Positions 1-55,945 of a stretch of 55,945 nucleotides of DNA are shown here, in pieces. The first letter of the stretch is position 1; every line of letters begins with the position of its first letter. Under the pieces are notes generated by a model. That model did not search any database, had not been told where the DNA came from, and worked only from the letters and a program-made list of their open reading frames with translations. The DNA is from Candidatus Dormiibacterota bacterium (GTDB lineage: Bacteria; Chloroflexota; Dormibacteria; Aeolococcales; Aeolococcaceae): contig PKYW01000017.1 in NCBI GenBank assembly GCA_003132805.1, forward strand, positions 28,975 through 84,919, read 5' to 3'. The position numbers and the translations under genes were made by a program.

Positions 1-147
1 ATCCACCGCGTCAACACCGGACACTGGGGAAACCTCAGCCCCGGCGCACTCAACGCCGTCGCGACAGCGCTCGGACCCACGTACAACACGATGCCGGCAG
101 CCTACGTGCGCTTCACGCCGCTCCGGTTCCAGCGCCCGGCCAACTGA
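1..147 (+). CDS. C-terminal end of an unknown protein (partial)
   Basis: An open frame runs in from the left edge and stops with TGA at 145-147, giving the last 48 residues of a protein that starts outside the window. The tail is rich in Asn, Pro and aromatic residues (IHRVNTGHWGNL, then a short Pro/Arg-rich end) and has no motif I recognise. No helix-rich or membrane segment is visible, so an exported or enzyme C-terminus is possible, but function cannot be assigned. Codon use is normal for the window. The following 140 bases up to the rhodanese stop hold nothing I can support. Confidence 0.5.
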   Translation: MHRVNTGHWGNLSPGALNAVATALGPTYNTMPAAYVRFTPLRFQRPAN

Positions 148-288
148 ACCCCACGAGGACAAGGCTCCGACCAGTCGCCCCGGGCAGCGGGATGCCGCTG
201 TTCAAAGACCTGGCCGTGCCACTGCAACTCAGGCTCGTCGACTTCGCGGGCTTCGCGGACGGAACAGTTATCTGTGTCTACGAGCCTG

Positions 289-705
289 TTAGGAGCCGCT
301 GACGACCTGCTCGTCCGACGTCGTCGGTAAGCCGTCCCCGTGCCATGCCCAGAACCCACCTTCGAGATCAGTCGCATTGGTCAAACCCAGATCTTGCAGA
401 GCGGCGGCCGCCAGGCTTGACGTGTAGCCCTCCGAGCAGACAACGATCACCCGGACTTCATGGTCGCGGGCCTCGGGGATACGCCACGCGGAGGTGGGGT
501 CGAGCCGCCACTCGAGCACGTTGCGCTCCACGACTCGCGCTCCGGGGATTGTCCCTTCCCGACGACGTTGCTCGCTCGGACGGATATCGATCAGGAGAGC
601 ACCTGCCTTTTGCTCCTCCGCCGCTTGACGCGGATGGACTCGATCGAGCCGGGCCCGGGCTGCGGCCAGCAACGCGTCGACGGTCACTCGGGCGGATGCG
701 GTCAT
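289..705 (-). CDS. Rhodanese-like sulfurtransferase domain protein
   Basis: Single rhodanese domain of 138 residues. The active-site loop has the catalytic cysteine at about residue 90 (VVCSEGYTSSLAA), preceded by the usual strand LLIDIRPSEQR and followed by the GGFWAWHGDGLP tail typical of the fold. Family members move sulfur from thiosulfate or persulfide donors to thiol acceptors in the cytoplasm. Its ATG overlaps the TGA of the upstream cysteine dioxygenase gene (ATGA overlap at 702-705), so the two are translationally coupled. A role in handling sulfur released during cysteine oxidation is inferred from this pairing. There is one domain only, so it is not a tandem thiosulfate sulfurtransferase. 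Confidence 0.88.
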   Translation of the reverse strand: MTASARVTVDALLAAARARLDRVHPRQAAEEQKAGALLIDIRPSEQRRREGTIPGARVVERNVLEWRLDPTSAWRIPEARDHEVRVIVVCSEGYTSSLAAAALQDLGLTNATDLEGGFWAWHGDGLPTTSDEQVVSGS

Positions 706-1244
706 GACAGTGAACCGGCCGAGCCGGCCGCGACAAGTTGCGTTTCTCCCTTTCCACCGTAGACGCGCATCTGGAGCCCGGCAGGCGAGTAGGCATGGAT
801 GCTCGTCGCGTTGCGTGCTCCTTCGTTGGCGACACGATGGATGTGGTTCGGCGAGAAGCGAGCGCCCGCGCCCTCGTCGAGGATGTTTCGTCGCGGAGGG
901 GTGAGACCGAGGTCAGCGTGGGCTGTCTCGATCAGACGGCCCGCCGCAATGGTCAGCGCGCCAGCCGCTCCTCCGTGATCGTGCAGCAGCGTCGCCTGCC
1001 CTGGCGTCCAACCGATCAACCACAGCTCGAGCGCATCGGACAGCACCAACGCTTCGTACCAGCGGGTTTCAGTGGTATGCCGGATGAGTGGCTGCCACAA
1101 CTCGGTCTGAGTGGCAACCTCCATGGTCAGGTCGAGCAGCTCGTCGGCGCTGAACAGTACCCGGCGCTTGGTCAGCGTCCGAATCCGAGCGACGTCTTCA
1201 AGAGCAGCGTGGATGTGCAGTTTCGGTCCCCCAACGAAAGACAT
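702..1244 (-). CDS. Cysteine dioxygenase family (cupin) protein
   Basis: Cupin protein of 180 residues resembling bacterial type I cysteine dioxygenases, which oxidise L-cysteine to cysteine sulfinate with a mononuclear iron. The three iron ligands can be placed: H88 and H90 in LLHDHGGAAG and H136 in HIHRVAN, which also keeps the H-x3-N pattern of cupin motif 2. I chose the ATG at 1244 because a strong GGGAGGGGG ribosome site lies just upstream. The same frame is open back to 1430 but lacks such a site. It is the first gene of a two-gene unit with the rhodanese gene. A related 3-mercaptopropionate dioxygenase activity cannot be excluded. Confidence 0.82.
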   Translation of the reverse strand: MSFVGGPKLHIHAALEDVARIRTLTKRRVLFSADELLDLTMEVATQTELWQPLIRHTTETRWYEALVLSDALELWLIGWTPGQATLLHDHGGAAGALTIAAGRLIETAHADLGLTPPRRNILDEGAGARFSPNHIHRVANEGARNATSIHAYSPAGLQMRVYGGKGETQLVAAGSAGSLS

Positions 1245-1545
1245 GGTTCCCCCTCCCTGAATCGCGTGATGAACCCCGGCTACTGGTGTGCGCACCAGCA
1301 CGTCTGGACGAATAGTAACTCCATCATCTCCATAGATCAAGTAGACAACGAAGAAGCCGGGCCGTCCACTGAGGTCGAGGTGCGATTTTCGGCCACCAGT
1401 GACGGCGGAACCCTCGTCCGTGTCGAGCACAGGGCCTGGGGGCGTCTCGGCGATGCCGGTGCCGCAAAGAAGTCCGGATATCGCGAGGCTGGGGCCGAAT
1501 CCTCACTATTTACCGCGAGGAGGCGACCAGCCAGCATCGTTGAAA
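1245..1545. other. Non-coding gap between divergent genes
   Basis: About 300 bases separate the divergent cysteine dioxygenase and DinB-like genes. Reading frames cross it on both strands, but none has a convincing start signal or recognisable product. The promoters of both neighbours should lie here; I see no clear -35/-10 pair or operator. Confidence 0.4.
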
Positions 1546-2079
1546 ATGGGGGCCATGGACTTCTCGCTCGAGCGTGGCACCGAAGTGCTTCGTCGAACTC
1601 CAGACGTGCTTCGGGCGATGCTCGCGGACCTCTCGGACGAGTGGACCGCCGGCGACGAAGGACCCGAGACGTGGTCTCCATACGAGGTGGTCGGACACAT
1701 GACGTTCGTTGAGGAGAGCGACTGGATTGACCGGACGCGGTTGATTCTCAAGCACGGGACCGAGCGCGTCTTCGATCCAGTGGACCGAGAGGCCGGGTTC
1801 ACGCGATTCAGGGGCTGGAGCCTGGGTGATCTCCTGGATCGATTCGCATCAGTGAGGACCGCGAATCTCGAGACGCTGCAGGACCTGATCGAGCTCGAGG
1901 ACCTTAGTCGCCAAGGTGTGCATCCAGACTTCGGAGAGGTGACGATCAGCCAGTTGCTCGCCACCTGGGTCGTCCACGATCTGAATCACCTGGGTCAGAT
2001 CGTCAAGACAATGGCCAAGCAGTACACGCACGCGATCGGCCCATGGCGTGAGTTCCTGCCGATCATCGACGCGCCCTGA
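1546..2079 (+). CDS. DinB/YfiT-like four-helix-bundle protein
   Basis: Protein of 177 residues of the DinB-like superfamily, which folds as a four-helix bundle and binds a metal through three histidines. Candidate ligands are H51 (VVGHMTFVEESDW) and the pair H144/H148 in WVVHDLNHLGQIV, the standard HxxxH signature near the C-terminus. Members act as metal-dependent thiol S-transferases or are of unknown function; substrate cannot be told from sequence. The start is uncertain: ATG at 1546 or 1555, or TTG at 1540. A GAGGAGG stretch at 1517-1523 is rather distant from all three. The gene stands alone. Confidence 0.8.
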   Translation: MGAMDFSLERGTEVLRRTPDVLRAMLADLSDEWTAGDEGPETWSPYEVVGHMTFVEESDWIDRTRLILKHGTERVFDPVDREAGFTRFRGWSLGDLLDRFASVRTANLETLQDLIELEDLSRQGVHPDFGEVTISQLLATWVVHDLNHLGQIVKTMAKQYTHAIGPWREFLPIIDAP

Positions 2080-2188
2080 TCCGCGCGGGCAACTCCCCGG
2101 CACGCTGTTTGCAGGTCCGTCGCAGCGTCGTCGAGAACGGTGCAGAGTCGCGGGATCGCTTGCGTGAAGGCGTGCTGCGGGGCCGAAC

Positions 2189-2788
2189 CTAGGGTTGGCT
2201 CGGCCAGACGGTCTGGTCGAGAAACTGCTCAAGCGCGCTCGCCACCGACCCCAGAACAGCGGCAGATGCAGCCAGACTTCCCGGGACGAACATCCCGTGA
2301 TCCGCGCCGTCGACCTCGAGGACATGCGGTGAGAGGGTGTGCGCCACATCGGAATCCCAAGCCCCGGTATCGGCTGTCCCACCGATGAGGAGGAACGGCT
2401 CAGAGCAGCCTCGCAGCGCGTTGACGACCTGAGCATCCGCGAGCAACGGCGTGAGCCACACTGCCGGCAACGCCCGCTGAGCGGCGACCTGTGCGGCATA
2501 GGTGGCCAGCGACTTACCAATCAGCAATGGTTTGGCGTCCGCTACATCGAGTTCGTCAAGCGCGGTCGTGACATACCTGGTGACCCACGAGGAGAGCGTC
2601 TCGTTCGATTCTGATGCAGCGGTGAGTTCTGCCTCTGGCCAGCGCAGTGCGTGAACCCGAGCGCCTCGTCGTTCGGCGGCCATCGCCGCGAACATGAGCA
2701 GCGGTGTGTGAGGACCGAACATGCGGCCGGGGACGACAACCGCGATCCGCGCTGATCTGGGGTCACCCACCGCGTGAGTATGAGTCAT
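2189..2788 (-). CDS. Alpha/beta hydrolase
   Basis: Small alpha/beta hydrolase of about 199 residues. The nucleophile elbow reads LLIGKSLATYAA (serine in G-K-S-L-A), the acid is probably the Asp in IGGTADTGAWD, and the histidine is in DGADHGMF near the C-terminus, so the triad order is complete. The shape resembles dienelactone-hydrolase or KANL3/Tex30-like compact hydrolases, but no substrate can be named. An alternative GTG start lies six codons upstream at 2806. Transcribed alone, divergently from the exported phosphatase gene. Confidence 0.75.
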   Translation of the reverse strand: MTHTHAVGDPRSARIAVVVPGRMFGPHTPLLMFAAMAAERRGARVHALRWPEAELTAASESNETLSSWVTRYVTTALDELDVADAKPLLIGKSLATYAAQVAAQRALPAVWLTPLLADAQVVNALRGCSEPFLLIGGTADTGAWDSDVAHTLSPHVLEVDGADHGMFVPGSLAASAAVLGSVASALEQFLDQTVWPSQP

Positions 2789-2946
2789 CGGTAATTGGCC
2801 ACCCACGGAAGACGCTGTTCACCAACTGACCGCACGTGGCAGGCGCGCCAAACCTGGCGGCCTTTACGACACGTTAACCAGCCGTTTCGGTAATCGATCC
2901 AAGCGCTTGGCGAGACCTTAAAAATTCGGCTTGCACCATATCCGTC

Positions 2947-4551
2947 ATGCCTATCAAGAAGATGACCCCGGACATCGCGAAAACGCTGAGTCTCGCCGAG
3001 CAGCACGAGTGGTTCCAGCAGCGCCACTCTCGTCGCGCCATCCTGAAGGGCGGGCTTCTCGGTGCGGGTTCGCTGGTCGCGGGACCGGCATTGCTCAGCC
3101 GGACTGCGCAGGTGGTGGAGGCGGCGAGCCGCCCGGCGCCCATGCTGCTGTCGAACACGACGCCAGCCAAGGCATCGGGCGTGGTGCCGTTCGGCCGGCA
3201 CATCTCCTTCGGTCCCGATCCCACCAGCGAGATGCGGATCGCCTGGCAGGTTGCGGGGCCGGTCGCGGATCCCTTCGTGCGTATCGGGACGAGCCCGTTC
3301 GACCTCGGCGAGCGGATCGCCGCTGACCTGCGCAACGTCAACACTCCCTTGACGGACATCACGTTTCTCGACAGCGTGCCGCCCGCGCTGACCGGGCACG
3401 AGGAGCAGTTCTACGCGCACGCCGCGACCGAGCACCTGGATCCCGGCAAGACCTATTACTACGTCGTCGGCCATCGCGGCTTCGATCCGACCGCCGGCGG
3501 GCTGACGCGTGGTCTGATCTCGAGCTTCATCACTGCACCACGCGGTAAGGTGCCCTTCACGTTCACCGCATTCGGGGACCAGGGCGCCACCTACGACGCA
3601 CTCGCCACCACCAACCTGATCCTCGCGCAGTCACCGGCTTTCCATCTCCACGCAGGCGATGTGTCGTACGCTGAGGACGGCGGATCCGGACTGATCACCG
3701 ATGCCTACGATCCGAGACTGTGGGATTCGTTCTTTGCCGAGGTCGAGCCGACCGCGAAAACGGTGCCGTGGATGGTCTCACTCGGCAATCACGAGATGGA
3801 GCCGTGGTACTCGCCGGACGGCTACGGTGCCGACGTCAAGCGACTCGACTTTCCTGGGAACGGCCCGAGCATCTGCCCGGGGACCTACTCCTTCACGTAC
3901 GGGAACGTCGCATTCATCAGCCTCGACCCGAACGACGTGTCCTACGAGCTGCCTGCCAACTTCGGCTACAGCCATGGCCGGCAGACGAGTTGGCTCGGGG
4001 AGACGCTGAAGCAATTGCGCAACGACTCGGTTATCGACTTCATCGTGGTCTTCTTCCACCACTGCAGCTACTGCACCTGCACGGCGCACGGCTCCGAGGG
4101 TGGCGTCCGGCAGTTCTGGACGCCGCTGTTCGATCAATACCACGTCGATCTCGTCATCAACGGCCACAACCACATCTACGAGCGGACGGACCCGATCCGC
4201 GGCGGCGCGCCTACGGTCGTGAAGCCGATCGGCGCCACGATCTATCCCGCCCACGATGGCACGACCTACGTGGCGGCGGGTGGCGCCGGTAAGAGTCTCT
4301 ACTCCTTCGGCGTGCCGGACAGCTACGAGCACCACGTGGACAACGTTACCTCGGTGGTGAGCTACGTCAATGAGGCGGGTGGCACCGAGGTCGACGAGAC
4401 CGTCCACTGGTCGCGAGTGCGCTACACGGGCTACAACCTCATGGTGGTCGATGTCGCGCCGCCGAGCTTGGGCTGGACACGGATGGGCGTCAGGACGCTC
4501 AACGGGAGCGGCGTCGAGGTCGATCGGTTCACGCTGGCGCGGGCCACCTAG
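2947..4551 (+). CDS. Tat-exported purple acid phosphatase-like metallophosphoesterase
   Basis: Protein of 534 residues that carries all five metallophosphoesterase blocks: FGDQGATYDA (about 208), HAGDVSYAED (235), SLGNHEME (279), FFHHCSYC (370) and NGHNHIYERT (405). The GD-x-x-Y and H-x-H-x-YERT forms point to the purple acid phosphatase branch with a dinuclear Fe-metal centre. A fibronectin-like N-terminal domain (from about residue 80) precedes it, as in plant-type enzymes. The N-terminus has HSRRAILKGG at 27-36 followed by a hydrophobic stretch, a twin-arginine signal, so it should be exported folded. A role in phosphate scavenging from organic esters is inferred. No clear ribosome site; ATG at 2962 is an alternative start. 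Confidence 0.9.
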   Translation: MPIKKMTPDIAKTLSLAEQHEWFQQRHSRRAILKGGLLGAGSLVAGPALLSRTAQVVEAASRPAPMLLSNTTPAKASGVVPFGRHISFGPDPTSEMRIAWQVAGPVADPFVRIGTSPFDLGERIAADLRNVNTPLTDITFLDSVPPALTGHEEQFYAHAATEHLDPGKTYYYVVGHRGFDPTAGGLTRGLISSFITAPRGKVPFTFTAFGDQGATYDALATTNLILAQSPAFHLHAGDVSYAEDGGSGLITDAYDPRLWDSFFAEVEPTAKTVPWMVSLGNHEMEPWYSPDGYGADVKRLDFPGNGPSICPGTYSFTYGNVAFISLDPNDVSYELPANFGYSHGRQTSWLGETLKQLRNDSVIDFIVVFFHHCSYCTCTAHGSEGGVRQFWTPLFDQYHVDLVINGHNHIYERTDPIRGGAPTVVKPIGATIYPAHDGTTYVAAGGAGKSLYSFGVPDSYEHHVDNVTSVVSYVNEAGGTEVDETVHWSRVRYTGYNLMVVDVAPPSLGWTRMGVRTLNGSGVEVDRFTLARAT

Positions 4552-4643
4552 GCGGAGGCCGCGAACAGGACCCCAGCGGGCGGAGCTCTGTAGGCGGCGG
4601 CAGGGACGCGTGAGAACGGCGATGTCCCATGCTTCGCTGACTC

Positions 4644-5258
4644 ATGAACACGATCACGCCAGCCTGGCCGCTCTACACCGAGCGACTCATGCTCCGTCCC
4701 TTCGAGGAGGGCGACCTGCAGGCTCTGCACGAAATGCAGTCCGACCGGGAAGCCGTCCGGTATCTCTATTACGACGTGCGCTCGCTCGACGAGGTGCGCG
4801 TGTCCCTGGCGCGGAAGATGGCGAGCACGGCGGTCGCCCGCGAAGGCGACGGCGTGACCGCTGCCGCACTCCTGCTCGAGACCGGCGAATTGGTCGGTGA
4901 TATCTCCATGTGGTGGGTGAGCGAGGGCCACAAACAAGCCGAATTGGGATTCGTGGTGCATCCAGCGCATCAGCGCAAGGGCTACGCTACTGAGGCCGCG
5001 CGAGCCATGCTGGATTTCGCCTTCGACACCATGCGGGCGCACCGAGTGATGGGTCGTACCGAGGCGCGCAACGTTGCCTCGGCTCGTGTCTTCGAGAAAC
5101 TGGGCATGCGACATGAGGCGCATCTGGTCGAGAACGAATGGGTCAAGGGCGAATGGCAGAGCGAACTCGTATATGCGGTGCTGGTACACGAGTGGGCGGT
5201 CGAACAGCAACGACACCGCGACCGCGGCGAGGGACCGGCTAGATCAAAGCCGCGGTGA
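4644..5258 (+). CDS. GNAT acetyltransferase, RimJ/RimL type
   Basis: GNAT protein of 204 residues starting with the RimJ/RimL-type opening TERLMLRPFEEGDL. Motif A, which binds the acetyl-CoA pyrophosphate, is ELGFVVHPAHQRKGYATEAA (Q-x-x-G-x-A form), followed by the motif B part ARNVASARVFEKLGMR. Members acetylate protein N-termini, antibiotics or small amines; the substrate here is unknown. The last 20 bases overlap the end of the convergent membrane protein gene. The C-terminal tail after residue 185 is Arg/Glu-rich and probably disordered. Confidence 0.88.
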   Translation: MNTITPAWPLYTERLMLRPFEEGDLQALHEMQSDREAVRYLYYDVRSLDEVRVSLARKMASTAVAREGDGVTAAALLLETGELVGDISMWWVSEGHKQAELGFVVHPAHQRKGYATEAARAMLDFAFDTMRAHRVMGRTEARNVASARVFEKLGMRHEAHLVENEWVKGEWQSELVYAVLVHEWAVEQQRHRDRGEGPARSKPR

Positions 5259-5814
5259 CCGTGCGCCGATCGACTGTTGGTCTGCTCGTCAGGGTGAGCA
5301 TGATGACCACCGATGCGAGAACGGCGACGATGGCAGCGGCTAGGAAGAGAAAGAAACCGCCGTCCAGGTAAATGGGTGGGTAGTAGACGTGCTCCGGAAC
5401 GAAGAGCACTGGGCCGTTGGAACCTGCCTCAAAGGCTTGAGGGGCGCCCCAGCCCATGATCCGGACGCCCGCGTCAACTCCCTCGAAAACGCCGAGCACC
5501 AAGCAGCCGACGGCTGACAACAGCATGGCGATGGCGGAGAGCCCTCGCTGAACGTTGCTGAGGTATCCGAGGGATGCAAGACTGAGTACGGCGACGGTGC
5601 CGAGGACGGTCCAGCCATCGAGTCCCTGGAACAAGCTCAGCGAAGGAAACACGGAGCCGGGCAGCATCCGTGCGCCGCGGCAGAGCCCGCACCCCTGCGT
5701 GGCGAACGGGGCGAAGACAGCGCCGATCATCACTATCGCTGCGGCGAGCGCTGTCACGGCGGCTCGCGTCGGAGTCCTTGGATCGCTCAGGATCGCTCCC
5801 AGCTTGATATCCAC
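5239..5814 (-). CDS. Four-helix membrane protein of unknown function
   Basis: Protein of 191 residues with four predicted membrane helices: around 17-37, 68-86, 91-110 and 152-175. A loop after helix 1 holds CGLCRGAR (Cys-x-x-Cys), and a second loop is rich in Tyr and Pro (PEHVYYPPIY). I do not recognise the family. The CxxC faces the non-cytoplasmic side if the N-terminus is inside, so disulfide or metal binding is possible, but nothing more can be said. Convergent with the acetyltransferase gene (20-base overlap). Confidence 0.6.
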   Translation of the reverse strand: MDIKLGAILSDPRTPTRAAVTALAAAIVMIGAVFAPFATQGCGLCRGARMLPGSVFPSLSLFQGLDGWTVLGTVAVLSLASLGYLSNVQRGLSAIAMLLSAVGCLVLGVFEGVDAGVRIMGWGAPQAFEAGSNGPVLFVPEHVYYPPIYLDGGFFLFLAAAIVAVLASVVIMLTLTSRPTVDRRTVTAALI

Positions 5815-5874
5815 ACAGCGATTCTATCCCCGCAAATACGCGGTCACATCGGACCTCAGGCAGCGTCCGGCCGC

Positions 5875-6612
5875 CTATTCGTATCGGAGTTCGAGCTGCG
5901 TCGCCCCCGCGCCTGTGGGAGCTCGCCGGGCGAGGCTGGTCGCCGTCGACCGTGACTGCGACGCAATCACCGCCGCCAGAGCCACGAGCGGGAGTGCCGG
6001 TACTGCAGCGGGTGCGGTCAAGAGCAACAATCCCGCGGCCGTGGCGCCTGCTGCGTGCGCGATCAGCACGCTGATGTTCAGGCGGTTCTGGCGGCCGTTT
6101 CGGGTCGTGATGAGCGAAGCGATCGAAGCCGTCAGCGTTCCCGTCAGATAGGTCGTGGAGAGCCTGGTGTCGAACTGCCGTAGGGCCGTGGCCTGCAGCC
6201 CCATTGCGAATGTGGCGTCTGCAACGAGCGCGAATTGGACGCCGCCGGCCGGCGCACTCCCGGTCAGTTCCCATCCCGCCGCCAGCCCGGCATAGGCAAC
6301 GAGCTCAAGCAGCAGGACAACGGTGACCGGCGTCTCCCATCGAGCGCCGCGGCTTGACCACCGGCCGGCTCGGGTACCGAGACCGACGCCAACGATATAG
6401 CCGGCCAGCGCCACGAGGATATGCGTGGCGAGACTTGCCGACGCGCGCGCGGTCGCCAGTCCGAGCAACGTCAGATTCCCAGTCATCACGCTGGCAAACG
6501 CTCCCCCGAGCCGGGTGAACGACGCCACATCGGTCGCACCAGCCACCACTGTCAGGGTCACGGCCAGCACCAGCACGGAAGCACCGCGGCGTGGCTGGGC
6601 ATTTGCGCTCAC
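5875..6612 (-). CDS. YoaK/DUF1275 family membrane protein
   Basis: Integral membrane protein of 245 residues with about six helices. The opening block GATDVASFTRLGGAFASVMT followed by GNLTLLG is the hallmark of the DUF1275/YoaK family (G-x-x-D-x-x-S-F...F-x-S-x-M-T-G-N). The function of the family is not established; transport or homeostasis of a small molecule has been suggested. It begins three bases after the stop of the upstream alcohol dehydrogenase, so the two form one transcription unit, although I know no functional link. Confidence 0.85.
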   Translation of the reverse strand: MSANAQPRRGASVLVLAVTLTVVAGATDVASFTRLGGAFASVMTGNLTLLGLATARASASLATHILVALAGYIVGVGLGTRAGRWSSRGARWETPVTVVLLLELVAYAGLAAGWELTGSAPAGGVQFALVADATFAMGLQATALRQFDTRLSTTYLTGTLTASIASLITTRNGRQNRLNISVLIAHAAGATAAGLLLLTAPAAVPALPLVALAAVIASQSRSTATSLARRAPTGAGATQLELRYE

Positions 6613-6615
6613 CGG

Positions 6616-7797
6616 TCACCCCTGCTGCGGGTGCAGCACGGCCTTGATAACACCCGCCTCGCGGCGGTCGAACGCCCGATACAGGTCTGGCGCGTCTTGC
6701 AGCCGTCCATGGTGCGTGACCACGACGCCCGGCCAGGCGCGGCGTGCCAGCACGAGGTCCCGGAGCAGCACGGTGTAACGACGGTCGTGGGTGCGACCGA
6801 AGTTGACGGAAACTCCCTTGGAGAACAGGGTCGCCCACGGCACGGTGAGACGGCCGTCGCCGAACCCCTCGGGTGCGGGATGGAGATCGTGCTCGGCAAA
6901 GACGCCGGCGATGCCGAGATGTCCCGTCGGATTGATCAGCCGCGCGAGGTCATGGATGACCTGGGTTGGGTTCTCTGTGGCAGGTGCCGAGCGGTCGTGA
7001 GCCTGGAAGCCGACCGCGTCGATGCCGATCTGTACGCCACTCATGGGCTCCTCGCCTGGAGGGAGACCGCGAGCTCGACGCAACTCGCGGATCTGCTCCA
7101 CAGGATCGCCGTCTCGGAAGTCGACAGCCGTTGCGCCCATTTCGCGAGCCTTGTCGAGTCGCTCAGGGATGTCATCGACGACGTAGATCTCTCCCGCGCC
7201 TTTGAGGAGTGCGCTGTACGCGGCGAGCAGTCCAATCGCTCCGGCGCCAAAGACCGCCACCGTTGACCCTGGATAGACCTGCGCGAGTTCCGTCGCATGC
7301 CAGCCGGTCACGAATGCATCCGCCAGCATGACCAGGTCATCCTCCAACTCGTCGCCAGGTTTTCCGGGAACCGGGATGCAATTCGCGTCGGCGTATGGCA
7401 CTCGCAACAACTCGGCCTGGGCGCCGCGATACGGGCCCATGCCCGCGTAGCCGTACGCCGCCCCGAATGCGCCGGGACGCACGCGGAGACACGCGGCTGA
7501 GTAGCCGCGCGCGCAGTTCACGCACAGTCCGCAGTACAGGTGGGTTGGGATGACGACCCGATCTCCCGGCTTGACCATCTCCACCGCGGGTCCAACGCGA
7601 TCGATCACGCCGAGCGGCTCGTGGCCCAAGACAAGGCCAGGAGTGGCACCCGTTCTGCCGTCGTACATGTGCAGGTCGGTCCCGCAGATCGCGCTCGACG
7701 TCACCCGGATGACCGCGTCAGTCGGCGCCTCGATTTCGGCGTCCGGCACCTCGCGAACGGCGACCGACCGTACGTCGGTGAAGACCACAGCTTGCAT
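6616..7797 (-). CDS. Zinc-dependent alcohol dehydrogenase, formaldehyde dehydrogenase-like
   Basis: Medium-chain dehydrogenase of 393 residues. Catalytic zinc ligands are C38 (AICGTDLH) and H59/E60 (LGHEPLG); structural zinc ligands are C89, C92, C95 and C103 (YCGLCVNCARGYSAAC). The Rossmann glycine motif is FGAGAIGLLAA, followed by a strand ending VVDD, where the acidic residue favours NAD over NADP. The length and the long insert near 250-275 resemble the formaldehyde-dismutase/glutathione-independent formaldehyde dehydrogenase branch. A GGAGGTGG ribosome site sits seven bases before the ATG at 7797. First gene of a unit with the DUF1275 gene. Confidence 0.88.
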   Translation of the reverse strand: MQAVVFTDVRSVAVREVPDAEIEAPTDAVIRVTSSAICGTDLHMYDGRTGATPGLVLGHEPLGVIDRVGPAVEMVKPGDRVVIPTHLYCGLCVNCARGYSAACLRVRPGAFGAAYGYAGMGPYRGAQAELLRVPYADANCIPVPGKPGDELEDDLVMLADAFVTGWHATELAQVYPGSTVAVFGAGAIGLLAAYSALLKGAGEIYVVDDIPERLDKAREMGATAVDFRDGDPVEQIRELRRARGLPPGEEPMSGVQIGIDAVGFQAHDRSAPATENPTQVIHDLARLINPTGHLGIAGVFAEHDLHPAPEGFGDGRLTVPWATLFSKGVSVNFGRTHDRRYTVLLRDLVLARRAWPGVVVTHHGRLQDAPDLYRAFDRREAGVIKAVLHPQQG

Positions 7798-7855
7798 CGC
7801 GCCACCTCCGTCAAACGCCGATAACTATGCCTCGACGGTCGCGGCTCACGGGGCG

Positions 7856-9613
7856 CTAGTGCGGCGTCGCTTCAGTCCGTGGAGCAGGTGCGAGGGAGAT
7901 GGCTAACGGTCGACTCGCGACCTGGTTCTGTGGATCGGCATCTGGGCGCCAGATCCCGCCAGCCGGAGTCGGGGCGCCGACAAGCGGCGGAGACAAGGAC
8001 GGCTGCGTGGCGACGAATGATCCGTTGAGGCGACAGTTCGTCTTGCACTTCGTGTTGTTATGACCCACGCAGTAAGTGATGCACGAGCGGTTGTTGTTAC
8101 CAAAGCAGTGCGACGTGCACGACCAGTTGTCGCTGACGTCGCAGTAGGTGGTGCAGAAAGGTAGATAGTTATTTGTGCAATAGCTCGTACAGGACGGTTT
8201 TGTATTGGTGCACTTCGCGCAACTCCATGGATCTGGAGTGGGACTTGGGGACGGCGTCGGGATGGGCGTCGCCGTTGGCTTCGGTGTTGGCGTGGGGTTT
8301 GGGGTTGGCGTGGGCTTTGTCGTCGGTTTCGCAGTGGGTGGTGCTGCGGATGAGCTCGACACCGCCGAAGAAGGCGCGGTGGGGGCCACCGCAGTTGCTG
8401 ATGGTTTGGTCGTCGGGGCGACGACCGGAGTGTGTGATCCTCGCTGTGATGTCGTATGTGCCGGAGATCCCAGAGAGGCCAGCAGACTCGAGGCGCTCGG
8501 CGAAGGTGCGCCCAGGCCACCCAATGCGAAAACCGTGGCCGTGGTCGCGGTCAGTGCGCCCGCGCCCGCCCAGGATCCGACCCTCGCCAGTTCCGTCCAG
8601 AGCCGGCCGAGCGCAGGGATCTGCCCGATCCACGCACCGACGCCAATCGTGCGCCAGAGGCGGCCCACCGAGATGTTGAGAAACGCCCGAACGATGCCGG
8701 GATCGAGCTGGGTGCCCGCAACGCGAGTCAGTTCCGCGCGAGCCGCGGCAATGCTCATGGCCCGCTTGTACGGGCGGGGTGCCGTCATCACCTCGTAGGT
8801 GTCGGCGACGGCCACGATCCGCGCACCGAGCGAGATCTCGTGAGCCTTCAGCCCGAATGGATAGCCGGTGCCGTCGTAGCGCTCGTGGTGTTCAGCAACG
8901 GCCTTGCCCCACTCACCGAGCCACGGAAGGAGCGGCGCGACCATACGAGCGCCCTCCTCGGGGTGACGGTGGAGCACCTTCCATTCGGCAGCATCGGGCG
9001 TGCCGGGCTTGTTGAGCAGTGTCGTCGGCACCTCTATCTTGCCGACATCGTGGAGCAGTGCGGCCCAGCGCAACCGCGCCTGGCCGGCGGGATCGATCTT
9101 CAACTCCTGGGCGAGAAGATCCGTGAAGACGCGAACTCGCTCTGAATGTCCGCGCGTGCCCTTGTCGTGCACGCTCAGCGCGAGCACCAGCTCGACGACT
9201 GATTGCATGCGTTGGGCGTCGTCCTGGTGTCCGGCGGCGCGTGCCTCAGCGAGCTCCTCCTGCAATTGGCGAGGGCTGCCCGTTCGCCGCGCCACCGCGA
9301 AACGAGCAGGCGCCTTGTCCGGGAAGAGCAGCGAGACGTTCAGCAGCGCCGCAAGCGGGAGCAGGCGCCGGGCTGCGCGCTCGAAGATGACGAGGGTGAC
9401 CAGCGATCCGCAGGCAACGATCGCTACCCAGAGCACGGCGCTGAGCGGTCCACTGGCGCGCGGCAGCACGCGGCTTAGCAGGGTCGCTATCAGCAGCGAC
9501 GCAGCGATTGGCCCCAGGAAGATCGCGACGCGCAGCGCCCGGCTGAGGCTGGGCCGGCGGGGCCATCGATCGTCGCCGGCTTCCCCGCCGAACTTGCGCC
9601 GCCGGAACTGCAC
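7856..9613 (-). CDS. Membrane HD-GYP phosphodiesterase with extracytoplasmic Cys-repeat tail
   Basis: Numbered from GTG at 9613 (AAGGGAG five bases upstream), this is a 585-residue protein; the frame extends to 9694. Two membrane helices (about 26-46 and 57-77) lead to a cytoplasmic HD-GYP domain (about 137-318) with HSERV, LLHDVGKI, HPEEGAR, HHERYDGTGYP and VADTYEVMTA, so the metal site and GYP signature look intact and c-di-GMP hydrolysis is expected. A third helix at about 347-368 should place the rest outside: a Pro/Thr/Ser-rich stalk (370-462), then five exact 12-residue units of C-x3-C-x7 (Cys 475 to 527), and a Pro-rich end. I know of no HD-GYP protein with this tail. Neighbour of a GGDEF-EAL gene on the same strand. 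Confidence 0.9.
   Translation of the reverse strand: MQFRRRKFGGEAGDDRWPRRPSLSRALRVAIFLGPIAASLLIATLLSRVLPRASGPLSAVLWVAIVACGSLVTLVIFERAARRLLPLAALLNVSLLFPDKAPARFAVARRTGSPRQLQEELAEARAAGHQDDAQRMQSVVELVLALSVHDKGTRGHSERVRVFTDLLAQELKIDPAGQARLRWAALLHDVGKIEVPTTLLNKPGTPDAAEWKVLHRHPEEGARMVAPLLPWLGEWGKAVAEHHERYDGTGYPFGLKAHEISLGARIVAVADTYEVMTAPRPYKRAMSIAAARAELTRVAGTQLDPGIVRAFLNISVGRLWRTIGVGAWIGQIPALGRLWTELARVGSWAGAGALTATTATVFALGGLGAPSPSASSLLASLGSPAHTTSQRGSHTPVVAPTTKPSATAVAPTAPSSAVSSSSAAPPTAKPTTKPTPTPNPTPTPKPTATPIPTPSPSPTPDPWSCAKCTNTKPSCTSYCTNNYLPFCTTYCDVSDNWSCTSHCFGNNNRSCITYCVGHNNTKCKTNCRLNGSFVATQPSLSPPLVGAPTPAGGIWRPDADPQNQVASRPLAISLAPAPRTEATPH
8033..8191 (-). repeat. 36-bp coding repeat: five C-x3-C dodecapeptides
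   Basis: Within the HD-GYP gene, five successive 36-base units encode C-[T/I/K]-[T/S]-[Y/H/N]-C followed by seven Asn/Ser/aromatic-rich residues. The first cysteines recur at exactly 12-residue spacing. A related but shorter CAKC unit precedes the array. The DNA units are diverged, so the period is held at protein level. Confidence 0.85.
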
Positions 9614-9882
9614 TGCCACTCCCTTGAATATCGAGAATTCCGACAACCGGATATTGAGTAACGCTGGCAGTTGTGTCCTCGCGACGCCTCGCATGCGGCA
9701 GTGACGAACCTGTAAAGGGTTCGGACAGCGCTTCAGGCGTGGCAGAACTTCTTGAAATTCCTCAGCTGTCAGCGATGGTCAAACGTCTTATCGTGGGCCC
9801 GCCGGAGCCCGCTGCCTAATCTGCGACGGGAGCCGAGGGCGGAGGAGGTTACGAACGCGGGGGCGTGTCGGCGTGCGCCGGC

Positions 9883-12249
9883 TTACGCGACGTCGGACTC
9901 GGACGCAGGAAGATTCTCGAACGGCGCCGCGCGCGTGTTGAAATCTTTCGCAGGCATCGGCTGACTGATGTAGTACCCCTGAGCGAGGTCGCAGCCGATC
10001 GCCGCGATCAGATTGAGGGCCTCGATATCCTCGATGCCTTCCGCAACCACGCGCATATTCAGCTTGTGCCCGAGCGCGATGGTCGCGCGCACCAGCGCGA
10101 GATTTCGCTCCGTGTCCCCGGTTGCGAGTCGCGAGAGGAAGCTTCGGTCGAGCTTCAGTTCACTGGCGGCGAGACTCCCGAGATAGGCGAGCGAGGTAAC
10201 CCCTGCACCGAAATCGTCGATCGAGACGCCCAGGCCGAGGGCTCGCAGCTGGGTGATGACCTGCTTGCAGAGCTCGAAGTCGCGAATGATCGTGGTCTCG
10301 GTGATCTCGAGGATCAGCGATGATGGTGCGACGTCATGCTGCGCCAGCGTGGCGATCACGAACCCGCTGAACCCGGCGTCGAGAAGGTTGGTTGCGGAGA
10401 CGTTGACGGAGATCGTCAGCATCTGGCCGGCGGCGCGCCAGGCGGCACACTGCGCAACCGCCCGCTCCAGGACGAGTGCGGTGAGCGATTGCATGAGTCC
10501 TGCTTCTTCAGCAAGAGGAATGAAATCGAGCGGCGGGATGAGGCCAAGTCGCGCATGGGGCCAGCGCACCAAGGCCTCCATGGCTGAACGCTCGCCGGTG
10601 ACGAGGTCAATCTGGGGCTGGTAGTACACCTCGAGATGCCCGCCGAGGATGGCGTCGCGCAACTCATCCACCAATCGCAGGCGGTTGCCGTCGTCGTCGA
10701 GTTCGCGGCGATAGATTTCGTACGGTTCAGGACCGTCCTTGGCCCGATACATGGCGAGGTCGGCGCAGCGCAGCAGGCCTGCGCTGTTGGTCGCGTCTGT
10801 CGGGGCAGTCGCGATGCCGATGCTGGCACCCACTCGAACACTGATCGAGTCGAGCTCGAAAGGCTGGTCGAGCTCGGCAATCAGTCGCTGGGCGACTGCC
10901 GCTGCGTAGGTGGAGTCCGCGTCGAGGATCAGCACGGCAAGCTCATCGCCTCCCACCCGCACGAGGACGTCGGTGTCCCGAAGACGCGCCATGAGCCGCG
11001 GGCCCAACTGCCGGAGCAGCTCGTCGCCGGCGGAATGGCCGAACGAATCGTTGATCTCTTTGAAATGGTCGAGGTCGACGTAGAGGAGCGAGAGCCGGCG
11101 ATCGATGGTGTCCGGATCGGCATAGTCGGCGAAGAATGCGTCGAGCAGGTTGAAAAGCTGGCGGCGGTTGCCAAGTCCAGTCAGGTCGTCGGTGATGGCC
11201 TGCCGGTGGCGTTTCTCAGTCAGCACGCGCAGGCCACGCACCGACAGCGTCAGGCGAATCCCAACGATGATCAGCGTTGCCGTGGCCAGCCCAACTGCCA
11301 CCGGACTGACTTGATGCAGCGTGTCGACAACGAGAATCGAAAGTCCGGCGCCGGCGCCGAGCCCGGGCAGCAGGAATCCAGGGGTCTCGTCGATCGCCAG
11401 CGGGCTGCGCTGCAGCGGGCGCACCCAGACGGCGATCGAGATGAGCAGGATCGCGCATGGCCACGCCATGCCGTTGAAGATCGTGCCGACGTGTGAGGGC
11501 GCTCCTGAACCGGAGAAGAGATTGAAGGTGTCGCCGACCGCGGTGATCGCGATCGCGCCGGCGACCAGCAGCCACTGCGCCTTGTTCCGGCCGGTGATGA
11601 TGGCCGTGCCACCGACGGCGAGGATGAGCAGCAAGCCGTCGCCGATCGGATAGGCGAGATTGGTTGCGACAGACAGCCCGCTACCGCCGACCGAATGCAG
11701 GATCGTGTTGAAGGCGAAGCACGCACAGAGCGCTGCCGCGCCGAGGCCGGCCGCGGCCCCGTCGAGCCACGTCGTCGCACCCAAACGGTTGAGGTGCTTA
11801 CGGGTGAGGAGTACCAGCGCGACATAGACGGTGGGGTAAAAGGCCAGATAGAAAAGGTCGGCGAGTGACGGGACGGGAGGCGTGGCCCCGCCGGCAGATT
11901 CCGCCGCCAGGACCGCATCGCCGAGGGTCCAGAACAGGATGCCGAGGCCGAGCAGCAGCGGGACGGCACGCCGACGCGACGTGGCGGCACGCCAGAGACA
12001 CAGCCCGCTGGCCACGAGCTCGAACGCGGAGACGCCCCAGCCATCGACGAGTGGTACCGACTGCGTGGGGCTGCGGACGAGCAGTGAGATCAGATAGGCG
12101 CCGAGAAGGATCCCCAATAGTGCATAGACGGCGCGTACCCAACGTGGGGCCGGGTTTCCTTGCGCGCGTGCGCTCGCGGCTCGAAACTGAGGGTGCGCAA
12201 TAGCCACGCTCAGCAGACTAGGCGGACCAGGTCCAACTCGCGCCAACAC
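9883..12249 (-). CDS. Membrane GGDEF-EAL protein (c-di-GMP cyclase/phosphodiesterase)
   Basis: Protein of 788 residues. The first 350 residues hold about eight to ten membrane helices resembling MHYT-less sensor domains. The GGDEF domain (about 355-515) reads VRVGGDELAVLI, an active variant (GGDEL), and is preceded five residues earlier by RDTD, the RxxD product-inhibition site. The EAL domain (about 530-780) keeps EALVRW, LEITETTI, IDDFGAGVTSL, ELKLDRSF, VVAEGIED and QGYYISQPMP, so phosphodiesterase activity is plausible too. The start is uncertain: GTG at 12249 or GTG at 12204. It lies 190 bases before the HD-GYP gene on the same strand, forming a c-di-GMP pair. Confidence 0.92.
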   Translation of the reverse strand: MLARVGPGPPSLLSVAIAHPQFRAASARAQGNPAPRWVRAVYALLGILLGAYLISLLVRSPTQSVPLVDGWGVSAFELVASGLCLWRAATSRRRAVPLLLGLGILFWTLGDAVLAAESAGGATPPVPSLADLFYLAFYPTVYVALVLLTRKHLNRLGATTWLDGAAAGLGAAALCACFAFNTILHSVGGSGLSVATNLAYPIGDGLLLILAVGGTAIITGRNKAQWLLVAGAIAITAVGDTFNLFSGSGAPSHVGTIFNGMAWPCAILLISIAVWVRPLQRSPLAIDETPGFLLPGLGAGAGLSILVVDTLHQVSPVAVGLATATLIIVGIRLTLSVRGLRVLTEKRHRQAITDDLTGLGNRRQLFNLLDAFFADYADPDTIDRRLSLLYVDLDHFKEINDSFGHSAGDELLRQLGPRLMARLRDTDVLVRVGGDELAVLILDADSTYAAAVAQRLIAELDQPFELDSISVRVGASIGIATAPTDATNSAGLLRCADLAMYRAKDGPEPYEIYRRELDDDGNRLRLVDELRDAILGGHLEVYYQPQIDLVTGERSAMEALVRWPHARLGLIPPLDFIPLAEEAGLMQSLTALVLERAVAQCAAWRAAGQMLTISVNVSATNLLDAGFSGFVIATLAQHDVAPSSLILEITETTIIRDFELCKQVITQLRALGLGVSIDDFGAGVTSLAYLGSLAASELKLDRSFLSRLATGDTERNLALVRATIALGHKLNMRVVAEGIEDIEALNLIAAIGCDLAQGYYISQPMPAKDFNTRAAPFENLPASESDVA

Positions 12250-12355
12250 TCAGTGGTCCATCGGTAACAGAAGCGCACCGATTCGGTGGTTGTGAGAGTG
12301 GCGCCGTCGGTAATGGAGCGCGCACGCGCTGCGCGAACACGCCGCGGCGATGCGG

Positions 12356-13555
12356 TCAGGTTGGATTAACGGCGACGGTCTCCCATTGGTGACCGCCGTC
12401 TCGGGTCATGAGCAGTTGCAGGCTTTGCGGGTCGTTGGTCTGCCCATGGATGACGACACCCTGGGTTGCAGTGGTGAAGCCGAGATCCGACAATCCCAGC
12501 CCCCCGTCGCCGATCCCGTACGCGGTCGTCCATGCCGCCCCGCCGTCAAAGCTGGCGTAGATGTACGTGGCACCAGAGGCGGCAGCAACCGAGATACCTG
12601 TTGGCGACGCGGCAACGGCCTCGAAATCGCCACCCAGGGGTGGATCCGCCACCAGCTGGTAGCTCGCGCCGTCGTTGTGCGAGACGTATGCCATCTTCTC
12701 CTGTGAGCCGGCCGCACCTCCTCCTGAGCAGACGATGAAGACACGGGCCGACGTCGCCGCCGCCACGGTGGCGCCCCACCCCGATTGACATGGTTGCGGT
12801 TCGGTACGCCATGTCACCCCATTGAGGCTGCGATAGAGGGTGGAACTCTGCGTGTTTCCCTCCGCTGTGACCACGGCCGAGTGCAGCGTCGCCCAGAAAA
12901 CCCCTTGCGCCACAGAGATTTCGCCCGCGTATCCAGCCGTGCCAGTGGTGACGCCGGATACCGGTTGCCAGGAATCACGGTTCGTCGGGGACTCGAACAG
13001 CACGACCGGCCCATCCGTATTGGGTTCAGTTCCTTCGGCGATCTCAGCGTAAACGCGCCCTCCGGCGGTTTCCAGAGCATCCACAGAGGCGCCCGACGAA
13101 CCCTCGCCGGGAAACGCAACTCGTGTCCACGTGCTGCCCGCATCATGGGTTGCGAACAGCAGCGGTCCTGATATCCAGCCGTTCTCGCTGTCGGCAAAGC
13201 GCACTCGCCATTGGGTGACCGTCGACAACGCTGACAGTCCCGTGGACGTCACCCAGGTCCATGCCCGTCCCGCGTCAGCAGTCCGTGCAAGGCGCAGGCA
13301 GGAACTGTCGCCGCACCCGGAAATACCGAGTACCCAACCGACGTCAGGGGAGATGAAGGTGATCGACTCAGGGTGGACCGAGCCTGCAGTCAGCGCGACT
13401 GTGGTGGGAGTGGAAGACGGCGTCGCGCTCGGCGCGGGAGTGATCGAGGGCGCCGGCGAGGCGGTCGCGGGCGGTGTCGCGCGGTGCACGATCGGGGTAC
13501 TGCAACCGGCCAGCAGCACCATCGCGGCGAGGCCGCCGAGCCGAAAAGCGAGCAT
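12356..13555 (-). CDS. Lipoprotein with BNR/Ycf48-like beta-propeller
   Basis: Exported lipoprotein of 399 residues. The signal peptide ends in the lipobox LLAGC (Cys 18), followed by a Pro/Thr/Ser linker to about residue 55. The rest is built of repeated beta-propeller units with DxGxxW-type turns: TADAGRAWTW, THDAGSTWTRV, ASFDGGAAWTT, TRDGGHQWETV, plus related segments. This is the sialidase/BNR-like fold seen in Ycf48/Hcf136-type proteins and in exported sugar-binding or sensor proteins. No catalytic residues for sialidase can be seen, so a binding or scaffold role at the cell surface is more likely. Transcribed alone. Confidence 0.75.
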   Translation of the reverse strand: MLAFRLGGLAAMVLLAGCSTPIVHRATPPATASPAPSITPAPSATPSSTPTTVALTAGSVHPESITFISPDVGWVLGISGCGDSSCLRLARTADAGRAWTWVTSTGLSALSTVTQWRVRFADSENGWISGPLLFATHDAGSTWTRVAFPGEGSSGASVDALETAGGRVYAEIAEGTEPNTDGPVVLFESPTNRDSWQPVSGVTTGTAGYAGEISVAQGVFWATLHSAVVTAEGNTQSSTLYRSLNGVTWRTEPQPCQSGWGATVAAATSARVFIVCSGGGAAGSQEKMAYVSHNDGASYQLVADPPLGGDFEAVAASPTGISVAAASGATYIYASFDGGAAWTTAYGIGDGGLGLSDLGFTTATQGVVIHGQTNDPQSLQLLMTRDGGHQWETVAVNPT

Positions 13556-13636
13556 GGTGACCGTAGAACGCGCCTGCCGCTATTGCGTTACTCGATCAAG
13601 CCCGCAATCCCGTCGAGCGGGCGTCGGCTGACCGGG

Positions 13637-14371
13637 CTAGCGGAAGCGCCGCGCGTCCTGGGCAGCGTACCGGGTGACCACCCCATCGATACCCGCGGCG
13701 CGCTCGACGAGGCCGGTCACCTCCGCTGCGGTCGCGGCAGGAATCGCGCACGTAAGCGCATGCGCGCCCATCCCGGTGCGAGCGCGGCTCAGCGCGCAGC
13801 CGACAGATGCGGCGACGCGGCCGTGTTCGTGAGCGACGGCGATGATGTGGCACTGGGGCTTGCCCTCGATCCGCAGGTCGGGGAGCGCGTCGGTCATGAC
13901 CATCATCCCCTGCGCGTTGAGGCGCAGCAGGATGACGCTTGGAGTCACCTGCGTCTCCGAGAGCGGACCGTAGGCGATGGAGGCTGGCCGAGTCTTGACC
14001 GCCGGGATACCGGGAAATGCCTCCGGGCTTACCCAGCCCGACTCCACCAGGGTGGCGATATCGCTGTTGGTCGCCGCCTCCTCGAGGCTGAGCAGGCCAT
14101 GTGTGTAGCTGCCCACGCTGCAGTTGGCGTGGTCCGCCGCTGCGGTGCTGAAGGTGCGATCGGTCGCGTGCATCCAGAACACGCACCCGGCTGCCACGCG
14201 TCCGGTCCGTCCATCCGGTGTCGGCTCTGGCATCGCAGCCTCGAAGGCAGGGATATCAGCGTCGGGGGCGTCGAGGAACGTGATCGCAATCGGAGCCGCC
14301 AGCGGGTGGAGCGCCAGCGTGAGTCTCTCGGCGAGGTCCGGCCACGAACTGCCGGCGGGAGTGTCGGTCAT
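13637..14371 (-). CDS. DUF169 family protein
   Basis: Protein of 244 residues with the DUF169 hallmark in order: AAGCVFWMHA, then TFSTAAADHANCSVGSYTHG, then a later Gly/Cys-containing segment (ASVGCALSRARTGMG). The conserved cysteines and histidine (DHxNC...THG) suggest metal or cofactor binding; the function of the family is not known to me. It follows the radical SAM gene by 38 bases on the same strand, so they are probably co-transcribed. A GTG three bases upstream (14374) is an alternative start. Confidence 0.8.
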   Translation of the reverse strand: MTDTPAGSSWPDLAERLTLALHPLAAPIAITFLDAPDADIPAFEAAMPEPTPDGRTGRVAAGCVFWMHATDRTFSTAAADHANCSVGSYTHGLLSLEEAATNSDIATLVESGWVSPEAFPGIPAVKTRPASIAYGPLSETQVTPSVILLRLNAQGMMVMTDALPDLRIEGKPQCHIIAVAHEHGRVAASVGCALSRARTGMGAHALTCAIPAATAAEVTGLVERAAGIDGVVTRYAAQDARRFR

Positions 14372-14409
14372 CACCGCGAATCATGCCTGAGAGTCCTGTC
14401 GGGACCGCC

Positions 14410-15813
14410 TCAGGCGCCGAGTGCGACTCCCGCACCCGCGAGCTGGGCCGTGGTGGGCTCCGCGCAGCAGAACCAGGGTTCGCTCAGCCGCGGCGGAGCG
14501 CTGCCGCGTTGCGGGGGGAGCGCCGTCCCGGCGTCAGGCCAGGACAGTCCCGCTTGCGCAGCGGCGGATGCGGTGAGCCGGCGGATGCCGGCGTGGGTGG
14601 AGCGCGGAGAGACGCGTGCATCCGTGTCGGCGGCGACGAGCGCAGCGATATCCGTCTGGAGCCGGTCCATGAGCGGGTCGGGATGCTGCCAGAGGTGGCT
14701 GAAACCTTCGGGGTCGTAACCACGCAGGTGCTCCCGCATCTCCGGCAACGCCAGCAGCAGGGAGCCGGGCGGCACAAGGAGTCGGATGCTCAGCTGAACG
14801 GGGTCGACGCTGTCGATGAGGTCGCCGGCCGCGATCATGTCGAGCAGATCGATCTGGTCGCGCATGGTGCTCCATGGCGTAAACGGCAAGAGCGAGGGCC
14901 GCAATTCAACACCCAGCGACCGGCAGATACGCAGTGCCGTCACGACGTCATCGGCCGAGTGGCCCTTGTCGAGAATCTCGAGGACGCGCGGGCTGGTGGA
15001 CTCCACAGCCGACACGATAAAGAGCAGTCCAAGCGCTCGCAGCTCGGCGACGACATCAGGATGCTCGAGGATGTGTTCCACCTTGGTTGTGATGTCGAAG
15101 GTGAGTTCTGGGAAACGGTCGTGCACGGCGCGAGCGACCGCCAGCGCGTGGGGCACGGCGTTGAGAAAGTCGGGATCGCCGAACGTGAGGTGGCGCATTC
15201 CATCGTCCACGAGGCGGGCGACATCCTCCACGAGCACGTCACGCTGCCAGACACGGATTCGACCGTCGTACACCGCTGGGACCGGGCAGTGCCGGCACCG
15301 ATGCACGCAGCCGCGCGTCGCCTCGACGTAGCCGGTCAGCCGCTCCTCGCCGTCAACCTGCAACCGCGCGTAGCGATCGAGTGGCGGCAGCAGATCGCGG
15401 GCGGGCATTGGAAAGGTGAGCCGGTCGAGCACGATCGATCGGGCATCCGGCGTGCCATCGGCGACGGCGACCAGCGCACGCTCGTATTCACCGCCGATCA
15501 CCGCATCGGCAAGACCGGGCTCGAGCGCCGGAGCGCAGAGCGGTGCGTACAAGCCGAAGAACACGATGTGAACCTGCGGCCCCCGGCGGGCGCGAATGGC
15601 ACGGGCGACGGGAACTGCCATGCGCATGGCGGTATGCATCGGGACGGCGATGGCGACCAGTTCGGGGGTGTCGAGGTCCGCATCGCCGAGCATCTGGACG
15701 GAGAGATCAACGGCGCTGACGTCATGGCCCGCCTCGCGCAGGAACGCAGCAGCGGAGGCGACGTGGAGTGGCTGATGACCGAGCTCATAGCACGAGACGA
15801 GCAGGACCCTCAT
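14410..15813 (-). CDS. B12-binding-type radical SAM protein with CCAEP tail
   Basis: Radical SAM enzyme of 467 residues. The first 130 residues look like a cobalamin-binding Rossmann domain (LLVSCYELGHQPLHVASAAA), though a canonical DxHxxG is not visible. The 4Fe-4S motif is C169-x3-C173-x2-C176 (TRGCVHRCRHCPVPAVY). The C-terminus ends 17 residues after Cys449-Cys450 in WFCCAEP, which matches the CUAEP/CCAEP-tail radical SAM (seleno)protein family as I remember it, whose members carry Sec or Cys at the second position; both codons here are TGC. Substrate unknown. The tail cysteines may act as a redox or acceptor site. Upstream of, and probably co-transcribed with, the DUF169 gene. Confidence 0.85.
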   Translation of the reverse strand: MRVLLVSCYELGHQPLHVASAAAFLREAGHDVSAVDLSVQMLGDADLDTPELVAIAVPMHTAMRMAVPVARAIRARRGPQVHIVFFGLYAPLCAPALEPGLADAVIGGEYERALVAVADGTPDARSIVLDRLTFPMPARDLLPPLDRYARLQVDGEERLTGYVEATRGCVHRCRHCPVPAVYDGRIRVWQRDVLVEDVARLVDDGMRHLTFGDPDFLNAVPHALAVARAVHDRFPELTFDITTKVEHILEHPDVVAELRALGLLFIVSAVESTSPRVLEILDKGHSADDVVTALRICRSLGVELRPSLLPFTPWSTMRDQIDLLDMIAAGDLIDSVDPVQLSIRLLVPPGSLLLALPEMREHLRGYDPEGFSHLWQHPDPLMDRLQTDIAALVAADTDARVSPRSTHAGIRRLTASAAAQAGLSWPDAGTALPPQRGSAPPRLSEPWFCCAEPTTAQLAGAGVALGA

Positions 15814-15925
15814 GAAGAGCGCCGCACGCTGTCGCTCGTCAGCGAGAGGCAGGTCTCATCCATCGTTGCCGGTCATGATGGCACCGACAGGCGGCACCAA
15901 GGCTTACGCGAGGAGGTGACGGACG

Positions 15926-16249
15926 ATGCCCGAAGCTGGACGTGGCAGCGGAGGACTACCGGCGGACGCCGTGCTCGAGGGTCTGCGGACTCTGTCCGGC
16001 TGGACCGTCGACGAAGGAAAGTTGCTCAAGTCGTACGCGTTCGCGAACTTCGTGGCGGGGGTCCGATTCATCGACCAGGTCACCGTCGTTGCCGAGCAGC
16101 AGAACCACCACCCGGATCTGTGCCTCACTTGGGGAAAGGTCACGGTGCAACTATGGAGTCACGATGTCGGCGGGATCACGGCCCGCGATTTCCGACTTGC
16201 GATGGCGCTTGATGTCCTCTACGAATCGGGTAATGCCGGTGCGCAATAG
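15926..16249 (+). CDS. phhB: Pterin-4a-carbinolamine dehydratase
   Basis: Protein of 107 residues matching pterin-4a-carbinolamine dehydratase (PCD/DCoH), which dehydrates 4a-hydroxytetrahydropterin to regenerate the pterin cofactor of aromatic amino acid hydroxylases. The signature is nearly complete: FANFVAGVRFIDQV, then AEQQNHHPDL (the two active-site histidines), then LWSHDVGGITARDFRLA, where the third histidine lies. A GGAGGTGACGG ribosome site precedes the ATG. No aromatic hydroxylase gene is nearby, so the physiological partner is not shown; molybdopterin-linked roles have been proposed for such orphan genes. Divergent from the radical SAM gene. Confidence 0.9.
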   Translation: MPEAGRGSGGLPADAVLEGLRTLSGWTVDEGKLLKSYAFANFVAGVRFIDQVTVVAEQQNHHPDLCLTWGKVTVQLWSHDVGGITARDFRLAMALDVLYESGNAGAQ

Positions 16250-16292
16250 CACGTACCTGTCGTAGCGATAGCGCAGTGAGGTGGTCCGCGTT

Positions 16293-16733
16293 CTAAGCCC
16301 CGCGTTGCAGGCCTGATCCCCGCCGCATGGCAGGGATGAGAACCGCCGCGACGCCAACATGCATGACAGCGAGCGTGACCTTCGTCGAAGTGGAGACACC
16401 CGCGTAGAGGGGGAGGCTCAACGACATCAGTATGGCAACGATGGCGATCGCCGTCCAGATGGTGCGCGCCCGTGAGGTGCGCCGCTCGAGCAAGACAAGC
16501 AGTCCCCAACCGGCGACCGAGCCGATCACGCCGGCGCCGACAACATAGGCAATGCCGACGCTCTCGGGCGCACCAGTCCCGAATCGCACCAGCAGTTGAA
16601 CGCCGAGCAGCGGGACCGCGATGGCCCAGACCGCCGCAGCAGCGATCACGGCTCCGACAACGCCCAGCGCGCGCGCCCAGTTGGGTCGGGCGATGGTCGA
16701 TGTCGTGGACTCGATGGTTGTTGTCATCGCCAT
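16293..16733 (-). CDS. DUF6069-like four-helix membrane protein
   Basis: Protein of 146 residues with four predicted helices: about 18-40, 57-80, 88-106 and 113-130. The overall pattern resembles DUF6069, a family of small four-helix membrane proteins in high-GC bacteria, of unknown function. I start it at ATG 16733 (GGAGC six bases upstream); MTTTIES at 16727 is the alternative. It is divergent from a MarR gene, and the shared promoter region holds TTAG/CTAA inverted repeats, so it is probably a MarR target. Confidence 0.7.
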   Translation of the reverse strand: MAMTTTIESTTSTIARPNWARALGVVGAVIAAAAVWAIAVPLLGVQLLVRFGTGAPESVGIAYVVGAGVIGSVAGWGLLVLLERRTSRARTIWTAIAIVAILMSLSLPLYAGVSTSTKVTLAVMHVGVAAVLIPAMRRGSGLQRGA

Positions 16734-16799
16734 GTCGGTGCTCCTTCGTCGTCCGTTTGATGCCACCGTCATGGCCGGCCGACGCCGCCTCGCGGTAGA

Positions 16800-16852
16800 C
16801 TTAGTTAGGCGGCTAAGGTTAGACACCTAAGTATTCAGGAGTCAAGTGTCAA
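16800..16852. promoter_or_regulatory. MarR operator region between DUF6069 and marR genes
   Basis: The sequence TTAGTTAGGCGGCTAA at 16801-16816 is an inverted repeat sharing the outer TTAG...CTAA and the right arm GGCTAA with the operator at 17442-17457. A second TTAG-N4-CTAA lies at 16819-16830. On the minus strand TTGACA at 16852-16847 followed 16 bases later by TTAGGT (16830-16825) can serve as promoter of the DUF6069 gene and overlaps this repeat. Confidence 0.6.
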
Positions 16853-16871
16853 GGAAATCAAGAGGACGCTG

Positions 16872-17348
16872 ATGAACTTCGCTCAGGCAGACGCACTCAA
16901 CGAAGCGATTCGCGCTATCGGCATTCGCCACCGCGCGCTCTCCGTCGCCGCGCTGGCGCCCTTCGGCATCCATCCAGGCCACAAGCTGATCCTTCTCGAG
17001 CTCGAGACTGCGGGACCGAGCACGCAGGCGCAGCTCGCCGCGGCGAGCGGGTACGAGCCGCCGACGATCACGCTCAGCGTCCGGCAGCTCGAGGAGGCCG
17101 GGCTGGTGGTGCGCCGGCCCTCCCGCACAGACCGTCGCGCCACTGTGGTGGAGCTGAGCGCGCAGGGGCGAGCGCTCCTCCCGACAGTGAAAGCGGCATG
17201 GCGCCGCGTCGCAGAGCGGACGGTTGCCGGCCTCACCTCCATCACCGTCGACGAGCTCACCGATGCGCTTGCTGACCTCGCCGCGAGCCTGACAGCCGTC
17301 GACGTCCCCGGCACCGATGTCCCCCGTTACCTGCCCTCATCGCACTGA
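16872..17348 (+). CDS. MarR family transcriptional regulator
   Basis: MarR protein of 158 residues. The winged helix-turn-helix spans about residues 45-105: TQAQLAAASGYEPPTITLSV is the recognition helix region, and RPSRTDRRATVVELSAQG is the wing with the conserved D-R-R. The flanking helices form the dimer. A GAGGA site precedes the ATG. The same type of TTAG-based palindrome lies before this gene and before the hydrolase gene downstream, so autoregulation and control of the neighbours is the simple reading. The ligand is unknown. Confidence 0.9.
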   Translation: MNFAQADALNEAIRAIGIRHRALSVAALAPFGIHPGHKLILLELETAGPSTQAQLAAASGYEPPTITLSVRQLEEAGLVVRRPSRTDRRATVVELSAQGRALLPTVKAAWRRVAERTVAGLTSITVDELTDALADLAASLTAVDVPGTDVPRYLPSSH

Positions 17349-17435
17349 GGCCAACCTCGCGCCGCGTTGCGTGCCGCATCTGCGGGGTGTGGAAGAAGCT
17401 GGGCGGAGGAGCGTGAAGCCCATGGTCGATAGCTA

Positions 17436-17464
17436 TTGACATTAGCCCAATGGCTAAGTAGAGT
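17436..17464 (+). promoter_or_regulatory. Promoter with embedded palindromic operator
   Basis: TTGACA (17436-17441), 17-base spacer, TAGAGT (17459-17464). The spacer is almost filled by the perfect inverted repeat TTAGCC-CAAT-GGCTAA at 17442-17457. A transcription start 7 bases after the -10 would fall at about 17471-17472, the A of the hydrolase ATG, implying a leaderless mRNA. Confidence 0.7.
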
Positions 17465-17471
17465 AGCCTCA

Positions 17472-18305
17472 ATGGAAACACCAACCGCGACCCGCAACAC
17501 CGAAACCCGATATCTCAGCCGGCCCGATGGCCGGATCGCGTACGACGTCGACGGTGAGGGCCAACTGGTGGTCCTGGTTCCAGGCATGGGGGACCTGCGC
17601 GCCACGTACCGATTCCTCGCACCGGTCCTCCGTGGGGCAGGCTACCGCGTTGCCGCGACCGAACTTCGCGGTCACGGCGAGAGCGATGCCGCGTTCGCGA
17701 CCTACGGTGATACCGAGACCGCCGGCGACGTACTCGCACTGATCGAGGAACTCGGTGGACCCGCGGTCATCGTGGGCAATTCGATGGGCGCGGGGGCTGC
17801 TGTCATGGTTGCCGCGCAACGCCCGGATCTCGTCAGCGCGCTCGTCCTGGTTGGCCCCTTCGTCCGCAACGGCAAGATGAGCGCGATGCAGCGTGTGCTC
17901 TTCCGCGTCGCGATGGCACCGGTCTGGGCGGCGGCCGCCTGGAAGTCCTACCTGCCGAAGCTCTACGCAGGCAGGCGGCCGGACGACTTCGACGCCTATC
18001 GCGCTCAGGTGGTCGCCGCGCTGCACGTGCCCGGCCACGCCAAGGCGTTCTCGCGGACCACGCACAGCAACCACGACCCCGCAGAGGCGCGTCTCGCCGA
18101 GATCTCGAAGCCAACGCTGGTCATCATGGGCGAGCAGGATCCGGACTTCCCCGACCCGAAGGCGGAGGCGACCTGGATCGCTGATGTCCTCCACGGCGAG
18201 GCAGTCATGGTTGCCGAGGCGGGCCACTATCCTCAGTCGCAGCAGCCCGACGTGACCTCGAATGCGGTGCTCGGCTTCCTCAAGGGGCTCGGCGCTCATG
18301 CCTAG
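17472..18305 (+). CDS. Alpha/beta hydrolase
   Basis: Alpha/beta hydrolase of 277 residues. Visible parts are the oxyanion segment LVPGMGDL, the GHGESD loop, the nucleophile elbow VGNSMGAGAAV, the acid in IMGEQDPDFPDP and the histidine in AEAGHYPQSQQP. This is the arrangement of haloperoxidase/esterase-like family members; substrate unknown. I start it at ATG 17472 because the promoter -10 lies only 7 bases upstream; no ribosome site is visible, which fits leaderless translation. The last 8 bases overlap the TetR gene start. Confidence 0.88.
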   Translation: METPTATRNTETRYLSRPDGRIAYDVDGEGQLVVLVPGMGDLRATYRFLAPVLRGAGYRVAATELRGHGESDAAFATYGDTETAGDVLALIEELGGPAVIVGNSMGAGAAVMVAAQRPDLVSALVLVGPFVRNGKMSAMQRVLFRVAMAPVWAAAAWKSYLPKLYAGRRPDDFDAYRAQVVAALHVPGHAKAFSRTTHSNHDPAEARLAEISKPTLVIMGEQDPDFPDPKAEATWIADVLHGEAVMVAEAGHYPQSQQPDVTSNAVLGFLKGLGAHA

Positions 18306-18885
18306 AGCAGGGCTCACCGAGACGCGGGTCGTCGAGGAAGGCGAGCGCATCGCCGACGAGGTCGGGCTGTCCGGCCTGACCCTCGCAGCACTGGCCGAGC
18401 GCCTCGGCGTCCGGCAACCGTCGCTCTACAAACACGTCGCCGGCACCGATGGACTGCGGCGCAGCATCGCGCTCCGTGCCAAAACCGAGCTGGCCGGCGT
18501 CTTGCGTCGCGCGACCGTCGGGCGCGCTCGCGGCGACGCCATCAGCTCGATGGCATGGGCGTATCGCGCCTGGGCCACGGAGCATCCCGGCCGATACGCC
18601 GCAGCGCAACGCGCGCCGGTGCCTGGAGATCTCGAAGATGAGCGTGCGAGTGCAGACGTGGTGCAGGTGGCGTTCGACGTCATGGCCGGGTACGACCTGC
18701 GTGATGACGACGCCGTCGACGCGATCCGCGGTCTGCGAGCAGCGCTCCATGGCTTCGTGACCCTGGAGGCCGCAGGCGGGTTCGGATTGCCCGTGGACAT
18801 CAACCGCAGTTTCGACCGGCTCGTCGTCGGACTCGCAACCGCGTTTGCCGAATGGAGCGACGGCTCCGGCGGAGGCGATCGTTGA
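18298..18885 (+). CDS. TetR/AcrR family regulator with WHG-type C-terminus
   Basis: TetR-type regulator of 195 residues. The N-terminal helix-turn-helix is clear: GLSGLTLAALAERLGVRQPS then LYKHVAGTDGLRR. The C-terminal ligand domain includes ALHGFVTLEAAGGFGLP, resembling the WHG domain common in this branch. The ATG overlaps the end of the hydrolase gene by 8 bases, so both are made from one mRNA and the regulator is probably produced under MarR control. Target and ligand unknown. Confidence 0.9.
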   Translation: MPRAGLTETRVVEEGERIADEVGLSGLTLAALAERLGVRQPSLYKHVAGTDGLRRSIALRAKTELAGVLRRATVGRARGDAISSMAWAYRAWATEHPGRYAAAQRAPVPGDLEDERASADVVQVAFDVMAGYDLRDDDAVDAIRGLRAALHGFVTLEAAGGFGLPVDINRSFDRLVVGLATAFAEWSDGSGGGDR

Positions 18886-18938
18886 ATCACGCACTCAGTG
18901 GTCGTAACCCGGGCTCGAAGCCCCCGTTCCACCGGGCG

Positions 18939-19385
18939 ATGGCCCACCGCATGAAAGCAACGCTCATCCCCGCAATGGTCGCCGCCGTCGTGATGATGCT
19001 CGGCGCCTGCGGGTCGGCGAATCCCAGCCCGACCTCGCGCCCCTCAGCGACGCCGTCTGCACTGATCACACCCTCACCGTCCCCGACGCTCACGCCGACC
19101 CCACCGCCGGCGACCCCGACTCCCAGCCCGACGGCCGCATCGCTTCCCATTCTCACAACGAGGTGTGCCGTTGTCGGAACGGCTCAGGGTGGCGCTGTTT
19201 CCTGGAGTGGCGCCGGCGCATATACCGAGCTCACCATCAGTCCCGGAAACGTCGTCGTGAACCCCGTTCCGGCACAGGGGCAATACGGGCCGTTGAATGC
19301 GGGTGACTACACGTACGAGTTCGTCAGCGCCATCTCGAGTGATGACGCACGAGGCGGGTTTACGGTCGCCGCGTGCGCAACATGA
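18939..19385 (+). CDS. Small lipoprotein with Pro/Thr-rich stalk
   Basis: Predicted lipoprotein of 148 residues. The signal sequence MKATLIPAMVAAVVMMLGAC ends in the lipobox MLGAC. It is followed by about 50 residues of Pro/Thr/Ser repeats and then a roughly 70-residue beta-rich domain with two cysteines (CAVVG and VAACAT) that could form a disulfide. I do not recognise the domain. Start may be ATG 18939 or ATG 18951. The stalk is similar in style to those of the HD-GYP tail and the propeller lipoprotein. Confidence 0.65.
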   Translation: MAHRMKATLIPAMVAAVVMMLGACGSANPSPTSRPSATPSALITPSPSPTLTPTPPPATPTPSPTAASLPILTTRCAVVGTAQGGAVSWSGAGAYTELTISPGNVVVNPVPAQGQYGPLNAGDYTYEFVSAISSDDARGGFTVAACAT

Positions 19386-19497
19386 CGGTCGTTACCGGTT
19401 ACGCACCGGTCAACGGCGTCCATATCCGCTGGGAGAGGCGGAGCAGGCCCGAGCTTGGGGCAGTGGTCGGCCGGTTCCTCTGAAGCCTCCGCGAGCG

Positions 19498-20466
19498 TCA
19501 GGCCGATGCGCCTGGAGGATCCGGCGGGTCGTCGAGGAAATCCTGTGACGGCACGAAGAACAGCGTTCCGGTCAGTGCTGTCGAGAAGTCGAGGATGCGA
19601 TCGTAGTTGCCCGGCGGGTCGCCGATGAACATGTTGGTGAGCATTCGCTCAGTGACCTGCGGTGTTTTCGCGTAAGCGATGTAGTAGGTGCCGAACTCCC
19701 GGTGACCGAGGTTGCCGAAGGGCATGTTGTCGCGCAGGATCTTGAGCTCTGCGCCGTCCGGGTCGGTGATCACGTTGAGCGCCAGGTGCGAGTTCTTCGG
19801 CTTGACATCGTCCGGCATCTCGATGTCGGCGAGCTTGGTGCGTCCGACCACGCGCTCCTGCTCCTCGACCGGCAGCGCGTTCCATGCGTCGAGGTCGTGC
19901 ACGTATTTCTGCACGATGACGTAGCTCCCGCCGGCGAATTGGGGATCTGCGTCGCCGATGATCACCGAGTTGTATGCGATGCGACCGGTCGGGTTCTCGG
20001 TGCCGTCGACGAAACCGAGCAGGTCGCGCTCGTCGAAGTACTTGAATCCGTGCACCTCGTCAACCATGGTGACGTGGGCGCGCAACCGCTCCATGATCTG
20101 ACCCGCGAGCTCGAAACAGAGATCCATCTGCGTGGCCCGGACGTGGAAGAGGAGATCCCCCGGCGTGGACACCGCGTGGTGCTTGTTGCCGACGATTGCA
20201 GGAAACGGATGCAACTCGGCAGGGCGAGGTCCGCTGAACAGCCGACCCCATGCTGCGGATCCCACCCCGGCGACGCAGGTGAGCTGGCCGTCCGGTAGCC
20301 GGAACCCGACTGCTCGTTGCAGTCCCGCACAATCGCTCAGCAGGTCGCGCACCGCCGATTCGCCACCGGGATCGATGGTCACCACCATGAAGATCGCCGC
20401 GCCCGTGAGCGGGCTGAGGATGGGCTGCACGGCGGCGCCCATCTCGGGGTCGGGAGAGCCAGGCAA
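19498..20466 (-). CDS. DyP-type heme peroxidase
   Basis: Dye-decolorising peroxidase of 322 residues. The distal-side GxxDG motif is GFVDGTENP with the catalytic aspartate, and the proximal heme histidine is in KNSHLALNV; the C-terminal block EFGTYYIAYAKTP also fits. Length and lack of a signal peptide fit the cytoplasmic/encapsulin-cargo B-type branch; there is no encapsulin gene here and no evident cargo peptide. I take the TTG at 20466 as start because GAGAGGA lies just before it; ATG 20442 is an alternative. It follows the Rieske gene by 9 bases, so electrons or heme-linked redox could be shared between the two products (inference). Confidence 0.9.
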   Translation of the reverse strand: MPGSPDPEMGAAVQPILSPLTGAAIFMVVTIDPGGESAVRDLLSDCAGLQRAVGFRLPDGQLTCVAGVGSAAWGRLFSGPRPAELHPFPAIVGNKHHAVSTPGDLLFHVRATQMDLCFELAGQIMERLRAHVTMVDEVHGFKYFDERDLLGFVDGTENPTGRIAYNSVIIGDADPQFAGGSYVIVQKYVHDLDAWNALPVEEQERVVGRTKLADIEMPDDVKPKNSHLALNVITDPDGAELKILRDNMPFGNLGHREFGTYYIAYAKTPQVTERMLTNMFIGDPPGNYDRILDFSTALTGTLFFVPSQDFLDDPPDPPGASA

Positions 20467-20475
20467 GGCGTCCTC

Positions 20476-21342
20476 TCAGCCTTCGCGGCCCCGAACCTGT
20501 ATGCGTCCGCGGATCTTGCGGGTCTGCAGCTTCGGCTGGGGAAACGTCGCCGGACCGCCGAGCACGGCGCCGTCGTTCAGGCGGAAACGCGAGCCGTGCC
20601 ATGGACACACAACCTCGCCGTCCTCGACAGTTCCCTCATTCAGCGGGCCGCCGGCGTGAGTGCAGGTGTTCTCGAGCGCGCACACCTTGCCGGCGACGCG
20701 CGTGAGCAGCACCTTGCGCTCGTCCACGTCCACCGCAGTCAGCGTCCCCTCAGTCACGTCGGAGTCTCCGGCGACATCGGTCCACTCGCCGGGACCCGAG
20801 AGGAACGTCGTGTGGTTGACGGTCATCGCCCTGTCGAGGATCAGGTCGCCGCCCAGATAGGCCGCAGCTGCCCCCACCGTGAGACCGGCGACCGAGAGAA
20901 AGCGCCCGCGCGCGGTCCGACCGCGGAGGCGGGCGCTCAGCGAGCCGAGCTGGAGCCCGAGCGCCGCGCTGTTCGCGAGCCCATGCACCAGCGCGAGGCG
21001 CCGGTCACGGCCGTAGGTGACCGTCCAATCGGCAGCGCCGGTCGCTGCGGCAGCTCCGGCCGCCAGGCACCCCGCCGCGGTGAGCGCGGTCGCGCCGCGC
21101 CGGTCGCCGATCAGGTCGAGCACGGGCACGCTTCCCCACATCCCGAGCGGCAGATCGGTCAGTGGTGGGTGCAGCGAGTGCCCCAGCAGACGGCCGTGGA
21201 GCAGATCCATCAGCCCCTTGCGTTTGGTGACCGGGACCAGCGCTTTGACCAGCCATTCACTCAGGCTCTCGAGACCCGGAAGATCCTCGACGGCCGCAAT
21301 GATCTGTGCGTACGGGGGCTGGGGGGTTGCCGTTTGCTTCAT
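20476..21342 (-). CDS. Membrane Rieske 2Fe-2S protein with DUF2231-like domain
   Basis: Protein of 288 residues. The N-terminal 165 residues carry four helices of the DUF2231 type (HSLHPPLTDLPLGMWGS... is the family signature). The C-terminal Rieske domain binds 2Fe-2S through C-T-H and C-P-W-H (NTCTHAGGPL...VVCPWHGSRF). Single Rieske ferredoxins of this class transfer electrons; attachment to a DUF2231 membrane module suggests electron transfer at the membrane. I use ATG 21342, although the frame extends to 21501. Co-directional with the DyP peroxidase gene, 9 bases apart. Confidence 0.87.
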   Translation of the reverse strand: MKQTATPQPPYAQIIAAVEDLPGLESLSEWLVKALVPVTKRKGLMDLLHGRLLGHSLHPPLTDLPLGMWGSVPVLDLIGDRRGATALTAAGCLAAGAAAATGAADWTVTYGRDRRLALVHGLANSAALGLQLGSLSARLRGRTARGRFLSVAGLTVGAAAAYLGGDLILDRAMTVNHTTFLSGPGEWTDVAGDSDVTEGTLTAVDVDERKVLLTRVAGKVCALENTCTHAGGPLNEGTVEDGEVVCPWHGSRFRLNDGAVLGGPATFPQPKLQTRKIRGRIQVRGREG

Positions 21343-21500
21343 CGGTTCGTTGACACTCGAATGCCTCTCGGCAATGGGTCCTTTGTGGCCGTCGCACAAG
21401 CCTACATTCCGTGTACATGCGGCGGTGGGGGCCTCGACGGCCAGGGCTCCCGAGATGATATACTGACTATCACTAAGTGTGAGTAACCAGGAGGTTATCA

Positions 21501-21827
21501 ATGCCTGTCAAAGCATGGTCGCCGAAACGCGAGCGGCAGTACGAGCACATCAAGGCGGGCCTGGAATCGCGAGGCACCGACCAGGACACCGCCGAGGAGA
21601 TCGCAGCGCGCACCGTGAACAAGGAACGTGCCCGTGCCGGTGAGTCCGAGGAGGCAAGCCGGACGTCCATTGAAGACATCTCGTCGGGCCGGCGCGGCGG
21701 CCTGCGGTCACACTCCGGCCCGGGCGGCCGTACCTATGCGCAGCTCCGAAACGAGGCAGCCGATCGCAACATCAAGGGTCGCTCGAAGATGAGCAAGGAC
21801 CAGCTGGAGCGAGCGCTCGAGCGCTGA
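21501..21827 (+). CDS. Small basic protein, DUF7218/Rho-N-like
   Basis: Protein of 108 residues of a type common in high-GC bacteria, often labelled plasmid stabilisation protein without evidence. Conserved parts: KRERQYEHIKAGLESRG, EEIAARTVNKERARAGE, GRRGGLRSHSGPGGRT, and a C-terminal KMSKDQLERAL, which resembles the Rho N-terminal SAP-like helix-extended-loop-helix. Probably cytoplasmic and nucleic-acid associated (inference). A strong AGGAGG site lies seven bases before the ATG. Stands alone between divergent and co-directional neighbours. Confidence 0.8.
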   Translation: MPVKAWSPKRERQYEHIKAGLESRGTDQDTAEEIAARTVNKERARAGESEEASRTSIEDISSGRRGGLRSHSGPGGRTYAQLRNEAADRNIKGRSKMSKDQLERALER

Positions 21828-21889
21828 CATCTCGCTCGTCCTGGGCAACGGCGGTCAGTCGCGCCGAGCGCGTGCGAAACTCGGGCGCG

Positions 21890-22513
21890 ATGAAGGCTCG
21901 GAGCCGGCTGGCGCTGTGCGTGTCCCTCGGGATCCTGGGTTTCGTGGTGGCGCTCATCTTCACCGAGTGGCAGGTCGCGCTCCTGGTCGGCTGGGACGTC
22001 ACTTCGGCAGTCTTCATCGTGACGGTGTATCTCGCCATTCGTGGCAAGGATGCTGCCGCAACACGGCAGGACGCGGTCCGCGAAGACGACTCCCGCACCG
22101 CGGCGGAAGCAATCCTCGTGGGGGCAAACCTGGCCAGCTTGGTGAGCGTCGCGCTGGCGTTGATCGCCGCGGGCTCATCCCACGGCGCCGTCAAGTCGGT
22201 GATCACCACACTGGTGGTGGTCAGCGTGGTGCTCTCCTGGGCGTCCGTCCACGTGGTGTTCACCTTGCGTTACGCCCGTCTCTACTACGCGCACGAATGG
22301 GGCATCGACTTCCATGCCGACGCCCCTCCCGATTTCATGGATTTCCTCTATGTCGCGCTGACGATCGGGATGACGTTCCAGGTCTCCGACACCGACCTCA
22401 ATGCGAAGGCGATCCGCATGACCGCGATTCGACACGCGCTGCTGTCGTACGTGTTCGGTGTGGTCGTCTTCTCGACCACGATCAACGTCATCGCGACCCT
22501 GCTGACCAAGTAG
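21890..22513 (+). CDS. DUF1345 family membrane protein
   Basis: Membrane protein of 207 residues with about five helices. The segment VFTLRYARLYY...PPDFMDFLYVALTIGMTFQV with VSDTDL is diagnostic of DUF1345 (PF07077-like). Family function is not established. An alternative GTG start lies at 21872, six codons upstream. Followed 74 bases later by the helicase gene on the same strand. Confidence 0.87.
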   Translation: MKARSRLALCVSLGILGFVVALIFTEWQVALLVGWDVTSAVFIVTVYLAIRGKDAAATRQDAVREDDSRTAAEAILVGANLASLVSVALALIAAGSSHGAVKSVITTLVVVSVVLSWASVHVVFTLRYARLYYAHEWGIDFHADAPPDFMDFLYVALTIGMTFQVSDTDLNAKAIRMTAIRHALLSYVFGVVVFSTTINVIATLLTK

Positions 22514-22587
22514 GGCGGACGGCTCCCCACTTCGCGAGGGCGCGAACCGCAGGCGCGTGGGCCGAGCGGCGGTATCATCCCGAACGA

Positions 22588-24654
22588 ATGTTCGCCTGGT
22601 TGGATGACCTGACCGATGCCCAGCGCCTTGCCGCGACCCATACGGGCGGTCCGCTGAGGATCCTTGCGGGCGCCGGCACGGGGAAGACCACCACGCTGTC
22701 GGCCCGTGTCGCATGGCTGCTCGCCACCGGTGCAGCGCCGGAGCGGCTGCTGCTCCTCACATTCACCCGCCGCGCGGCGCGGCAAATGCTCGCCCGAACA
22801 GCAGCACTGATGGCGGCGGCCGGCCTCGATCGGGGCTCGGGCTCACCGGCCGGCAGGGTGACGGGCGGCACGTTTCATGCGATCGCTCATCGGACACTGC
22901 GCCGATATGCGACGACGCTCGGCATTCCGGAGGGTTTCTCGGTCCTCGACGCGGCCGACGCCGCGGACGTCATCGACATGGTTCGCGATGAGCAGGGTCA
23001 CGCGACGTCAACCCGCCGTCGCTTCCCGCGCAAGAGCCTGCTCGTCGACCTGTACTCAGCGGCGGTGAACACCGGGCGGCCGCTCTCGTCCGTCGTCCCG
23101 GAGATCGCGCCCTGGGCGGAGGACTCGGTCGACGCCATCGCCGAGATCTGCCGGGGCTACGTGAAGCGCAAGCGCTCGGCCGGGCTCGTGGACCTTGATG
23201 ATCTTCTGCTCTTCTGGCGCGCTGCGGTGCAGGACGATCGCCTCGGTCCGCGTCTCGCAGCCGCTGTCGATCACGTGCTCGTCGACGAGTACCAGGATGT
23301 CAATACGCTCCAGGTCGACATCCTGTCAGGCCTGCGCCGCGCGGATCCACGCATCACTGTGGTGGGCGACGACGCTCAGGCGCTGTACTCGTTTCGCGCC
23401 GCGGAGCCGCGACACATCCTCGAGTTCGACCGTGTGTTTCCAGGATCGACGACGGTGGTTCTGGAGACGAACTACCGCTCGAGCCAGCAGATTCTCGACG
23501 TGGCCAACGCCGTCGGTTCCGAAGCCACTGTCGGTTTCTCGGCGGTGCTCCACGCGGCCCGCGCGGCACCCGGAGTCGCGCCGCAGCTGGTGCGGTGCGC
23601 GGACGAGGACGCGCAAACCGACGCGGTGTGCGACCGGGTCCTGACGCATCGCGAAGCGGGCGTCGCGTTACACGAACAGGCGGTGCTGGTCAGGGCGGCT
23701 CATCACTCAGCGCTCCTCGAACTGGAGCTGAGCATGCGTCGCATCCCCTACGTCAAGTACGGCGGTCTGCGCTTTGTCGAAGCGGCGCACGTCAAGGACA
23801 TGCTGGCCGCGTTTCGCCTCGCCGACAACCCTGGCGATGTCGTTGCGTGGTTCCGGCTGTTGCAAATGCTCGTCGGTGTGGGGCCGGCCACCGCGCATCG
23901 CGTGGTGGCGGCGCTCGGGCTGCTCGACTCGGAGGACGTGCCTTTTGACGCTGACATCCTCGCCTCGTGGCCGGCAGCATCCGAGCAGCTGCCCGACGCC
24001 GCGCGTGGGGGAGCAGACGCACTCGTGGAGGCACTCGGCGCTCGCCACGGGGAGTCGATTCCGACCCACGCCGAGCGTCTCCGCGTGGCGGTCGCTCCGC
24101 TGATCGAAGCCACGTACCAGGATGTCTCCGCGCGGCTGACCGACCTGGACACACTGGTGGCCGCGAGCACCAAGGTCGCACGCCTGTCCGACGTTGCCGC
24201 AGACCATGTTCTTGAGCCGCCACGGTCGACCGGGAACCTTGCGGGTCCGCCGGTCATCGACGAGGACTGGCTGGTCATCTCGACCGTGCACTCCGCCAAG
24301 GGACTGGAGTGGGACGTCGTCCATCTTCTCCACGTGACCGACGGGAACATCCCCTCGGACATGGCACTCAGCTCACCCGCCAGCCTTGAGGAGGAACGCC
24401 GCGTCTTCTACGTTGCGTTGACCCGCGCCCGTCATGGGCTCCACCTCTATATGCCGGAGCGTTATCACTACCACCCGAACGGGCGAGATGATCGGCATGG
24501 CTGGGCACAGCCGTCGCGCTTTCTGTCCGAGCGGGTCCGTTCGCGATGCGAGCAGGTGACCGAGCGCAACCACCGTCGCGACTCGGTGGAGTCGATGCCA
24601 CGGGTCGATGCGGGCGAGCGGGTGGATGTGGCGCTCGAAGGGCTATGGGTCTAG
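22588..24654 (+). CDS. SF1 UvrD/Rep-family DNA helicase
   Basis: Superfamily 1A helicase of 688 residues. Motifs in order: Q-motif and Walker A (LTDAQRLAATHTGGPLRILAG then AGTGKTTT), LLTFTRRAARQM (Ia), GTFHAIAHR, VLVDEYQDVN (II), VVGDDAQALYSFRAA (III), LETNYRSS (IV), TVHSAKGLEWDVV (V) and RRVFYVALTRAR (VI). It should unwind DNA 3' to 5' with ATP. It lacks the C-terminal extensions of PcrA or RecB, and is shorter than UvrD, so I leave it without a gene symbol. ATG at 22588 is preceded by only a weak ribosome site. Confidence 0.93.
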   Translation: MFAWLDDLTDAQRLAATHTGGPLRILAGAGTGKTTTLSARVAWLLATGAAPERLLLLTFTRRAARQMLARTAALMAAAGLDRGSGSPAGRVTGGTFHAIAHRTLRRYATTLGIPEGFSVLDAADAADVIDMVRDEQGHATSTRRRFPRKSLLVDLYSAAVNTGRPLSSVVPEIAPWAEDSVDAIAEICRGYVKRKRSAGLVDLDDLLLFWRAAVQDDRLGPRLAAAVDHVLVDEYQDVNTLQVDILSGLRRADPRITVVGDDAQALYSFRAAEPRHILEFDRVFPGSTTVVLETNYRSSQQILDVANAVGSEATVGFSAVLHAARAAPGVAPQLVRCADEDAQTDAVCDRVLTHREAGVALHEQAVLVRAAHHSALLELELSMRRIPYVKYGGLRFVEAAHVKDMLAAFRLADNPGDVVAWFRLLQMLVGVGPATAHRVVAALGLLDSEDVPFDADILASWPAASEQLPDAARGGADALVEALGARHGESIPTHAERLRVAVAPLIEATYQDVSARLTDLDTLVAASTKVARLSDVAADHVLEPPRSTGNLAGPPVIDEDWLVISTVHSAKGLEWDVVHLLHVTDGNIPSDMALSSPASLEEERRVFYVALTRARHGLHLYMPERYHYHPNGRDDRHGWAQPSRFLSERVRSRCEQVTERNHRRDSVESMPRVDAGERVDVALEGLWV

Positions 24655-24695
24655 CGGCAACACGAGCGTCGGATCCGGCCTATGCTGATCGAACG

Positions 24696-24842
24696 ATGAA
24701 TCAACAGCAGGATCCCAAGCCGGAAGACGAAGCGACCAAGGAACAGGGTCAGGCAGATGACCGGCGGCGTAAGGACCAGAGCGAGAAGATCGAACGCGAT
24801 CGCGCCGACGAAGCCGGCCGGCGTTCCCGCGAGGGCACATAG
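24696..24842 (+). CDS. Short highly charged hypothetical protein
   Basis: Open frame of 48 residues, MNQQQDPKPEDEATKEQ... , almost entirely Asp, Glu, Lys, Arg and Gln, with no hydrophobic core; it would be disordered. There is no strong ribosome site, though a TATGCT -10-like box lies about 15 bases upstream. Composition differs from random translations of this GC-rich DNA, which favours a real small protein, but it could be chance. Confidence 0.4.
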   Translation: MNQQQDPKPEDEATKEQGQADDRRRKDQSEKIERDRADEAGRRSREGT

Positions 24843-24851
24843 CGCCGCTGA

Positions 24852-25847
24852 TCACGTCCGCACCTTGACGTAGCGGATCCGGGGATCGACCGCGGCATAG
24901 ACGACGTCGGCGATCAGTGAACCGAGCGTGGTGAGAACGCCACCGATGAGGATCACGCCCAGCATCGTGTAGAAGTCGTGGTTATTCGCTGCGCCCCAGA
25001 GTGCGGTTCCCATCCCCGGGTAAGCAAAGAGCACCTCCACGACGAGCTGGGCACCGAAGATCTGAGGAAGGCGCGTCCCGAGAAGCGTGATGATTGGCAG
25101 CGAAGCATTTGGCAATGCATGGCGAAGGCTCACCCGCGAGCGTGACGCTCCTTTGGCCCGCGCGGTGGTGATGTACTCCTTGGTCAGCTCCCCCATCGTC
25201 GCCGCACGCAGGTACCGGCTGAACAGGGCGACGGTCCCAATGGCGAGCGTGAGGACCGGGAGGATCAGGGCTGCGGGATCGCCGAGCACGTCGCCGCTGC
25301 CCCAGTCCGGGGCGTTCAGGTTGAGCCAGTCGAGGTCGGTGGCGAGCACCAGGATCAGGAGCGTGCCCAGTAGAAACGGCGGGATCGAATAGAGCGTCAT
25401 CGACGCGATGTTCGCCAGGTGCGGGCCGCCCTGCCGCCGCCGTGCCGCCTCGTACAGTGCGATCGGCACGGTGACCGCGACCACGAGCAGTGTCGAGAAC
25501 CCGGTAAGGATCAGCGAATTGATCATCGGCCCCTGCACGAGAGCTGCAAGGTCGAGGTCGATCTGCGCACCTTCGATCGGGTCGATCTGATCGGCAAACC
25601 CGGGTGGCGTGAAGGCGATCCTCCCGTGGAGGAGATTCGCGAGGAAGTTGAAGTACTGGACCGGGAGCGGCTTGTCGAACCCGTTCTGATGGTCGTAGAT
25701 CGCCCACTGCACAGGGCCGCTGCGCGGCCCCAGCATGAGCCTGCCCGGGTCGCCGGGCATGAGCCGCTCGAGAAAGAACACCACGGTCGCAACGCCGATC
25801 ACGACGACCACGGCCTGGAGGACGCGGCTCACGAGATACCGGAACAC
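24852..25847 (-). CDS. DppB-type ABC transporter permease (orphan)
   Basis: Inner-membrane permease of 331 residues of the peptide/nickel class: FRYLVSRVLQAVVVVIGV opening, RLMPGDPGRLM after helix 1, and the EAA loop EYITTARAKGASRSRV-SLRHALPNA, which docks the ATPase. I start it at GTG 25847 with GGAG four bases upstream; the same frame extends to 25919 inside the antiporter gene. There is no partner DppC-type permease, ATPase or binding protein next to it; the only peptide-binding protein in the window is 17 kb away. It begins 13 bases after the antiporter stop. Confidence 0.87.
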   Translation of the reverse strand: MFRYLVSRVLQAVVVVIGVATVVFFLERLMPGDPGRLMLGPRSGPVQWAIYDHQNGFDKPLPVQYFNFLANLLHGRIAFTPPGFADQIDPIEGAQIDLDLAALVQGPMINSLILTGFSTLLVVAVTVPIALYEAARRRQGGPHLANIASMTLYSIPPFLLGTLLILVLATDLDWLNLNAPDWGSGDVLGDPAALILPVLTLAIGTVALFSRYLRAATMGELTKEYITTARAKGASRSRVSLRHALPNASLPIITLLGTRLPQIFGAQLVVEVLFAYPGMGTALWGAANNHDFYTMLGVILIGGVLTTLGSLIADVVYAAVDPRIRYVKVRT

Positions 25848-25860
25848 CGCTCCTAATCTC

Positions 25861-27045
25861 TCAGGTTGAGGTCGCGGGCGCGCTTCCTGCCTGTTTTGCG
25901 GCGGGCGCCGCGGTTGCACCGCGCGCGAGCAGCAGCGAACCGATGGTTGCCGGGATGAGCGTCAGGCATCCTCCAGCGACCAGCGCGGCCGCGACGGCGG
26001 GACCGAGCAGACCCGTGCTCAAACCGAGGCTTGCGGCCGCCGCGGGCATGCCTAGTTGCGCGGAGGCTGCAAGACCCGTCGCGACGTATCGCTCGTGACC
26101 CGCCACGCGAGCCGCGATGACGTGCGTGATCACCGCCGCGACCGCGAGGCCGATCGCCAGGAGGATCCGCGACGGCGAGGTGAAGAGGGCGCGGAGGTTG
26201 AGCTCGGCGCCGAGGAGCACAAAGAAGAGCGGCACGAAGAAGCCGTTGGCGACTCCCGAGAACTGGACGACGAGTCGATCCGATTCGTGCAGACGGACGA
26301 GCACCATCCCCGCGAGGAAGCCGGCAACGAGTGTGCTCGCCCCGGTCTCCTGGGCGATCGCCGAGAGCCCAAGCAGGAGCACGAGCGATATGCGCACCTG
26401 CCACGCCCAATCGCGACGAAGCGACTCTGTGCGGATCTGCTTCACCACGCCATGGCGGCGCGCCCGTGAGGCCACGAGCAGCACGAGGGCACCTGCAGCA
26501 ATGATCGCGGCATCGCCGCCGATCGCCTCCAGCGGGTTCCCCGACTTGACCAGCGTGAGCGGCATGATCACGACCGTCACCGAGTCCGCTAGCGCGACCC
26601 ACGCGATCAGGAACGCGACGTTCGACCCGGCCAGGTGGCGTTCCTCGAGGATCGGGAAGGCGATCGCGGCCGAGCTCCCGGTGACGATGACCGCGATCAG
26701 GGCCGGGTGGTTTACCCCGAGCGCATGGTCGAGGAGCAACGCGATCGGGATCGCCGTGACCGCCACGACCGCGAGCGCGAGCAGCCCACGCGCGAACCCC
26801 TGGCGGATCGCGGGCGAAGCGATGTCGACATGGGTGCCGGCGGTGAACATCAGCATCGCGAAACCGATGGCGCTCAACACCGGGAGTGGCGAGGCCGAGG
26901 AATCGATCACCCCGAAGCCGGTGCGGCCGAGCACGACGCCCGCGATGAGCTCGCCGATCACCGCCGGAACAAGCCCGCGGCGCCCGACCGCAAGCAGCGG
27001 ACCTGCGAGCCCTGCCAGCACAAGGATCGTCAGCTGCGCGAACAT
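25861..27045 (-). CDS. CPA2-type cation/proton antiporter
   Basis: Membrane protein of 394 residues with about 12 helices, typical of the monovalent cation:proton antiporter-2 family (KefB/GerN-like), without a C-terminal TrkA domain. Recognisable parts: GELIAGVVLGRTGFGV, the core ALADSVTVVIMPL with an Asp in helix 5 region, AQETGASTLVAGFLAGMVL, and FVPLFFVLLGAELNL. ATG at 27045 is used; the frame continues to 27162. Only 9 bases separate its start from that of the divergent DUF2252 gene. Likely exchanges Na+ or K+ for H+ (family knowledge). Confidence 0.88.
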   Translation of the reverse strand: MFAQLTILVLAGLAGPLLAVGRRGLVPAVIGELIAGVVLGRTGFGVIDSSASPLPVLSAIGFAMLMFTAGTHVDIASPAIRQGFARGLLALAVVAVTAIPIALLLDHALGVNHPALIAVIVTGSSAAIAFPILEERHLAGSNVAFLIAWVALADSVTVVIMPLTLVKSGNPLEAIGGDAAIIAAGALVLLVASRARRHGVVKQIRTESLRRDWAWQVRISLVLLLGLSAIAQETGASTLVAGFLAGMVLVRLHESDRLVVQFSGVANGFFVPLFFVLLGAELNLRALFTSPSRILLAIGLAVAAVITHVIAARVAGHERYVATGLAASAQLGMPAAAASLGLSTGLLGPAVAAALVAGGCLTLIPATIGSLLLARGATAAPAAKQAGSAPATST

Positions 27046-27054
27046 CGCGAGATC

Positions 27055-28158
27055 ATGCCCCGAAAAACGACGCTCGTGTCCGTGGTCGCGGCCACGCGGA
27101 GCTACGAAGCGTGGGTGGGCAGGCAGGTGCCGCTGGTGCGGGCCGACGTCGCGTTCAAGCACGAGCAGATGGCGCTCGCCCCGTTTCCCTTTCTACGCTC
27201 GACCTTCTATCGCTGGGTACAGCTCTGGCCGGAGACCTGCCCCGAGCTGGCCAAAGCACCGATGGTCCTTGCGGTGGGCGACCTGCACACGGAAAACTTC
27301 GGCACCTGGCGGGATACCGAAGGCAGGCTCATCTGGGGCATCAACGACTTCGACGAGGCGTTTCCGATGGCATACACCAATGACCTCGTCCGGCTCGCGA
27401 CCTCGGCGCGTCTCTCGATCTCGGCGGGGAGTCTGGTGCTCACGCCCCGAGCGGCGTGCAACGCCATCCTCGAGGGATACCGGACTTCGCTCGAGCACGG
27501 GGGACGTCCGTTCGTTCTCGCCGAGGAGCACCACGTGCTGCGACGCGACGCGAGCTCCGAGCTGCGCGACCCGGTCCGGTTCTGGACCGCGATGGCCGAT
27601 CTCCCGCCGGCTCGCCGGCCACGCGCGGAGCCAGTCGCGCTCCTGAGCCGGCAGTTCCGGGAGGGGGAAGATCAGCGCTACGTCACTCGGCGCTCAGGGC
27701 TCGGAAGCCTCGGCCATCCGCGCATCGTCGCGATCGCCGAGCACGCCGGCGGCTGGATCGCTCGAGAGGTGAAGGAGCTGGTCGCGTCCGGCGCCGCCTG
27801 GGCGGCGGGAAGCTCCGGGACAGTCCCGATCCACTATCCGACGATCGTCCGGCGGGCGGTGCGCTGCGCGGATCCGTTCCTCGAGGTCCGCAGCCGCTGG
27901 GTGCTCCGCCGGCTTGCCCCCGACTGCAGCAGGATCGAGTTCACGGTGGCCCGCCTGCCGGTGGATCAGACGGACCTGCTCAGGGCGATGGGCGCTGAGA
28001 CGGCCAACGTCCACATCGGGTCCGGTCCGCGACGGATCGCGGCCGTGAGCGCTGACCTCGCCAGTCTGTCGCCGGACTGGCTCAAGGTCGCGTCGCGGGC
28101 GATGGAGCGGGCGACCATCGCCGACTACGTCGAGTGGCAGCGCTCCCAGCGCATCTGA
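27055..28158 (+). CDS. DUF2252 family protein
   Basis: Protein of 367 residues matching DUF2252, a family with a kinase-like fold. Key blocks: FKHEQMALAPFPFLRSTFYR, VGDLHTENFGTWRD and WGINDFDEAFPMAYTNDLVR; GDxHxxN and xDFD correspond to catalytic and metal-binding loops of aminoglycoside-phosphotransferase-like kinases. The substrate is unknown. The start lies 9 bases from that of the divergent antiporter, leaving no room for conventional ribosome sites on either mRNA. Convergent with the debranching enzyme gene (3-base gap). Confidence 0.88.
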   Translation: MPRKTTLVSVVAATRSYEAWVGRQVPLVRADVAFKHEQMALAPFPFLRSTFYRWVQLWPETCPELAKAPMVLAVGDLHTENFGTWRDTEGRLIWGINDFDEAFPMAYTNDLVRLATSARLSISAGSLVLTPRAACNAILEGYRTSLEHGGRPFVLAEEHHVLRRDASSELRDPVRFWTAMADLPPARRPRAEPVALLSRQFREGEDQRYVTRRSGLGSLGHPRIVAIAEHAGGWIAREVKELVASGAAWAAGSSGTVPIHYPTIVRRAVRCADPFLEVRSRWVLRRLAPDCSRIEFTVARLPVDQTDLLRAMGAETANVHIGSGPRRIAAVSADLASLSPDWLKVASRAMERATIADYVEWQRSQRI

Positions 28159-28161
28159 CGC

Positions 28162-30306
28162 TCAGACGCGAAGCAGCGCGAGCAGCGACCGCCCGGTGAC
28201 GGTGATCTCCTCTCCGGCGCGGTGGTGCCGGGTCGACGGGGTCACCTCACTCTCGGCGGTGTCGGCGAACACCGACCAGAGGTCGCCCCATCCGCTCGGG
28301 AGTGTCCATTTGATCGGTTCCTCGCCGGCATGGAGCAGCACCATGAGCGTGCCACCTCGAATCCGCCGGCCGCGCGGATCGCGGTCGGGAATCTCGTCGC
28401 CGTTGAGGATCATCCCGAGCGATCGCTGCGCTTCGTCGAACCACTCGTGATCGCCGACCTCGAGCCCCGACGGGAGGAACCAGGCGATGTCCTTGCGCCC
28501 CGAGCCGTGCACCGCCTGACCGGAGAAGAAGTTGCGACGGCGCAGCACCGGATCACTTCGTCGCAGCGCAACGAGCCGCGCCACGAACGCGAGCATCGGC
28601 TCATCGACATGGTCCCAGTCGAACCAGGAGATCTCGTTGTCCTGGCAGTACGCGTTGTTGTTGCCATGCTGCGTGCGACCGATCTCATCACCGCCGAGCA
28701 CCATGGGACAGCCTTCGGAGAGCAGGACCGTGGCGATGAGATTTCGGCGCTGGCGTGCGCGCAACGCCAGCATCGCCGGGTCGTCGGTCTCACCCTCGAC
28801 ACCGCAGTTCCACGAGCGATTGTCGTCGGTGCCGTCCTGGTTGTTCTCGCCGTTGTCCAGGTTGTGCTTCTCGTCATACGAGACGAGGTCTCGCAGCGTG
28901 AAACCGTCATGCGCGGTGACGAAATTGATGCTCGCCGACGGTTGGCGCCCGTCGCCCTGGTACAGGTCGCTCGAACCGGTGAGCCGGTAGGCGAGGTCGC
29001 GGATGCCCGTGGCGCCGCGCCAGAAGTCGCGCACGGTGTCGCGAAACGCGCCGTTCCATTCCGCCCAGCGGACCGGAAAGTTGCCGACCTGGTAGCCGCC
29101 GGCCCCGACGTCCCACGGTTCTGCCACCAACTTGACGCGCGACAGCACCGGATCCTGGTGGATGATGTCGAAGAATGCCGAGAGCCGGTCGACATCGTAG
29201 AACTGGCGCGCGAGCGCGGAGGCGAGATCGAAGCGGAAACCGTCCACGTGCATCTCGATCACCCAGTATCGAAGGCTGTCCATGATGAGTTGCAGCGTGT
29301 GCGGGTTGCGGACGTTGAGGCTGTTCCCGGTGCCGGTGACGTCGAAATAAAAACGCGGATCGTCGTCCCTCAGCCGGTAGTACGCGGGATTGTCGATACC
29401 GCGAAAGCTCAGGGTCGGACCGAGGTGATCGCCTTCGCCGGTGTGGTTGTAGACGACATCAAGGATCACCTCGAGACCGGCTGCGTGCAGGGCGCGCACC
29501 ATCGCCTTGAATTCGCGGACCTGTTCGCCGTTGGTACCCGACGAGGAGTAGCGACCCTCCGGCGCGAAGTACCCGATCGAGTCGTAGCCCCAGTAGTTTA
29601 CGAGCGTGCGATCCACGAGTTGTTGCGAGTCGAACCAGTGGTGCACCGGCATCAACTCCACCGCAGTCACGCCGACACGGGTGAGATGCTCGATGGCGGC
29701 GGGGTGCGCGAGACCCGCATACGTGCCCCGAAGCGCGTCCGGAATATCCGGGTGCAGCTTGGTGAAACCCTTCACGTGGAGCTCGTAGATGATCGTGTCG
29801 GACCATGGCGTGTTGGGGCGGCGGTCGTCGCCCCACGGAAACGACTGGTCCACAATCACGCAGCGTGGCATCGCCGGCGCCGAGTCGACGCCGCTGATGC
29901 GCATGTCGTCGCTGCCGACGCGATAGCCGAACAGCGCCCGGCCATGACGGAAGCGACCCGCGATCGCGCGTGCGTACGGATCGAGCAGCAGCTTGGCGGG
30001 GTTGTGACGCAGTCCCTCATGCGGCGCGTACCGGCCGTGCACACGGAACCCATAGCGCTGACCGGGGCCGATGTTGGGGATGTATCCGTGCCAGACGAGG
30101 TCGGTTCGCTCCACCAGCGGATGCGTGGCGAGCTCGGCGCCGCGCTCGTCGAAGAGCACGAGGTCCACCGCCTCGGCGCTCTCCGAGAAGATTGCGAAGT
30201 TGGTGCCCGAGCCGTCCCAGGTTGCGCCGAGCGGGGCGTCGGCACCCGGCCAGGCGGCACGGGTGCCGGGCGCGCGTCCGGCGACGGAAGGCTCTGGGAC
30301 TGTCAT
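28162..30306 (-). CDS. glgX: Glycogen debranching enzyme (GlgX-type isoamylase)
   Basis: GH13 enzyme of 714 residues, usual GlgX length. The N-terminal CBM48 domain (20-130) holds PLGATWDGSGTNFAIFS; the barrel shows ELMPVHHW, LDVVYNHT, DGFRFDLA (nucleophile Asp), VAEPWDVG (acid Glu) and FVTAHDGFTL (transition-state Asp). It hydrolyses alpha-1,6 branches of glycogen after phosphorylase trimming. Divergent from the 4-alpha-glucanotransferase gene, which together supports glycogen or maltodextrin turnover. Confidence 0.95.
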   Translation of the reverse strand: MTVPEPSVAGRAPGTRAAWPGADAPLGATWDGSGTNFAIFSESAEAVDLVLFDERGAELATHPLVERTDLVWHGYIPNIGPGQRYGFRVHGRYAPHEGLRHNPAKLLLDPYARAIAGRFRHGRALFGYRVGSDDMRISGVDSAPAMPRCVIVDQSFPWGDDRRPNTPWSDTIIYELHVKGFTKLHPDIPDALRGTYAGLAHPAAIEHLTRVGVTAVELMPVHHWFDSQQLVDRTLVNYWGYDSIGYFAPEGRYSSSGTNGEQVREFKAMVRALHAAGLEVILDVVYNHTGEGDHLGPTLSFRGIDNPAYYRLRDDDPRFYFDVTGTGNSLNVRNPHTLQLIMDSLRYWVIEMHVDGFRFDLASALARQFYDVDRLSAFFDIIHQDPVLSRVKLVAEPWDVGAGGYQVGNFPVRWAEWNGAFRDTVRDFWRGATGIRDLAYRLTGSSDLYQGDGRQPSASINFVTAHDGFTLRDLVSYDEKHNLDNGENNQDGTDDNRSWNCGVEGETDDPAMLALRARQRRNLIATVLLSEGCPMVLGGDEIGRTQHGNNNAYCQDNEISWFDWDHVDEPMLAFVARLVALRRSDPVLRRRNFFSGQAVHGSGRKDIAWFLPSGLEVGDHEWFDEAQRSLGMILNGDEIPDRDPRGRRIRGGTLMVLLHAGEEPIKWTLPSGWGDLWSVFADTAESEVTPSTRHHRAGEEITVTGRSLLALLRV

Positions 30307-30461
30307 GACTCCACTCGGCTCGCTGATGTCCGGCCCCGGACGTGACCGGCGCCGTGCAACCTGGCCGCCAGCCCGCGTGGGGAGTCCAGAGAGAGTACGT
30401 GGATGCAGCGCGCGTTCGCCGGAGGGTCAGCGCTGAGCACGCGCGCATGGTTGAGGCGTGC
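30307..30461. other. Divergent promoter region glgX/malQ
   Basis: Region between the two divergent glycogen genes if malQ starts at 30462. If malQ starts at the in-frame GTG at 30342, the gap is only 35 bases. I see no clear -35/-10 pair and no operator. Confidence 0.35.
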
Positions 30462-32180
30462 ATGCGCCCTGCCGACCCCGAGAGCGTGCTGCCTGTGTTT
30501 GTGCGACCCGGTGAACGTTTGCCGAAGGGTGTGCGCAGCGTCGAGCTGGAAAGCGGGGGCGAGCTCCAAGGCGGTGCACTGCTCGACCGCGATGCCCCAT
30601 ATGGGTACCACCAGCTGCTGTTGAGTGACGGCAGACGGATGCCCATGGTGACGAGCCCCGGCAGGTGCACACTTCCCGAGGCACTCCGAGGTTGGGGCTG
30701 GGCTGCCCAGCTCTATGCCGTCCGGTCGCGGCAGGGGTGGGGCGTCGGCGATCTCGGCGACCTGCGCTCGCTCGGCTCGTGGTCACGGGAGCAGGGTGCG
30801 GCCATGCTCCTTGTCAATCCGTTGCACGCCGTGCGTCCGGGAGCTCCGCAGGAACCCAGCCCGTACTTCCCCTCGAGCCGGCTGTTTCGCAATCCCCTCT
30901 ATCTGCGCATTCAGGATCTGCCGGGCGCTCGCGACGACTCCGACGTGCTTGCGCTCCAGCACGAGGCGGAGCGACTCCGCGATGCGCCGATCATCGACCG
31001 CGACCGGGTGATGCCGCTCAAGCTGCGCGCCCTCGAGGTGCTCTGGTCTCGCTTCCGCGGCGACGCCGGTTTTGACGCGTATGTCGCTCGCGAGGGTGTC
31101 CTGCTCGAGCGGTACGCGTGCTTCTGCGTCCTCGCCGAGCGTCATGCCCGATCGTGGACTCGGTGGCCCGCACGGTATCGACGGGCGGACGGCCCCGCGG
31201 TCGCTGAGTTGATGACCACGGACCGATCCAGAGTCGACTTCCATCGCTGGGTGCAGTGGTTGCTCGATTCCCAGCTCGAGCGTGCCGGACGTGAGCTGCC
31301 GCTCGTTCACGACCTGGCGGTCGGCTTTGCACCCAACGGTGCGGACGCCTGGCTGTGGCAGGACGTGATCGCGTCGGCGGCGCGCATCGGCGCCCCATCG
31401 GATGACTTCAATCCGGCCGGTCAGGATTGGGGAGTCCCGCCCTTCGACCCCGCTCGTCTTCGTGCGACCGGCTATGCGCCGCTGGTCGCGACCATGCGCC
31501 GGATGATGAGCGCGGGCATCGGGGTACGCATTGACCACGTGATGGGTCTCTTCCGCCTCTGGTGGGTGCCGCTCAGCGCCACCGATCCCTCCGCGGGCGC
31601 CTACGTCCGCTACCCGGAGAGCGAGCTGCTCGACATCCTCGCTCTCGAGAGCGAGCGAGCCGGCTGCGGCGTCGTCGGCGAGGACCTCGGTACGGTGGAA
31701 TCAGGCGTGCGCTCCGAGTTGCACCGGCGCGGCCTGCTCTCGTACCGGCTTGCCTGGTTCGAGTCACACCCTCCGGAGCGCTACCCGACTCAGGCGCTCG
31801 CGGCGCTCACCACCCACGATCTGCCCACCGCCGCGGGCGTCTGGACCGGAGCCGATCTCGCGGAGTTGGAATCGACCGGCCGCCCGGTCAACCGCAGAGC
31901 CGAGCTCGGTGTGCGCCGCAAGTTGCGGCGACTCGCAGGCGTCAGCGACGGCGACCCGGCGGAACTTGTCGTCGAGCGTGCCTACGCGGCGCTCGGTCGC
32001 GCACCGAGCAGGCTGGTGGTGGCGACGCTCGACGACGCGAGCCTCGCCGTCCGCCGGCCGAACATGCCGGGCGACGTGGCGCGTCCGAACTGGTCCATCC
32101 CACTGCCGCGCACACTCGAGCAGCTACGCCGTGATCAGCTCCCTCGACGAATTGCGGGAGCCCTCAACAACCGGAGCTGA
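30462..32180 (+). CDS. malQ: 4-alpha-glucanotransferase (amylomaltase)
   Basis: GH77 enzyme of about 572 residues. Barrel motifs: RIDHVMGLFRLWWVP (nucleophile Asp), VGEDLGTVESGV (acid Glu) and LTTHDLPTAAGVW (third Asp), plus the early YFPSSRLFRNPLYLRI. An extra N-terminal beta domain (roughly 10-75) is seen, as in actinobacterial MalQ. It moves glucan chains between maltodextrins and supplies substrate for phosphorylase. I chose ATG 30462 because GAGG lies five bases before it; the frame is open from GTG 30342. Divergent from glgX. Confidence 0.93.
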   Translation: MRPADPESVLPVFVRPGERLPKGVRSVELESGGELQGGALLDRDAPYGYHQLLLSDGRRMPMVTSPGRCTLPEALRGWGWAAQLYAVRSRQGWGVGDLGDLRSLGSWSREQGAAMLLVNPLHAVRPGAPQEPSPYFPSSRLFRNPLYLRIQDLPGARDDSDVLALQHEAERLRDAPIIDRDRVMPLKLRALEVLWSRFRGDAGFDAYVAREGVLLERYACFCVLAERHARSWTRWPARYRRADGPAVAELMTTDRSRVDFHRWVQWLLDSQLERAGRELPLVHDLAVGFAPNGADAWLWQDVIASAARIGAPSDDFNPAGQDWGVPPFDPARLRATGYAPLVATMRRMMSAGIGVRIDHVMGLFRLWWVPLSATDPSAGAYVRYPESELLDILALESERAGCGVVGEDLGTVESGVRSELHRRGLLSYRLAWFESHPPERYPTQALAALTTHDLPTAAGVWTGADLAELESTGRPVNRRAELGVRRKLRRLAGVSDGDPAELVVERAYAALGRAPSRLVVATLDDASLAVRRPNMPGDVARPNWSIPLPRTLEQLRRDQLPRRIAGALNNRS

Positions 32181-32189
32181 ACGCTGCGT

Positions 32190-32603
32190 TCAGCCCGCGG
32201 TGCCGATCTGACCGGCCGGGACTGATGTGGCCGCGGTCCGCGCCGCCGTCACCGCCCCGCTCGGGTCGTCGCCGATCAGCGCGACACCGGCGGTGAGCGT
32301 GAGATCGAGAGCGAGCCGGCGCATCTGCGCGAGGACTCGCTCGGCAAGTACCTTCCCCGAAGCGATCCCGCCGTCACGGACGAGCACCAGCGCAGCGCCG
32401 TCCTCGAGCACGCAGACGGGCTCGTCCGCGCGCGAGTACGCCATCACCAGTGATGCGTAGCCGCCCCTGGCCGCCTGGGGGATCGACGGGTCGACGACGA
32501 AAGCGCAGCAGGCGCCGTCGTCCTCGACCTCGGCGGCCTTCTCTGTGAACTCCGCGAGGGTGACCTGCCAGGGCAGGAGCGACAGCGTGCGGGACTCAGT
32601 CAT
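32190..32603 (-). CDS. Degenerate GGDEF-like domain protein
   Basis: Protein of 137 residues without a recognised family. Its layout is like the second half of a diguanylate cyclase fold: FVVDPSIPQAARGGYASLVM, VCVLEDGAALVLVRDGG in the place of the GGDEF hairpin, then KVLAERVLAQMRRLALDLTL, TAGVALIGDDPSGAVTAART as the closing strand-helix. The catalytic GG(D/E)EF is not present, so at most it would bind or regulate. It follows the response regulator gene by 33 bases on the same strand. This reading is pattern-based inference. Confidence 0.6.
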   Translation of the reverse strand: MTESRTLSLLPWQVTLAEFTEKAAEVEDDGACCAFVVDPSIPQAARGGYASLVMAYSRADEPVCVLEDGAALVLVRDGGIASGKVLAERVLAQMRRLALDLTLTAGVALIGDDPSGAVTAARTAATSVPAGQIGTAG

Positions 32604-32636
32604 GCAGCGATGGTCCCACGCGCGCCGTTCCGGCGC

Positions 32637-33083
32637 TCATGCGCCCACGAGGAAGATGTGCTCGAGCTCTGCGAGGGCGGCCTGACGCTCGGCCGCCGGG
32701 CTGCCTCCAGTCTCCCGCCAGCGCAGGAGGACATCGACTGCGTCCACCAGGTCGCGGGCGCGGAGCGGCTTGCTGAGAGCGCCGACGCCTGCTTTGGGTG
32801 AGCGCCCGTCGCGGATTGCACCGGTGACAAAGCTGATCCCGACGCGTTCGAGGTCCGGGTCGTTGAGGATGGCTCGGGCAAGGCGGATCCCATGCATGTC
32901 GGGGAGGATTCCGTCGATGAGAATCACCGGTGTTGTGGTGTCCCGCAGCACGGTCATCGCCTCCTCGCCCGTGCGCACGCCGAGTGCTGGATGGCCACCG
33001 TTCGCCAGGGCGAAGGTCAGAAAGCCGCGGACGGCATCGTCGTCCTCGACGACGAGCACAGCAGCAAGACCGTTTTTGACCAT
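32637..33083 (-). CDS. Single-domain response regulator
   Basis: Receiver domain of 148 residues with a short tail. Acidic pocket VVEDDDAVRG, phosphoacceptor Asp in VILIDGILPDMHG, switch Thr in FVTGAIRDG, and Lys in ALSKPL are all present, so phosphorylation should work. No output domain follows, so it must act through partners; the adjacent GGDEF-like protein is a candidate. No kinase gene is adjacent; a hybrid kinase lies 3 kb away on the other strand. Confidence 0.88.
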   Translation of the reverse strand: MVKNGLAAVLVVEDDDAVRGFLTFALANGGHPALGVRTGEEAMTVLRDTTTPVILIDGILPDMHGIRLARAILNDPDLERVGISFVTGAIRDGRSPKAGVGALSKPLRARDLVDAVDVLLRWRETGGSPAAERQAALAELEHIFLVGA

Positions 33084-33139
33084 TGCGGCTGGATCATAAC
33101 CGGGGATCTCTGCCCAGACACCCGTTTAGCGCATACCTT

Positions 33140-34141
33140 TCATCGACCCGTCACGGTTTGCGTCCGCCGATGCGCGCAGTCATTCGTGTTGTGGTGGCAT
33201 CCGCACGTGTCCATCGTCTCGAGGAGCATCAGGTCACCGTTGGGGTAATGCAACAAAGGCACGCCGTCCACCGATGCGCCGTCGGCGACACGAGCGGCCT
33301 TCACATATACCGCACGCCCGTCGCGCATCACCCAGGGGAGCATGTTCGGCACTCCGGCCCGGACCATTCGCTCGGCCTCCTCCGCGGACCCGGCTTCTTC
33401 CAACGAGCGATGTCCGATCGAAGTTCGGTACGACGAGTTGGTCATGTCGACTGCGATGCCGGGCGAGTCGTTGAGCAGGCCGTCGACGGCCTCGGGCAGC
33501 AGGGCCATACCGGCCTCGACAAGCCGTTTTGTCAAGGATCCCGCCGTGTCATCGGGCAGGATCGGCACCCTCGCCTGCGCGAGGATCGGCCCGGAATCAA
33601 CCTTGGCAGCAGCCTTGTGCATGGTGATGCCGGTGATCGGCGCGCCGTCCGCGATGGCCCAGTACACAGGCTCGGGACCGCGATATGCCGGGAGCAGGCT
33701 CGGGTGAACGTTGAGCCACCCGTGCTTCGGGATCGCCAGCGCCCTGGCGCCGATGATCTGGTCGAAGCTCGCCATGACAACGCCGTCGAGGTTGAGCTCG
33801 TCGAGCTCGAACCGCGAGTGCTCGTCGTTGATGCGCCACGCGCGAATCAGCGGAATGCCGAGGTGGTCCGCGATGCGGCTCAGGGCGTTGTCGCCGAGGA
33901 TGGCGGGGTGCGCGCCCGGCGACGTGATGATGCCCACCGGTTGGACGTCGAGCTGGAGGAGCCGGAGCAGAAACGCCAGGCTGAAGTCCGACGGGAACCC
34001 GGCGAAGGCCACCCTCGGGCCGCCGCCGGGCGTGATGGTTTCAGATGGAGCCGGCAGATCGCGATCGGGGATGAACGTGAAGACGTCACGCGCCCAGAGG
34101 TCGCGCCCGACCTGGTCGAGGTACGCGGAGGAGGTGGACAC
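33140..34141 (-). CDS. Formyltransferase-like protein with Cys/His C-terminal tail
   Basis: Protein of 333 residues with the formyltransferase fold of methionyl-tRNA and sugar N-formyltransferases. The N-H-D catalytic set is visible: LNVHPSLLPAYRGPEPV (Asn and His) and KVDSGPIL (Asp). The first 40 residues and the C-terminal part do not match the tRNA-binding domain of Fmt. The C-terminus ends in DTCGCHHNTNDCAHRR, a Cys/His cluster that could bind zinc. It is unlikely to be the housekeeping fmt. It starts one base after the mutY stop, so they are co-transcribed. Confidence 0.8.
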   Translation of the reverse strand: MSTSSAYLDQVGRDLWARDVFTFIPDRDLPAPSETITPGGGPRVAFAGFPSDFSLAFLLRLLQLDVQPVGIITSPGAHPAILGDNALSRIADHLGIPLIRAWRINDEHSRFELDELNLDGVVMASFDQIIGARALAIPKHGWLNVHPSLLPAYRGPEPVYWAIADGAPITGITMHKAAAKVDSGPILAQARVPILPDDTAGSLTKRLVEAGMALLPEAVDGLLNDSPGIAVDMTNSSYRTSIGHRSLEEAGSAEEAERMVRAGVPNMLPWVMRDGRAVYVKAARVADGASVDGVPLLHYPNGDLMLLETMDTCGCHHNTNDCAHRRTQTVTGR

Positions 34142-34142
34142 G

Positions 34143-35003
34143 TCAATTGATCCTAACCATGCGAGCCGTCGGGATCACCAATCCTTCGTGGACGAGGGCG
34201 TCGAGAACCACCGCGATGTCGGTCACCGGCCGCCCGGCCGCCGGTGGCCCTGCTCGTTGTTGCAACTCGTCGATGCTTGACGGGGGAGGGTCGGCGAGCA
34301 TGGCGCGGAGCACCGCGCCGCGGAGTTCGCGCGTGCTGCCGTGGTATCGCGGGGAAGGTCGCCGGCGCTCGGGTGGGGCCAGCGCGAGGCGGTCGCGCGA
34401 CGCGCACCTTGCCGCCAGCGGGCACCCATGACACAACGGCCGCGCTCGGCAGTGCAGCGCGCCGGCATCGAAGAGGGCGTACGTAAACGCGCGAGGGCTC
34501 AGGGTGCGGGGCCTTCCGGCAGCGAGCTGCGCCTCGATGGACGCCTGGTGAACTTCCTGTGGCTCCTTGCCGAGCGCAGCCCGGGCGGTGACCCGGGCGA
34601 TGTTGACGTCCTGGGGCGGAGCCGTCCCCGCGCCGAAGGCCAGGACCAGCAAGGCGCGCGCTGTGTACGCGCCCACCCCTGGCAGCGAGCGCAGCCCGGC
34701 CTCCGAGTCGGGCCAGCCTTCGGCGGCAACGACGGTCGCCGTGTCGTGGAGGCCTCGGGCTCTGCGCGGATACCCGAGTCCCTGCCACTCCCGCAGCACC
34801 AGCTCGAGCGGAGCGGCGGCGCATGCCTCCGGCGTCGGCCAGCGCCCCATGAACGACTCCCACCGACCGGCGACACGCGCGACCTGTGTCTGCTGGAGCA
34901 TCACCTCGCTGACGAGGATCGCCCAGGGATCGGCGGTCGCCCGCCACGGGAGGTCGTGCCGCCCATGCACTTCGTACCAGCGCGCGAGCCCACGGGTCCA
35001 CAC
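34143..35003 (-). CDS. mutY: A/G-specific adenine glycosylase (MutY)
   Basis: DNA glycosylase of 286 residues that removes adenine opposite 8-oxoguanine. Catalytic Glu lies in [13 protein letters not shown], the helix-hairpin-helix is [12 protein letters not shown], and the second catalytic Asp is in [12 protein letters not shown]. The 4Fe-4S loop reads C-x5-C-x2-C-x5-C ([17 protein letters not shown]), one residue shorter in its first gap than the standard C-x6-C-x2-C-x5-C. There is no C-terminal NUDIX-like domain, as in some short MutY proteins. Start is GTG 35003. Upstream of the formyltransferase-like gene in one unit. Confidence 0.9.
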
Positions 35004-35055
35004 GCGGCGCAGTTTGTCAGACTTCCCGCTTCAAGCATTTGAGGAGAGCCCGAGC

Positions 35056-36147
35056 ATGGCGCGACACACGATCACGTTGATTCCCGGCGATGGCGTGGGC
35101 CCGGAGGTGAGCGACGCCGCCCGCCGAGTCATCGACGCGACCGGCGTCGACATCGACTGGGAGGTGCACGACGCCGGGCTCGGTGTGATGGAGCAGTACG
35201 GCGATCCGCTGCCCGCGCACGTGCTCGATTCCATCCGCCGCAACAAGGTCGCCATCAAAGGACCGCTCACCACGCCCGTCGGCAAAGGCATCAGGTCGGT
35301 CAACGTCGCGTTGCGCCGGGAGCTCGATCTCTATGCGCTGGTACGCCCGTGCAAGTCATACCCGGGGGTGCGCAGCCGCTACCAGGACGTCGACCTGGTG
35401 ATCGTTCGCGAGAACACCGAAGACCTGTACGCGGGCATCGAGTTCGCCGAAGGAGAGCCGCAGACGCTCGAGTTGATCGCCGATATCGAGCGGCTCGGCG
35501 GGCGCCGGATTCGTGACGATTCCGGCATCAGCATCAAGCCGATCTCCATCTTTGGAACCCAGCGCGTCTTCCGTTTCGCGTTCCAGTGGGCGATCGACAA
35601 CGGCCGCCACAAGGTGACTGCCGTGCACAAGGCGAACATCATGAAACACACCGACGGGCTGTGGTTGCGCGTCGCCCAGGAGATCAGTCAGGAGTTTCCG
35701 CAGATCGAGTTCGAGGATCGCATCGTCGACAACATGGCAATGCAACTGGTCCAGAAGCCGGAGCTGTACGACGTGATGGTGATGCCGAATCTCTACGGCG
35801 ATATCCTCAGCGACCTCTGCGCGGGACTCACCGGAGGGCTCGGTCTCGCTCCGGGAGCGAACACCGGCGATACCGTGGCGGTGTTCGAGGCCACCCATGG
35901 GAGCGCGCCGAAATACGCGGGCCAGAACAAGGCGAACCCCATGGCGATGATGCTCAGCGGGGTGCTCATGCTGCGTCACATCGGCGAGCACGCCGCCGGC
36001 GACCGCCTCGAGCTAGCGATCGCGCGGGTGATCGCCGACGGCCGGAGCGTCACCTATGACATGAAGCCCGATCGGGATGATCCGACGGCCGTGGGGACGT
36101 CGCAGGTCGCGGATGCCGTCATCGAGGTGCTCGGCACATCCGGATAG
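35056..36147 (+). CDS. Isocitrate dehydrogenase, NAD-type
   Basis: Beta-decarboxylating dehydrogenase of 363 residues. Substrate-binding parts [20 protein letters not shown] and [14 protein letters not shown], the catalytic [10 protein letters not shown] and metal-binding [13 protein letters not shown] are present. [20 protein letters not shown] with the short length fits the mitochondrial-type NAD isocitrate dehydrogenase branch rather than E. coli Icd. Homoisocitrate or tartrate dehydrogenase relatives are less likely given the SxxNVALRR. GAGGAG lies eight bases before the ATG. It works in the TCA cycle. Confidence 0.88.
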
Positions 36148-36158
36148 GCCCCCGGCAC

Positions 36159-36180
36159 GACTTCACAAATCAGTGAAGTC
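36159..36180. terminator. Perfect 8-bp inverted repeat after icd
   Basis: GACTTCAC-AAATCA-GTGAAGTC, arms of 8 with a 6-base loop, starts 11 bases after the isocitrate dehydrogenase stop and 39 bases before the histidine kinase start. It lacks a T-tract, so it is either a T-less terminator, an mRNA-stabilising hairpin, or an operator for the kinase gene. Confidence 0.5.
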
Positions 36181-36218
36181 CGTGGAATTGGCGAATTCGG
36201 GCTGATACTGGCGGTGCC

Positions 36219-38867
36219 TTGAGCACTGCGACCCTCGTGCTGTCGTGGGCTTTGGGGGGTGCCTGCACCATCCTGGGCGTACTCACTGTGGACGGGTGGC
36301 TGCGCCAGCGCGATCGAACGCGCGCATTTCTCGCGCTCTCGATCACGCTCCTCTGTGCCGCTGGGATAGCGATCGCCGTCACGATGCTCACCCTTGAGAA
36401 GTCCGCATGGACCAGCGATCTCGCATTGACGCTGTTCGTCGCCGCTGGGTGGGCGTTCTTCGGGTTCCGCGCAGCCATGACGCGGCTTCCCGCGGTGGCG
36501 ACCGTCGTCGTTACTGCGGCGGCCCTCGCGACCGCCGTGCTCATCAACGTCTCGCGCATCTCGCTCGACGGAGCCGCAACGCCCCCGCAGCGACTGACCG
36601 TTGTGGTGCTGACGATCGTCTGGCTCGGATGCGTGGTGGAGCCCGCGCTGAGGATGTGGGGGATATCGACGGCGATGCCTCGCGTGCAGCGAGCCAGGCT
36701 TCGCTCCATCACGATCGGGTACGCGGGAGTGATCGTGGCGCTGCTGGTCACGATCGGCACTGATGTGATCCTGGGACGGGCGCATCTCGAGACCACCGTC
36801 GCGCTTCCGGCGCTCGTCATCCTGCCGTTCTTCTACGTCGGGTTCGGGCCGCCGCGCTGGCTTCGTGGCCTGTGGCGCCAGCGTGAGGAGGAGCACTACC
36901 GCGAGGCGTTCACGGACCTTGTCCTGTACTCGCCCGACCGGCAGCGCCTCGCCGAGCGAGCGGTCGAGTGGGCCGCGCGCCTGGTCGGCGCCGACGGCGC
37001 GGTGATCGCCACCGACGACGGCGAGGTGCTCGCGGTGCACGGTCTCGACCGTGCCGCCGGCTGGAAGCTCGTCTCCGAGATGACCGGCTCGGGAGGAACC
37101 CGAGCGGTCACCCGGCATCCGACCACCTCCCAGAGCGTGATCCGGGTGGTGCTCGAAGCCCAGCTGAGCCGCGGCATCATGGCGGTGACGTCCGGTCCGC
37201 TCACTCCGCTGTTCGGCGATGACGAGGCGATCCGGCTCGCCCAATACGGAACAGCGCTCGCACCTGCGCTCGACCGGGTCCTGCTCGTGGAGCGGATGCG
37301 ACGCAGCTCGCAACTGCTCGATCTCGCCTACGACGCGGTGACCACCTGGAATGTCCGCACCCACCTGATCACCTACTGGAACAAAGGTGCCGAGGAGCTC
37401 TACGGGTGGGCTTCCAACGAGGCGATCGGTCGCGACCCGGGCGAGCTGCTCCGCTCGGAGCTGCCGGAAAGCCGCGAGGAGATCCTCACCGTGCTGCGCG
37501 CGGTCGGGCGCTGGGAGGGCGAGGTCATCCAGACGACCAAGGACGGCAGACGCATCCACGTCGCGGTGCGCTGGGCACTGCAGCGGGACAGCGTCGGCTG
37601 GCCGGACGCGGTGATCGAGATCGGCCGCGACGTCACCGCCGACAAGGTCGCGGCGTCGGAGCTGCGCGAGGCCCGCGACGTGGCGGAGCAGGCGTCGCAG
37701 GCCAAGAGCGAGTACCTCTCGCGCATGAGCCACGAGCTGCGCACCCCGCTCACCGCGATCCTCGGCTACAGCGATCTTCTCGAGATGCGTGAACCCCGGG
37801 AGGATCAGACCGAGGCGATCGCCGCCGTGCAGGAGGCCAGCGGGCACCTGCTCAGCCTGGTCAACGACGTGCTCGACATCGCGCGCATCGAGTCGGGTCG
37901 CGAGACCTTCTCGCTGGACCCCGTCGCGCTCGAGGCGACAGTGGAGGAGTGCGTTCGGTTGGTCGCGCCTTCCGCGCTCAGCCGGCACATCACGATCACA
38001 CGGTCGCTCGGGGAGTGTGCCGGGGACTACGTGCTCGCGGACCGCCAGCGGCTTGTCCAAGCGTTGCTCAACCTGCTCTCCAACGCGGTCAAGTACTCCG
38101 GGAACGAGGCGCACATCTCCGTGGATGCCGTTCGCGAGCGCGTTTACGGTGCGGCGTCCGGGGCGGATGCGAGCATCCCCAAGGGGGATTTCATCCGGCT
38201 CGCTGTTCGCGACACGGGTCCGGGCTTCACCGACGAGGAGAAGGCGCGTCTCTTCCAGCCCTTCGAGCGCCTGGGCGCAGAGCGGACAACCGTCCCAGGC
38301 ACCGGGCTCGGCCTCGCACTGACTCGCAAGCTCGTGCAGGGGATGCACGGCACCATCGGCGTGGAGAGCGAGCACGGCGCAGGGAGCACGTTCTGGATCC
38401 GGCTCACGCGCTCGCCGGTTGCCGCGTCAAAGCCGCGCGTTCGACGCAAGCCGCCGGTGGCGATCCCGGTGGTTGCCTGCGAGCGCACTGTGCTCTACGT
38501 CGAGGACAACCTCGCGACCATCGGGCTCATGGAGGAGGTGTTCTCCATGCGTCCGCAGATCCATCTCCTCACCGCCATGCAGGGTGGTCTCACGCTGGAG
38601 CTCGCACGCGAGCATCATCCTGATCTGATCGTGCTCGACCTCCATCTGCCGGATATCCAGGGCGACGAGGTGCTCGCCCAGCTTCGAGCCGACCCGCGCA
38701 CCGCCGTAATCCCTGTCGTGATGTGCAGCGCCGACGCCACCGAGCGGCGCCGCAAGCAGCTGATCGCCGCGGGCGCTCTCGCATACTTGACGAAACCCGT
38801 GAAAGTGCAACGCTTCCTGCGCATGCTCGACGAGGTGCTCAGCAGCGCCCCGGTCATCCCCGCCTGA
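36219..38867 (+). CDS. Hybrid sensor histidine kinase (7TM-GAF-PAS-HisKA-HATPase-REC)
   Basis: Protein of 882 residues, TTG start. About seven membrane helices fill residues 1-215, followed by a GAF-like region (225-345), PAS domain (350-470: LAYDAVTTWNVRTHLITYWN and GRWEGEVIQTTKDGR), dimerisation helix with phosphoacceptor His near 504 (RMSHELRTPLTAILGYS), and ATPase with LLSNAVKYSG, DTGPGF and GTGLGLALTRKLV. A receiver domain (770-880) carries the phospho-Asp in LIVLDLHLPD (near 807), CSAD and TKPV. The architecture suggests a phosphorelay; no HPt or DNA-binding partner is adjacent. Confidence 0.93.
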   Translation: MSTATLVLSWALGGACTILGVLTVDGWLRQRDRTRAFLALSITLLCAAGIAIAVTMLTLEKSAWTSDLALTLFVAAGWAFFGFRAAMTRLPAVATVVVTAAALATAVLINVSRISLDGAATPPQRLTVVVLTIVWLGCVVEPALRMWGISTAMPRVQRARLRSITIGYAGVIVALLVTIGTDVILGRAHLETTVALPALVILPFFYVGFGPPRWLRGLWRQREEEHYREAFTDLVLYSPDRQRLAERAVEWAARLVGADGAVIATDDGEVLAVHGLDRAAGWKLVSEMTGSGGTRAVTRHPTTSQSVIRVVLEAQLSRGIMAVTSGPLTPLFGDDEAIRLAQYGTALAPALDRVLLVERMRRSSQLLDLAYDAVTTWNVRTHLITYWNKGAEELYGWASNEAIGRDPGELLRSELPESREEILTVLRAVGRWEGEVIQTTKDGRRIHVAVRWALQRDSVGWPDAVIEIGRDVTADKVAASELREARDVAEQASQAKSEYLSRMSHELRTPLTAILGYSDLLEMREPREDQTEAIAAVQEASGHLLSLVNDVLDIARIESGRETFSLDPVALEATVEECVRLVAPSALSRHITITRSLGECAGDYVLADRQRLVQALLNLLSNAVKYSGNEAHISVDAVRERVYGAASGADASIPKGDFIRLAVRDTGPGFTDEEKARLFQPFERLGAERTTVPGTGLGLALTRKLVQGMHGTIGVESEHGAGSTFWIRLTRSPVAASKPRVRRKPPVAIPVVACERTVLYVEDNLATIGLMEEVFSMRPQIHLLTAMQGGLTLELAREHHPDLIVLDLHLPDIQGDEVLAQLRADPRTAVIPVVMCSADATERRRKQLIAAGALAYLTKPVKVQRFLRMLDEVLSSAPVIPA

Positions 38868-38877
38868 GCGTCTGTCG

Positions 38878-39696
38878 GTGCCGCCGGCCTTCGAGGTTCT
38901 GAGCGACTCCGCGGCTGGTGAGCCGCTCGCGGCCGAGCGCACGTACGGGCGGCCGCTCCGGTTCCCGGATGCTCCGCGGCCGTATGTGATCGTCAACTTC
39001 GTCGCGTCGATCGATGGCGTCGCGTCGCTTGGGTTGACCGACGGGACCGACTCGACAACGCTCAGCGGGGGTTCGCGTGCCGACCGATACGTTATGAGCC
39101 TGCTTCGCGCCAGCGCCGACGCCATGCTCATCGGCGCGGGAAACCTGCGCACCACGCCTGGTCACCAGTGGATCCCGTCAGCAGTGGCGGGCGACGACGC
39201 CGCGGAGATCGCGGCATACCGCGTTGCCCGTACCGGCTCCGCCGAGCCGCCGCCACTGGTGGTGGTGTCGGCGAGCGGCGACCTTCCCGCGCACGTTGCG
39301 CTCGATCAGCCCGCCACCAGCGTCGTCGTCGTCACATCGGCGGAAGGGGCGCCAAAGGTTCGCCGCGCCCATCCGCTTGCGAGCGTGGTCGAAGTGGAGG
39401 AGGGGCCGGAAATCAGCGGTGCCCGCGTGGTCGCCGCCGTGACCAGCGCCCTCGGACCAGGGTTGATCCTCTGCGAGGGCGGCCCGTCATTGTTCGGCCG
39501 CATGCTGGCCGATCGATCGGTGCACGAGTTGTTCCTGACCGTCTCGCCGCGAATCGCGGGCCGGGACCACGACCAACCGCGGCCGGGTATCGTCGACGGT
39601 TGGGCCGCGGCGCCCGACGCGCTTCCGGGGGCCGCGATCGAGTCGGTACGGCGGTCCGGCGATCACGTGTTTCTCCGCTACCGCCTCGAGTCCTGA
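38878..39696 (+). CDS. RibD C-terminal-like reductase
   Basis: Protein of 272 residues resembling the RibD C-terminal/dihydrofolate-reductase-like family: RPYVIVNFVASIDGVASLG, SGGSRADRYVMSLLRASADA followed by MLIGAGNLR, LILCEGGPSLFGRML, LFLTVSPRIAG. Stand-alone members include riboflavin-pathway pyrimidine reductases and other NADPH reductases; without a deaminase domain the exact reaction is unclear. GTG 38878 is 10 bases after the kinase gene stop, so they may be co-transcribed. Confidence 0.87.
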   Translation: MPPAFEVLSDSAAGEPLAAERTYGRPLRFPDAPRPYVIVNFVASIDGVASLGLTDGTDSTTLSGGSRADRYVMSLLRASADAMLIGAGNLRTTPGHQWIPSAVAGDDAAEIAAYRVARTGSAEPPPLVVVSASGDLPAHVALDQPATSVVVVTSAEGAPKVRRAHPLASVVEVEEGPEISGARVVAAVTSALGPGLILCEGGPSLFGRMLADRSVHELFLTVSPRIAGRDHDQPRPGIVDGWAAAPDALPGAAIESVRRSGDHVFLRYRLES

Positions 39697-39843
39697 GCGC
39701 CGGATGCTGCGGACGGTATCGGTCAGGAGATCCTCGATCGCCTGACCGGAGTCACCGACGCCGCGCCGGGCAACCTCGAGCAACTCAGGATTGCTGCGCA
39801 GGAAGCGAGTCGCGGCGTCGATGATCACGGTGTTCTCGGTCAT
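39487..39843 (-). CDS. Possible small protein, 3' part overlaps RibD-like gene
   Basis: The first 49 residues (MTENTVIIDAATRFLRSNPE, then a run ending near DTVRSIRRSG) lie in the gap after the RibD-like gene and look like a real helical protein, with AGGG before the ATG at 39843. The rest of the frame is antisense to the RibD-like gene and looks like noise. Either a real 118-residue gene with a long overlap, or a small protein frameshifted near 39690. Confidence 0.3.
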   Translation of the reverse strand: MTENTVIIDAATRFLRSNPELLEVARRGVGDSGQAIEDLLTDTVRSIRRSGLEAVAEKHVIAGPPYRLDRGPRKRVGRRGPTVDDTRPRLVVVPARDSRRDGQEQLVHRSIGQHAAEQ

Positions 39844-39882
39844 GGCCCTATCGTCGGTGCGCCCGGCGACAGGTGCCTGTCG

Positions 39883-40560
39883 TCAGTCCTCGGTCTTTTC
39901 GGAGGGGGACTCGCTCCCGGCAAGGAGCAGATAGAGCTTGCGGCGAGCCTCGCGAAGAATGGTGCGCGCCTCGGCGATGTGTGCGGCGTCCCCGGCCCGG
40001 CTCACCTGCCAGACGGCGGCGAGCAGCTGGAAGGCCTGATCGCGAAGATCGCGATGGTCGCCACCGACTGAGCCTGCTGCCTCGGCCCAGGGTGCTGGAC
40101 CGGCGGCGAGCTTCGCCGCCTCTTCACGCCCGGTATCGGTGAGCTCGAAGACGCGGCGGCCGCCGTCGGCCTCCACGGCACGAACGAGGCCTTCGTCCTC
40201 GAGCTGCTGAAGCGTGGGATAGACGGATCCGGGGCTTGCGCGCCAAGCACCCTCGCTGCGGCGCTCGAGCTCCTGGATGATCTGATACCCGTGCGACGGC
40301 TTCTCAGCCAGGAGCACGAGGATCGCGGCGCGAACGTCGCCTCGGGCGGCGCGCCTGCCCGGGCCGAAGCCCTGGCCGAAGCCGCCCGGACCACCGAACC
40401 CGGCGAACTCGGGTGCGTCGAAGGGTGGCCATCCGCGCCGATGGCGACCACGAGCGCTGTGCTCGAGGTGCTCGCGGACTTGGTGGTGGAAGCGGGCTGT
40501 CGCGTCGTGGCGCGACGTCGTCTCCTCGTGGGAGGAGTGATGGGAGTGTTCCCTGGTCAT
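39883..40560 (-). CDS. PadR family regulator with His-rich N-terminus
   Basis: Protein of 225 residues. Residues 1-40 are His-rich (REHSHHSSHEETTSRHD then RFHHQVREHLEHS), followed by a Gly/Pro/Phe linker, then the PadR winged helix: RAAILVLLAEKPSHGYQIIQ, ELERRSEGAWRASPGSVYPT then LQQLEDEGLVRA, and GGRRVFELTDTGR as the wing. The C-terminal helical part would dimerise. The His cluster may bind metal, which could be the signal (inference). GGAGC precedes the ATG. Confidence 0.88.
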   Translation of the reverse strand: MTREHSHHSSHEETTSRHDATARFHHQVREHLEHSARGRHRRGWPPFDAPEFAGFGGPGGFGQGFGPGRRAARGDVRAAILVLLAEKPSHGYQIIQELERRSEGAWRASPGSVYPTLQQLEDEGLVRAVEADGGRRVFELTDTGREEAAKLAAGPAPWAEAAGSVGGDHRDLRDQAFQLLAAVWQVSRAGDAAHIAEARTILREARRKLYLLLAGSESPSEKTED

Positions 40561-40597
40561 ATCGTTTGCTCCAGTGGAGGTTGATTCGATGTACCAA

Positions 40598-40625
40598 CGA
40601 TATATCGAGAGCGGTCGCGTGTCAA
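40598..40625 (-). promoter_or_regulatory. padR promoter with CGATATATCG palindrome
   Basis: On the minus strand TTGACA lies at 40625-40620 and TATATC at 40604-40599 (15-base spacer). The -10 is embedded in the perfect palindrome CGATATATCG (40598-40607). Located 38 bases before the padR start, it is a likely autoregulatory operator. Confidence 0.5.
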
Positions 40626-40632
40626 GTGCACT

Positions 40633-41682
40633 TCAGGCGCTCGCGGCCCAGTCGAGATTCATCTGGGCGAGCATCTGACCGGCCACGGCCGGCGCCGCGA
40701 TCAGCTCGATGTCGAGCTCGTGGTTGCGCGCGAACCCGCCGCCCGACCAGTTGGCGCTCCCGAAGAGCACCGAGGTCGAATCGGCCACGATCGCCTTGGC
40801 GTGGAGCAATTCGCCTCGGCTCCGATACCAGCGGACCTGGATCCCGGCGGAGCGCAGCGCGGCATAGGACGGGTCGCTCGAGGGTTGTGAGGGGTCGAGG
40901 AGGACTCGAACCGAGACGCCCCGGAGCGCCGCGGCCTCGAGCGCGTGGACGACACCGGTGTCCGTGAGGACGAACAGCTCGAGGTCGAGCGCATGGCGCG
41001 CTCCATCGATGAGTCCCAGCGCGAGTGGACGGATCTCGACACCGGGCAGCGTCGCCGCGACATCGATCGATGCGTCGTGCACGGCATCGGGGACTGAAGC
41101 CGAACGACCACAGGTGGCCAGGTCACGGTCGAAGACTCGGTCGAGATTGCGAACCACCGGGCCGCGCACCTCGGCATCGTAGTCGTGATTCGCCGCCGAA
41201 CCGGCTCCCCAGTTGATGCCACCAACGACTGCAACTGCGTGGTCGACGACCAGGAGCTTGACGTGGTCGATCATCTCCTTGCGTACCGGGTAATCGACGA
41301 CATCGACACTGGCGGTGCGCAGCTGTGCAGCGGTGGCGACGCTGGTCAGCTCCGACGGGTCGTCGATGACGGTGACTGCGACACCTCTTGCTCTCGCGGC
41401 AATCAGCGCCGTTGCGAGGTCGCGCCGGCCGAACTCGTAGATCTCGACGTGGATGCTCACCCGCGCAGCGTCGATCAGCGAGTCAAGGCGCGCGAACGTC
41501 GCGGGGCCGCTGCGCAGCAGGGCGACCTGATCGGTTCCCAGCATCACCGACGGCGCCGGTCCCAGCAGAGGTGCGGGTGGTGGCGTATGGACCGCCGACG
41601 CCCGGATCTGGGCGCATCCGATCACCAGTCCACCGGCGGCGATCGCCGCGAGCGCGCAGCGCCAGACCGGGCCGACGGACAT
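40633..41682 (-). CDS. Phospholipase D-like lipoprotein
   Basis: PLD-superfamily protein with both HxKxxxxD motifs: DHVKLLVVDHAVAVVGGINW and LLHAKAIVADSTSVLFGSAN, each followed by the usual GxxN. This is the arrangement of cardiolipin synthases and related phosphotransferases, but the export signal (LAAIAAGGLVIGC lipobox) places it outside the membrane, as in exported PLD-like proteins of unknown substrate. The ATG at 41682 is the last of four in-frame ATGs at 41727, 41712, 41697 and 41682 created by a 15-base tandem repeat. Starting at 41682 gives 349 residues and a well-formed signal peptide. Confidence 0.85.
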   Translation of the reverse strand: MSVGPVWRCALAAIAAGGLVIGCAQIRASAVHTPPPAPLLGPAPSVMLGTDQVALLRSGPATFARLDSLIDAARVSIHVEIYEFGRRDLATALIAARARGVAVTVIDDPSELTSVATAAQLRTASVDVVDYPVRKEMIDHVKLLVVDHAVAVVGGINWGAGSAANHDYDAEVRGPVVRNLDRVFDRDLATCGRSASVPDAVHDASIDVAATLPGVEIRPLALGLIDGARHALDLELFVLTDTGVVHALEAAALRGVSVRVLLDPSQPSSDPSYAALRSAGIQVRWYRSRGELLHAKAIVADSTSVLFGSANWSGGGFARNHELDIELIAAPAVAGQMLAQMNLDWAASA

Positions 41683-41727
41683 ACGCAAGTGGGACATACG
41701 CAAGTGGGGCATACGCACGTGGGGCAT
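41680..41727 (-). repeat. 15-bp tandem repeat carrying four in-frame ATG codons
   Basis: Three tandem 15-base copies, each starting on the minus strand with ATG-(C/T)CCCAC-(G/T)TGCGT, plus the ATG of a fourth. Translated, each unit is five residues (MPHVR, MPHLR, MSHLR). They lie at the start of the phospholipase D-like gene. Confidence 0.9.
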
Positions 41728-41757
41728 TTCGCGCCAACACTACCACACACGTGCGTA
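41712..41757. repeat. 10-bp perfect inverted repeat between pld-like and secG genes
   Basis: TACGCACGTG at 41712-41721 and CACGTGCGTA at 41748-41757, separated by 26 bases. The left arm is the outermost unit of the 15-base tandem repeat. It may be an operator or structural element in the divergent promoter region. Confidence 0.55.
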
Positions 41758-41850
41758 GGGAAGGCGGCGTGGTTGCGGCCCCGACGAGGGAGCGGACCGC
41801 GACGATGCACCTATACTCGGCCAGATGCGTACTCAAGGAGGCGTGGTTGC

Positions 41851-42084
41851 GTGAAGACGGCTCTTTCCGTGGCCCAGGTCGTGATCGGGATCCTCGCGAT
41901 CCTTGGCATCCTCCTCCAGACCCCGAAATCGACCGGTCTCGGCGGAACAATCGGTGGTGGAGGAGATTCCGGCGGCGGGTACCGGCGCCGGCGCGGCCTG
42001 GAGGCAAGCCTGCTGCGGTTCTCGGCCGCAATGATCGCGCTCTTCGTCATCGTCTCGATCCTCTCAACCTACGTCACCAAGTAG
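41851..42084 (+). CDS. secG: Preprotein translocase subunit SecG
   Basis: Protein of 77 residues with the SecG plan: N-terminal helix VAQVVIGILAILGILLQTPK, the conserved TGLGGTIGGGGDSGGG cytoplasmic loop, RRRRGLE, and a second helix (FSAAMIALFVIVSILS). SecG assists SecYE in protein export. GTG at 41851 has AAGGAGG nine bases upstream, and a TATACT box lies at 41812-41817. The downstream peptide-binding protein frame begins right at the SecG stop, and the pair is likely co-transcribed. Confidence 0.93.
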   Translation: MKTALSVAQVVIGILAILGILLQTPKSTGLGGTIGGGGDSGGGYRRRRGLEASLLRFSAAMIALFVIVSILSTYVTK

Positions 42085-42137
42085 GCTGGCTCCGCCGGCA
42101 CCGGCCGATTGAGGTCATCGCCGGAACGGCGCTGGTC

Positions 42138-43691
42138 GTGGTCGCGATCGGCGCGCTCGGGTATGCGCTGTCAGTGCATTTCGGGCTGATCGGCGGCGCG
42201 CAATTCACCGAGGGGCTCGTGGTTGCGGAGCGGCCAATGTCGCTCGACCCGTTCGTCGATGCATCGGATCCGGCCGTGGTCGACGTTGGCCATCTGCTCT
42301 ATCGATCACTGCTGAAACTCGACAGCACGGGGTATCCGGCAGACGACCTCGCCGCATCCTGGTCCGTGAGCGCCAATGGTCTCGTCTATACGGTCGTGCT
42401 GCGACCCAACCTCGAATGGTCAGACGGCTCGACCATCACAGCCGGCGATGTCGTTGCGACGGAACGCTTCGCGGTCTCGGCGCAGGCGAGCGACGCGGAT
42501 CTTGCGAGCGCGTTGCTCGGGGTAAAGGTCTCCGCGTCGGGATCGACGATCACGTTCACGCTGCCATCTCCGCGATCATCGTTCGCTGCGACGCTGACGG
42601 AGATGCCCGTCCTGCCGCTGGGCAACCTCAACGCATCAGCGCTCACGTTCTACGAGACCCACCCTACGGTTCCGCTCCCGACGTCAGGTCCCTACGACGT
42701 CCAGTCGGCGGCCGCGCTGGCCGTCGTGCTTCAGGCAAATCCGCATGCGACCGCCCGTCCGAACATCAAGACGTACGAGCTCCGGCTGTTCCTGAGGTTT
42801 TCCGATGCTGAATATGCGTTTTCACAGGGCAGCATCGACGCGCTCCTGGCGTCGACGCCGGAGGAACTGTCGACACTGATGCATCTCAAAGGAGCGCAGG
42901 CGGAGAGCATGACGACTCCCTCCTTCGTCGACATGATGTTCAACGAGCGTGTGCCGGCACTCGCCAGCTCGGTCGTGCGGCACGCGATCGGCATCGCCAT
43001 CAACCGCTCCGCCATCGTCGCCGGAGCGCTCGACGGGCGCGGAGGCGTGATCCAGACCGGTCCATTCTCGGGCGGCATTCCGTGGGTGGGACCACCCGCC
43101 ATCGAGGCGATATCGCCGACGGTGGCAGCATCGGTGCTCCAGGCCAATGGGTGGATCCCCGGTCCCGATGGCGTGCGCCACAACGGCTCGAGTCGACTGG
43201 CGTTCAGCCTTGCCGTGCCGAACATCAATCCGCTCCCGGTCGTCGCGCATGAGGTGGCGACCCAGCTAGCTGCCATCGGCATACAGATCACGGTCACCAC
43301 GATGAACCCGGAGAGCTTTCTGACCGGAACGCTGGACAGCGGGCACTTTCAACTCGCGATCGACGCGTGGAACCCGGTCCCCGACCCCGACGTCAGCGCC
43401 TTCTGGCGTTCCAACGCCGCACCGCCGCATGGATACAATGTGTCGGCGGGCGAGCCCGACCCGTTCCTCGACGCTGCCCTGGACATGCTCGCCGAGTCAC
43501 CGACCCGGTCGATCAGGATCCAGGCGGCCGGCCAGGTCGCAGCGCTCGTCGCGGACGATGCGCCCGCCGCATTCCTCTACACACCCAAGGTGTCGATGGT
43601 GTTCAGGGCGCCCGCGCCGGTAGCCCCGATGCCCGCGATCGGGCCGGAATCGTCGCGGTACCAGGACATTGCCTCGTGGCAGCTCCCGTAG
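42138..43691 (+). CDS. Peptide ABC transporter substrate-binding protein (SBP_bac_5)
   Basis: Extracytoplasmic solute-binding protein of the peptide/nickel class, about 517 residues: GLVVAERPMSLDPFVDASDP, YRSLLKLDSTGYPADDLAAS, LEWSDGSTITAGDVV (family signature) and the late FAWNP-type segment AIDAWNPVPDPDVSAFW. The frame is open upstream through secG, but no ATG, GTG or TTG precedes GTG 42138. That GTG lies inside the membrane helix, so the positively charged stretch RRHRP before the helix would be lost. ATT at 42108 or coupling at the SecG stop are alternatives. No permease or ATPase is adjacent. Confidence 0.85.
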   Translation: MVAIGALGYALSVHFGLIGGAQFTEGLVVAERPMSLDPFVDASDPAVVDVGHLLYRSLLKLDSTGYPADDLAASWSVSANGLVYTVVLRPNLEWSDGSTITAGDVVATERFAVSAQASDADLASALLGVKVSASGSTITFTLPSPRSSFAATLTEMPVLPLGNLNASALTFYETHPTVPLPTSGPYDVQSAAALAVVLQANPHATARPNIKTYELRLFLRFSDAEYAFSQGSIDALLASTPEELSTLMHLKGAQAESMTTPSFVDMMFNERVPALASSVVRHAIGIAINRSAIVAGALDGRGGVIQTGPFSGGIPWVGPPAIEAISPTVAASVLQANGWIPGPDGVRHNGSSRLAFSLAVPNINPLPVVAHEVATQLAAIGIQITVTTMNPESFLTGTLDSGHFQLAIDAWNPVPDPDVSAFWRSNAAPPHGYNVSAGEPDPFLDAALDMLAESPTRSIRIQAAGQVAALVADDAPAAFLYTPKVSMVFRAPAPVAPMPAIGPESSRYQDIASWQLP

Positions 43692-43745
43692 ACGGCGTTT
43701 TCGCGGGCACCCCGGTCGGCCGCTGATACCATCTGCGGGCACCTC

Positions 43746-43832
43746 GCCGAGGTGGTGGAACTGGTAGACACGCAGCGTTCAGGGCGCTGTGCTCGTAAGG
43801 GCGTAAGGGTTCGATTCCCTTCCTCGGCACCA
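43746..43832 (+). tRNA. tRNA-Leu (CAG)
   Basis: Type II tRNA with acceptor pair GCCGAGG (43746-43752) and CCTCGGC (43822-43828), discriminator A and an encoded CCA (43830-43832). The anticodon stem CAGCG/CGCTG frames the loop TTCAGGG, with anticodon CAG at 43780-43782, reading CUG. A long variable arm and GGTTCGATTCC in the T arm are present. Confidence 0.95.
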
Positions 43833-43876
43833 AATTTCCTTGGTCGTGGACCAACCCCGAGAGTGCCGTTTAGCCT

Positions 43877-44248
43877 TCAGGTTCCGTCGTGGATGGTGAG
43901 GGCGTAGCCGTCGGGGTCCACGAAGGTGAACATCCGCCCAAACGGCCCATCGGCTGGCGCGGACGCAATTGGAACACCCGCGGCCGCAAGCTGATCATGT
44001 ACGGCCTGGGCGTCATCGACGAGCAACCACAACGACACCCCGACGCCTGGCCGAGGCGTCGCCGCCTCGAGGTCAGTACCCGGCAGGGGCTCCCGGACCG
44101 CAAAGGGCACGGGCTTGGTGTCGAAGACCACTGCACCGGGCGGACTGGCGGGAAGGCGCCTTAGCCCGAGGCGGCTTTCGTAGAAGACGGCGGAACGGTC
44201 CAGGTCACGTACCTGGAGGGCGAGGAAGTCCGGTCCAATAACTGCCAT
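43877..44248 (-). CDS. Glyoxalase/bleomycin-resistance (VOC) family protein
   Basis: VOC-fold protein of 123 residues: FLALQVRDLDRSAVFYESRL followed by GLRR, later LWLLVDDAQAVHDQLAAAGV and FVDPDGYALTIHDG. Metal-site positions are only partly polar, so it may be a binding protein rather than an enzyme. The substrate is unknown. It is divergent from a MarR gene across two near-identical operators, suggesting induction by the regulator's ligand. Confidence 0.87.
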   Translation of the reverse strand: MAVIGPDFLALQVRDLDRSAVFYESRLGLRRLPASPPGAVVFDTKPVPFAVREPLPGTDLEAATPRPGVGVSLWLLVDDAQAVHDQLAAAGVPIASAPADGPFGRMFTFVDPDGYALTIHDGT

Positions 44249-44263
44249 GGGTCACTCCTAGTC

Positions 44264-44283
44264 GATGTCAGGATCTTGACATC
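44264..44283. promoter_or_regulatory. MarR operator copy 1 (GATGTCA-N6-TGACATC)
   Basis: Perfect inverted repeat with 7-base arms and spacer GGATCT. The TTGACA at 44276-44281 serves as a -35 for the MarR gene, with GATACT at 44298-44303 as -10 (16-base spacer). Confidence 0.75.
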
Positions 44284-44290
44284 AGACTAT

Positions 44291-44308
44291 ATGTCAGGAT
44301 ACTGACAT
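44291..44308. promoter_or_regulatory. MarR operator copy 2 (ATGTCA-N6-TGACAT)
   Basis: Perfect inverted repeat with 6-base arms and spacer GGATAC, 26 bases centre-to-centre from copy 1. Its right arm runs into the MarR start codon (44307), so bound repressor would cover the -10 and the start. Confidence 0.75.
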
Positions 44309-44777
44309 GCCGCAAGTCGAAACCGTCGGACCCTTGGACGAGTCCGTGGGTTACATGCTCAAGCGCGCCGCCACCACGCTGCGATCCGCCTTGGACGCCA
44401 CACTGCGTCCGCTCGACCTGTCCGTACCTCAATATGCCTGCCTGGAGCTCCTCGGTCAGCGATCGGGGTTGTCGAACGCGGACCTCGCTCGGGGCGCCTT
44501 CGTGACACGCCAATCCATGAATGGCGTGCTACGCGGTTTGCAAGTGCGCGGTCTCGTTACCCGACCGGTGACCGCTCCGAGCGGGCGATCACTGCCCGGC
44601 CAACTCACACCAGCTGGGCGGCGCCGGTTGCGGATTGCGAGCGCAAAGGTGCGCTCCGTGGAAAAACAGATGCTCGCCCACTTTTCCCCCGCTGAGCAGG
44701 GTCGGTTGTGCCGAGACCTCACGGCTTGTATCTCCGCGCTCTCACCCCAAGACGTCGGCGGTCTTATCGAAGCGTAA
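44307..44777 (+). CDS. MarR family transcriptional regulator
   Basis: MarR protein of 156 residues. The winged helix is at about 35-100: LSVPQYACLELLGQRSGLSN, ADLARGAFVTRQSMNGVLRG as recognition helix, then a wing with PSGRSLPGQLTPAGRRRL (the usual D-R-R is replaced by S-G-R). The start codon overlaps operator copy 2 and no ribosome site exists, so the mRNA is probably leaderless. Likely represses itself and the divergent VOC gene. Confidence 0.9.
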   Translation: MPQVETVGPLDESVGYMLKRAATTLRSALDATLRPLDLSVPQYACLELLGQRSGLSNADLARGAFVTRQSMNGVLRGLQVRGLVTRPVTAPSGRSLPGQLTPAGRRRLRIASAKVRSVEKQMLAHFSPAEQGRLCRDLTACISALSPQDVGGLIEA

Positions 44778-44785
44778 TCACCGGG

Positions 44786-44950
44786 TCATCGGCGTCCGCC
44801 CCAGAGCGTGCGCCAGAAGCCGATGCGTCGTAGGGTGCGTCCGACGACGATGTTCTTGGCGCGGCGAGCGATCGTGCCCCTGCGGACGGCGCGGCCGCTC
44901 GCGGACAGGCGCGCGGCGCGGAAGAGGACGGAGGTCAGGGATTTGCTCAT
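44786..44950 (-). CDS. Short Arg-rich protein
   Basis: A 54-residue protein starting MSKSLTSVLFRAARLSASGR and ending with a KNIVVGRTL...GFWRTLWGGRR tail, with a strong GGGAGGAG ribosome site six bases before the ATG at 44950. The basic repeat followed by the VGRTLxRxGFWRxLW ending looks like a conserved small protein pattern I have seen in high-GC bacteria, without a known function. Convergent with the MarR gene (8-base gap). Confidence 0.65.
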   Translation of the reverse strand: MSKSLTSVLFRAARLSASGRAVRRGTIARRAKNIVVGRTLRRIGFWRTLWGGRR

Positions 44951-45138
44951 GAGCGACTCCTCCCGATCTCGCCGTGCTCGCCGAAAGGCCAGTCACAGCA
45001 CGTTAAGAAGCGTGCCCAGTTGTACTCGGGATCAATCCGGCAGCCCTCGAGAAAGGGGCTCCGCTGACGTGCCGGCACCGATTCCAACCAGCGGCTGAGC
45101 AGGTTCTCCCGCCGAAGGCGTGACGAGTCGGTCGGCTC

Positions 45139-45342
45139 TTGTCGTCCGGATGGCCTGGAGCACCGCGATCGTTATGGCTGACCGTCGAGGAAACCCGGCG
45201 GGTGGTGCACGAGCTGAGAGCGGTGCTCGACCCGTATCGAGCGCGGACGTTGCGCGGCGAGCGGCCGACGGGCACTCGGCGCGTCCGGGTGATGAACGTC
45301 GTCGTGCCGCACCGACGGACCCAACCGGAACAGCCACAGTAG
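45139..45342 (+). pseudogene. Remnant of an ArsR-like HTH regulator C-terminus
   Basis: In-frame segment SLWLTVEETRRVVHELRAVL then DPYRARTLRGERPTGTRRVR and VMNVVVPHRR resembles the C-terminal helix-strand end of helix-turn-helix (ArsR/HTH_20-like) regulators. No winged-helix part is found upstream in any frame, so this appears to be a 5'-truncated relic. The remainder of 44951-45435 shows nothing else I can support. Confidence 0.4.
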
Positions 45343-45435
45343 ACTTGATCACAGACGGCGATGGAGCTCGCCGAAACCGCCTTCATGACTGATGGCTCCT
45401 GCTGACGGCCCCTATGGGCAGAACAGGAGCGAGCC

Positions 45436-47067
45436 ATGGCAGACGGAACAACTCGGGTCCCCGACCTACACCCAGGTAATCAACCGGGCCACGCAGCGGG
45501 CGAACCGGCCTCGGCGTCACCCGCGCCTCGTCGCTTTATCAGTTTGCTGGCCGACGGGGCGCCGGAAAGGGCGGACCTCTACGGGCGAGAGGATCGCTCA
45601 TTCGCAGCTGACCTGAACCTGGATCAGTTCGTGGGGAAGATTGCCGGAGTGCAGGAGGAACCTGCCTTCATCGCGTCGCTCCTCTACACGCAACTCGACG
45701 ACGTCGATACCGTGCACTACCGGCACGAAGTCTTTCGGGACTTGGAGGACCTGCCCCTTCTCGGACAGATGCAGGAATTCGCGGAGCTGATGCACCAGGT
45801 GCGCAGCCACCTCGCTCAGGTCCACAAGATGCAGTATCAATACCAACGCGAGGGTTGGTTCCTGGATGCGGCTTCCATGTATTGCAAAGCCGTCCAATCC
45901 CTGGTAGACGCTCTAGGTAATGCGCCGCTCGGATCCCGCGCGCTTTGCGCTTTCCGCGCTTTCCTGGCGTCCTATGTTGTGTCAGCCGAGTTCGAATTGC
46001 TCATTGCCGACACGCGCGATCGGAAGGACGCCCTTGCCCAGATTCGCTATTGCACCCGCATTCGAGGCTTGAGAGTCGACGTGAGCCGCTACGAGGATCA
46101 GGCCGACTACAGCGTCGAGGTCCTGGAGACGTTCGACCGATTCAAGCAGGGGGACGCCAAAGACTATCGAGTCAAGTACCGAGGTTGGCCGGGAATGAAC
46201 CACGTGGCCGCGCAGATCCTGGAGCTGGTTGCGCGGCTGTTCCCTGATGAGTTCCAGGCACTGGATGAGTACTGCCGCCGGCACGCCGAATTCTTCGACG
46301 AACAGATCCGGCGGGTCGAGCGTGAGCTGAGCTTCTACCTTGGCTATCTGGATTACATCAGACCGCTCAGTGCGGCGGGACTCAGCTTCTGCTATCCGGA
46401 TGTGACCGCGAAGTCGAAAGCGATCTTCGCCGTCGACACCTTTGACCTGGCGCTTGCCAAGAAACTCGTTTCAGAGGGCAAGCCCATCGTGCGCAACGAC
46501 TTCCAGCTGGAAGGTCCGGAGCGCATCTTCGTTGTCTCAGGGCCGAACCAGGGAGGTAAGACGACATTCGCCCGAATGTTCGGTCAGCTCCACCACCTGG
46601 CCAGCACTGGGTGCCCGGTTCCCGGGAACGCGGCTCGTCTCTTGCTCTTCGACCGGCTGTTCGTCCACTTCGAGAGGAAGGAGGACCTCGCCAACATGCG
46701 CGGCAAGCTGGAGGATGACCTGGTCAGGATCCGAGCGATCCTCCAGGCGGCAACGTCCAACAGCATTGTCATCATGAATGAGATCTTCACGTCGACGACG
46801 CTTCGGGATGCTCGGTTTCTCGGCGAGAAGGTGATGGAGAAGATCATCCAACTCGACGTGTTGTGTGTCTATGTAACCTTCGTCGACGAGCTCGCTTCGC
46901 TCGGCGACTCGGTCGTCAGCATGGTGAGTACGGTCGTCCCCGAGAATCCCGTCGAGCGCACCTACAAAGTGGTCAGGGGACCCGCCGACGGGCTCGCTTT
47001 TGCGCTGAGCATCGCCGAGAAGCACAACGTCACGTACCAACGCTTACGGAAGCGGATCATCGTGTGA
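45436..47067 (+). CDS. MutS-like ATPase, first of tandem pair
   Basis: Protein of 543 residues. After a disordered N-terminus (1-35) comes a helical lever/clamp region (60-320) without MutS mismatch-recognition or connector domains, then an ABC-type MutS ATPase domain (345-543). Walker A is GPNQGGKTT (369-377). The Walker B strand ends SIVIMNEIF (443-451), with Asn where MutS has Asp, then TSTTLRDA. The His of the H-loop is absent (VYVTFVDELA). Not MutS1 or MutS2. Its stop overlaps the start of the second MutS-like gene by four bases (GTGA), so the two are co-translated and may form a heterodimer. Role unknown. Confidence 0.88.
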   Translation: MADGTTRVPDLHPGNQPGHAAGEPASASPAPRRFISLLADGAPERADLYGREDRSFAADLNLDQFVGKIAGVQEEPAFIASLLYTQLDDVDTVHYRHEVFRDLEDLPLLGQMQEFAELMHQVRSHLAQVHKMQYQYQREGWFLDAASMYCKAVQSLVDALGNAPLGSRALCAFRAFLASYVVSAEFELLIADTRDRKDALAQIRYCTRIRGLRVDVSRYEDQADYSVEVLETFDRFKQGDAKDYRVKYRGWPGMNHVAAQILELVARLFPDEFQALDEYCRRHAEFFDEQIRRVERELSFYLGYLDYIRPLSAAGLSFCYPDVTAKSKAIFAVDTFDLALAKKLVSEGKPIVRNDFQLEGPERIFVVSGPNQGGKTTFARMFGQLHHLASTGCPVPGNAARLLLFDRLFVHFERKEDLANMRGKLEDDLVRIRAILQAATSNSIVIMNEIFTSTTLRDARFLGEKVMEKIIQLDVLCVYVTFVDELASLGDSVVSMVSTVVPENPVERTYKVVRGPADGLAFALSIAEKHNVTYQRLRKRIIV

Positions 47068-48641
47068 AGGCATTCCTCCTCTACAAGGATCAGGACTTCG
47101 ACTTCGGCGCCGAGCTCCCTCCCAATCACAAAGACCTGATTCAGGACCTGGAGATGGGCAATGTGCTCGAGTCGATGGCCCTCGGCGACAAGTTCCTGTT
47201 CGAGGTGTCAACGAAAGTCGCACTGGCTAGTCTCCGCGATCCGGAAGCCATCCTCTATCGCCAGCGCATCCTGGTGGACTGCATCGCTGAACCGGAAATC
47301 GTGCGAGAGATGTATGCCATCGCCGTAGGCGCCCTCGAGGACAAGCGAGGAATCTGGGCGTATAGCTCACAGATTCCCTCATCCATCCTTTCCGGAGCGG
47401 TCAATCAGCTCGAGGCGGCTGTCGTTCGTCTCAAGCAACTGCGCAGGATCGCCGATGACCATGCTGAGCGGTTTCACTCAGCCGGCTTGACGACGTTGTT
47501 CCGGACCTTGCAGCGCGAACTTGACGACGAGTACTTCCGGACCATCAGCTTTCACCTGAAGCAACTTCGCTTCCGTGATGGCCAGTTGATCAGCGCACAG
47601 CTGGATCGGGACAACAGTGGCATCGACTTCGTCCTCCGATCCTCAGACCGGGGAAAGCGAGGCTGGAAGGAACGCCTGGGAATGGTTCCTCGTTCCTCGT
47701 ACTCGTTCACCATCGCGCCGCGCGACGATGCGGGCGCCAATGCTCTCTCAGACCTCACCAGCCGAGGGGTCAATCTCGTCGCCAACGCGGCGGCGCAGTC
47801 TGCCGACCACATCTGGAGCTACTTCATCATGCTCCGCGGCGAGTTGGGCTTTTATGTGAGTTGTCTCAACCTCTGGGACCGGCTCGTGGCAAAGGGGGAG
47901 ACCGTCTCGTATCCCGAACCGCGTTCCTGGCCACAGCGAGTGATGTCGTTCACCGGCTTACGTGATATGAGCCTCGCGCTGCGCTCCGAGAGGCAGGTCG
48001 TCGGCAACGACGTCGACGCCAGTGGGCAATCGCTGGTCATCATCACCGGTGCGAATTCCGGAGGCAAATCGACGTTTCTCCGCAGTGTCGGGCTGGCGCA
48101 GCTCATGACGCAATGCGGCATGTTCGTCACCGCCGATGCGTATCGCGCCAGTGTCTTCGACGGAGTCTTCACGCATTTCATCAGGGAGGAGGACGCCAGC
48201 ATGACGAGCGGACGGCTCGATGAGGAACTCAGCCGGATGAGCACCATCGCCGATGAGATTCGCCCGCACTGTCTCATGCTGTTCAACGAGTCCTTTGCCG
48301 CGACCAACGAGCGCGAGGGGTCCGAGATCGGCCGCCAGGTCGTCAGCGCACTGCTGGATGCAGAGATCACGGTCTTCTTTGTGACCCACCAGTTCGACTT
48401 CGCCGACGGATTCCATAGGCAGCGCGCTGACTCAACACTCTTTCTCAGGGCTGAACGACGATCCGAGGGTCAGGCAAGCTACAAGCTCGCCGTAGCAGAG
48501 CCACTCCCGACCAGCTTTGGTGAAGACATCTACTACCAGCTCGGCGGCTGGCTGGACAGCGACTCCGACCGACCGGCGGCATTGAGCGCCACAACCTCAG
48601 CCTCCGAGGAACGATTGGCGCACGGACTCGACGCGCGCTAG
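47064..48641 (+). CDS. MutS-like ATPase, second of tandem pair
   Basis: Protein of 525 residues from GTG 47064. A helical lever region (about 25-300) precedes the ATPase domain. Walker A is GANSGGKST (329-337); Walker B ends CLMLFNESF (403-411), again Asn-Glu, followed by AATNEREG. This protein keeps the H-loop His (FFVTHQFDFA, H442). No mismatch-recognition domain is present. Asymmetric catalytic features versus the first protein suggest division of labour in a heterodimer (inference). The 3' end overlaps the convergent dynamin-like GTPase gene by 45 bases. Confidence 0.88.
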   Translation: MKAFLLYKDQDFDFGAELPPNHKDLIQDLEMGNVLESMALGDKFLFEVSTKVALASLRDPEAILYRQRILVDCIAEPEIVREMYAIAVGALEDKRGIWAYSSQIPSSILSGAVNQLEAAVVRLKQLRRIADDHAERFHSAGLTTLFRTLQRELDDEYFRTISFHLKQLRFRDGQLISAQLDRDNSGIDFVLRSSDRGKRGWKERLGMVPRSSYSFTIAPRDDAGANALSDLTSRGVNLVANAAAQSADHIWSYFIMLRGELGFYVSCLNLWDRLVAKGETVSYPEPRSWPQRVMSFTGLRDMSLALRSERQVVGNDVDASGQSLVIITGANSGGKSTFLRSVGLAQLMTQCGMFVTADAYRASVFDGVFTHFIREEDASMTSGRLDEELSRMSTIADEIRPHCLMLFNESFAATNEREGSEIGRQVVSALLDAEITVFFVTHQFDFADGFHRQRADSTLFLRAERRSEGQASYKLAVAEPLPTSFGEDIYYQLGGWLDSDSDRPAALSATTSASEERLAHGLDAR

Positions 48642-50249
48642 GACATCGGACTCCACCATGGTCGCTTCGTGCCGTTCTGCCGCAGCCTCGGCACGGGTAA
48701 CGGCGCCGGCCAGAGACTCACTCAACCCGCGTGATGACTCTTCCGCCTCGCGGATCCATGCTCGAGCTGTTCGATCGACGCTCCGCAGCGTCGCGTAGCG
48801 CAGCCGGCCGGCGAGGCGGTCAGCGTCCTCGATCGCCCGTTCCTGTCGGGCCCGCTCACGCCATCTCCTTCCAAGCGTGCCGGGCGCGCGCGTCTGGAGT
48901 TGGCGCACCCCCATCGCCAGCGCGCCCGGATCATCTGACAGGTCCACTCTCACCGCCTCCACATCAAGGCGGGGAGACACGTCGAACGCACTGGGGAGCG
49001 TTACGCCAAATGCCTGGCCAACCTCTGCGACGAAGCGCGTGGCCAGCTCCTGCACCCGCTCGGTATGTCGGTCGACCGGACCACGCATCGTCGCGATGAG
49101 CGCTTCCCCGACCTCACGCCGCCACGAAATCGCGGCGGCCATATAGATGTCCGGCCAGGCCTCATCCTTTGCGGCGAGCAGCAGCGTGGGAAGACTCTCG
49201 CGCAGTGCGGTTGCCCTCGGGTCGATGACGGTGTCCGTCGCGCGGCGGCACGCGGCAAGGAGTAGGGTCGACTCATCGTCCACTGCAGCTGCAAGCGCGG
49301 CTTGCGCCGCGGTGAACGCGGCGCGCGCCGTCGCCGCCTCTTGTGCCGGCTTAGCCGCGGCAGCTGCCTCGAGTTGGAGCATTGCGTCGACCAGCGACAG
49401 CAACGTCATTGCCACACGCACACCGCGCTGGCTCGAGAGCGTGGTCTGGGCAGTGGCGACATCGTTTCTCAGCCAGGCGGTCAGCGCCGCCAGGCCGCTG
49501 TCCTCATCGCCATTGCGCGCCGAGACGGCGAACACGGTGACATCTGAAGAGCTGGACAGAGCGACCACCCGGGGGCGTACGAAGTCCACCGCCTCCTGAA
49601 TCTCACTCGGCGCCAACCGGTCGACTTTGTTGAGACAGACCGCGATACGCGCGGCTGTCCGTGCTACGTCTTTGAGCAGGCGTGCCTCCGAGTCGGCCAG
49701 TGGCGCGTCGACACTCAGGACGAGGAGTGCGACATCGACTCGAGGCAGAAAGTCCACCGTGGCTTGCGTATTGTGGTGGTGAACGCTGCCGGTTCCCGGA
49801 GTGTCGACGAGAATCAGACCGCTGGCGAGCACCGGAGCCGGATATTCGATGATCGCCTCGCGAACCCCTTTGCGGTTTCCCGGATTCGCTTGTTCAGTGA
49901 GGTAGCCCTCAAGATCGCCGATGTCAATTGCGATTTCCGCACCGTCAAAAAGGCGAAGGGTTGCTCGTGGGGACTTCCCGAATCGCACCAATGCCGGGAC
50001 CGCGGTGACGGGAAGCACCCCTGTGGGCAGAAGGTCCGCTCCCAATAGGGCGTTGATAAGGGTGGTCTTGCCCCGCTTGAACTCGCCGATGACGGCGACA
50101 TAAAGCCCGGTCCCGGTCAACTTGTCAGCTGTCTCCTCGGCAAGGTGCCGCTGCGCCGATGGCAGCAACTCCAGCGATGCGAGCCCCCGCAGAGCTGCCT
50201 GGAGGGATGTCCCTGCGGCCTGTTCTCCAGCCACGGTCACCGCGCCCAT
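48597..50249 (-). CDS. Dynamin-like GTPase
   Basis: Large GTPase of 550 residues. GTPase elements: G1 VAVIGEFKRGKTTLINAL, G2 Thr in LLPTGVLPVTAVP, G3 LILVDTPGTGSVH, G4 CLNKVDRL. The rest is long alpha-helical, with Ala-rich helices (ALVDAMLQLEAAAAAKPAQE region) and a C-terminal helix, like bacterial dynamin-like proteins that remodel membranes. No membrane helix is evident. I use ATG 50249; the frame runs to 50315 and would overlap the small upstream gene. Convergent with the MutS-like pair by 45 bases. Confidence 0.88.
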   Translation of the reverse strand: MGAVTVAGEQAAGTSLQAALRGLASLELLPSAQRHLAEETADKLTGTGLYVAVIGEFKRGKTTLINALLGADLLPTGVLPVTAVPALVRFGKSPRATLRLFDGAEIAIDIGDLEGYLTEQANPGNRKGVREAIIEYPAPVLASGLILVDTPGTGSVHHHNTQATVDFLPRVDVALLVLSVDAPLADSEARLLKDVARTAARIAVCLNKVDRLAPSEIQEAVDFVRPRVVALSSSSDVTVFAVSARNGDEDSGLAALTAWLRNDVATAQTTLSSQRGVRVAMTLLSLVDAMLQLEAAAAAKPAQEAATARAAFTAAQAALAAAVDDESTLLLAACRRATDTVIDPRATALRESLPTLLLAAKDEAWPDIYMAAAISWRREVGEALIATMRGPVDRHTERVQELATRFVAEVGQAFGVTLPSAFDVSPRLDVEAVRVDLSDDPGALAMGVRQLQTRAPGTLGRRWRERARQERAIEDADRLAGRLRYATLRSVDRTARAWIREAEESSRGLSESLAGAVTRAEAAAERHEATMVESDVLARVESVRQSFLGG

Positions 50250-50268
50250 AACGCGCGCTTCCCGACTT

Positions 50269-50517
50269 TCATCCCCCGAGTTCGTCCCGCACACGGGGAT
50301 TCTGCGCGGGCTCATTGCTCAGCATCTCGAGCGCGAACCTGTCAAACACCTTATGGCGCCCGATAGGAACCTGTATGTGCCGATGCGCGCTGCCCACCGG
50401 CGTCTGCAGGTCCAGCAACCATGTTCCGCGAGCGCCACGCACCAGCAGAACGTCATCAAATCGTAGGAGGAGTCCGCCATTTTCGGAGCGCTCCGCCACC
50501 GGGCGTCGATGGGACAT
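50269..50517 (-). CDS. Small hypothetical protein upstream of dynamin-like gene
   Basis: Open frame of 82 residues, MSHRRPVAERSENGG..., with strand-like segments LLLRFDDVLLVRGARGTWLL followed by DLQTPVG and HIQVPIGRHKVFDRFALEML. A GGAGG site lies 8 bases before the ATG. It ends 19 bases before the GTPase start on the same strand, so they are probably in one unit. I do not recognise the family. Confidence 0.55.
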   Translation of the reverse strand: MSHRRPVAERSENGGLLLRFDDVLLVRGARGTWLLDLQTPVGSAHRHIQVPIGRHKVFDRFALEMLSNEPAQNPRVRDELGG

Positions 50518-50546
50518 AGCCCTAACCTCCATGAACATGGTGGTCA

Positions 50547-50575
50547 GGGGCCATTAGCTCAACCGGAGCGCTTCC
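50547..50575 (+). other. tRNA-like 5' relic
   Basis: GGGGCCATTAGCTCAACCGG followed by AGCGCTTCC reads like the acceptor strand, D arm (GCTC/GAGC) and start of the anticodon stem of a tRNA-Ala or Val. The 3' half, including GGTTCGA and the matching acceptor strand, is absent, so this is not a functional tRNA. It lies at the edge of a stretch holding broken genes. Confidence 0.4.
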
Positions 50576-50695
50576 AGGATCCAAGCATCCTGCGGCGAGC
50601 CCCATCGCCATCGCACGACTGTAGCACTGCCCGCACCGCGAGGTGGAAGATTTCAACCAAGCGCATGGTAGAGTTGATGTGGCGATGGAGCCCGT

Positions 50696-50869
50696 CTAAC
50701 GTCTCGCCACTGTGGCTGATGGCTCCTGCTGATCCGACAGCGCTTCGGCCAGCTTTGTGAAGTTGTGCGCGGCCTGCGCCCCTCCGTGCACAACGATGAT
50801 TCCGGGCCCTTCACCAAACTGGCGATAGCCGATGGTTGTGCTATCGCGCGATGTCACCGATCCGGTCAT
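50696..50869 (-). pseudogene. Truncated alpha/beta hydrolase
   Basis: Begins like a complete alpha/beta hydrolase: MTGSVTSRDSTTIGYRQFGE then GPGIIVVHGGAQAAHNFTKL and AEALSD, that is the lead strand and oxyanion HGG segment. The frame then turns to unrelated residues and stops after 57 residues, before the nucleophile, acid and His parts, which I cannot find in the other frames nearby. Confidence 0.55.
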
Positions 50870-50914
50870 GCAGTGCCGACCAATCGGAGCCGGGTTCACG
50901 CGTCTGTCAAACGG

Positions 50915-51571
50915 CTAGACCTGCGTCGTGGGCGTGGTCTGACTCTCTCGATCGCCGAGGTGCGCCCGCGCGGCCCTGACGATGAGATCGACGCATGCGT
51001 CCATCGGTAGCGTGGTGCTGTCGATGATCAGGTGGTACAGGCGGGCGTCGTCCTGCCGTTGCTTATAGAAGAACCGCGCGTAGTGGTCTCGCGCACCGTC
51101 GACGTCCTGCTGCGCCTCGCGTGCGCTGGCCGGGTCGGAACCATCGGCGACGGCTTGTGCAATTCGGGCTTCGACGGGCCCGTCGAGGCGTACACAGAGC
51201 ACGTCGGCGCGACCGCCGAGGACCACCATGCCGGCGCGACCAAGAAACACCGCGCCGGTGGTATCGGCGACCCGCCTGAGAATGGTCTCCGTCTCGGTGC
51301 GAAACGCATCGGGATCTTCGATTGGCTCCGGAGAGACGCCGGTCGCGGTCGTCACGGTTCCCACGGCCGAGAGCGCGCCGGCAAACCGATCCCACACGGT
51401 GGGGGCGTGTTCATCGCTGCTCACGGCGGACTCCTCCGACATGCGGAGGCGGCGTGCCACACCGAGCGGAATCGCACGATCGAGGAACGCCAGTCCGAGG
51501 CGTTCGGCCACGGCCTGAGCGATCTGCTCGCCACGGGCCCCATAGGAGGCCGAGATGGTCACGCTCGGCAT
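50915..51571 (-). CDS. Cytidylate kinase-like family protein
   Basis: Protein of 218 residues similar to the cytidylate-kinase-like family (PF13189): opening VTISASYGARGEQIAQAVAE with a Gly-rich P-loop variant lacking GKST, then LGLAFLDRAI, TGAVFLGRAGMVVLGG, and RLYHLIIDSTTLPMDACVDL. Such proteins are predicted nucleotide kinases of unknown substrate; the unusual P-loop (SYGARGEQIA) is typical of this branch. ATG at 51571 or 51574. It lies between two truncated genes. Confidence 0.82.
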   Translation of the reverse strand: MPSVTISASYGARGEQIAQAVAERLGLAFLDRAIPLGVARRLRMSEESAVSSDEHAPTVWDRFAGALSAVGTVTTATGVSPEPIEDPDAFRTETETILRRVADTTGAVFLGRAGMVVLGGRADVLCVRLDGPVEARIAQAVADGSDPASAREAQQDVDGARDHYARFFYKQRQDDARLYHLIIDSTTLPMDACVDLIVRAARAHLGDRESQTTPTTQV

Positions 51572-51631
51572 CAACGTTCCTGCCGAATTGCGTTCTCGGG
51601 ATGAATCACGTCCACCCGGCCACCGTACCAG

Positions 51632-51997
51632 CTACGTCCCGGTACCGCCCGGCTGATTGCGCGTTTGCCGGCTCTCGGCCAAGGCCGAGGTAGCAGAAGC
51701 CGAGCACGCCGCGATACGTGCCGATGTACAACCGTCGCCGAAGAGGGGGCGACCGCCCGGAGTGTCGACGCCAATGCCCGTTGTGACGCCTGCGCTACCG
51801 ACTGCGCGGAGCAACAGCTCGCCCCATCCGCAACCGAGGTCGAGCAGCGATGCACCCTGCCGGATTTCGAGACGCTCCAACAGGAGCTTCGCGTGCTCCC
51901 CGGACAGGGGTGCGTTCCAGCGCATGCGCGCGTAGCGCGCTTGCTCGAGGTCGGACGCCGCGGGCATGCGATCAGTATCGAGCCCGCGGCGCTGCAT
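51632..51997 (-). pseudogene. Truncated SAM-dependent methyltransferase
   Basis: Residues 1-80 read as the N-terminus of a class I methyltransferase with LSGEHAKLLLERLEIRQG and motif I SLLDLGCGWGELLLRAVG then IGVDT. After the acidic end of strand 2 the sequence becomes Ser/Arg-rich and stops at 121 residues, with motifs II-IV missing. A frameshift or deletion near 51770 is likely; no continuation was recognised in the other frames. Confidence 0.5.
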
Positions 51998-52019
51998 GTC
52001 GACCGGAGCCGCCCGGCTC

Positions 52020-52829
52020 TCAGCCGCGACGGTATTTGGCGACGGCGAGCGGTGCGAACACCGCGATCAGCCCCACGGACCAGACGAGCGAGCGGATCAC
52101 GAAGTACGAGGTGGGGTGTCCGAGGAGCGCCTCCGCGGGCTGGCCTTCAGTGAGGCAGCGCACCGCGTTGACCATCACCGTGATGGGCTGATTCTCGGCA
52201 AAGCCCTGCATCCACGAGGGCATCGTCGCAACCGGAATGTATGCGGACGAGACGAACGTGAAGGGGAACACGATGAGCGCGAAACCCTGGGCGGCCTGTG
52301 CCGAGCCGGCGAACATACCGATGAGCACGAAGACCCACTCGAAGACAAATCCGAAGAGGATGACCAGCGCGGCTGCCGCGAGCGCTGCGCCCCAGTTGCT
52401 GTGCACGCGAAAGCCGACCAGGAACCCGATGGCGACTGTGACTGCCAGTCCCCAGACCTGGATCCCTGTGTCGGCCAGGGCTCGACCGATGAGCACGGCG
52501 CTGCGCGGAATCGGCAGGGAGCGTAAGCGTGCGATGAGCCCCGCGCTCATGTCCTCGGCCATACCCGCAGAGGCGTACATGGCCGTGAAGAGCACGCCTG
52601 TCGTGATGAATCCCGGCACCACGAAGTCGACGTAGCTGACGCCGCGCACCGCGATCGCACCGCCGAAGACGTAGCGGAAGATGAGCAGGAACATCGCTCC
52701 CTGCACGGTGCCGACCACGACGAGCTGCGGCGATCGAATGAATTTGCGGAGCACTCGACGGGCGATCTGCCCGCTCGAGACGAACAAGCCCGTGGCGTTG
52801 CCGCGCGGTGGTGTGATGGCGATGCTCAT
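52020..52829 (-). CDS. ABC-2 type transporter permease (DrrB-like)
   Basis: Permease of 269 residues with six helices, matching the ABC-2/DrrB type: FIRSPQLVVVGTVQGAMFLL, MAEDMSAGLIARLRSLPIPR, PFTFVSSAYIPVATMPSWMQ, and AENQPITVMVNAVRCLTEG. It pairs with the ATPase encoded immediately upstream (ATGA overlap at 52826-52829) to export hydrophobic compounds such as antibiotics or lipids. The substrate is unknown. Regulated together with its partner by the divergent TetR gene (inference). Confidence 0.92.
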   Translation of the reverse strand: MSIAITPPRGNATGLFVSSGQIARRVLRKFIRSPQLVVVGTVQGAMFLLIFRYVFGGAIAVRGVSYVDFVVPGFITTGVLFTAMYASAGMAEDMSAGLIARLRSLPIPRSAVLIGRALADTGIQVWGLAVTVAIGFLVGFRVHSNWGAALAAAALVILFGFVFEWVFVLIGMFAGSAQAAQGFALIVFPFTFVSSAYIPVATMPSWMQGFAENQPITVMVNAVRCLTEGQPAEALLGHPTSYFVIRSLVWSVGLIAVFAPLAVAKYRRG

Positions 52830-53788
52830 GCCACTTCCTCCTTGGGTGCGCCGGTGAGCGCGAGAAATGCTTCGTCAAGAGTTGGCTGCCGAACGGACAC
52901 TTCGTCGATCGCGATGCCCGTGTCATCGAGCGGTCGCAGTGCCGCAAAGATGCGCTCGGTATCGGCGCTGAGCGCGACGCTGACGCTGTGTGTCGGCCGG
53001 TCGATGGTCGTCGGACCGTCGCCGATACCCGTCAAGATGGCCGCGACCCGGTCGAGCGAGGAGAGGTCGCGGACGCGGACCTCCACGACGTTCCGACCCG
53101 CTCGGCGCTTCAGCTCGCGTGGCGTTCCCGCCGCAACCACTCGACCGTGGTCGATGATGGCGATCTGTGACGCCAGATGATCGGCCTCATCGAGGTATTG
53201 CGTGGTGAGCAGCACGTCCGTGCCACTGGCGACCAGCGAGCGGATGACGTCCCAGAGCTCGAGGCGGCTCCGCGGGTCGAGGCCGCTCGTCGGTTCGTCG
53301 AGCAGCAGGAGCCGCGGACGCCCGACCAGGCTGGCGCCGAGGTCGAGACGGCGGCGCATGCCACCGGAATACGTGCGCACCTGCCGGTCCGCGGCGTCGG
53401 TGAGGTCCATCTGCTCGAGCACCGCGCCGGCGTCACGCCGGGCATCGGCGGCCGACGCACCGAAGAGGCGGGCAACCATGATCACGTTCTCGCGTCCGGT
53501 CATCGTGGGCTCGACCGCGGCCGACTGCCCGGCGAGTGCGATGTTGCGCCGCACAGCGGCGGGCTGGCGTGCGACGTCGAGGCCGTTGACCTGCAGCGTG
53601 CCCGCATCGGGCCGGATCAGTGTGGCGACGAGGTTGACGAAGGTCGTCTTGCCCGCGCCGTTCGGACCGAGCAGCGCCATGACCTGGCCGGGCTGCATCG
53701 TTAGGTTCAACCCGTCGAGGGCCCGGGTCTTGCCGAACCTCTTGACGAGGCCGGCGGCCTCCAGTGTGGAAGTCATCTCTAACACCAT
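52826..53788 (-). CDS. ABC exporter ATP-binding protein (DrrA-like)
   Basis: ATPase of 320 residues: Walker A LLGPNGAGKTTFVN, Q-loop AGQSAAVEPTMTGRENV, signature TYSGGMRRRLDLGASLV, Walker B LLLLDEPTSGLDPRSR and H-loop-region TTQYLDEADHL, in which Gln replaces the usual H-loop His as is common in DrrA. The C-terminal 90 residues form the DrrA-type regulatory domain (RAGRNVVEVRVRDL...RQPTLDEAFLALTG). ATG 53788 or 53776. A strong minus-strand promoter lies 35-60 bases upstream. Confidence 0.93.
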   Translation of the reverse strand: MVLEMTSTLEAAGLVKRFGKTRALDGLNLTMQPGQVMALLGPNGAGKTTFVNLVATLIRPDAGTLQVNGLDVARQPAAVRRNIALAGQSAAVEPTMTGRENVIMVARLFGASAADARRDAGAVLEQMDLTDAADRQVRTYSGGMRRRLDLGASLVGRPRLLLLDEPTSGLDPRSRLELWDVIRSLVASGTDVLLTTQYLDEADHLASQIAIIDHGRVVAAGTPRELKRRAGRNVVEVRVRDLSSLDRVAAILTGIGDGPTTIDRPTHSVSVALSADTERIFAALRPLDDTGIAIDEVSVRQPTLDEAFLALTGAPKEEVA

Positions 53789-53804
53789 CCGTTTGATTGA
53801 GCGC

Positions 53805-53852
53805 CTAACAGTGACTTGTGCGATAATAGGCGAACGCTGTTAGTGATGTCAA
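53805..53852 (-). promoter_or_regulatory. drrAB-type promoter with TetR operator
   Basis: On the minus strand TTGACA (53852-53847) and TATTAT (53828-53823) are 18 bases apart. A perfect inverted repeat CTAACAG (53805-53811)...CTGTTAG (53837-53843) has one arm in the spacer and the other just past the expected start point. A third half-site CTAACA lies at 53779-53784 inside the ATPase gene start. Confidence 0.7.
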
Positions 53853-53905
53853 GCTAGACTGAGACCGCCGGGCTTGCCCTGGCTGAGATAACGGAGGACA
53901 GATCT

Positions 53906-55078
53906 GTGGCCCGTCAAGAGACGGAGGCAGCCGGGCTCAATCGCGAAGCGGTCGTCCAGGCTGCTCTCGCGATGCTCGACACCGTCGGTGTCGATGGACT
54001 GTCAATGCGCGCGCTCGCGGACCGGCTTGGGGTGAAGGCCGCATCCCTGTACTGGCACCTTCGCGACAAGGATCAGCTCCTCGAATTGGTGACCGAAGCC
54101 GTCCTTGATCGTGTGACGCTTCCGGTCTCGCCGGTGGCCTGGCGCCCCCAGATCGCCGCGGCGTGCGACACGTTGACTCGGTTCCTCGGGGACCACCCGG
54201 CCGCCGCAACCGTCGTGCTCAGCTGCCTGCCTGTCGTGCAGCGCAGCCGCCTCGCGCGCGATGTGGCCCGGCTCCTCGCTGCCGAGGGTCTTCCGTCGCC
54301 CGAGGGTGCTGCGTTCGCGTTGATCGTCGAGGCGGCTGCATCGGCATTCGTCACCCCGCATCCGGCCGGAGGGATGAGGGGCGGGCGGGTGATGACGCTT
54401 GGGGTCGACTCAGGCTCATGGCGTGTCCTGATTCGAGCCGCCGCCGCCCGTGGCGCGGATCTCGCGACCTCCGTAGGTGGAGGCGGAGCGGCCTCGGTGG
54501 AGGTCCGCCCAGACAACCTCGTGCTCGTCAAGAATCGCCGCGGCGGCGACCATGGCGCCGTGGAGCTGAATCCCGACTACACCTGGTACGTCAAGATCCA
54601 CGGCGGCACCTGGAACACGGTCCTCGACCTGCCCGGGCTGAGCATCAGCGGCATCGAGCTCGACAGCGGGGCGGGGAACGTCACGTGCACATTGCCGAGG
54701 CCACGGGGCGTGGTTCCCATCCGTGTCAACAGCGGGATCGTCGGCGTCACGATGCATCGGCCTCTCGGCACAGCGGTCCACGCGGTCATCTCCTCGGGGT
54801 CGGTGAAAGTGCGCATGGACGACAGGCCGATCCGGGCGGTGGCCTCTGATGTCCAGTGGGACACGCCGGGAGCGCTCCACAGCGCGGACCGCTATGACCT
54901 CACGGTCTACAGCGGCTGCGTGCGCGTGACCATGGATACGGCTGCGCCGGCCGCTCGAGGAGTGGCGCTGCCGGAGTTCGACGGCTCGGCCGGCGCAGCG
55001 AACTGGCGCGCCGACGAGGGCGTGACGCTGATTCTCGACGGCATCGAGAAGCGGCTCAGCGCACCTCGCGCCGGCTGA
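53906..55078 (+). CDS. TetR regulator fused to a repetitive beta-strand domain
   Basis: Protein of 390 residues, GTG start with GGAGG eight bases upstream. Residues 10-58 are a TetR helix-turn-helix (GVDGLSMRALADRLGVKAAS then LYWHLRDKDQLL); 60-155 are helices of a shortened TetR ligand domain. From about 180 to 385 the sequence changes to repeated beta strands: VEVRPDNLVLVKNRRGGDHG, LSISGIELDSGAGNVTCTLP, VIPIRVNSGIVGVT-type units and ISSGSVKVRM, like a DUF4097-like adhesin solenoid. I know no described TetR with this domain. Divergent from the ABC exporter it probably controls. Confidence 0.85.
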   Translation: MARQETEAAGLNREAVVQAALAMLDTVGVDGLSMRALADRLGVKAASLYWHLRDKDQLLELVTEAVLDRVTLPVSPVAWRPQIAAACDTLTRFLGDHPAAATVVLSCLPVVQRSRLARDVARLLAAEGLPSPEGAAFALIVEAAASAFVTPHPAGGMRGGRVMTLGVDSGSWRVLIRAAAARGADLATSVGGGGAASVEVRPDNLVLVKNRRGGDHGAVELNPDYTWYVKIHGGTWNTVLDLPGLSISGIELDSGAGNVTCTLPRPRGVVPIRVNSGIVGVTMHRPLGTAVHAVISSGSVKVRMDDRPIRAVASDVQWDTPGALHSADRYDLTVYSGCVRVTMDTAAPAARGVALPEFDGSAGAANWRADEGVTLILDGIEKRLSAPRAG

Positions 55079-55106
55079 CGACCCGGGGCTGTTCTGAGTC
55101 GCGGCC

Positions 55107-55945
55107 TCAGGCCGCGGCAGCTGCCTCGGTCGCCACCGGCTCAAGTGCAACGCCGAGGGCTTCCTCGACGCGGCCGGCCAGATGGAAGGTCATGACGTCG
55201 CGCACGCTCTCGGGCACGTCCTCGATGTCCTTCTCATTGCGCTTGGGCAGGATCACCTCGCGCAGCCCCATCCGATGGGCCGCGAGCACCTTCTGCTTGA
55301 CGCCGCCGATTGGGAGCACCAATCCCTGGAGGGTGACCTCGCCGGTCATCGCGACGCTGCTGCGCATCGGCCGCCCTGTCAGCAGGCTGACGATCGCGGT
55401 GGTCATGGCGACACCCGCGGACGGGCCGTCCTTGGGCACGGCGCCTGCCGGCACATGGACGTGGATGCTCTGTCGCGCGGCCTCGGGATCGATCCCGAGG
55501 TCAGCAGCGTGAGCGCGCACATACGAGAGTGCGATCTGCGCCGATTCCTTCATCACATCGCCGAGCTGTCCGGTCAGGGTGAGCTTGCCATCGCCTGGGG
55601 CATTGGCAGCCTCGATGAAGAGGACGTCACCTCCGGTGCCGGTCACAGCGAGCCCGGTGGCAACACCCGCCACGGCGGTCCGCTCGGCGACTTCGTTGTC
55701 GAACTTCGGCTTGCCAAGCAGCTCACGCACCTGCGCAGGTGTGATCTCCAGCGGAGCGACCAGCTCGCCACCCGCGATGCGGGTCGCGACCTTTCGGGTC
55801 ATCTTGCCGAGCTCCCGCTCGAGGTTGCGGACGCCTGCCTCGCGAGTGTGATCGGTGATCACGGCGAGGATGGCGGCGTCGGTCACGCTGACCTCCTCGG
55901 GCCTGAGGCCCGCATGCTCAATCTGGCGGCGGAGCAGATGATCGC
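55107..55945 (-). CDS. lon: Lon protease, C-terminal part (partial)
   Basis: The last 279 residues of an ATP-dependent Lon protease, running off the right edge. The end of the AAA+ module (AGVRNLERELGKMTRKVATR) is followed by the proteolytic domain with catalytic Ser in PKDGPSAGVAM and Lys in GGVKQKVLAAHRMG. The family also has FIEAANAPGDGKLTLTGQLG with VMKESA upstream. It degrades damaged and regulatory cytoplasmic proteins. The C-terminus ends in a short Ala run. Confidence 0.95.
   Translation of the reverse strand, partial: DHLLRRQIEHAGLRPEEVSVTDAAILAVITDHTREAGVRNLERELGKMTRKVATRIAGGELVAPLEITPAQVRELLGKPKFDNEVAERTAVAGVATGLAVTGTGGDVLFIEAANAPGDGKLTLTGQLGDVMKESAQIALSYVRAHAADLGIDPEAARQSIHVHVPAGAVPKDGPSAGVAMTTAIVSLLTGRPMRSSVAMTGEVTLQGLVLPIGGVKQKVLAAHRMGLREVILPKRNEKDIEDVPESVRDVMTFHLAGRVEEALGVALEPVATEAAAAA

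What the first reader, a model, noticed from the sequence alone, without database searches (positions are those of the whole stretch)
45436..50517. Tandem MutS-like ATPases facing a dynamin-like GTPase: possible new system
Two MutS-type ATPases lacking mismatch-recognition domains overlap by four bases (GTGA) and converge with a dynamin-like GTPase, itself preceded by an 82-residue unknown protein. Both ATPases replace the Walker B Asp with Asn (NEIF, NESF). Only the second keeps the H-loop His, which suggests a specialised heterodimer. Dynamin-like GTPases and divergent DNA-repair ATPases both occur in phage-defence loci, so a DNA/membrane linked function is worth testing. The link between the GTPase and the ATPases rests only on proximity and a 45-base 3' overlap.
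Basis: partly seen in the sequence, partly recalled or inferred. Interest (0 to 1): 0.72.

Follow-up and report, generated by a model that had tools for sequence, protein, structure and literature searches.

The report
Fluoride-switched ATPase pair and dynamin-like GTPase
Two partner MutS-like ATPases and a dynamin-like GTPase, first suspected to be phage defence, are each preceded by a fluoride-sensing RNA switch and belong to the bacterial fluoride-stress response, where the GTPase appears to be a new member and the ATPases' job is still unexplained.

Summary
In detail: two domain-V MutS-like ATPases (45436-47067, 47064-48641, GTGA overlap) converge with a dynamin-like GTPase (48597-50315, minus) preceded by an 82-aa ORF. 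In both leaders the aptamer's 3' strand can pair with the Shine-Dalgarno region, the arrangement of a translational ON switch. Across 54 loci the ATPases are always an adjacent pair, often inside fluoride islands (crcB, enolase, pyrophosphatases, DUF190, CLC). GTPases of this subtype have fluoride riboswitches even when far from the pair (10 of 37 dynamin genes; about 2e-4 expected each), and co-occur with the pair in unselected genomes (11 of 12; p=2e-10). Orders vary: convergent, divergent, or one riboswitch-led operon. This is therefore a fluoride-stress module, not phage defence. MutS beside crcB-motif RNAs was noted in 2010; I found no report of the dynamin link. What the proteins do is inferred only: an ATP-driven heterodimer that remodels fluoride-blocked enzymes, and a membrane-surveillance GTPase.

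The parts
45348..45408 (+). Fluoride riboswitch aptamer (RF01734) in the leader of the ATPase pair
   Evidence: Rfam 50.0 bits, gathering 34, E 6e-11; conserved in L004, L005, L006, L007, L009
45394..45438 (+). Expression platform: aptamer 3' strand GGCUCCUG pairs with the Shine-Dalgarno CAGGAG (AGGAG at 45425-45429) and the start codon at 45436
   Evidence: MFE folds, same helix in L004, L005 and L009
45436..47067 (+). MutS-A: MutS-domain-V ATPase, Walker A GPNQGGKT, Walker B NEIF, no H-loop His
   Evidence: Pfam MutS_V 65 bits; alignments A1, A3
47064..48641 (+). MutS-B: MutS-domain-V ATPase, Walker A GANSGGKS, Walker B NESF, H-loop VTH
   Evidence: Pfam MutS_V 71 bits; alignment A2
48597..50315 (-). 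Dynamin-like GTPase (start 50315 or, as judged from the preceding gene's end, ATG 50249)
   Evidence: Dynamin_N 91 bits; phmmer relatives in PDB: 5owv bacterial GTP-binding protein, BDLP 2j68, IniA 6j72
50269..50517 (-). 82-aa protein of unknown family, first gene of the GTPase unit
   Evidence: SD GGAGG before ATG 50517; 83% and 76% identical homologues in L004 and L116 only
50538..50618 (-). Second fluoride riboswitch, leader of the 82-aa/GTPase unit; its 3' strand can sequester the SD
   Evidence: 31.6 bits, E 7e-7 in a 601-nt search; conserved in L004 and L116; GTPase leaders 100% paired with compensatory pseudoknot changes
50672..50735 (+). Third, probably orphan, fluoride-riboswitch-like element without an evident downstream gene
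   Evidence: 31.1 bits; lies in a ~280-bp segment absent from L004

Best explanation
This locus is a fluoride-stress module made of two convergent units, each switched on by fluoride through its own riboswitch. Shown by sequence: two aptamers, each directly upstream of its unit; a conserved helix in which the aptamer's 3' strand pairs with the ribosome-binding site; two full-length-paralogous MutS-like ATPases kept as a pair; and a dynamin-like GTPase subtype that is itself repeatedly behind fluoride riboswitches. Inferred: when Mg2+-fluoride binds the aptamer, the pseudoknot holds the anti-SD strand and translation starts. MutS-A and MutS-B then form an asymmetric heterodimer with two unequal ATP sites and no mismatch-recognition domain. 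My preferred guess (about 0.35) is that it is an ATP-driven clamp that remodels protein targets blocked by Mg-fluoride or metallofluoride complexes, such as metalloenzymes like enolase, pyrophosphatase or the hydrogenase-4-like complexes encoded beside it in relatives. The GTPase most likely (about 0.4) tends the membrane under HF/acid stress, as dynamin-like DynA does under other membrane stresses. The confidence given is for the fluoride-module assignment, not for these protein mechanisms.
For: Riboswitch before the ATPases. Riboswitch before the GTPase: with covariation across GTPase leaders (100% of cells paired, 3 pseudoknot pairs with changes on both sides, 0/500 shuffles as high on cells paired). 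SD sequestration. Pair always adjacent. Riboswitch directly upstream of the pair in 18 of 43 and within 12 kb in 30 of 43 loci under strict filters. Fluoride islands in Rhodococcus, Burkholderia, Enterobacter, E. coli and Alicyclobacillus plasmids. GTPase with riboswitch <=700 nt upstream in 10 of 37 dynamin genes (chance about 2e-4 per gene). One riboswitch-led operon GTPase - MutS-A - MutS-B in L096. Same convergent architecture with a riboswitch on both units in Burkholderia L012 and L128. Unselected co-occurrence 11 of 12, Fisher 2e-10 (7 of 8, 7e-7, after collapsing one genus). Negative control: nine loci of more distant dynamins, no riboswitch.
Against: No expression or phenotype data. 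The GTPase-unit riboswitch is below Rfam's gathering score. Most pairs have no GTPase nearby, so the two are not one obligate machine. The E. cloacae FRM resistance island, shown experimentally to work, has no mutS in its published gene table, so the pair is dispensable there. The protein-remodelling role rests on family resemblance and neighbours only. AlphaFold models were poor (pLDDT 50 and 43).
Confidence: 0.85

Rival explanations
1. Phage-defence or DNA/membrane immune system.
For: Dynamin-like proteins can protect against phage (B. subtilis DynA, PMC8844932); weak LeoA match of the GTPase in PADLOC (33 bits).
Against: Fluoride riboswitches on both units; neighbours are fluoride-resistance genes; no full-length phage homologue; no PADLOC system match for the ATPases.
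Confidence: 0.03
2. The ATPase pair is a DNA or recombination-intermediate clamp (like MSH4-MSH5, which also lack the mismatch-recognition domain) that repairs DNA damage arising under fluoride stress. This is the 2010 idea for mutS genes behind crcB-motif RNAs.
For: Full-chain fold matches of the (poor) model are all MutS/MutS2; the DNA-damage suggestion is in PMC2864571.
Against: No mismatch domain and no MutL or nuclease partner gene annotated in the plasmid neighbourhoods read; profile comparison with MutS2 aligns the ATPase domain only; the neighbours are ion transport and metabolism.
Confidence: 0.25
3. The pair works on stalled ribosomes, as MutS2 does, because fluoride and metallofluorides block translational GTPases.
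For: Best fold match is the MutS2-collided disome complex (7qv3); core plus ATPase length resembles MutS2 without its Smr tail.
Against: N-terminal halves not detectably related to MutS2; no translation gene annotated in the islands read.
Confidence: 0.1
4. The ATPases and the GTPase are fluoride-insensitive stand-ins or sinks for metallofluoride-nucleotide complexes, the Walker-B Asn lowering Mg2+ and therefore Mg-fluoride affinity.
For: Walker-B NE is conserved in all pair members read; known fluoride islands carry extra copies of inhibited enzymes.
Against: The same NE occurs in distant relatives (L078-L080, L130), L130 lying outside a fluoride context, so it is a superfamily trait rather than an adaptation to fluoride.
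Confidence: 0.1

Closest known systems
crcB-motif / fluoride riboswitch regulons (RF01734; Weinberg 2010 PMC2864571)
   Same: Aptamer 5' of mutS-annotated genes was already listed in 2010; the same island genes (crcB, eno, pyrophosphatase, usp) appear around the relatives.
   Different: In the accessible papers the mutS gene is not described as an obligate tandem pair and no dynamin-like GTPase is named; the latter could be in Baker 2012, which was not held.
Enterobacter cloacae FRM fluoride operon (PMC5533749)
   Same: The Enterobacter and E. coli plasmid islands L013/L015 share crcB, PGAM and eno (L015 also uspA and a DHHA2-type pyrophosphatase) with it, next to the ATPase pair.
   Different: Its gene table lists no MutS pair and no GTPase, and it is resistant without them.
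MutS / MutS2 / MSH family ATPases
   Same: MutS domain V, P-loop, H-loop in MutS-B.
   Different: No domain I, no Smr tail, unrelated N-terminal half by profile comparison with MutS2, Walker-B Asp replaced by Asn, H-loop absent in MutS-A.
KamC, lysine 5,6-aminomutase reactivase ATPase (NF052383)
   Same: Similar length (508 positions), MutS-type ATPase; best NCBIfam match of MutS-B by a narrow margin (70.6 bits against 68.8 for mutS2).
   Different: Far below the cut-off of 300 bits; match confined to the ATPase domain; different gene context.
Bacterial dynamin-like proteins (BDLP, IniA, DynA, LeoA)
   Same: Dynamin_N GTPase domain; nearest solved relatives.
   Different: Fluoride-riboswitch control; below the cut-off of every NCBIfam model matched; no strongly hydrophobic paddle or TM segment.

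Membership tests
Fluoride-riboswitch regulon | RF01734 aptamer in the 5' leader, ATPase unit | tested here: met
   50.0 bits against 34
Fluoride-riboswitch regulon | RF01734 aptamer in the 5' leader, 82-aa/GTPase unit | tested here: inconclusive
   31.6 bits, below the 34-bit cut-off; but conserved and fully paired with covariation across GTPase leaders, and over the cut-off in L096, L012 and L046
Fluoride-riboswitch regulon | Expression platform coupled to the aptamer | tested here: met
   SD-sequestering helix sharing the pseudoknot strand, conserved in relatives; terminators instead in L046, L053 and L115
Fluoride-riboswitch regulon | Induction by fluoride | not testable with these tools
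   needs reporter or RNA measurements
MutS mismatch-repair proteins | Mismatch-recognition domain I | tested here: not met
   Only MutS_V found over its cut-off by Pfam
MutS mismatch-repair proteins | NCBIfam equivalog cut-off (mutS1, mutS2) | tested here: not met
   58-80 bits for MutS and 51-69 for mutS2 against 400-642
KamC reactivase | NF052383 cut-off 300 bits | tested here: not met
   36.9 and 70.6 bits
Dynamin superfamily | Dynamin_N GTPase domain over gathering score | tested here: met
   91.3 against 27 bits
Dynamin superfamily | Membrane binding or remodelling | not testable with these tools
   no clear hydrophobic paddle in sequence
Known anti-phage systems (PADLOC) | Confident match of system proteins | tested here: not met
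   ATPases at best 17.5 bits; GTPase 33 bits to LeoA

The most novel reading that the evidence does not exclude
Tandem MutS-like heterodimers are a family of ATP-driven reactivases for metal enzymes rather than DNA-repair proteins. The fluoride-controlled branch frees enzymes locked by Mg-fluoride complexes, and works with a dynamin-like GTPase that protects membranes from HF. It would be a repair arm of fluoride resistance alongside export and enzyme replacement. A distant tandem pair directly behind the [FeFe]-hydrogenase maturase gene hydG (L130) and the KamC annotation hint at such a theme.
Probability: 0.2. Interest if true: 0.85.

Novelty: new variant of a known kind. Interest (0 to 1): 0.64.

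Why it matters
The mutS genes behind fluoride riboswitches have had no explanation in the papers I could read since they were noted in 2010. Here they resolve into an obligate, asymmetric ATPase pair that lacks the mismatch-recognition domain, and a dynamin-like GTPase subtype joins the same regulon. That makes the question directly testable with reporter fusions and deletions. If the pair repairs fluoride-blocked enzymes or the GTPase protects membranes, fluoride resistance has a repair arm besides export and enzyme replacement. It also corrects automatic 'DNA mismatch repair protein MutS' labels on many plasmid genes.

Tried and rejected
Phage defence: rejected. Fused A-B proteins suggested by long open frames: rejected, the frames are spurious. 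Walker-B Asn as a fluoride-specific adaptation: weakened, because it also occurs in distant relatives. Membership in KamC, MutS1 or MutS2: fails the cut-offs. AlphaFold models of both ATPases: too poor to interpret beyond a helical N-terminal half; the fold search only confirms MutS/MutS2 as nearest. Literature searches for KamB/KamC, and for the fluoride riboswitch together with MutS or dynamin: nothing useful. Absence of CrcB and CLC in the window's genome: suggestive, but the assembly is 82% complete. My covariance model R1 is less sensitive than Rfam for aptamers with long insertions, so counts of riboswitches are lower bounds.

Full report
Observation. Pfam finds MutS_V in both ATPases and Dynamin_N in the GTPase. 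Profile comparison shows A and B to be full-length paralogues. Walker-B 'NE' is present in essentially every relative examined; the H-loop 'VTH' is in every B and in no A.

What was missed. A scan against Rfam finds one family in the whole window over its cut-off: the fluoride riboswitch RF01734 at 45348-45408, 28 bases before MutS-A (50.0 bits). A sensitive search of 601 bases around the start of the GTPase unit finds a second aptamer at 50538-50618 minus (31.6 bits, E 7e-7) and a third at 50672-50735 plus (31.1 bits). The whole-genome scan finds no others in this assembly. The second is below Rfam's gathering score, probably because of a long loop insertion, but the leader is conserved in L004 and L116. 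On an alignment of 13 GTPase-unit leaders all cells of stem P1 and of the pseudoknot pair, and three pseudoknot pairs have changes on both sides. Minimum-energy folds put the aptamer's 3' strand against the Shine-Dalgarno of each unit: GGCUCCUG with CAGGAG for MutS-A, UGGCCCCUGACC with GGUUAGGGCUA for the 82-aa gene. The helices recur in L004, L005, L009 and L116. Relatives L046, L053 and L115 have terminator hairpins instead. This is the anatomy of ON switches; induction itself is inferred.

The pair elsewhere. Profile searches found MutS-B in 36 of 301 genomes of the window's phylum, in 12 of 297 of a second group, and tblastn found relatives on 86 plasmid records. In 54 loci read, A and B are adjacent in all but one, which is cut by a contig end. 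On plasmids of Rhodococcus, Burkholderia, Enterobacter, E. coli and Alicyclobacillus the pair lies among fluoride genes: crcB, DUF190, enolase, pyrophosphatases, a CLC channel, universal stress proteins and antiporters. Under strict whole-genome filters a riboswitch lies directly upstream of 18 of 43 pairs and within 12 kb of 30 of 43. In some loci without one directly upstream, the pair ends a same-strand run of hydrogenase-4-like genes that itself starts behind a weak riboswitch match (L071, L072).

The GTPase elsewhere. Among 37 Dynamin_N genes in 48 pair-bearing genomes, 10 have a riboswitch within 700 bases upstream on the same strand, against about 2e-4 expected per gene. Six of these (G275, G239, G143, G135, G527, G505) are on other contigs than the pair. 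In L096 one riboswitch leads GTPase, MutS-A and MutS-B on one strand. In L009 the GTPase follows MutS-B by 15 bases. In Burkholderia L012 and L128 the convergent arrangement of the window recurs with a riboswitch on both arms. In L046 the two are divergent, each with a riboswitch-like leader. On a Lichenicola plasmid the best plasmid relative of the GTPase is divergent from crcB. In 301 genomes not chosen for the pair, the close GTPase subtype (E <= 1e-80) occurs in 12, of which 11 carry the pair (Fisher 2e-10; 7 of 8 and 7e-7 after collapsing one genus). The twelfth, G209, has a riboswitch match upstream of its GTPase. Nine loci of more distant dynamins have none. Cautions: the query alignment held some of these sequences, the 1e-80 line was drawn at a gap seen afterwards, and genomes are related.

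How it probably works. Shown: fluoride aptamers with SD-overlapping platforms on both units, an obligate ATPase pair, a shared regulon. Inferred: fluoride turns both units on. The pair's lack of a mismatch domain, its lack of detectable similarity to MutS2 outside the ATPase and its company of metal enzymes make classical mismatch repair unlikely. The best NCBIfam match of MutS-B is KamC, an aminomutase reactivase ATPase, but far below its cut-off and barely ahead of mutS2. A distant tandem pair sits behind hydG. I therefore favour remodelling of fluoride-blocked proteins (about 0.35) over a DNA clamp (0.25) or a ribosome role (0.1). For the GTPase, membrane surveillance as in DynA (PMC8844932) is the natural guess; there is no strong hydrophobic segment.

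Known or new. Weinberg et al. 2010 already placed crcB-motif RNAs before mutS and suspected DNA damage (PMC2864571). Known fluoride-island content is described in PMC5533749 and PMC11139923. The papers read do not name a dynamin-like GTPase, and a search for it found nothing, but Baker et al. 2012 was not held. I file the finding as a new variant of a known kind.

Noticed in passing
window 50626-50910: A ~280-bp segment absent from the close relative L004 carries a third fluoride-riboswitch-like element (50672-50735, plus) with no gene downstream and what looks by eye like an alpha/beta-hydrolase N-terminal fragment (50696-50899, minus): a probable remnant.
   Followed up: partly
L130 1057-5548 (MT837116.1, labelled bacteriophage, human faeces): A distant tandem MutS-like pair with overlapping ORFs lies directly downstream of an [FeFe]-hydrogenase maturase hydG (905 bits). 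Both ATPases have Walker-B NE. Tandem MutS-like pairs therefore extend beyond fluoride islands; the record is probably bacterial.
   Followed up: partly
L007: Three copies of the MutS-A/MutS-B pair within 17 kb of one contig.
   Followed up: no
L046 5260-6870, L008 5751-8171: A second, longer type of fluoride-island dynamin GTPase has a C-terminal Cys-rich DUF6062-like part (Pfam hit in L046 only) that the window's GTPase lacks.
   Followed up: partly
L116 8727-9073 and L005 10444-10547: In a relative (both loci on one contig) the 82-aa gene has its own riboswitch 1.5 kb from the separately riboswitch-led GTPase, and the same leader type recurs upstream of hydrogenase-4-like genes: the leaders look reused.
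   Followed up: partly
G000 and G305 whole genomes: No CrcB or CLC-type exporter detectable although fluoride riboswitches are present (the window's assembly is 82% complete), so tolerance may lean on other genes.
   Followed up: partly
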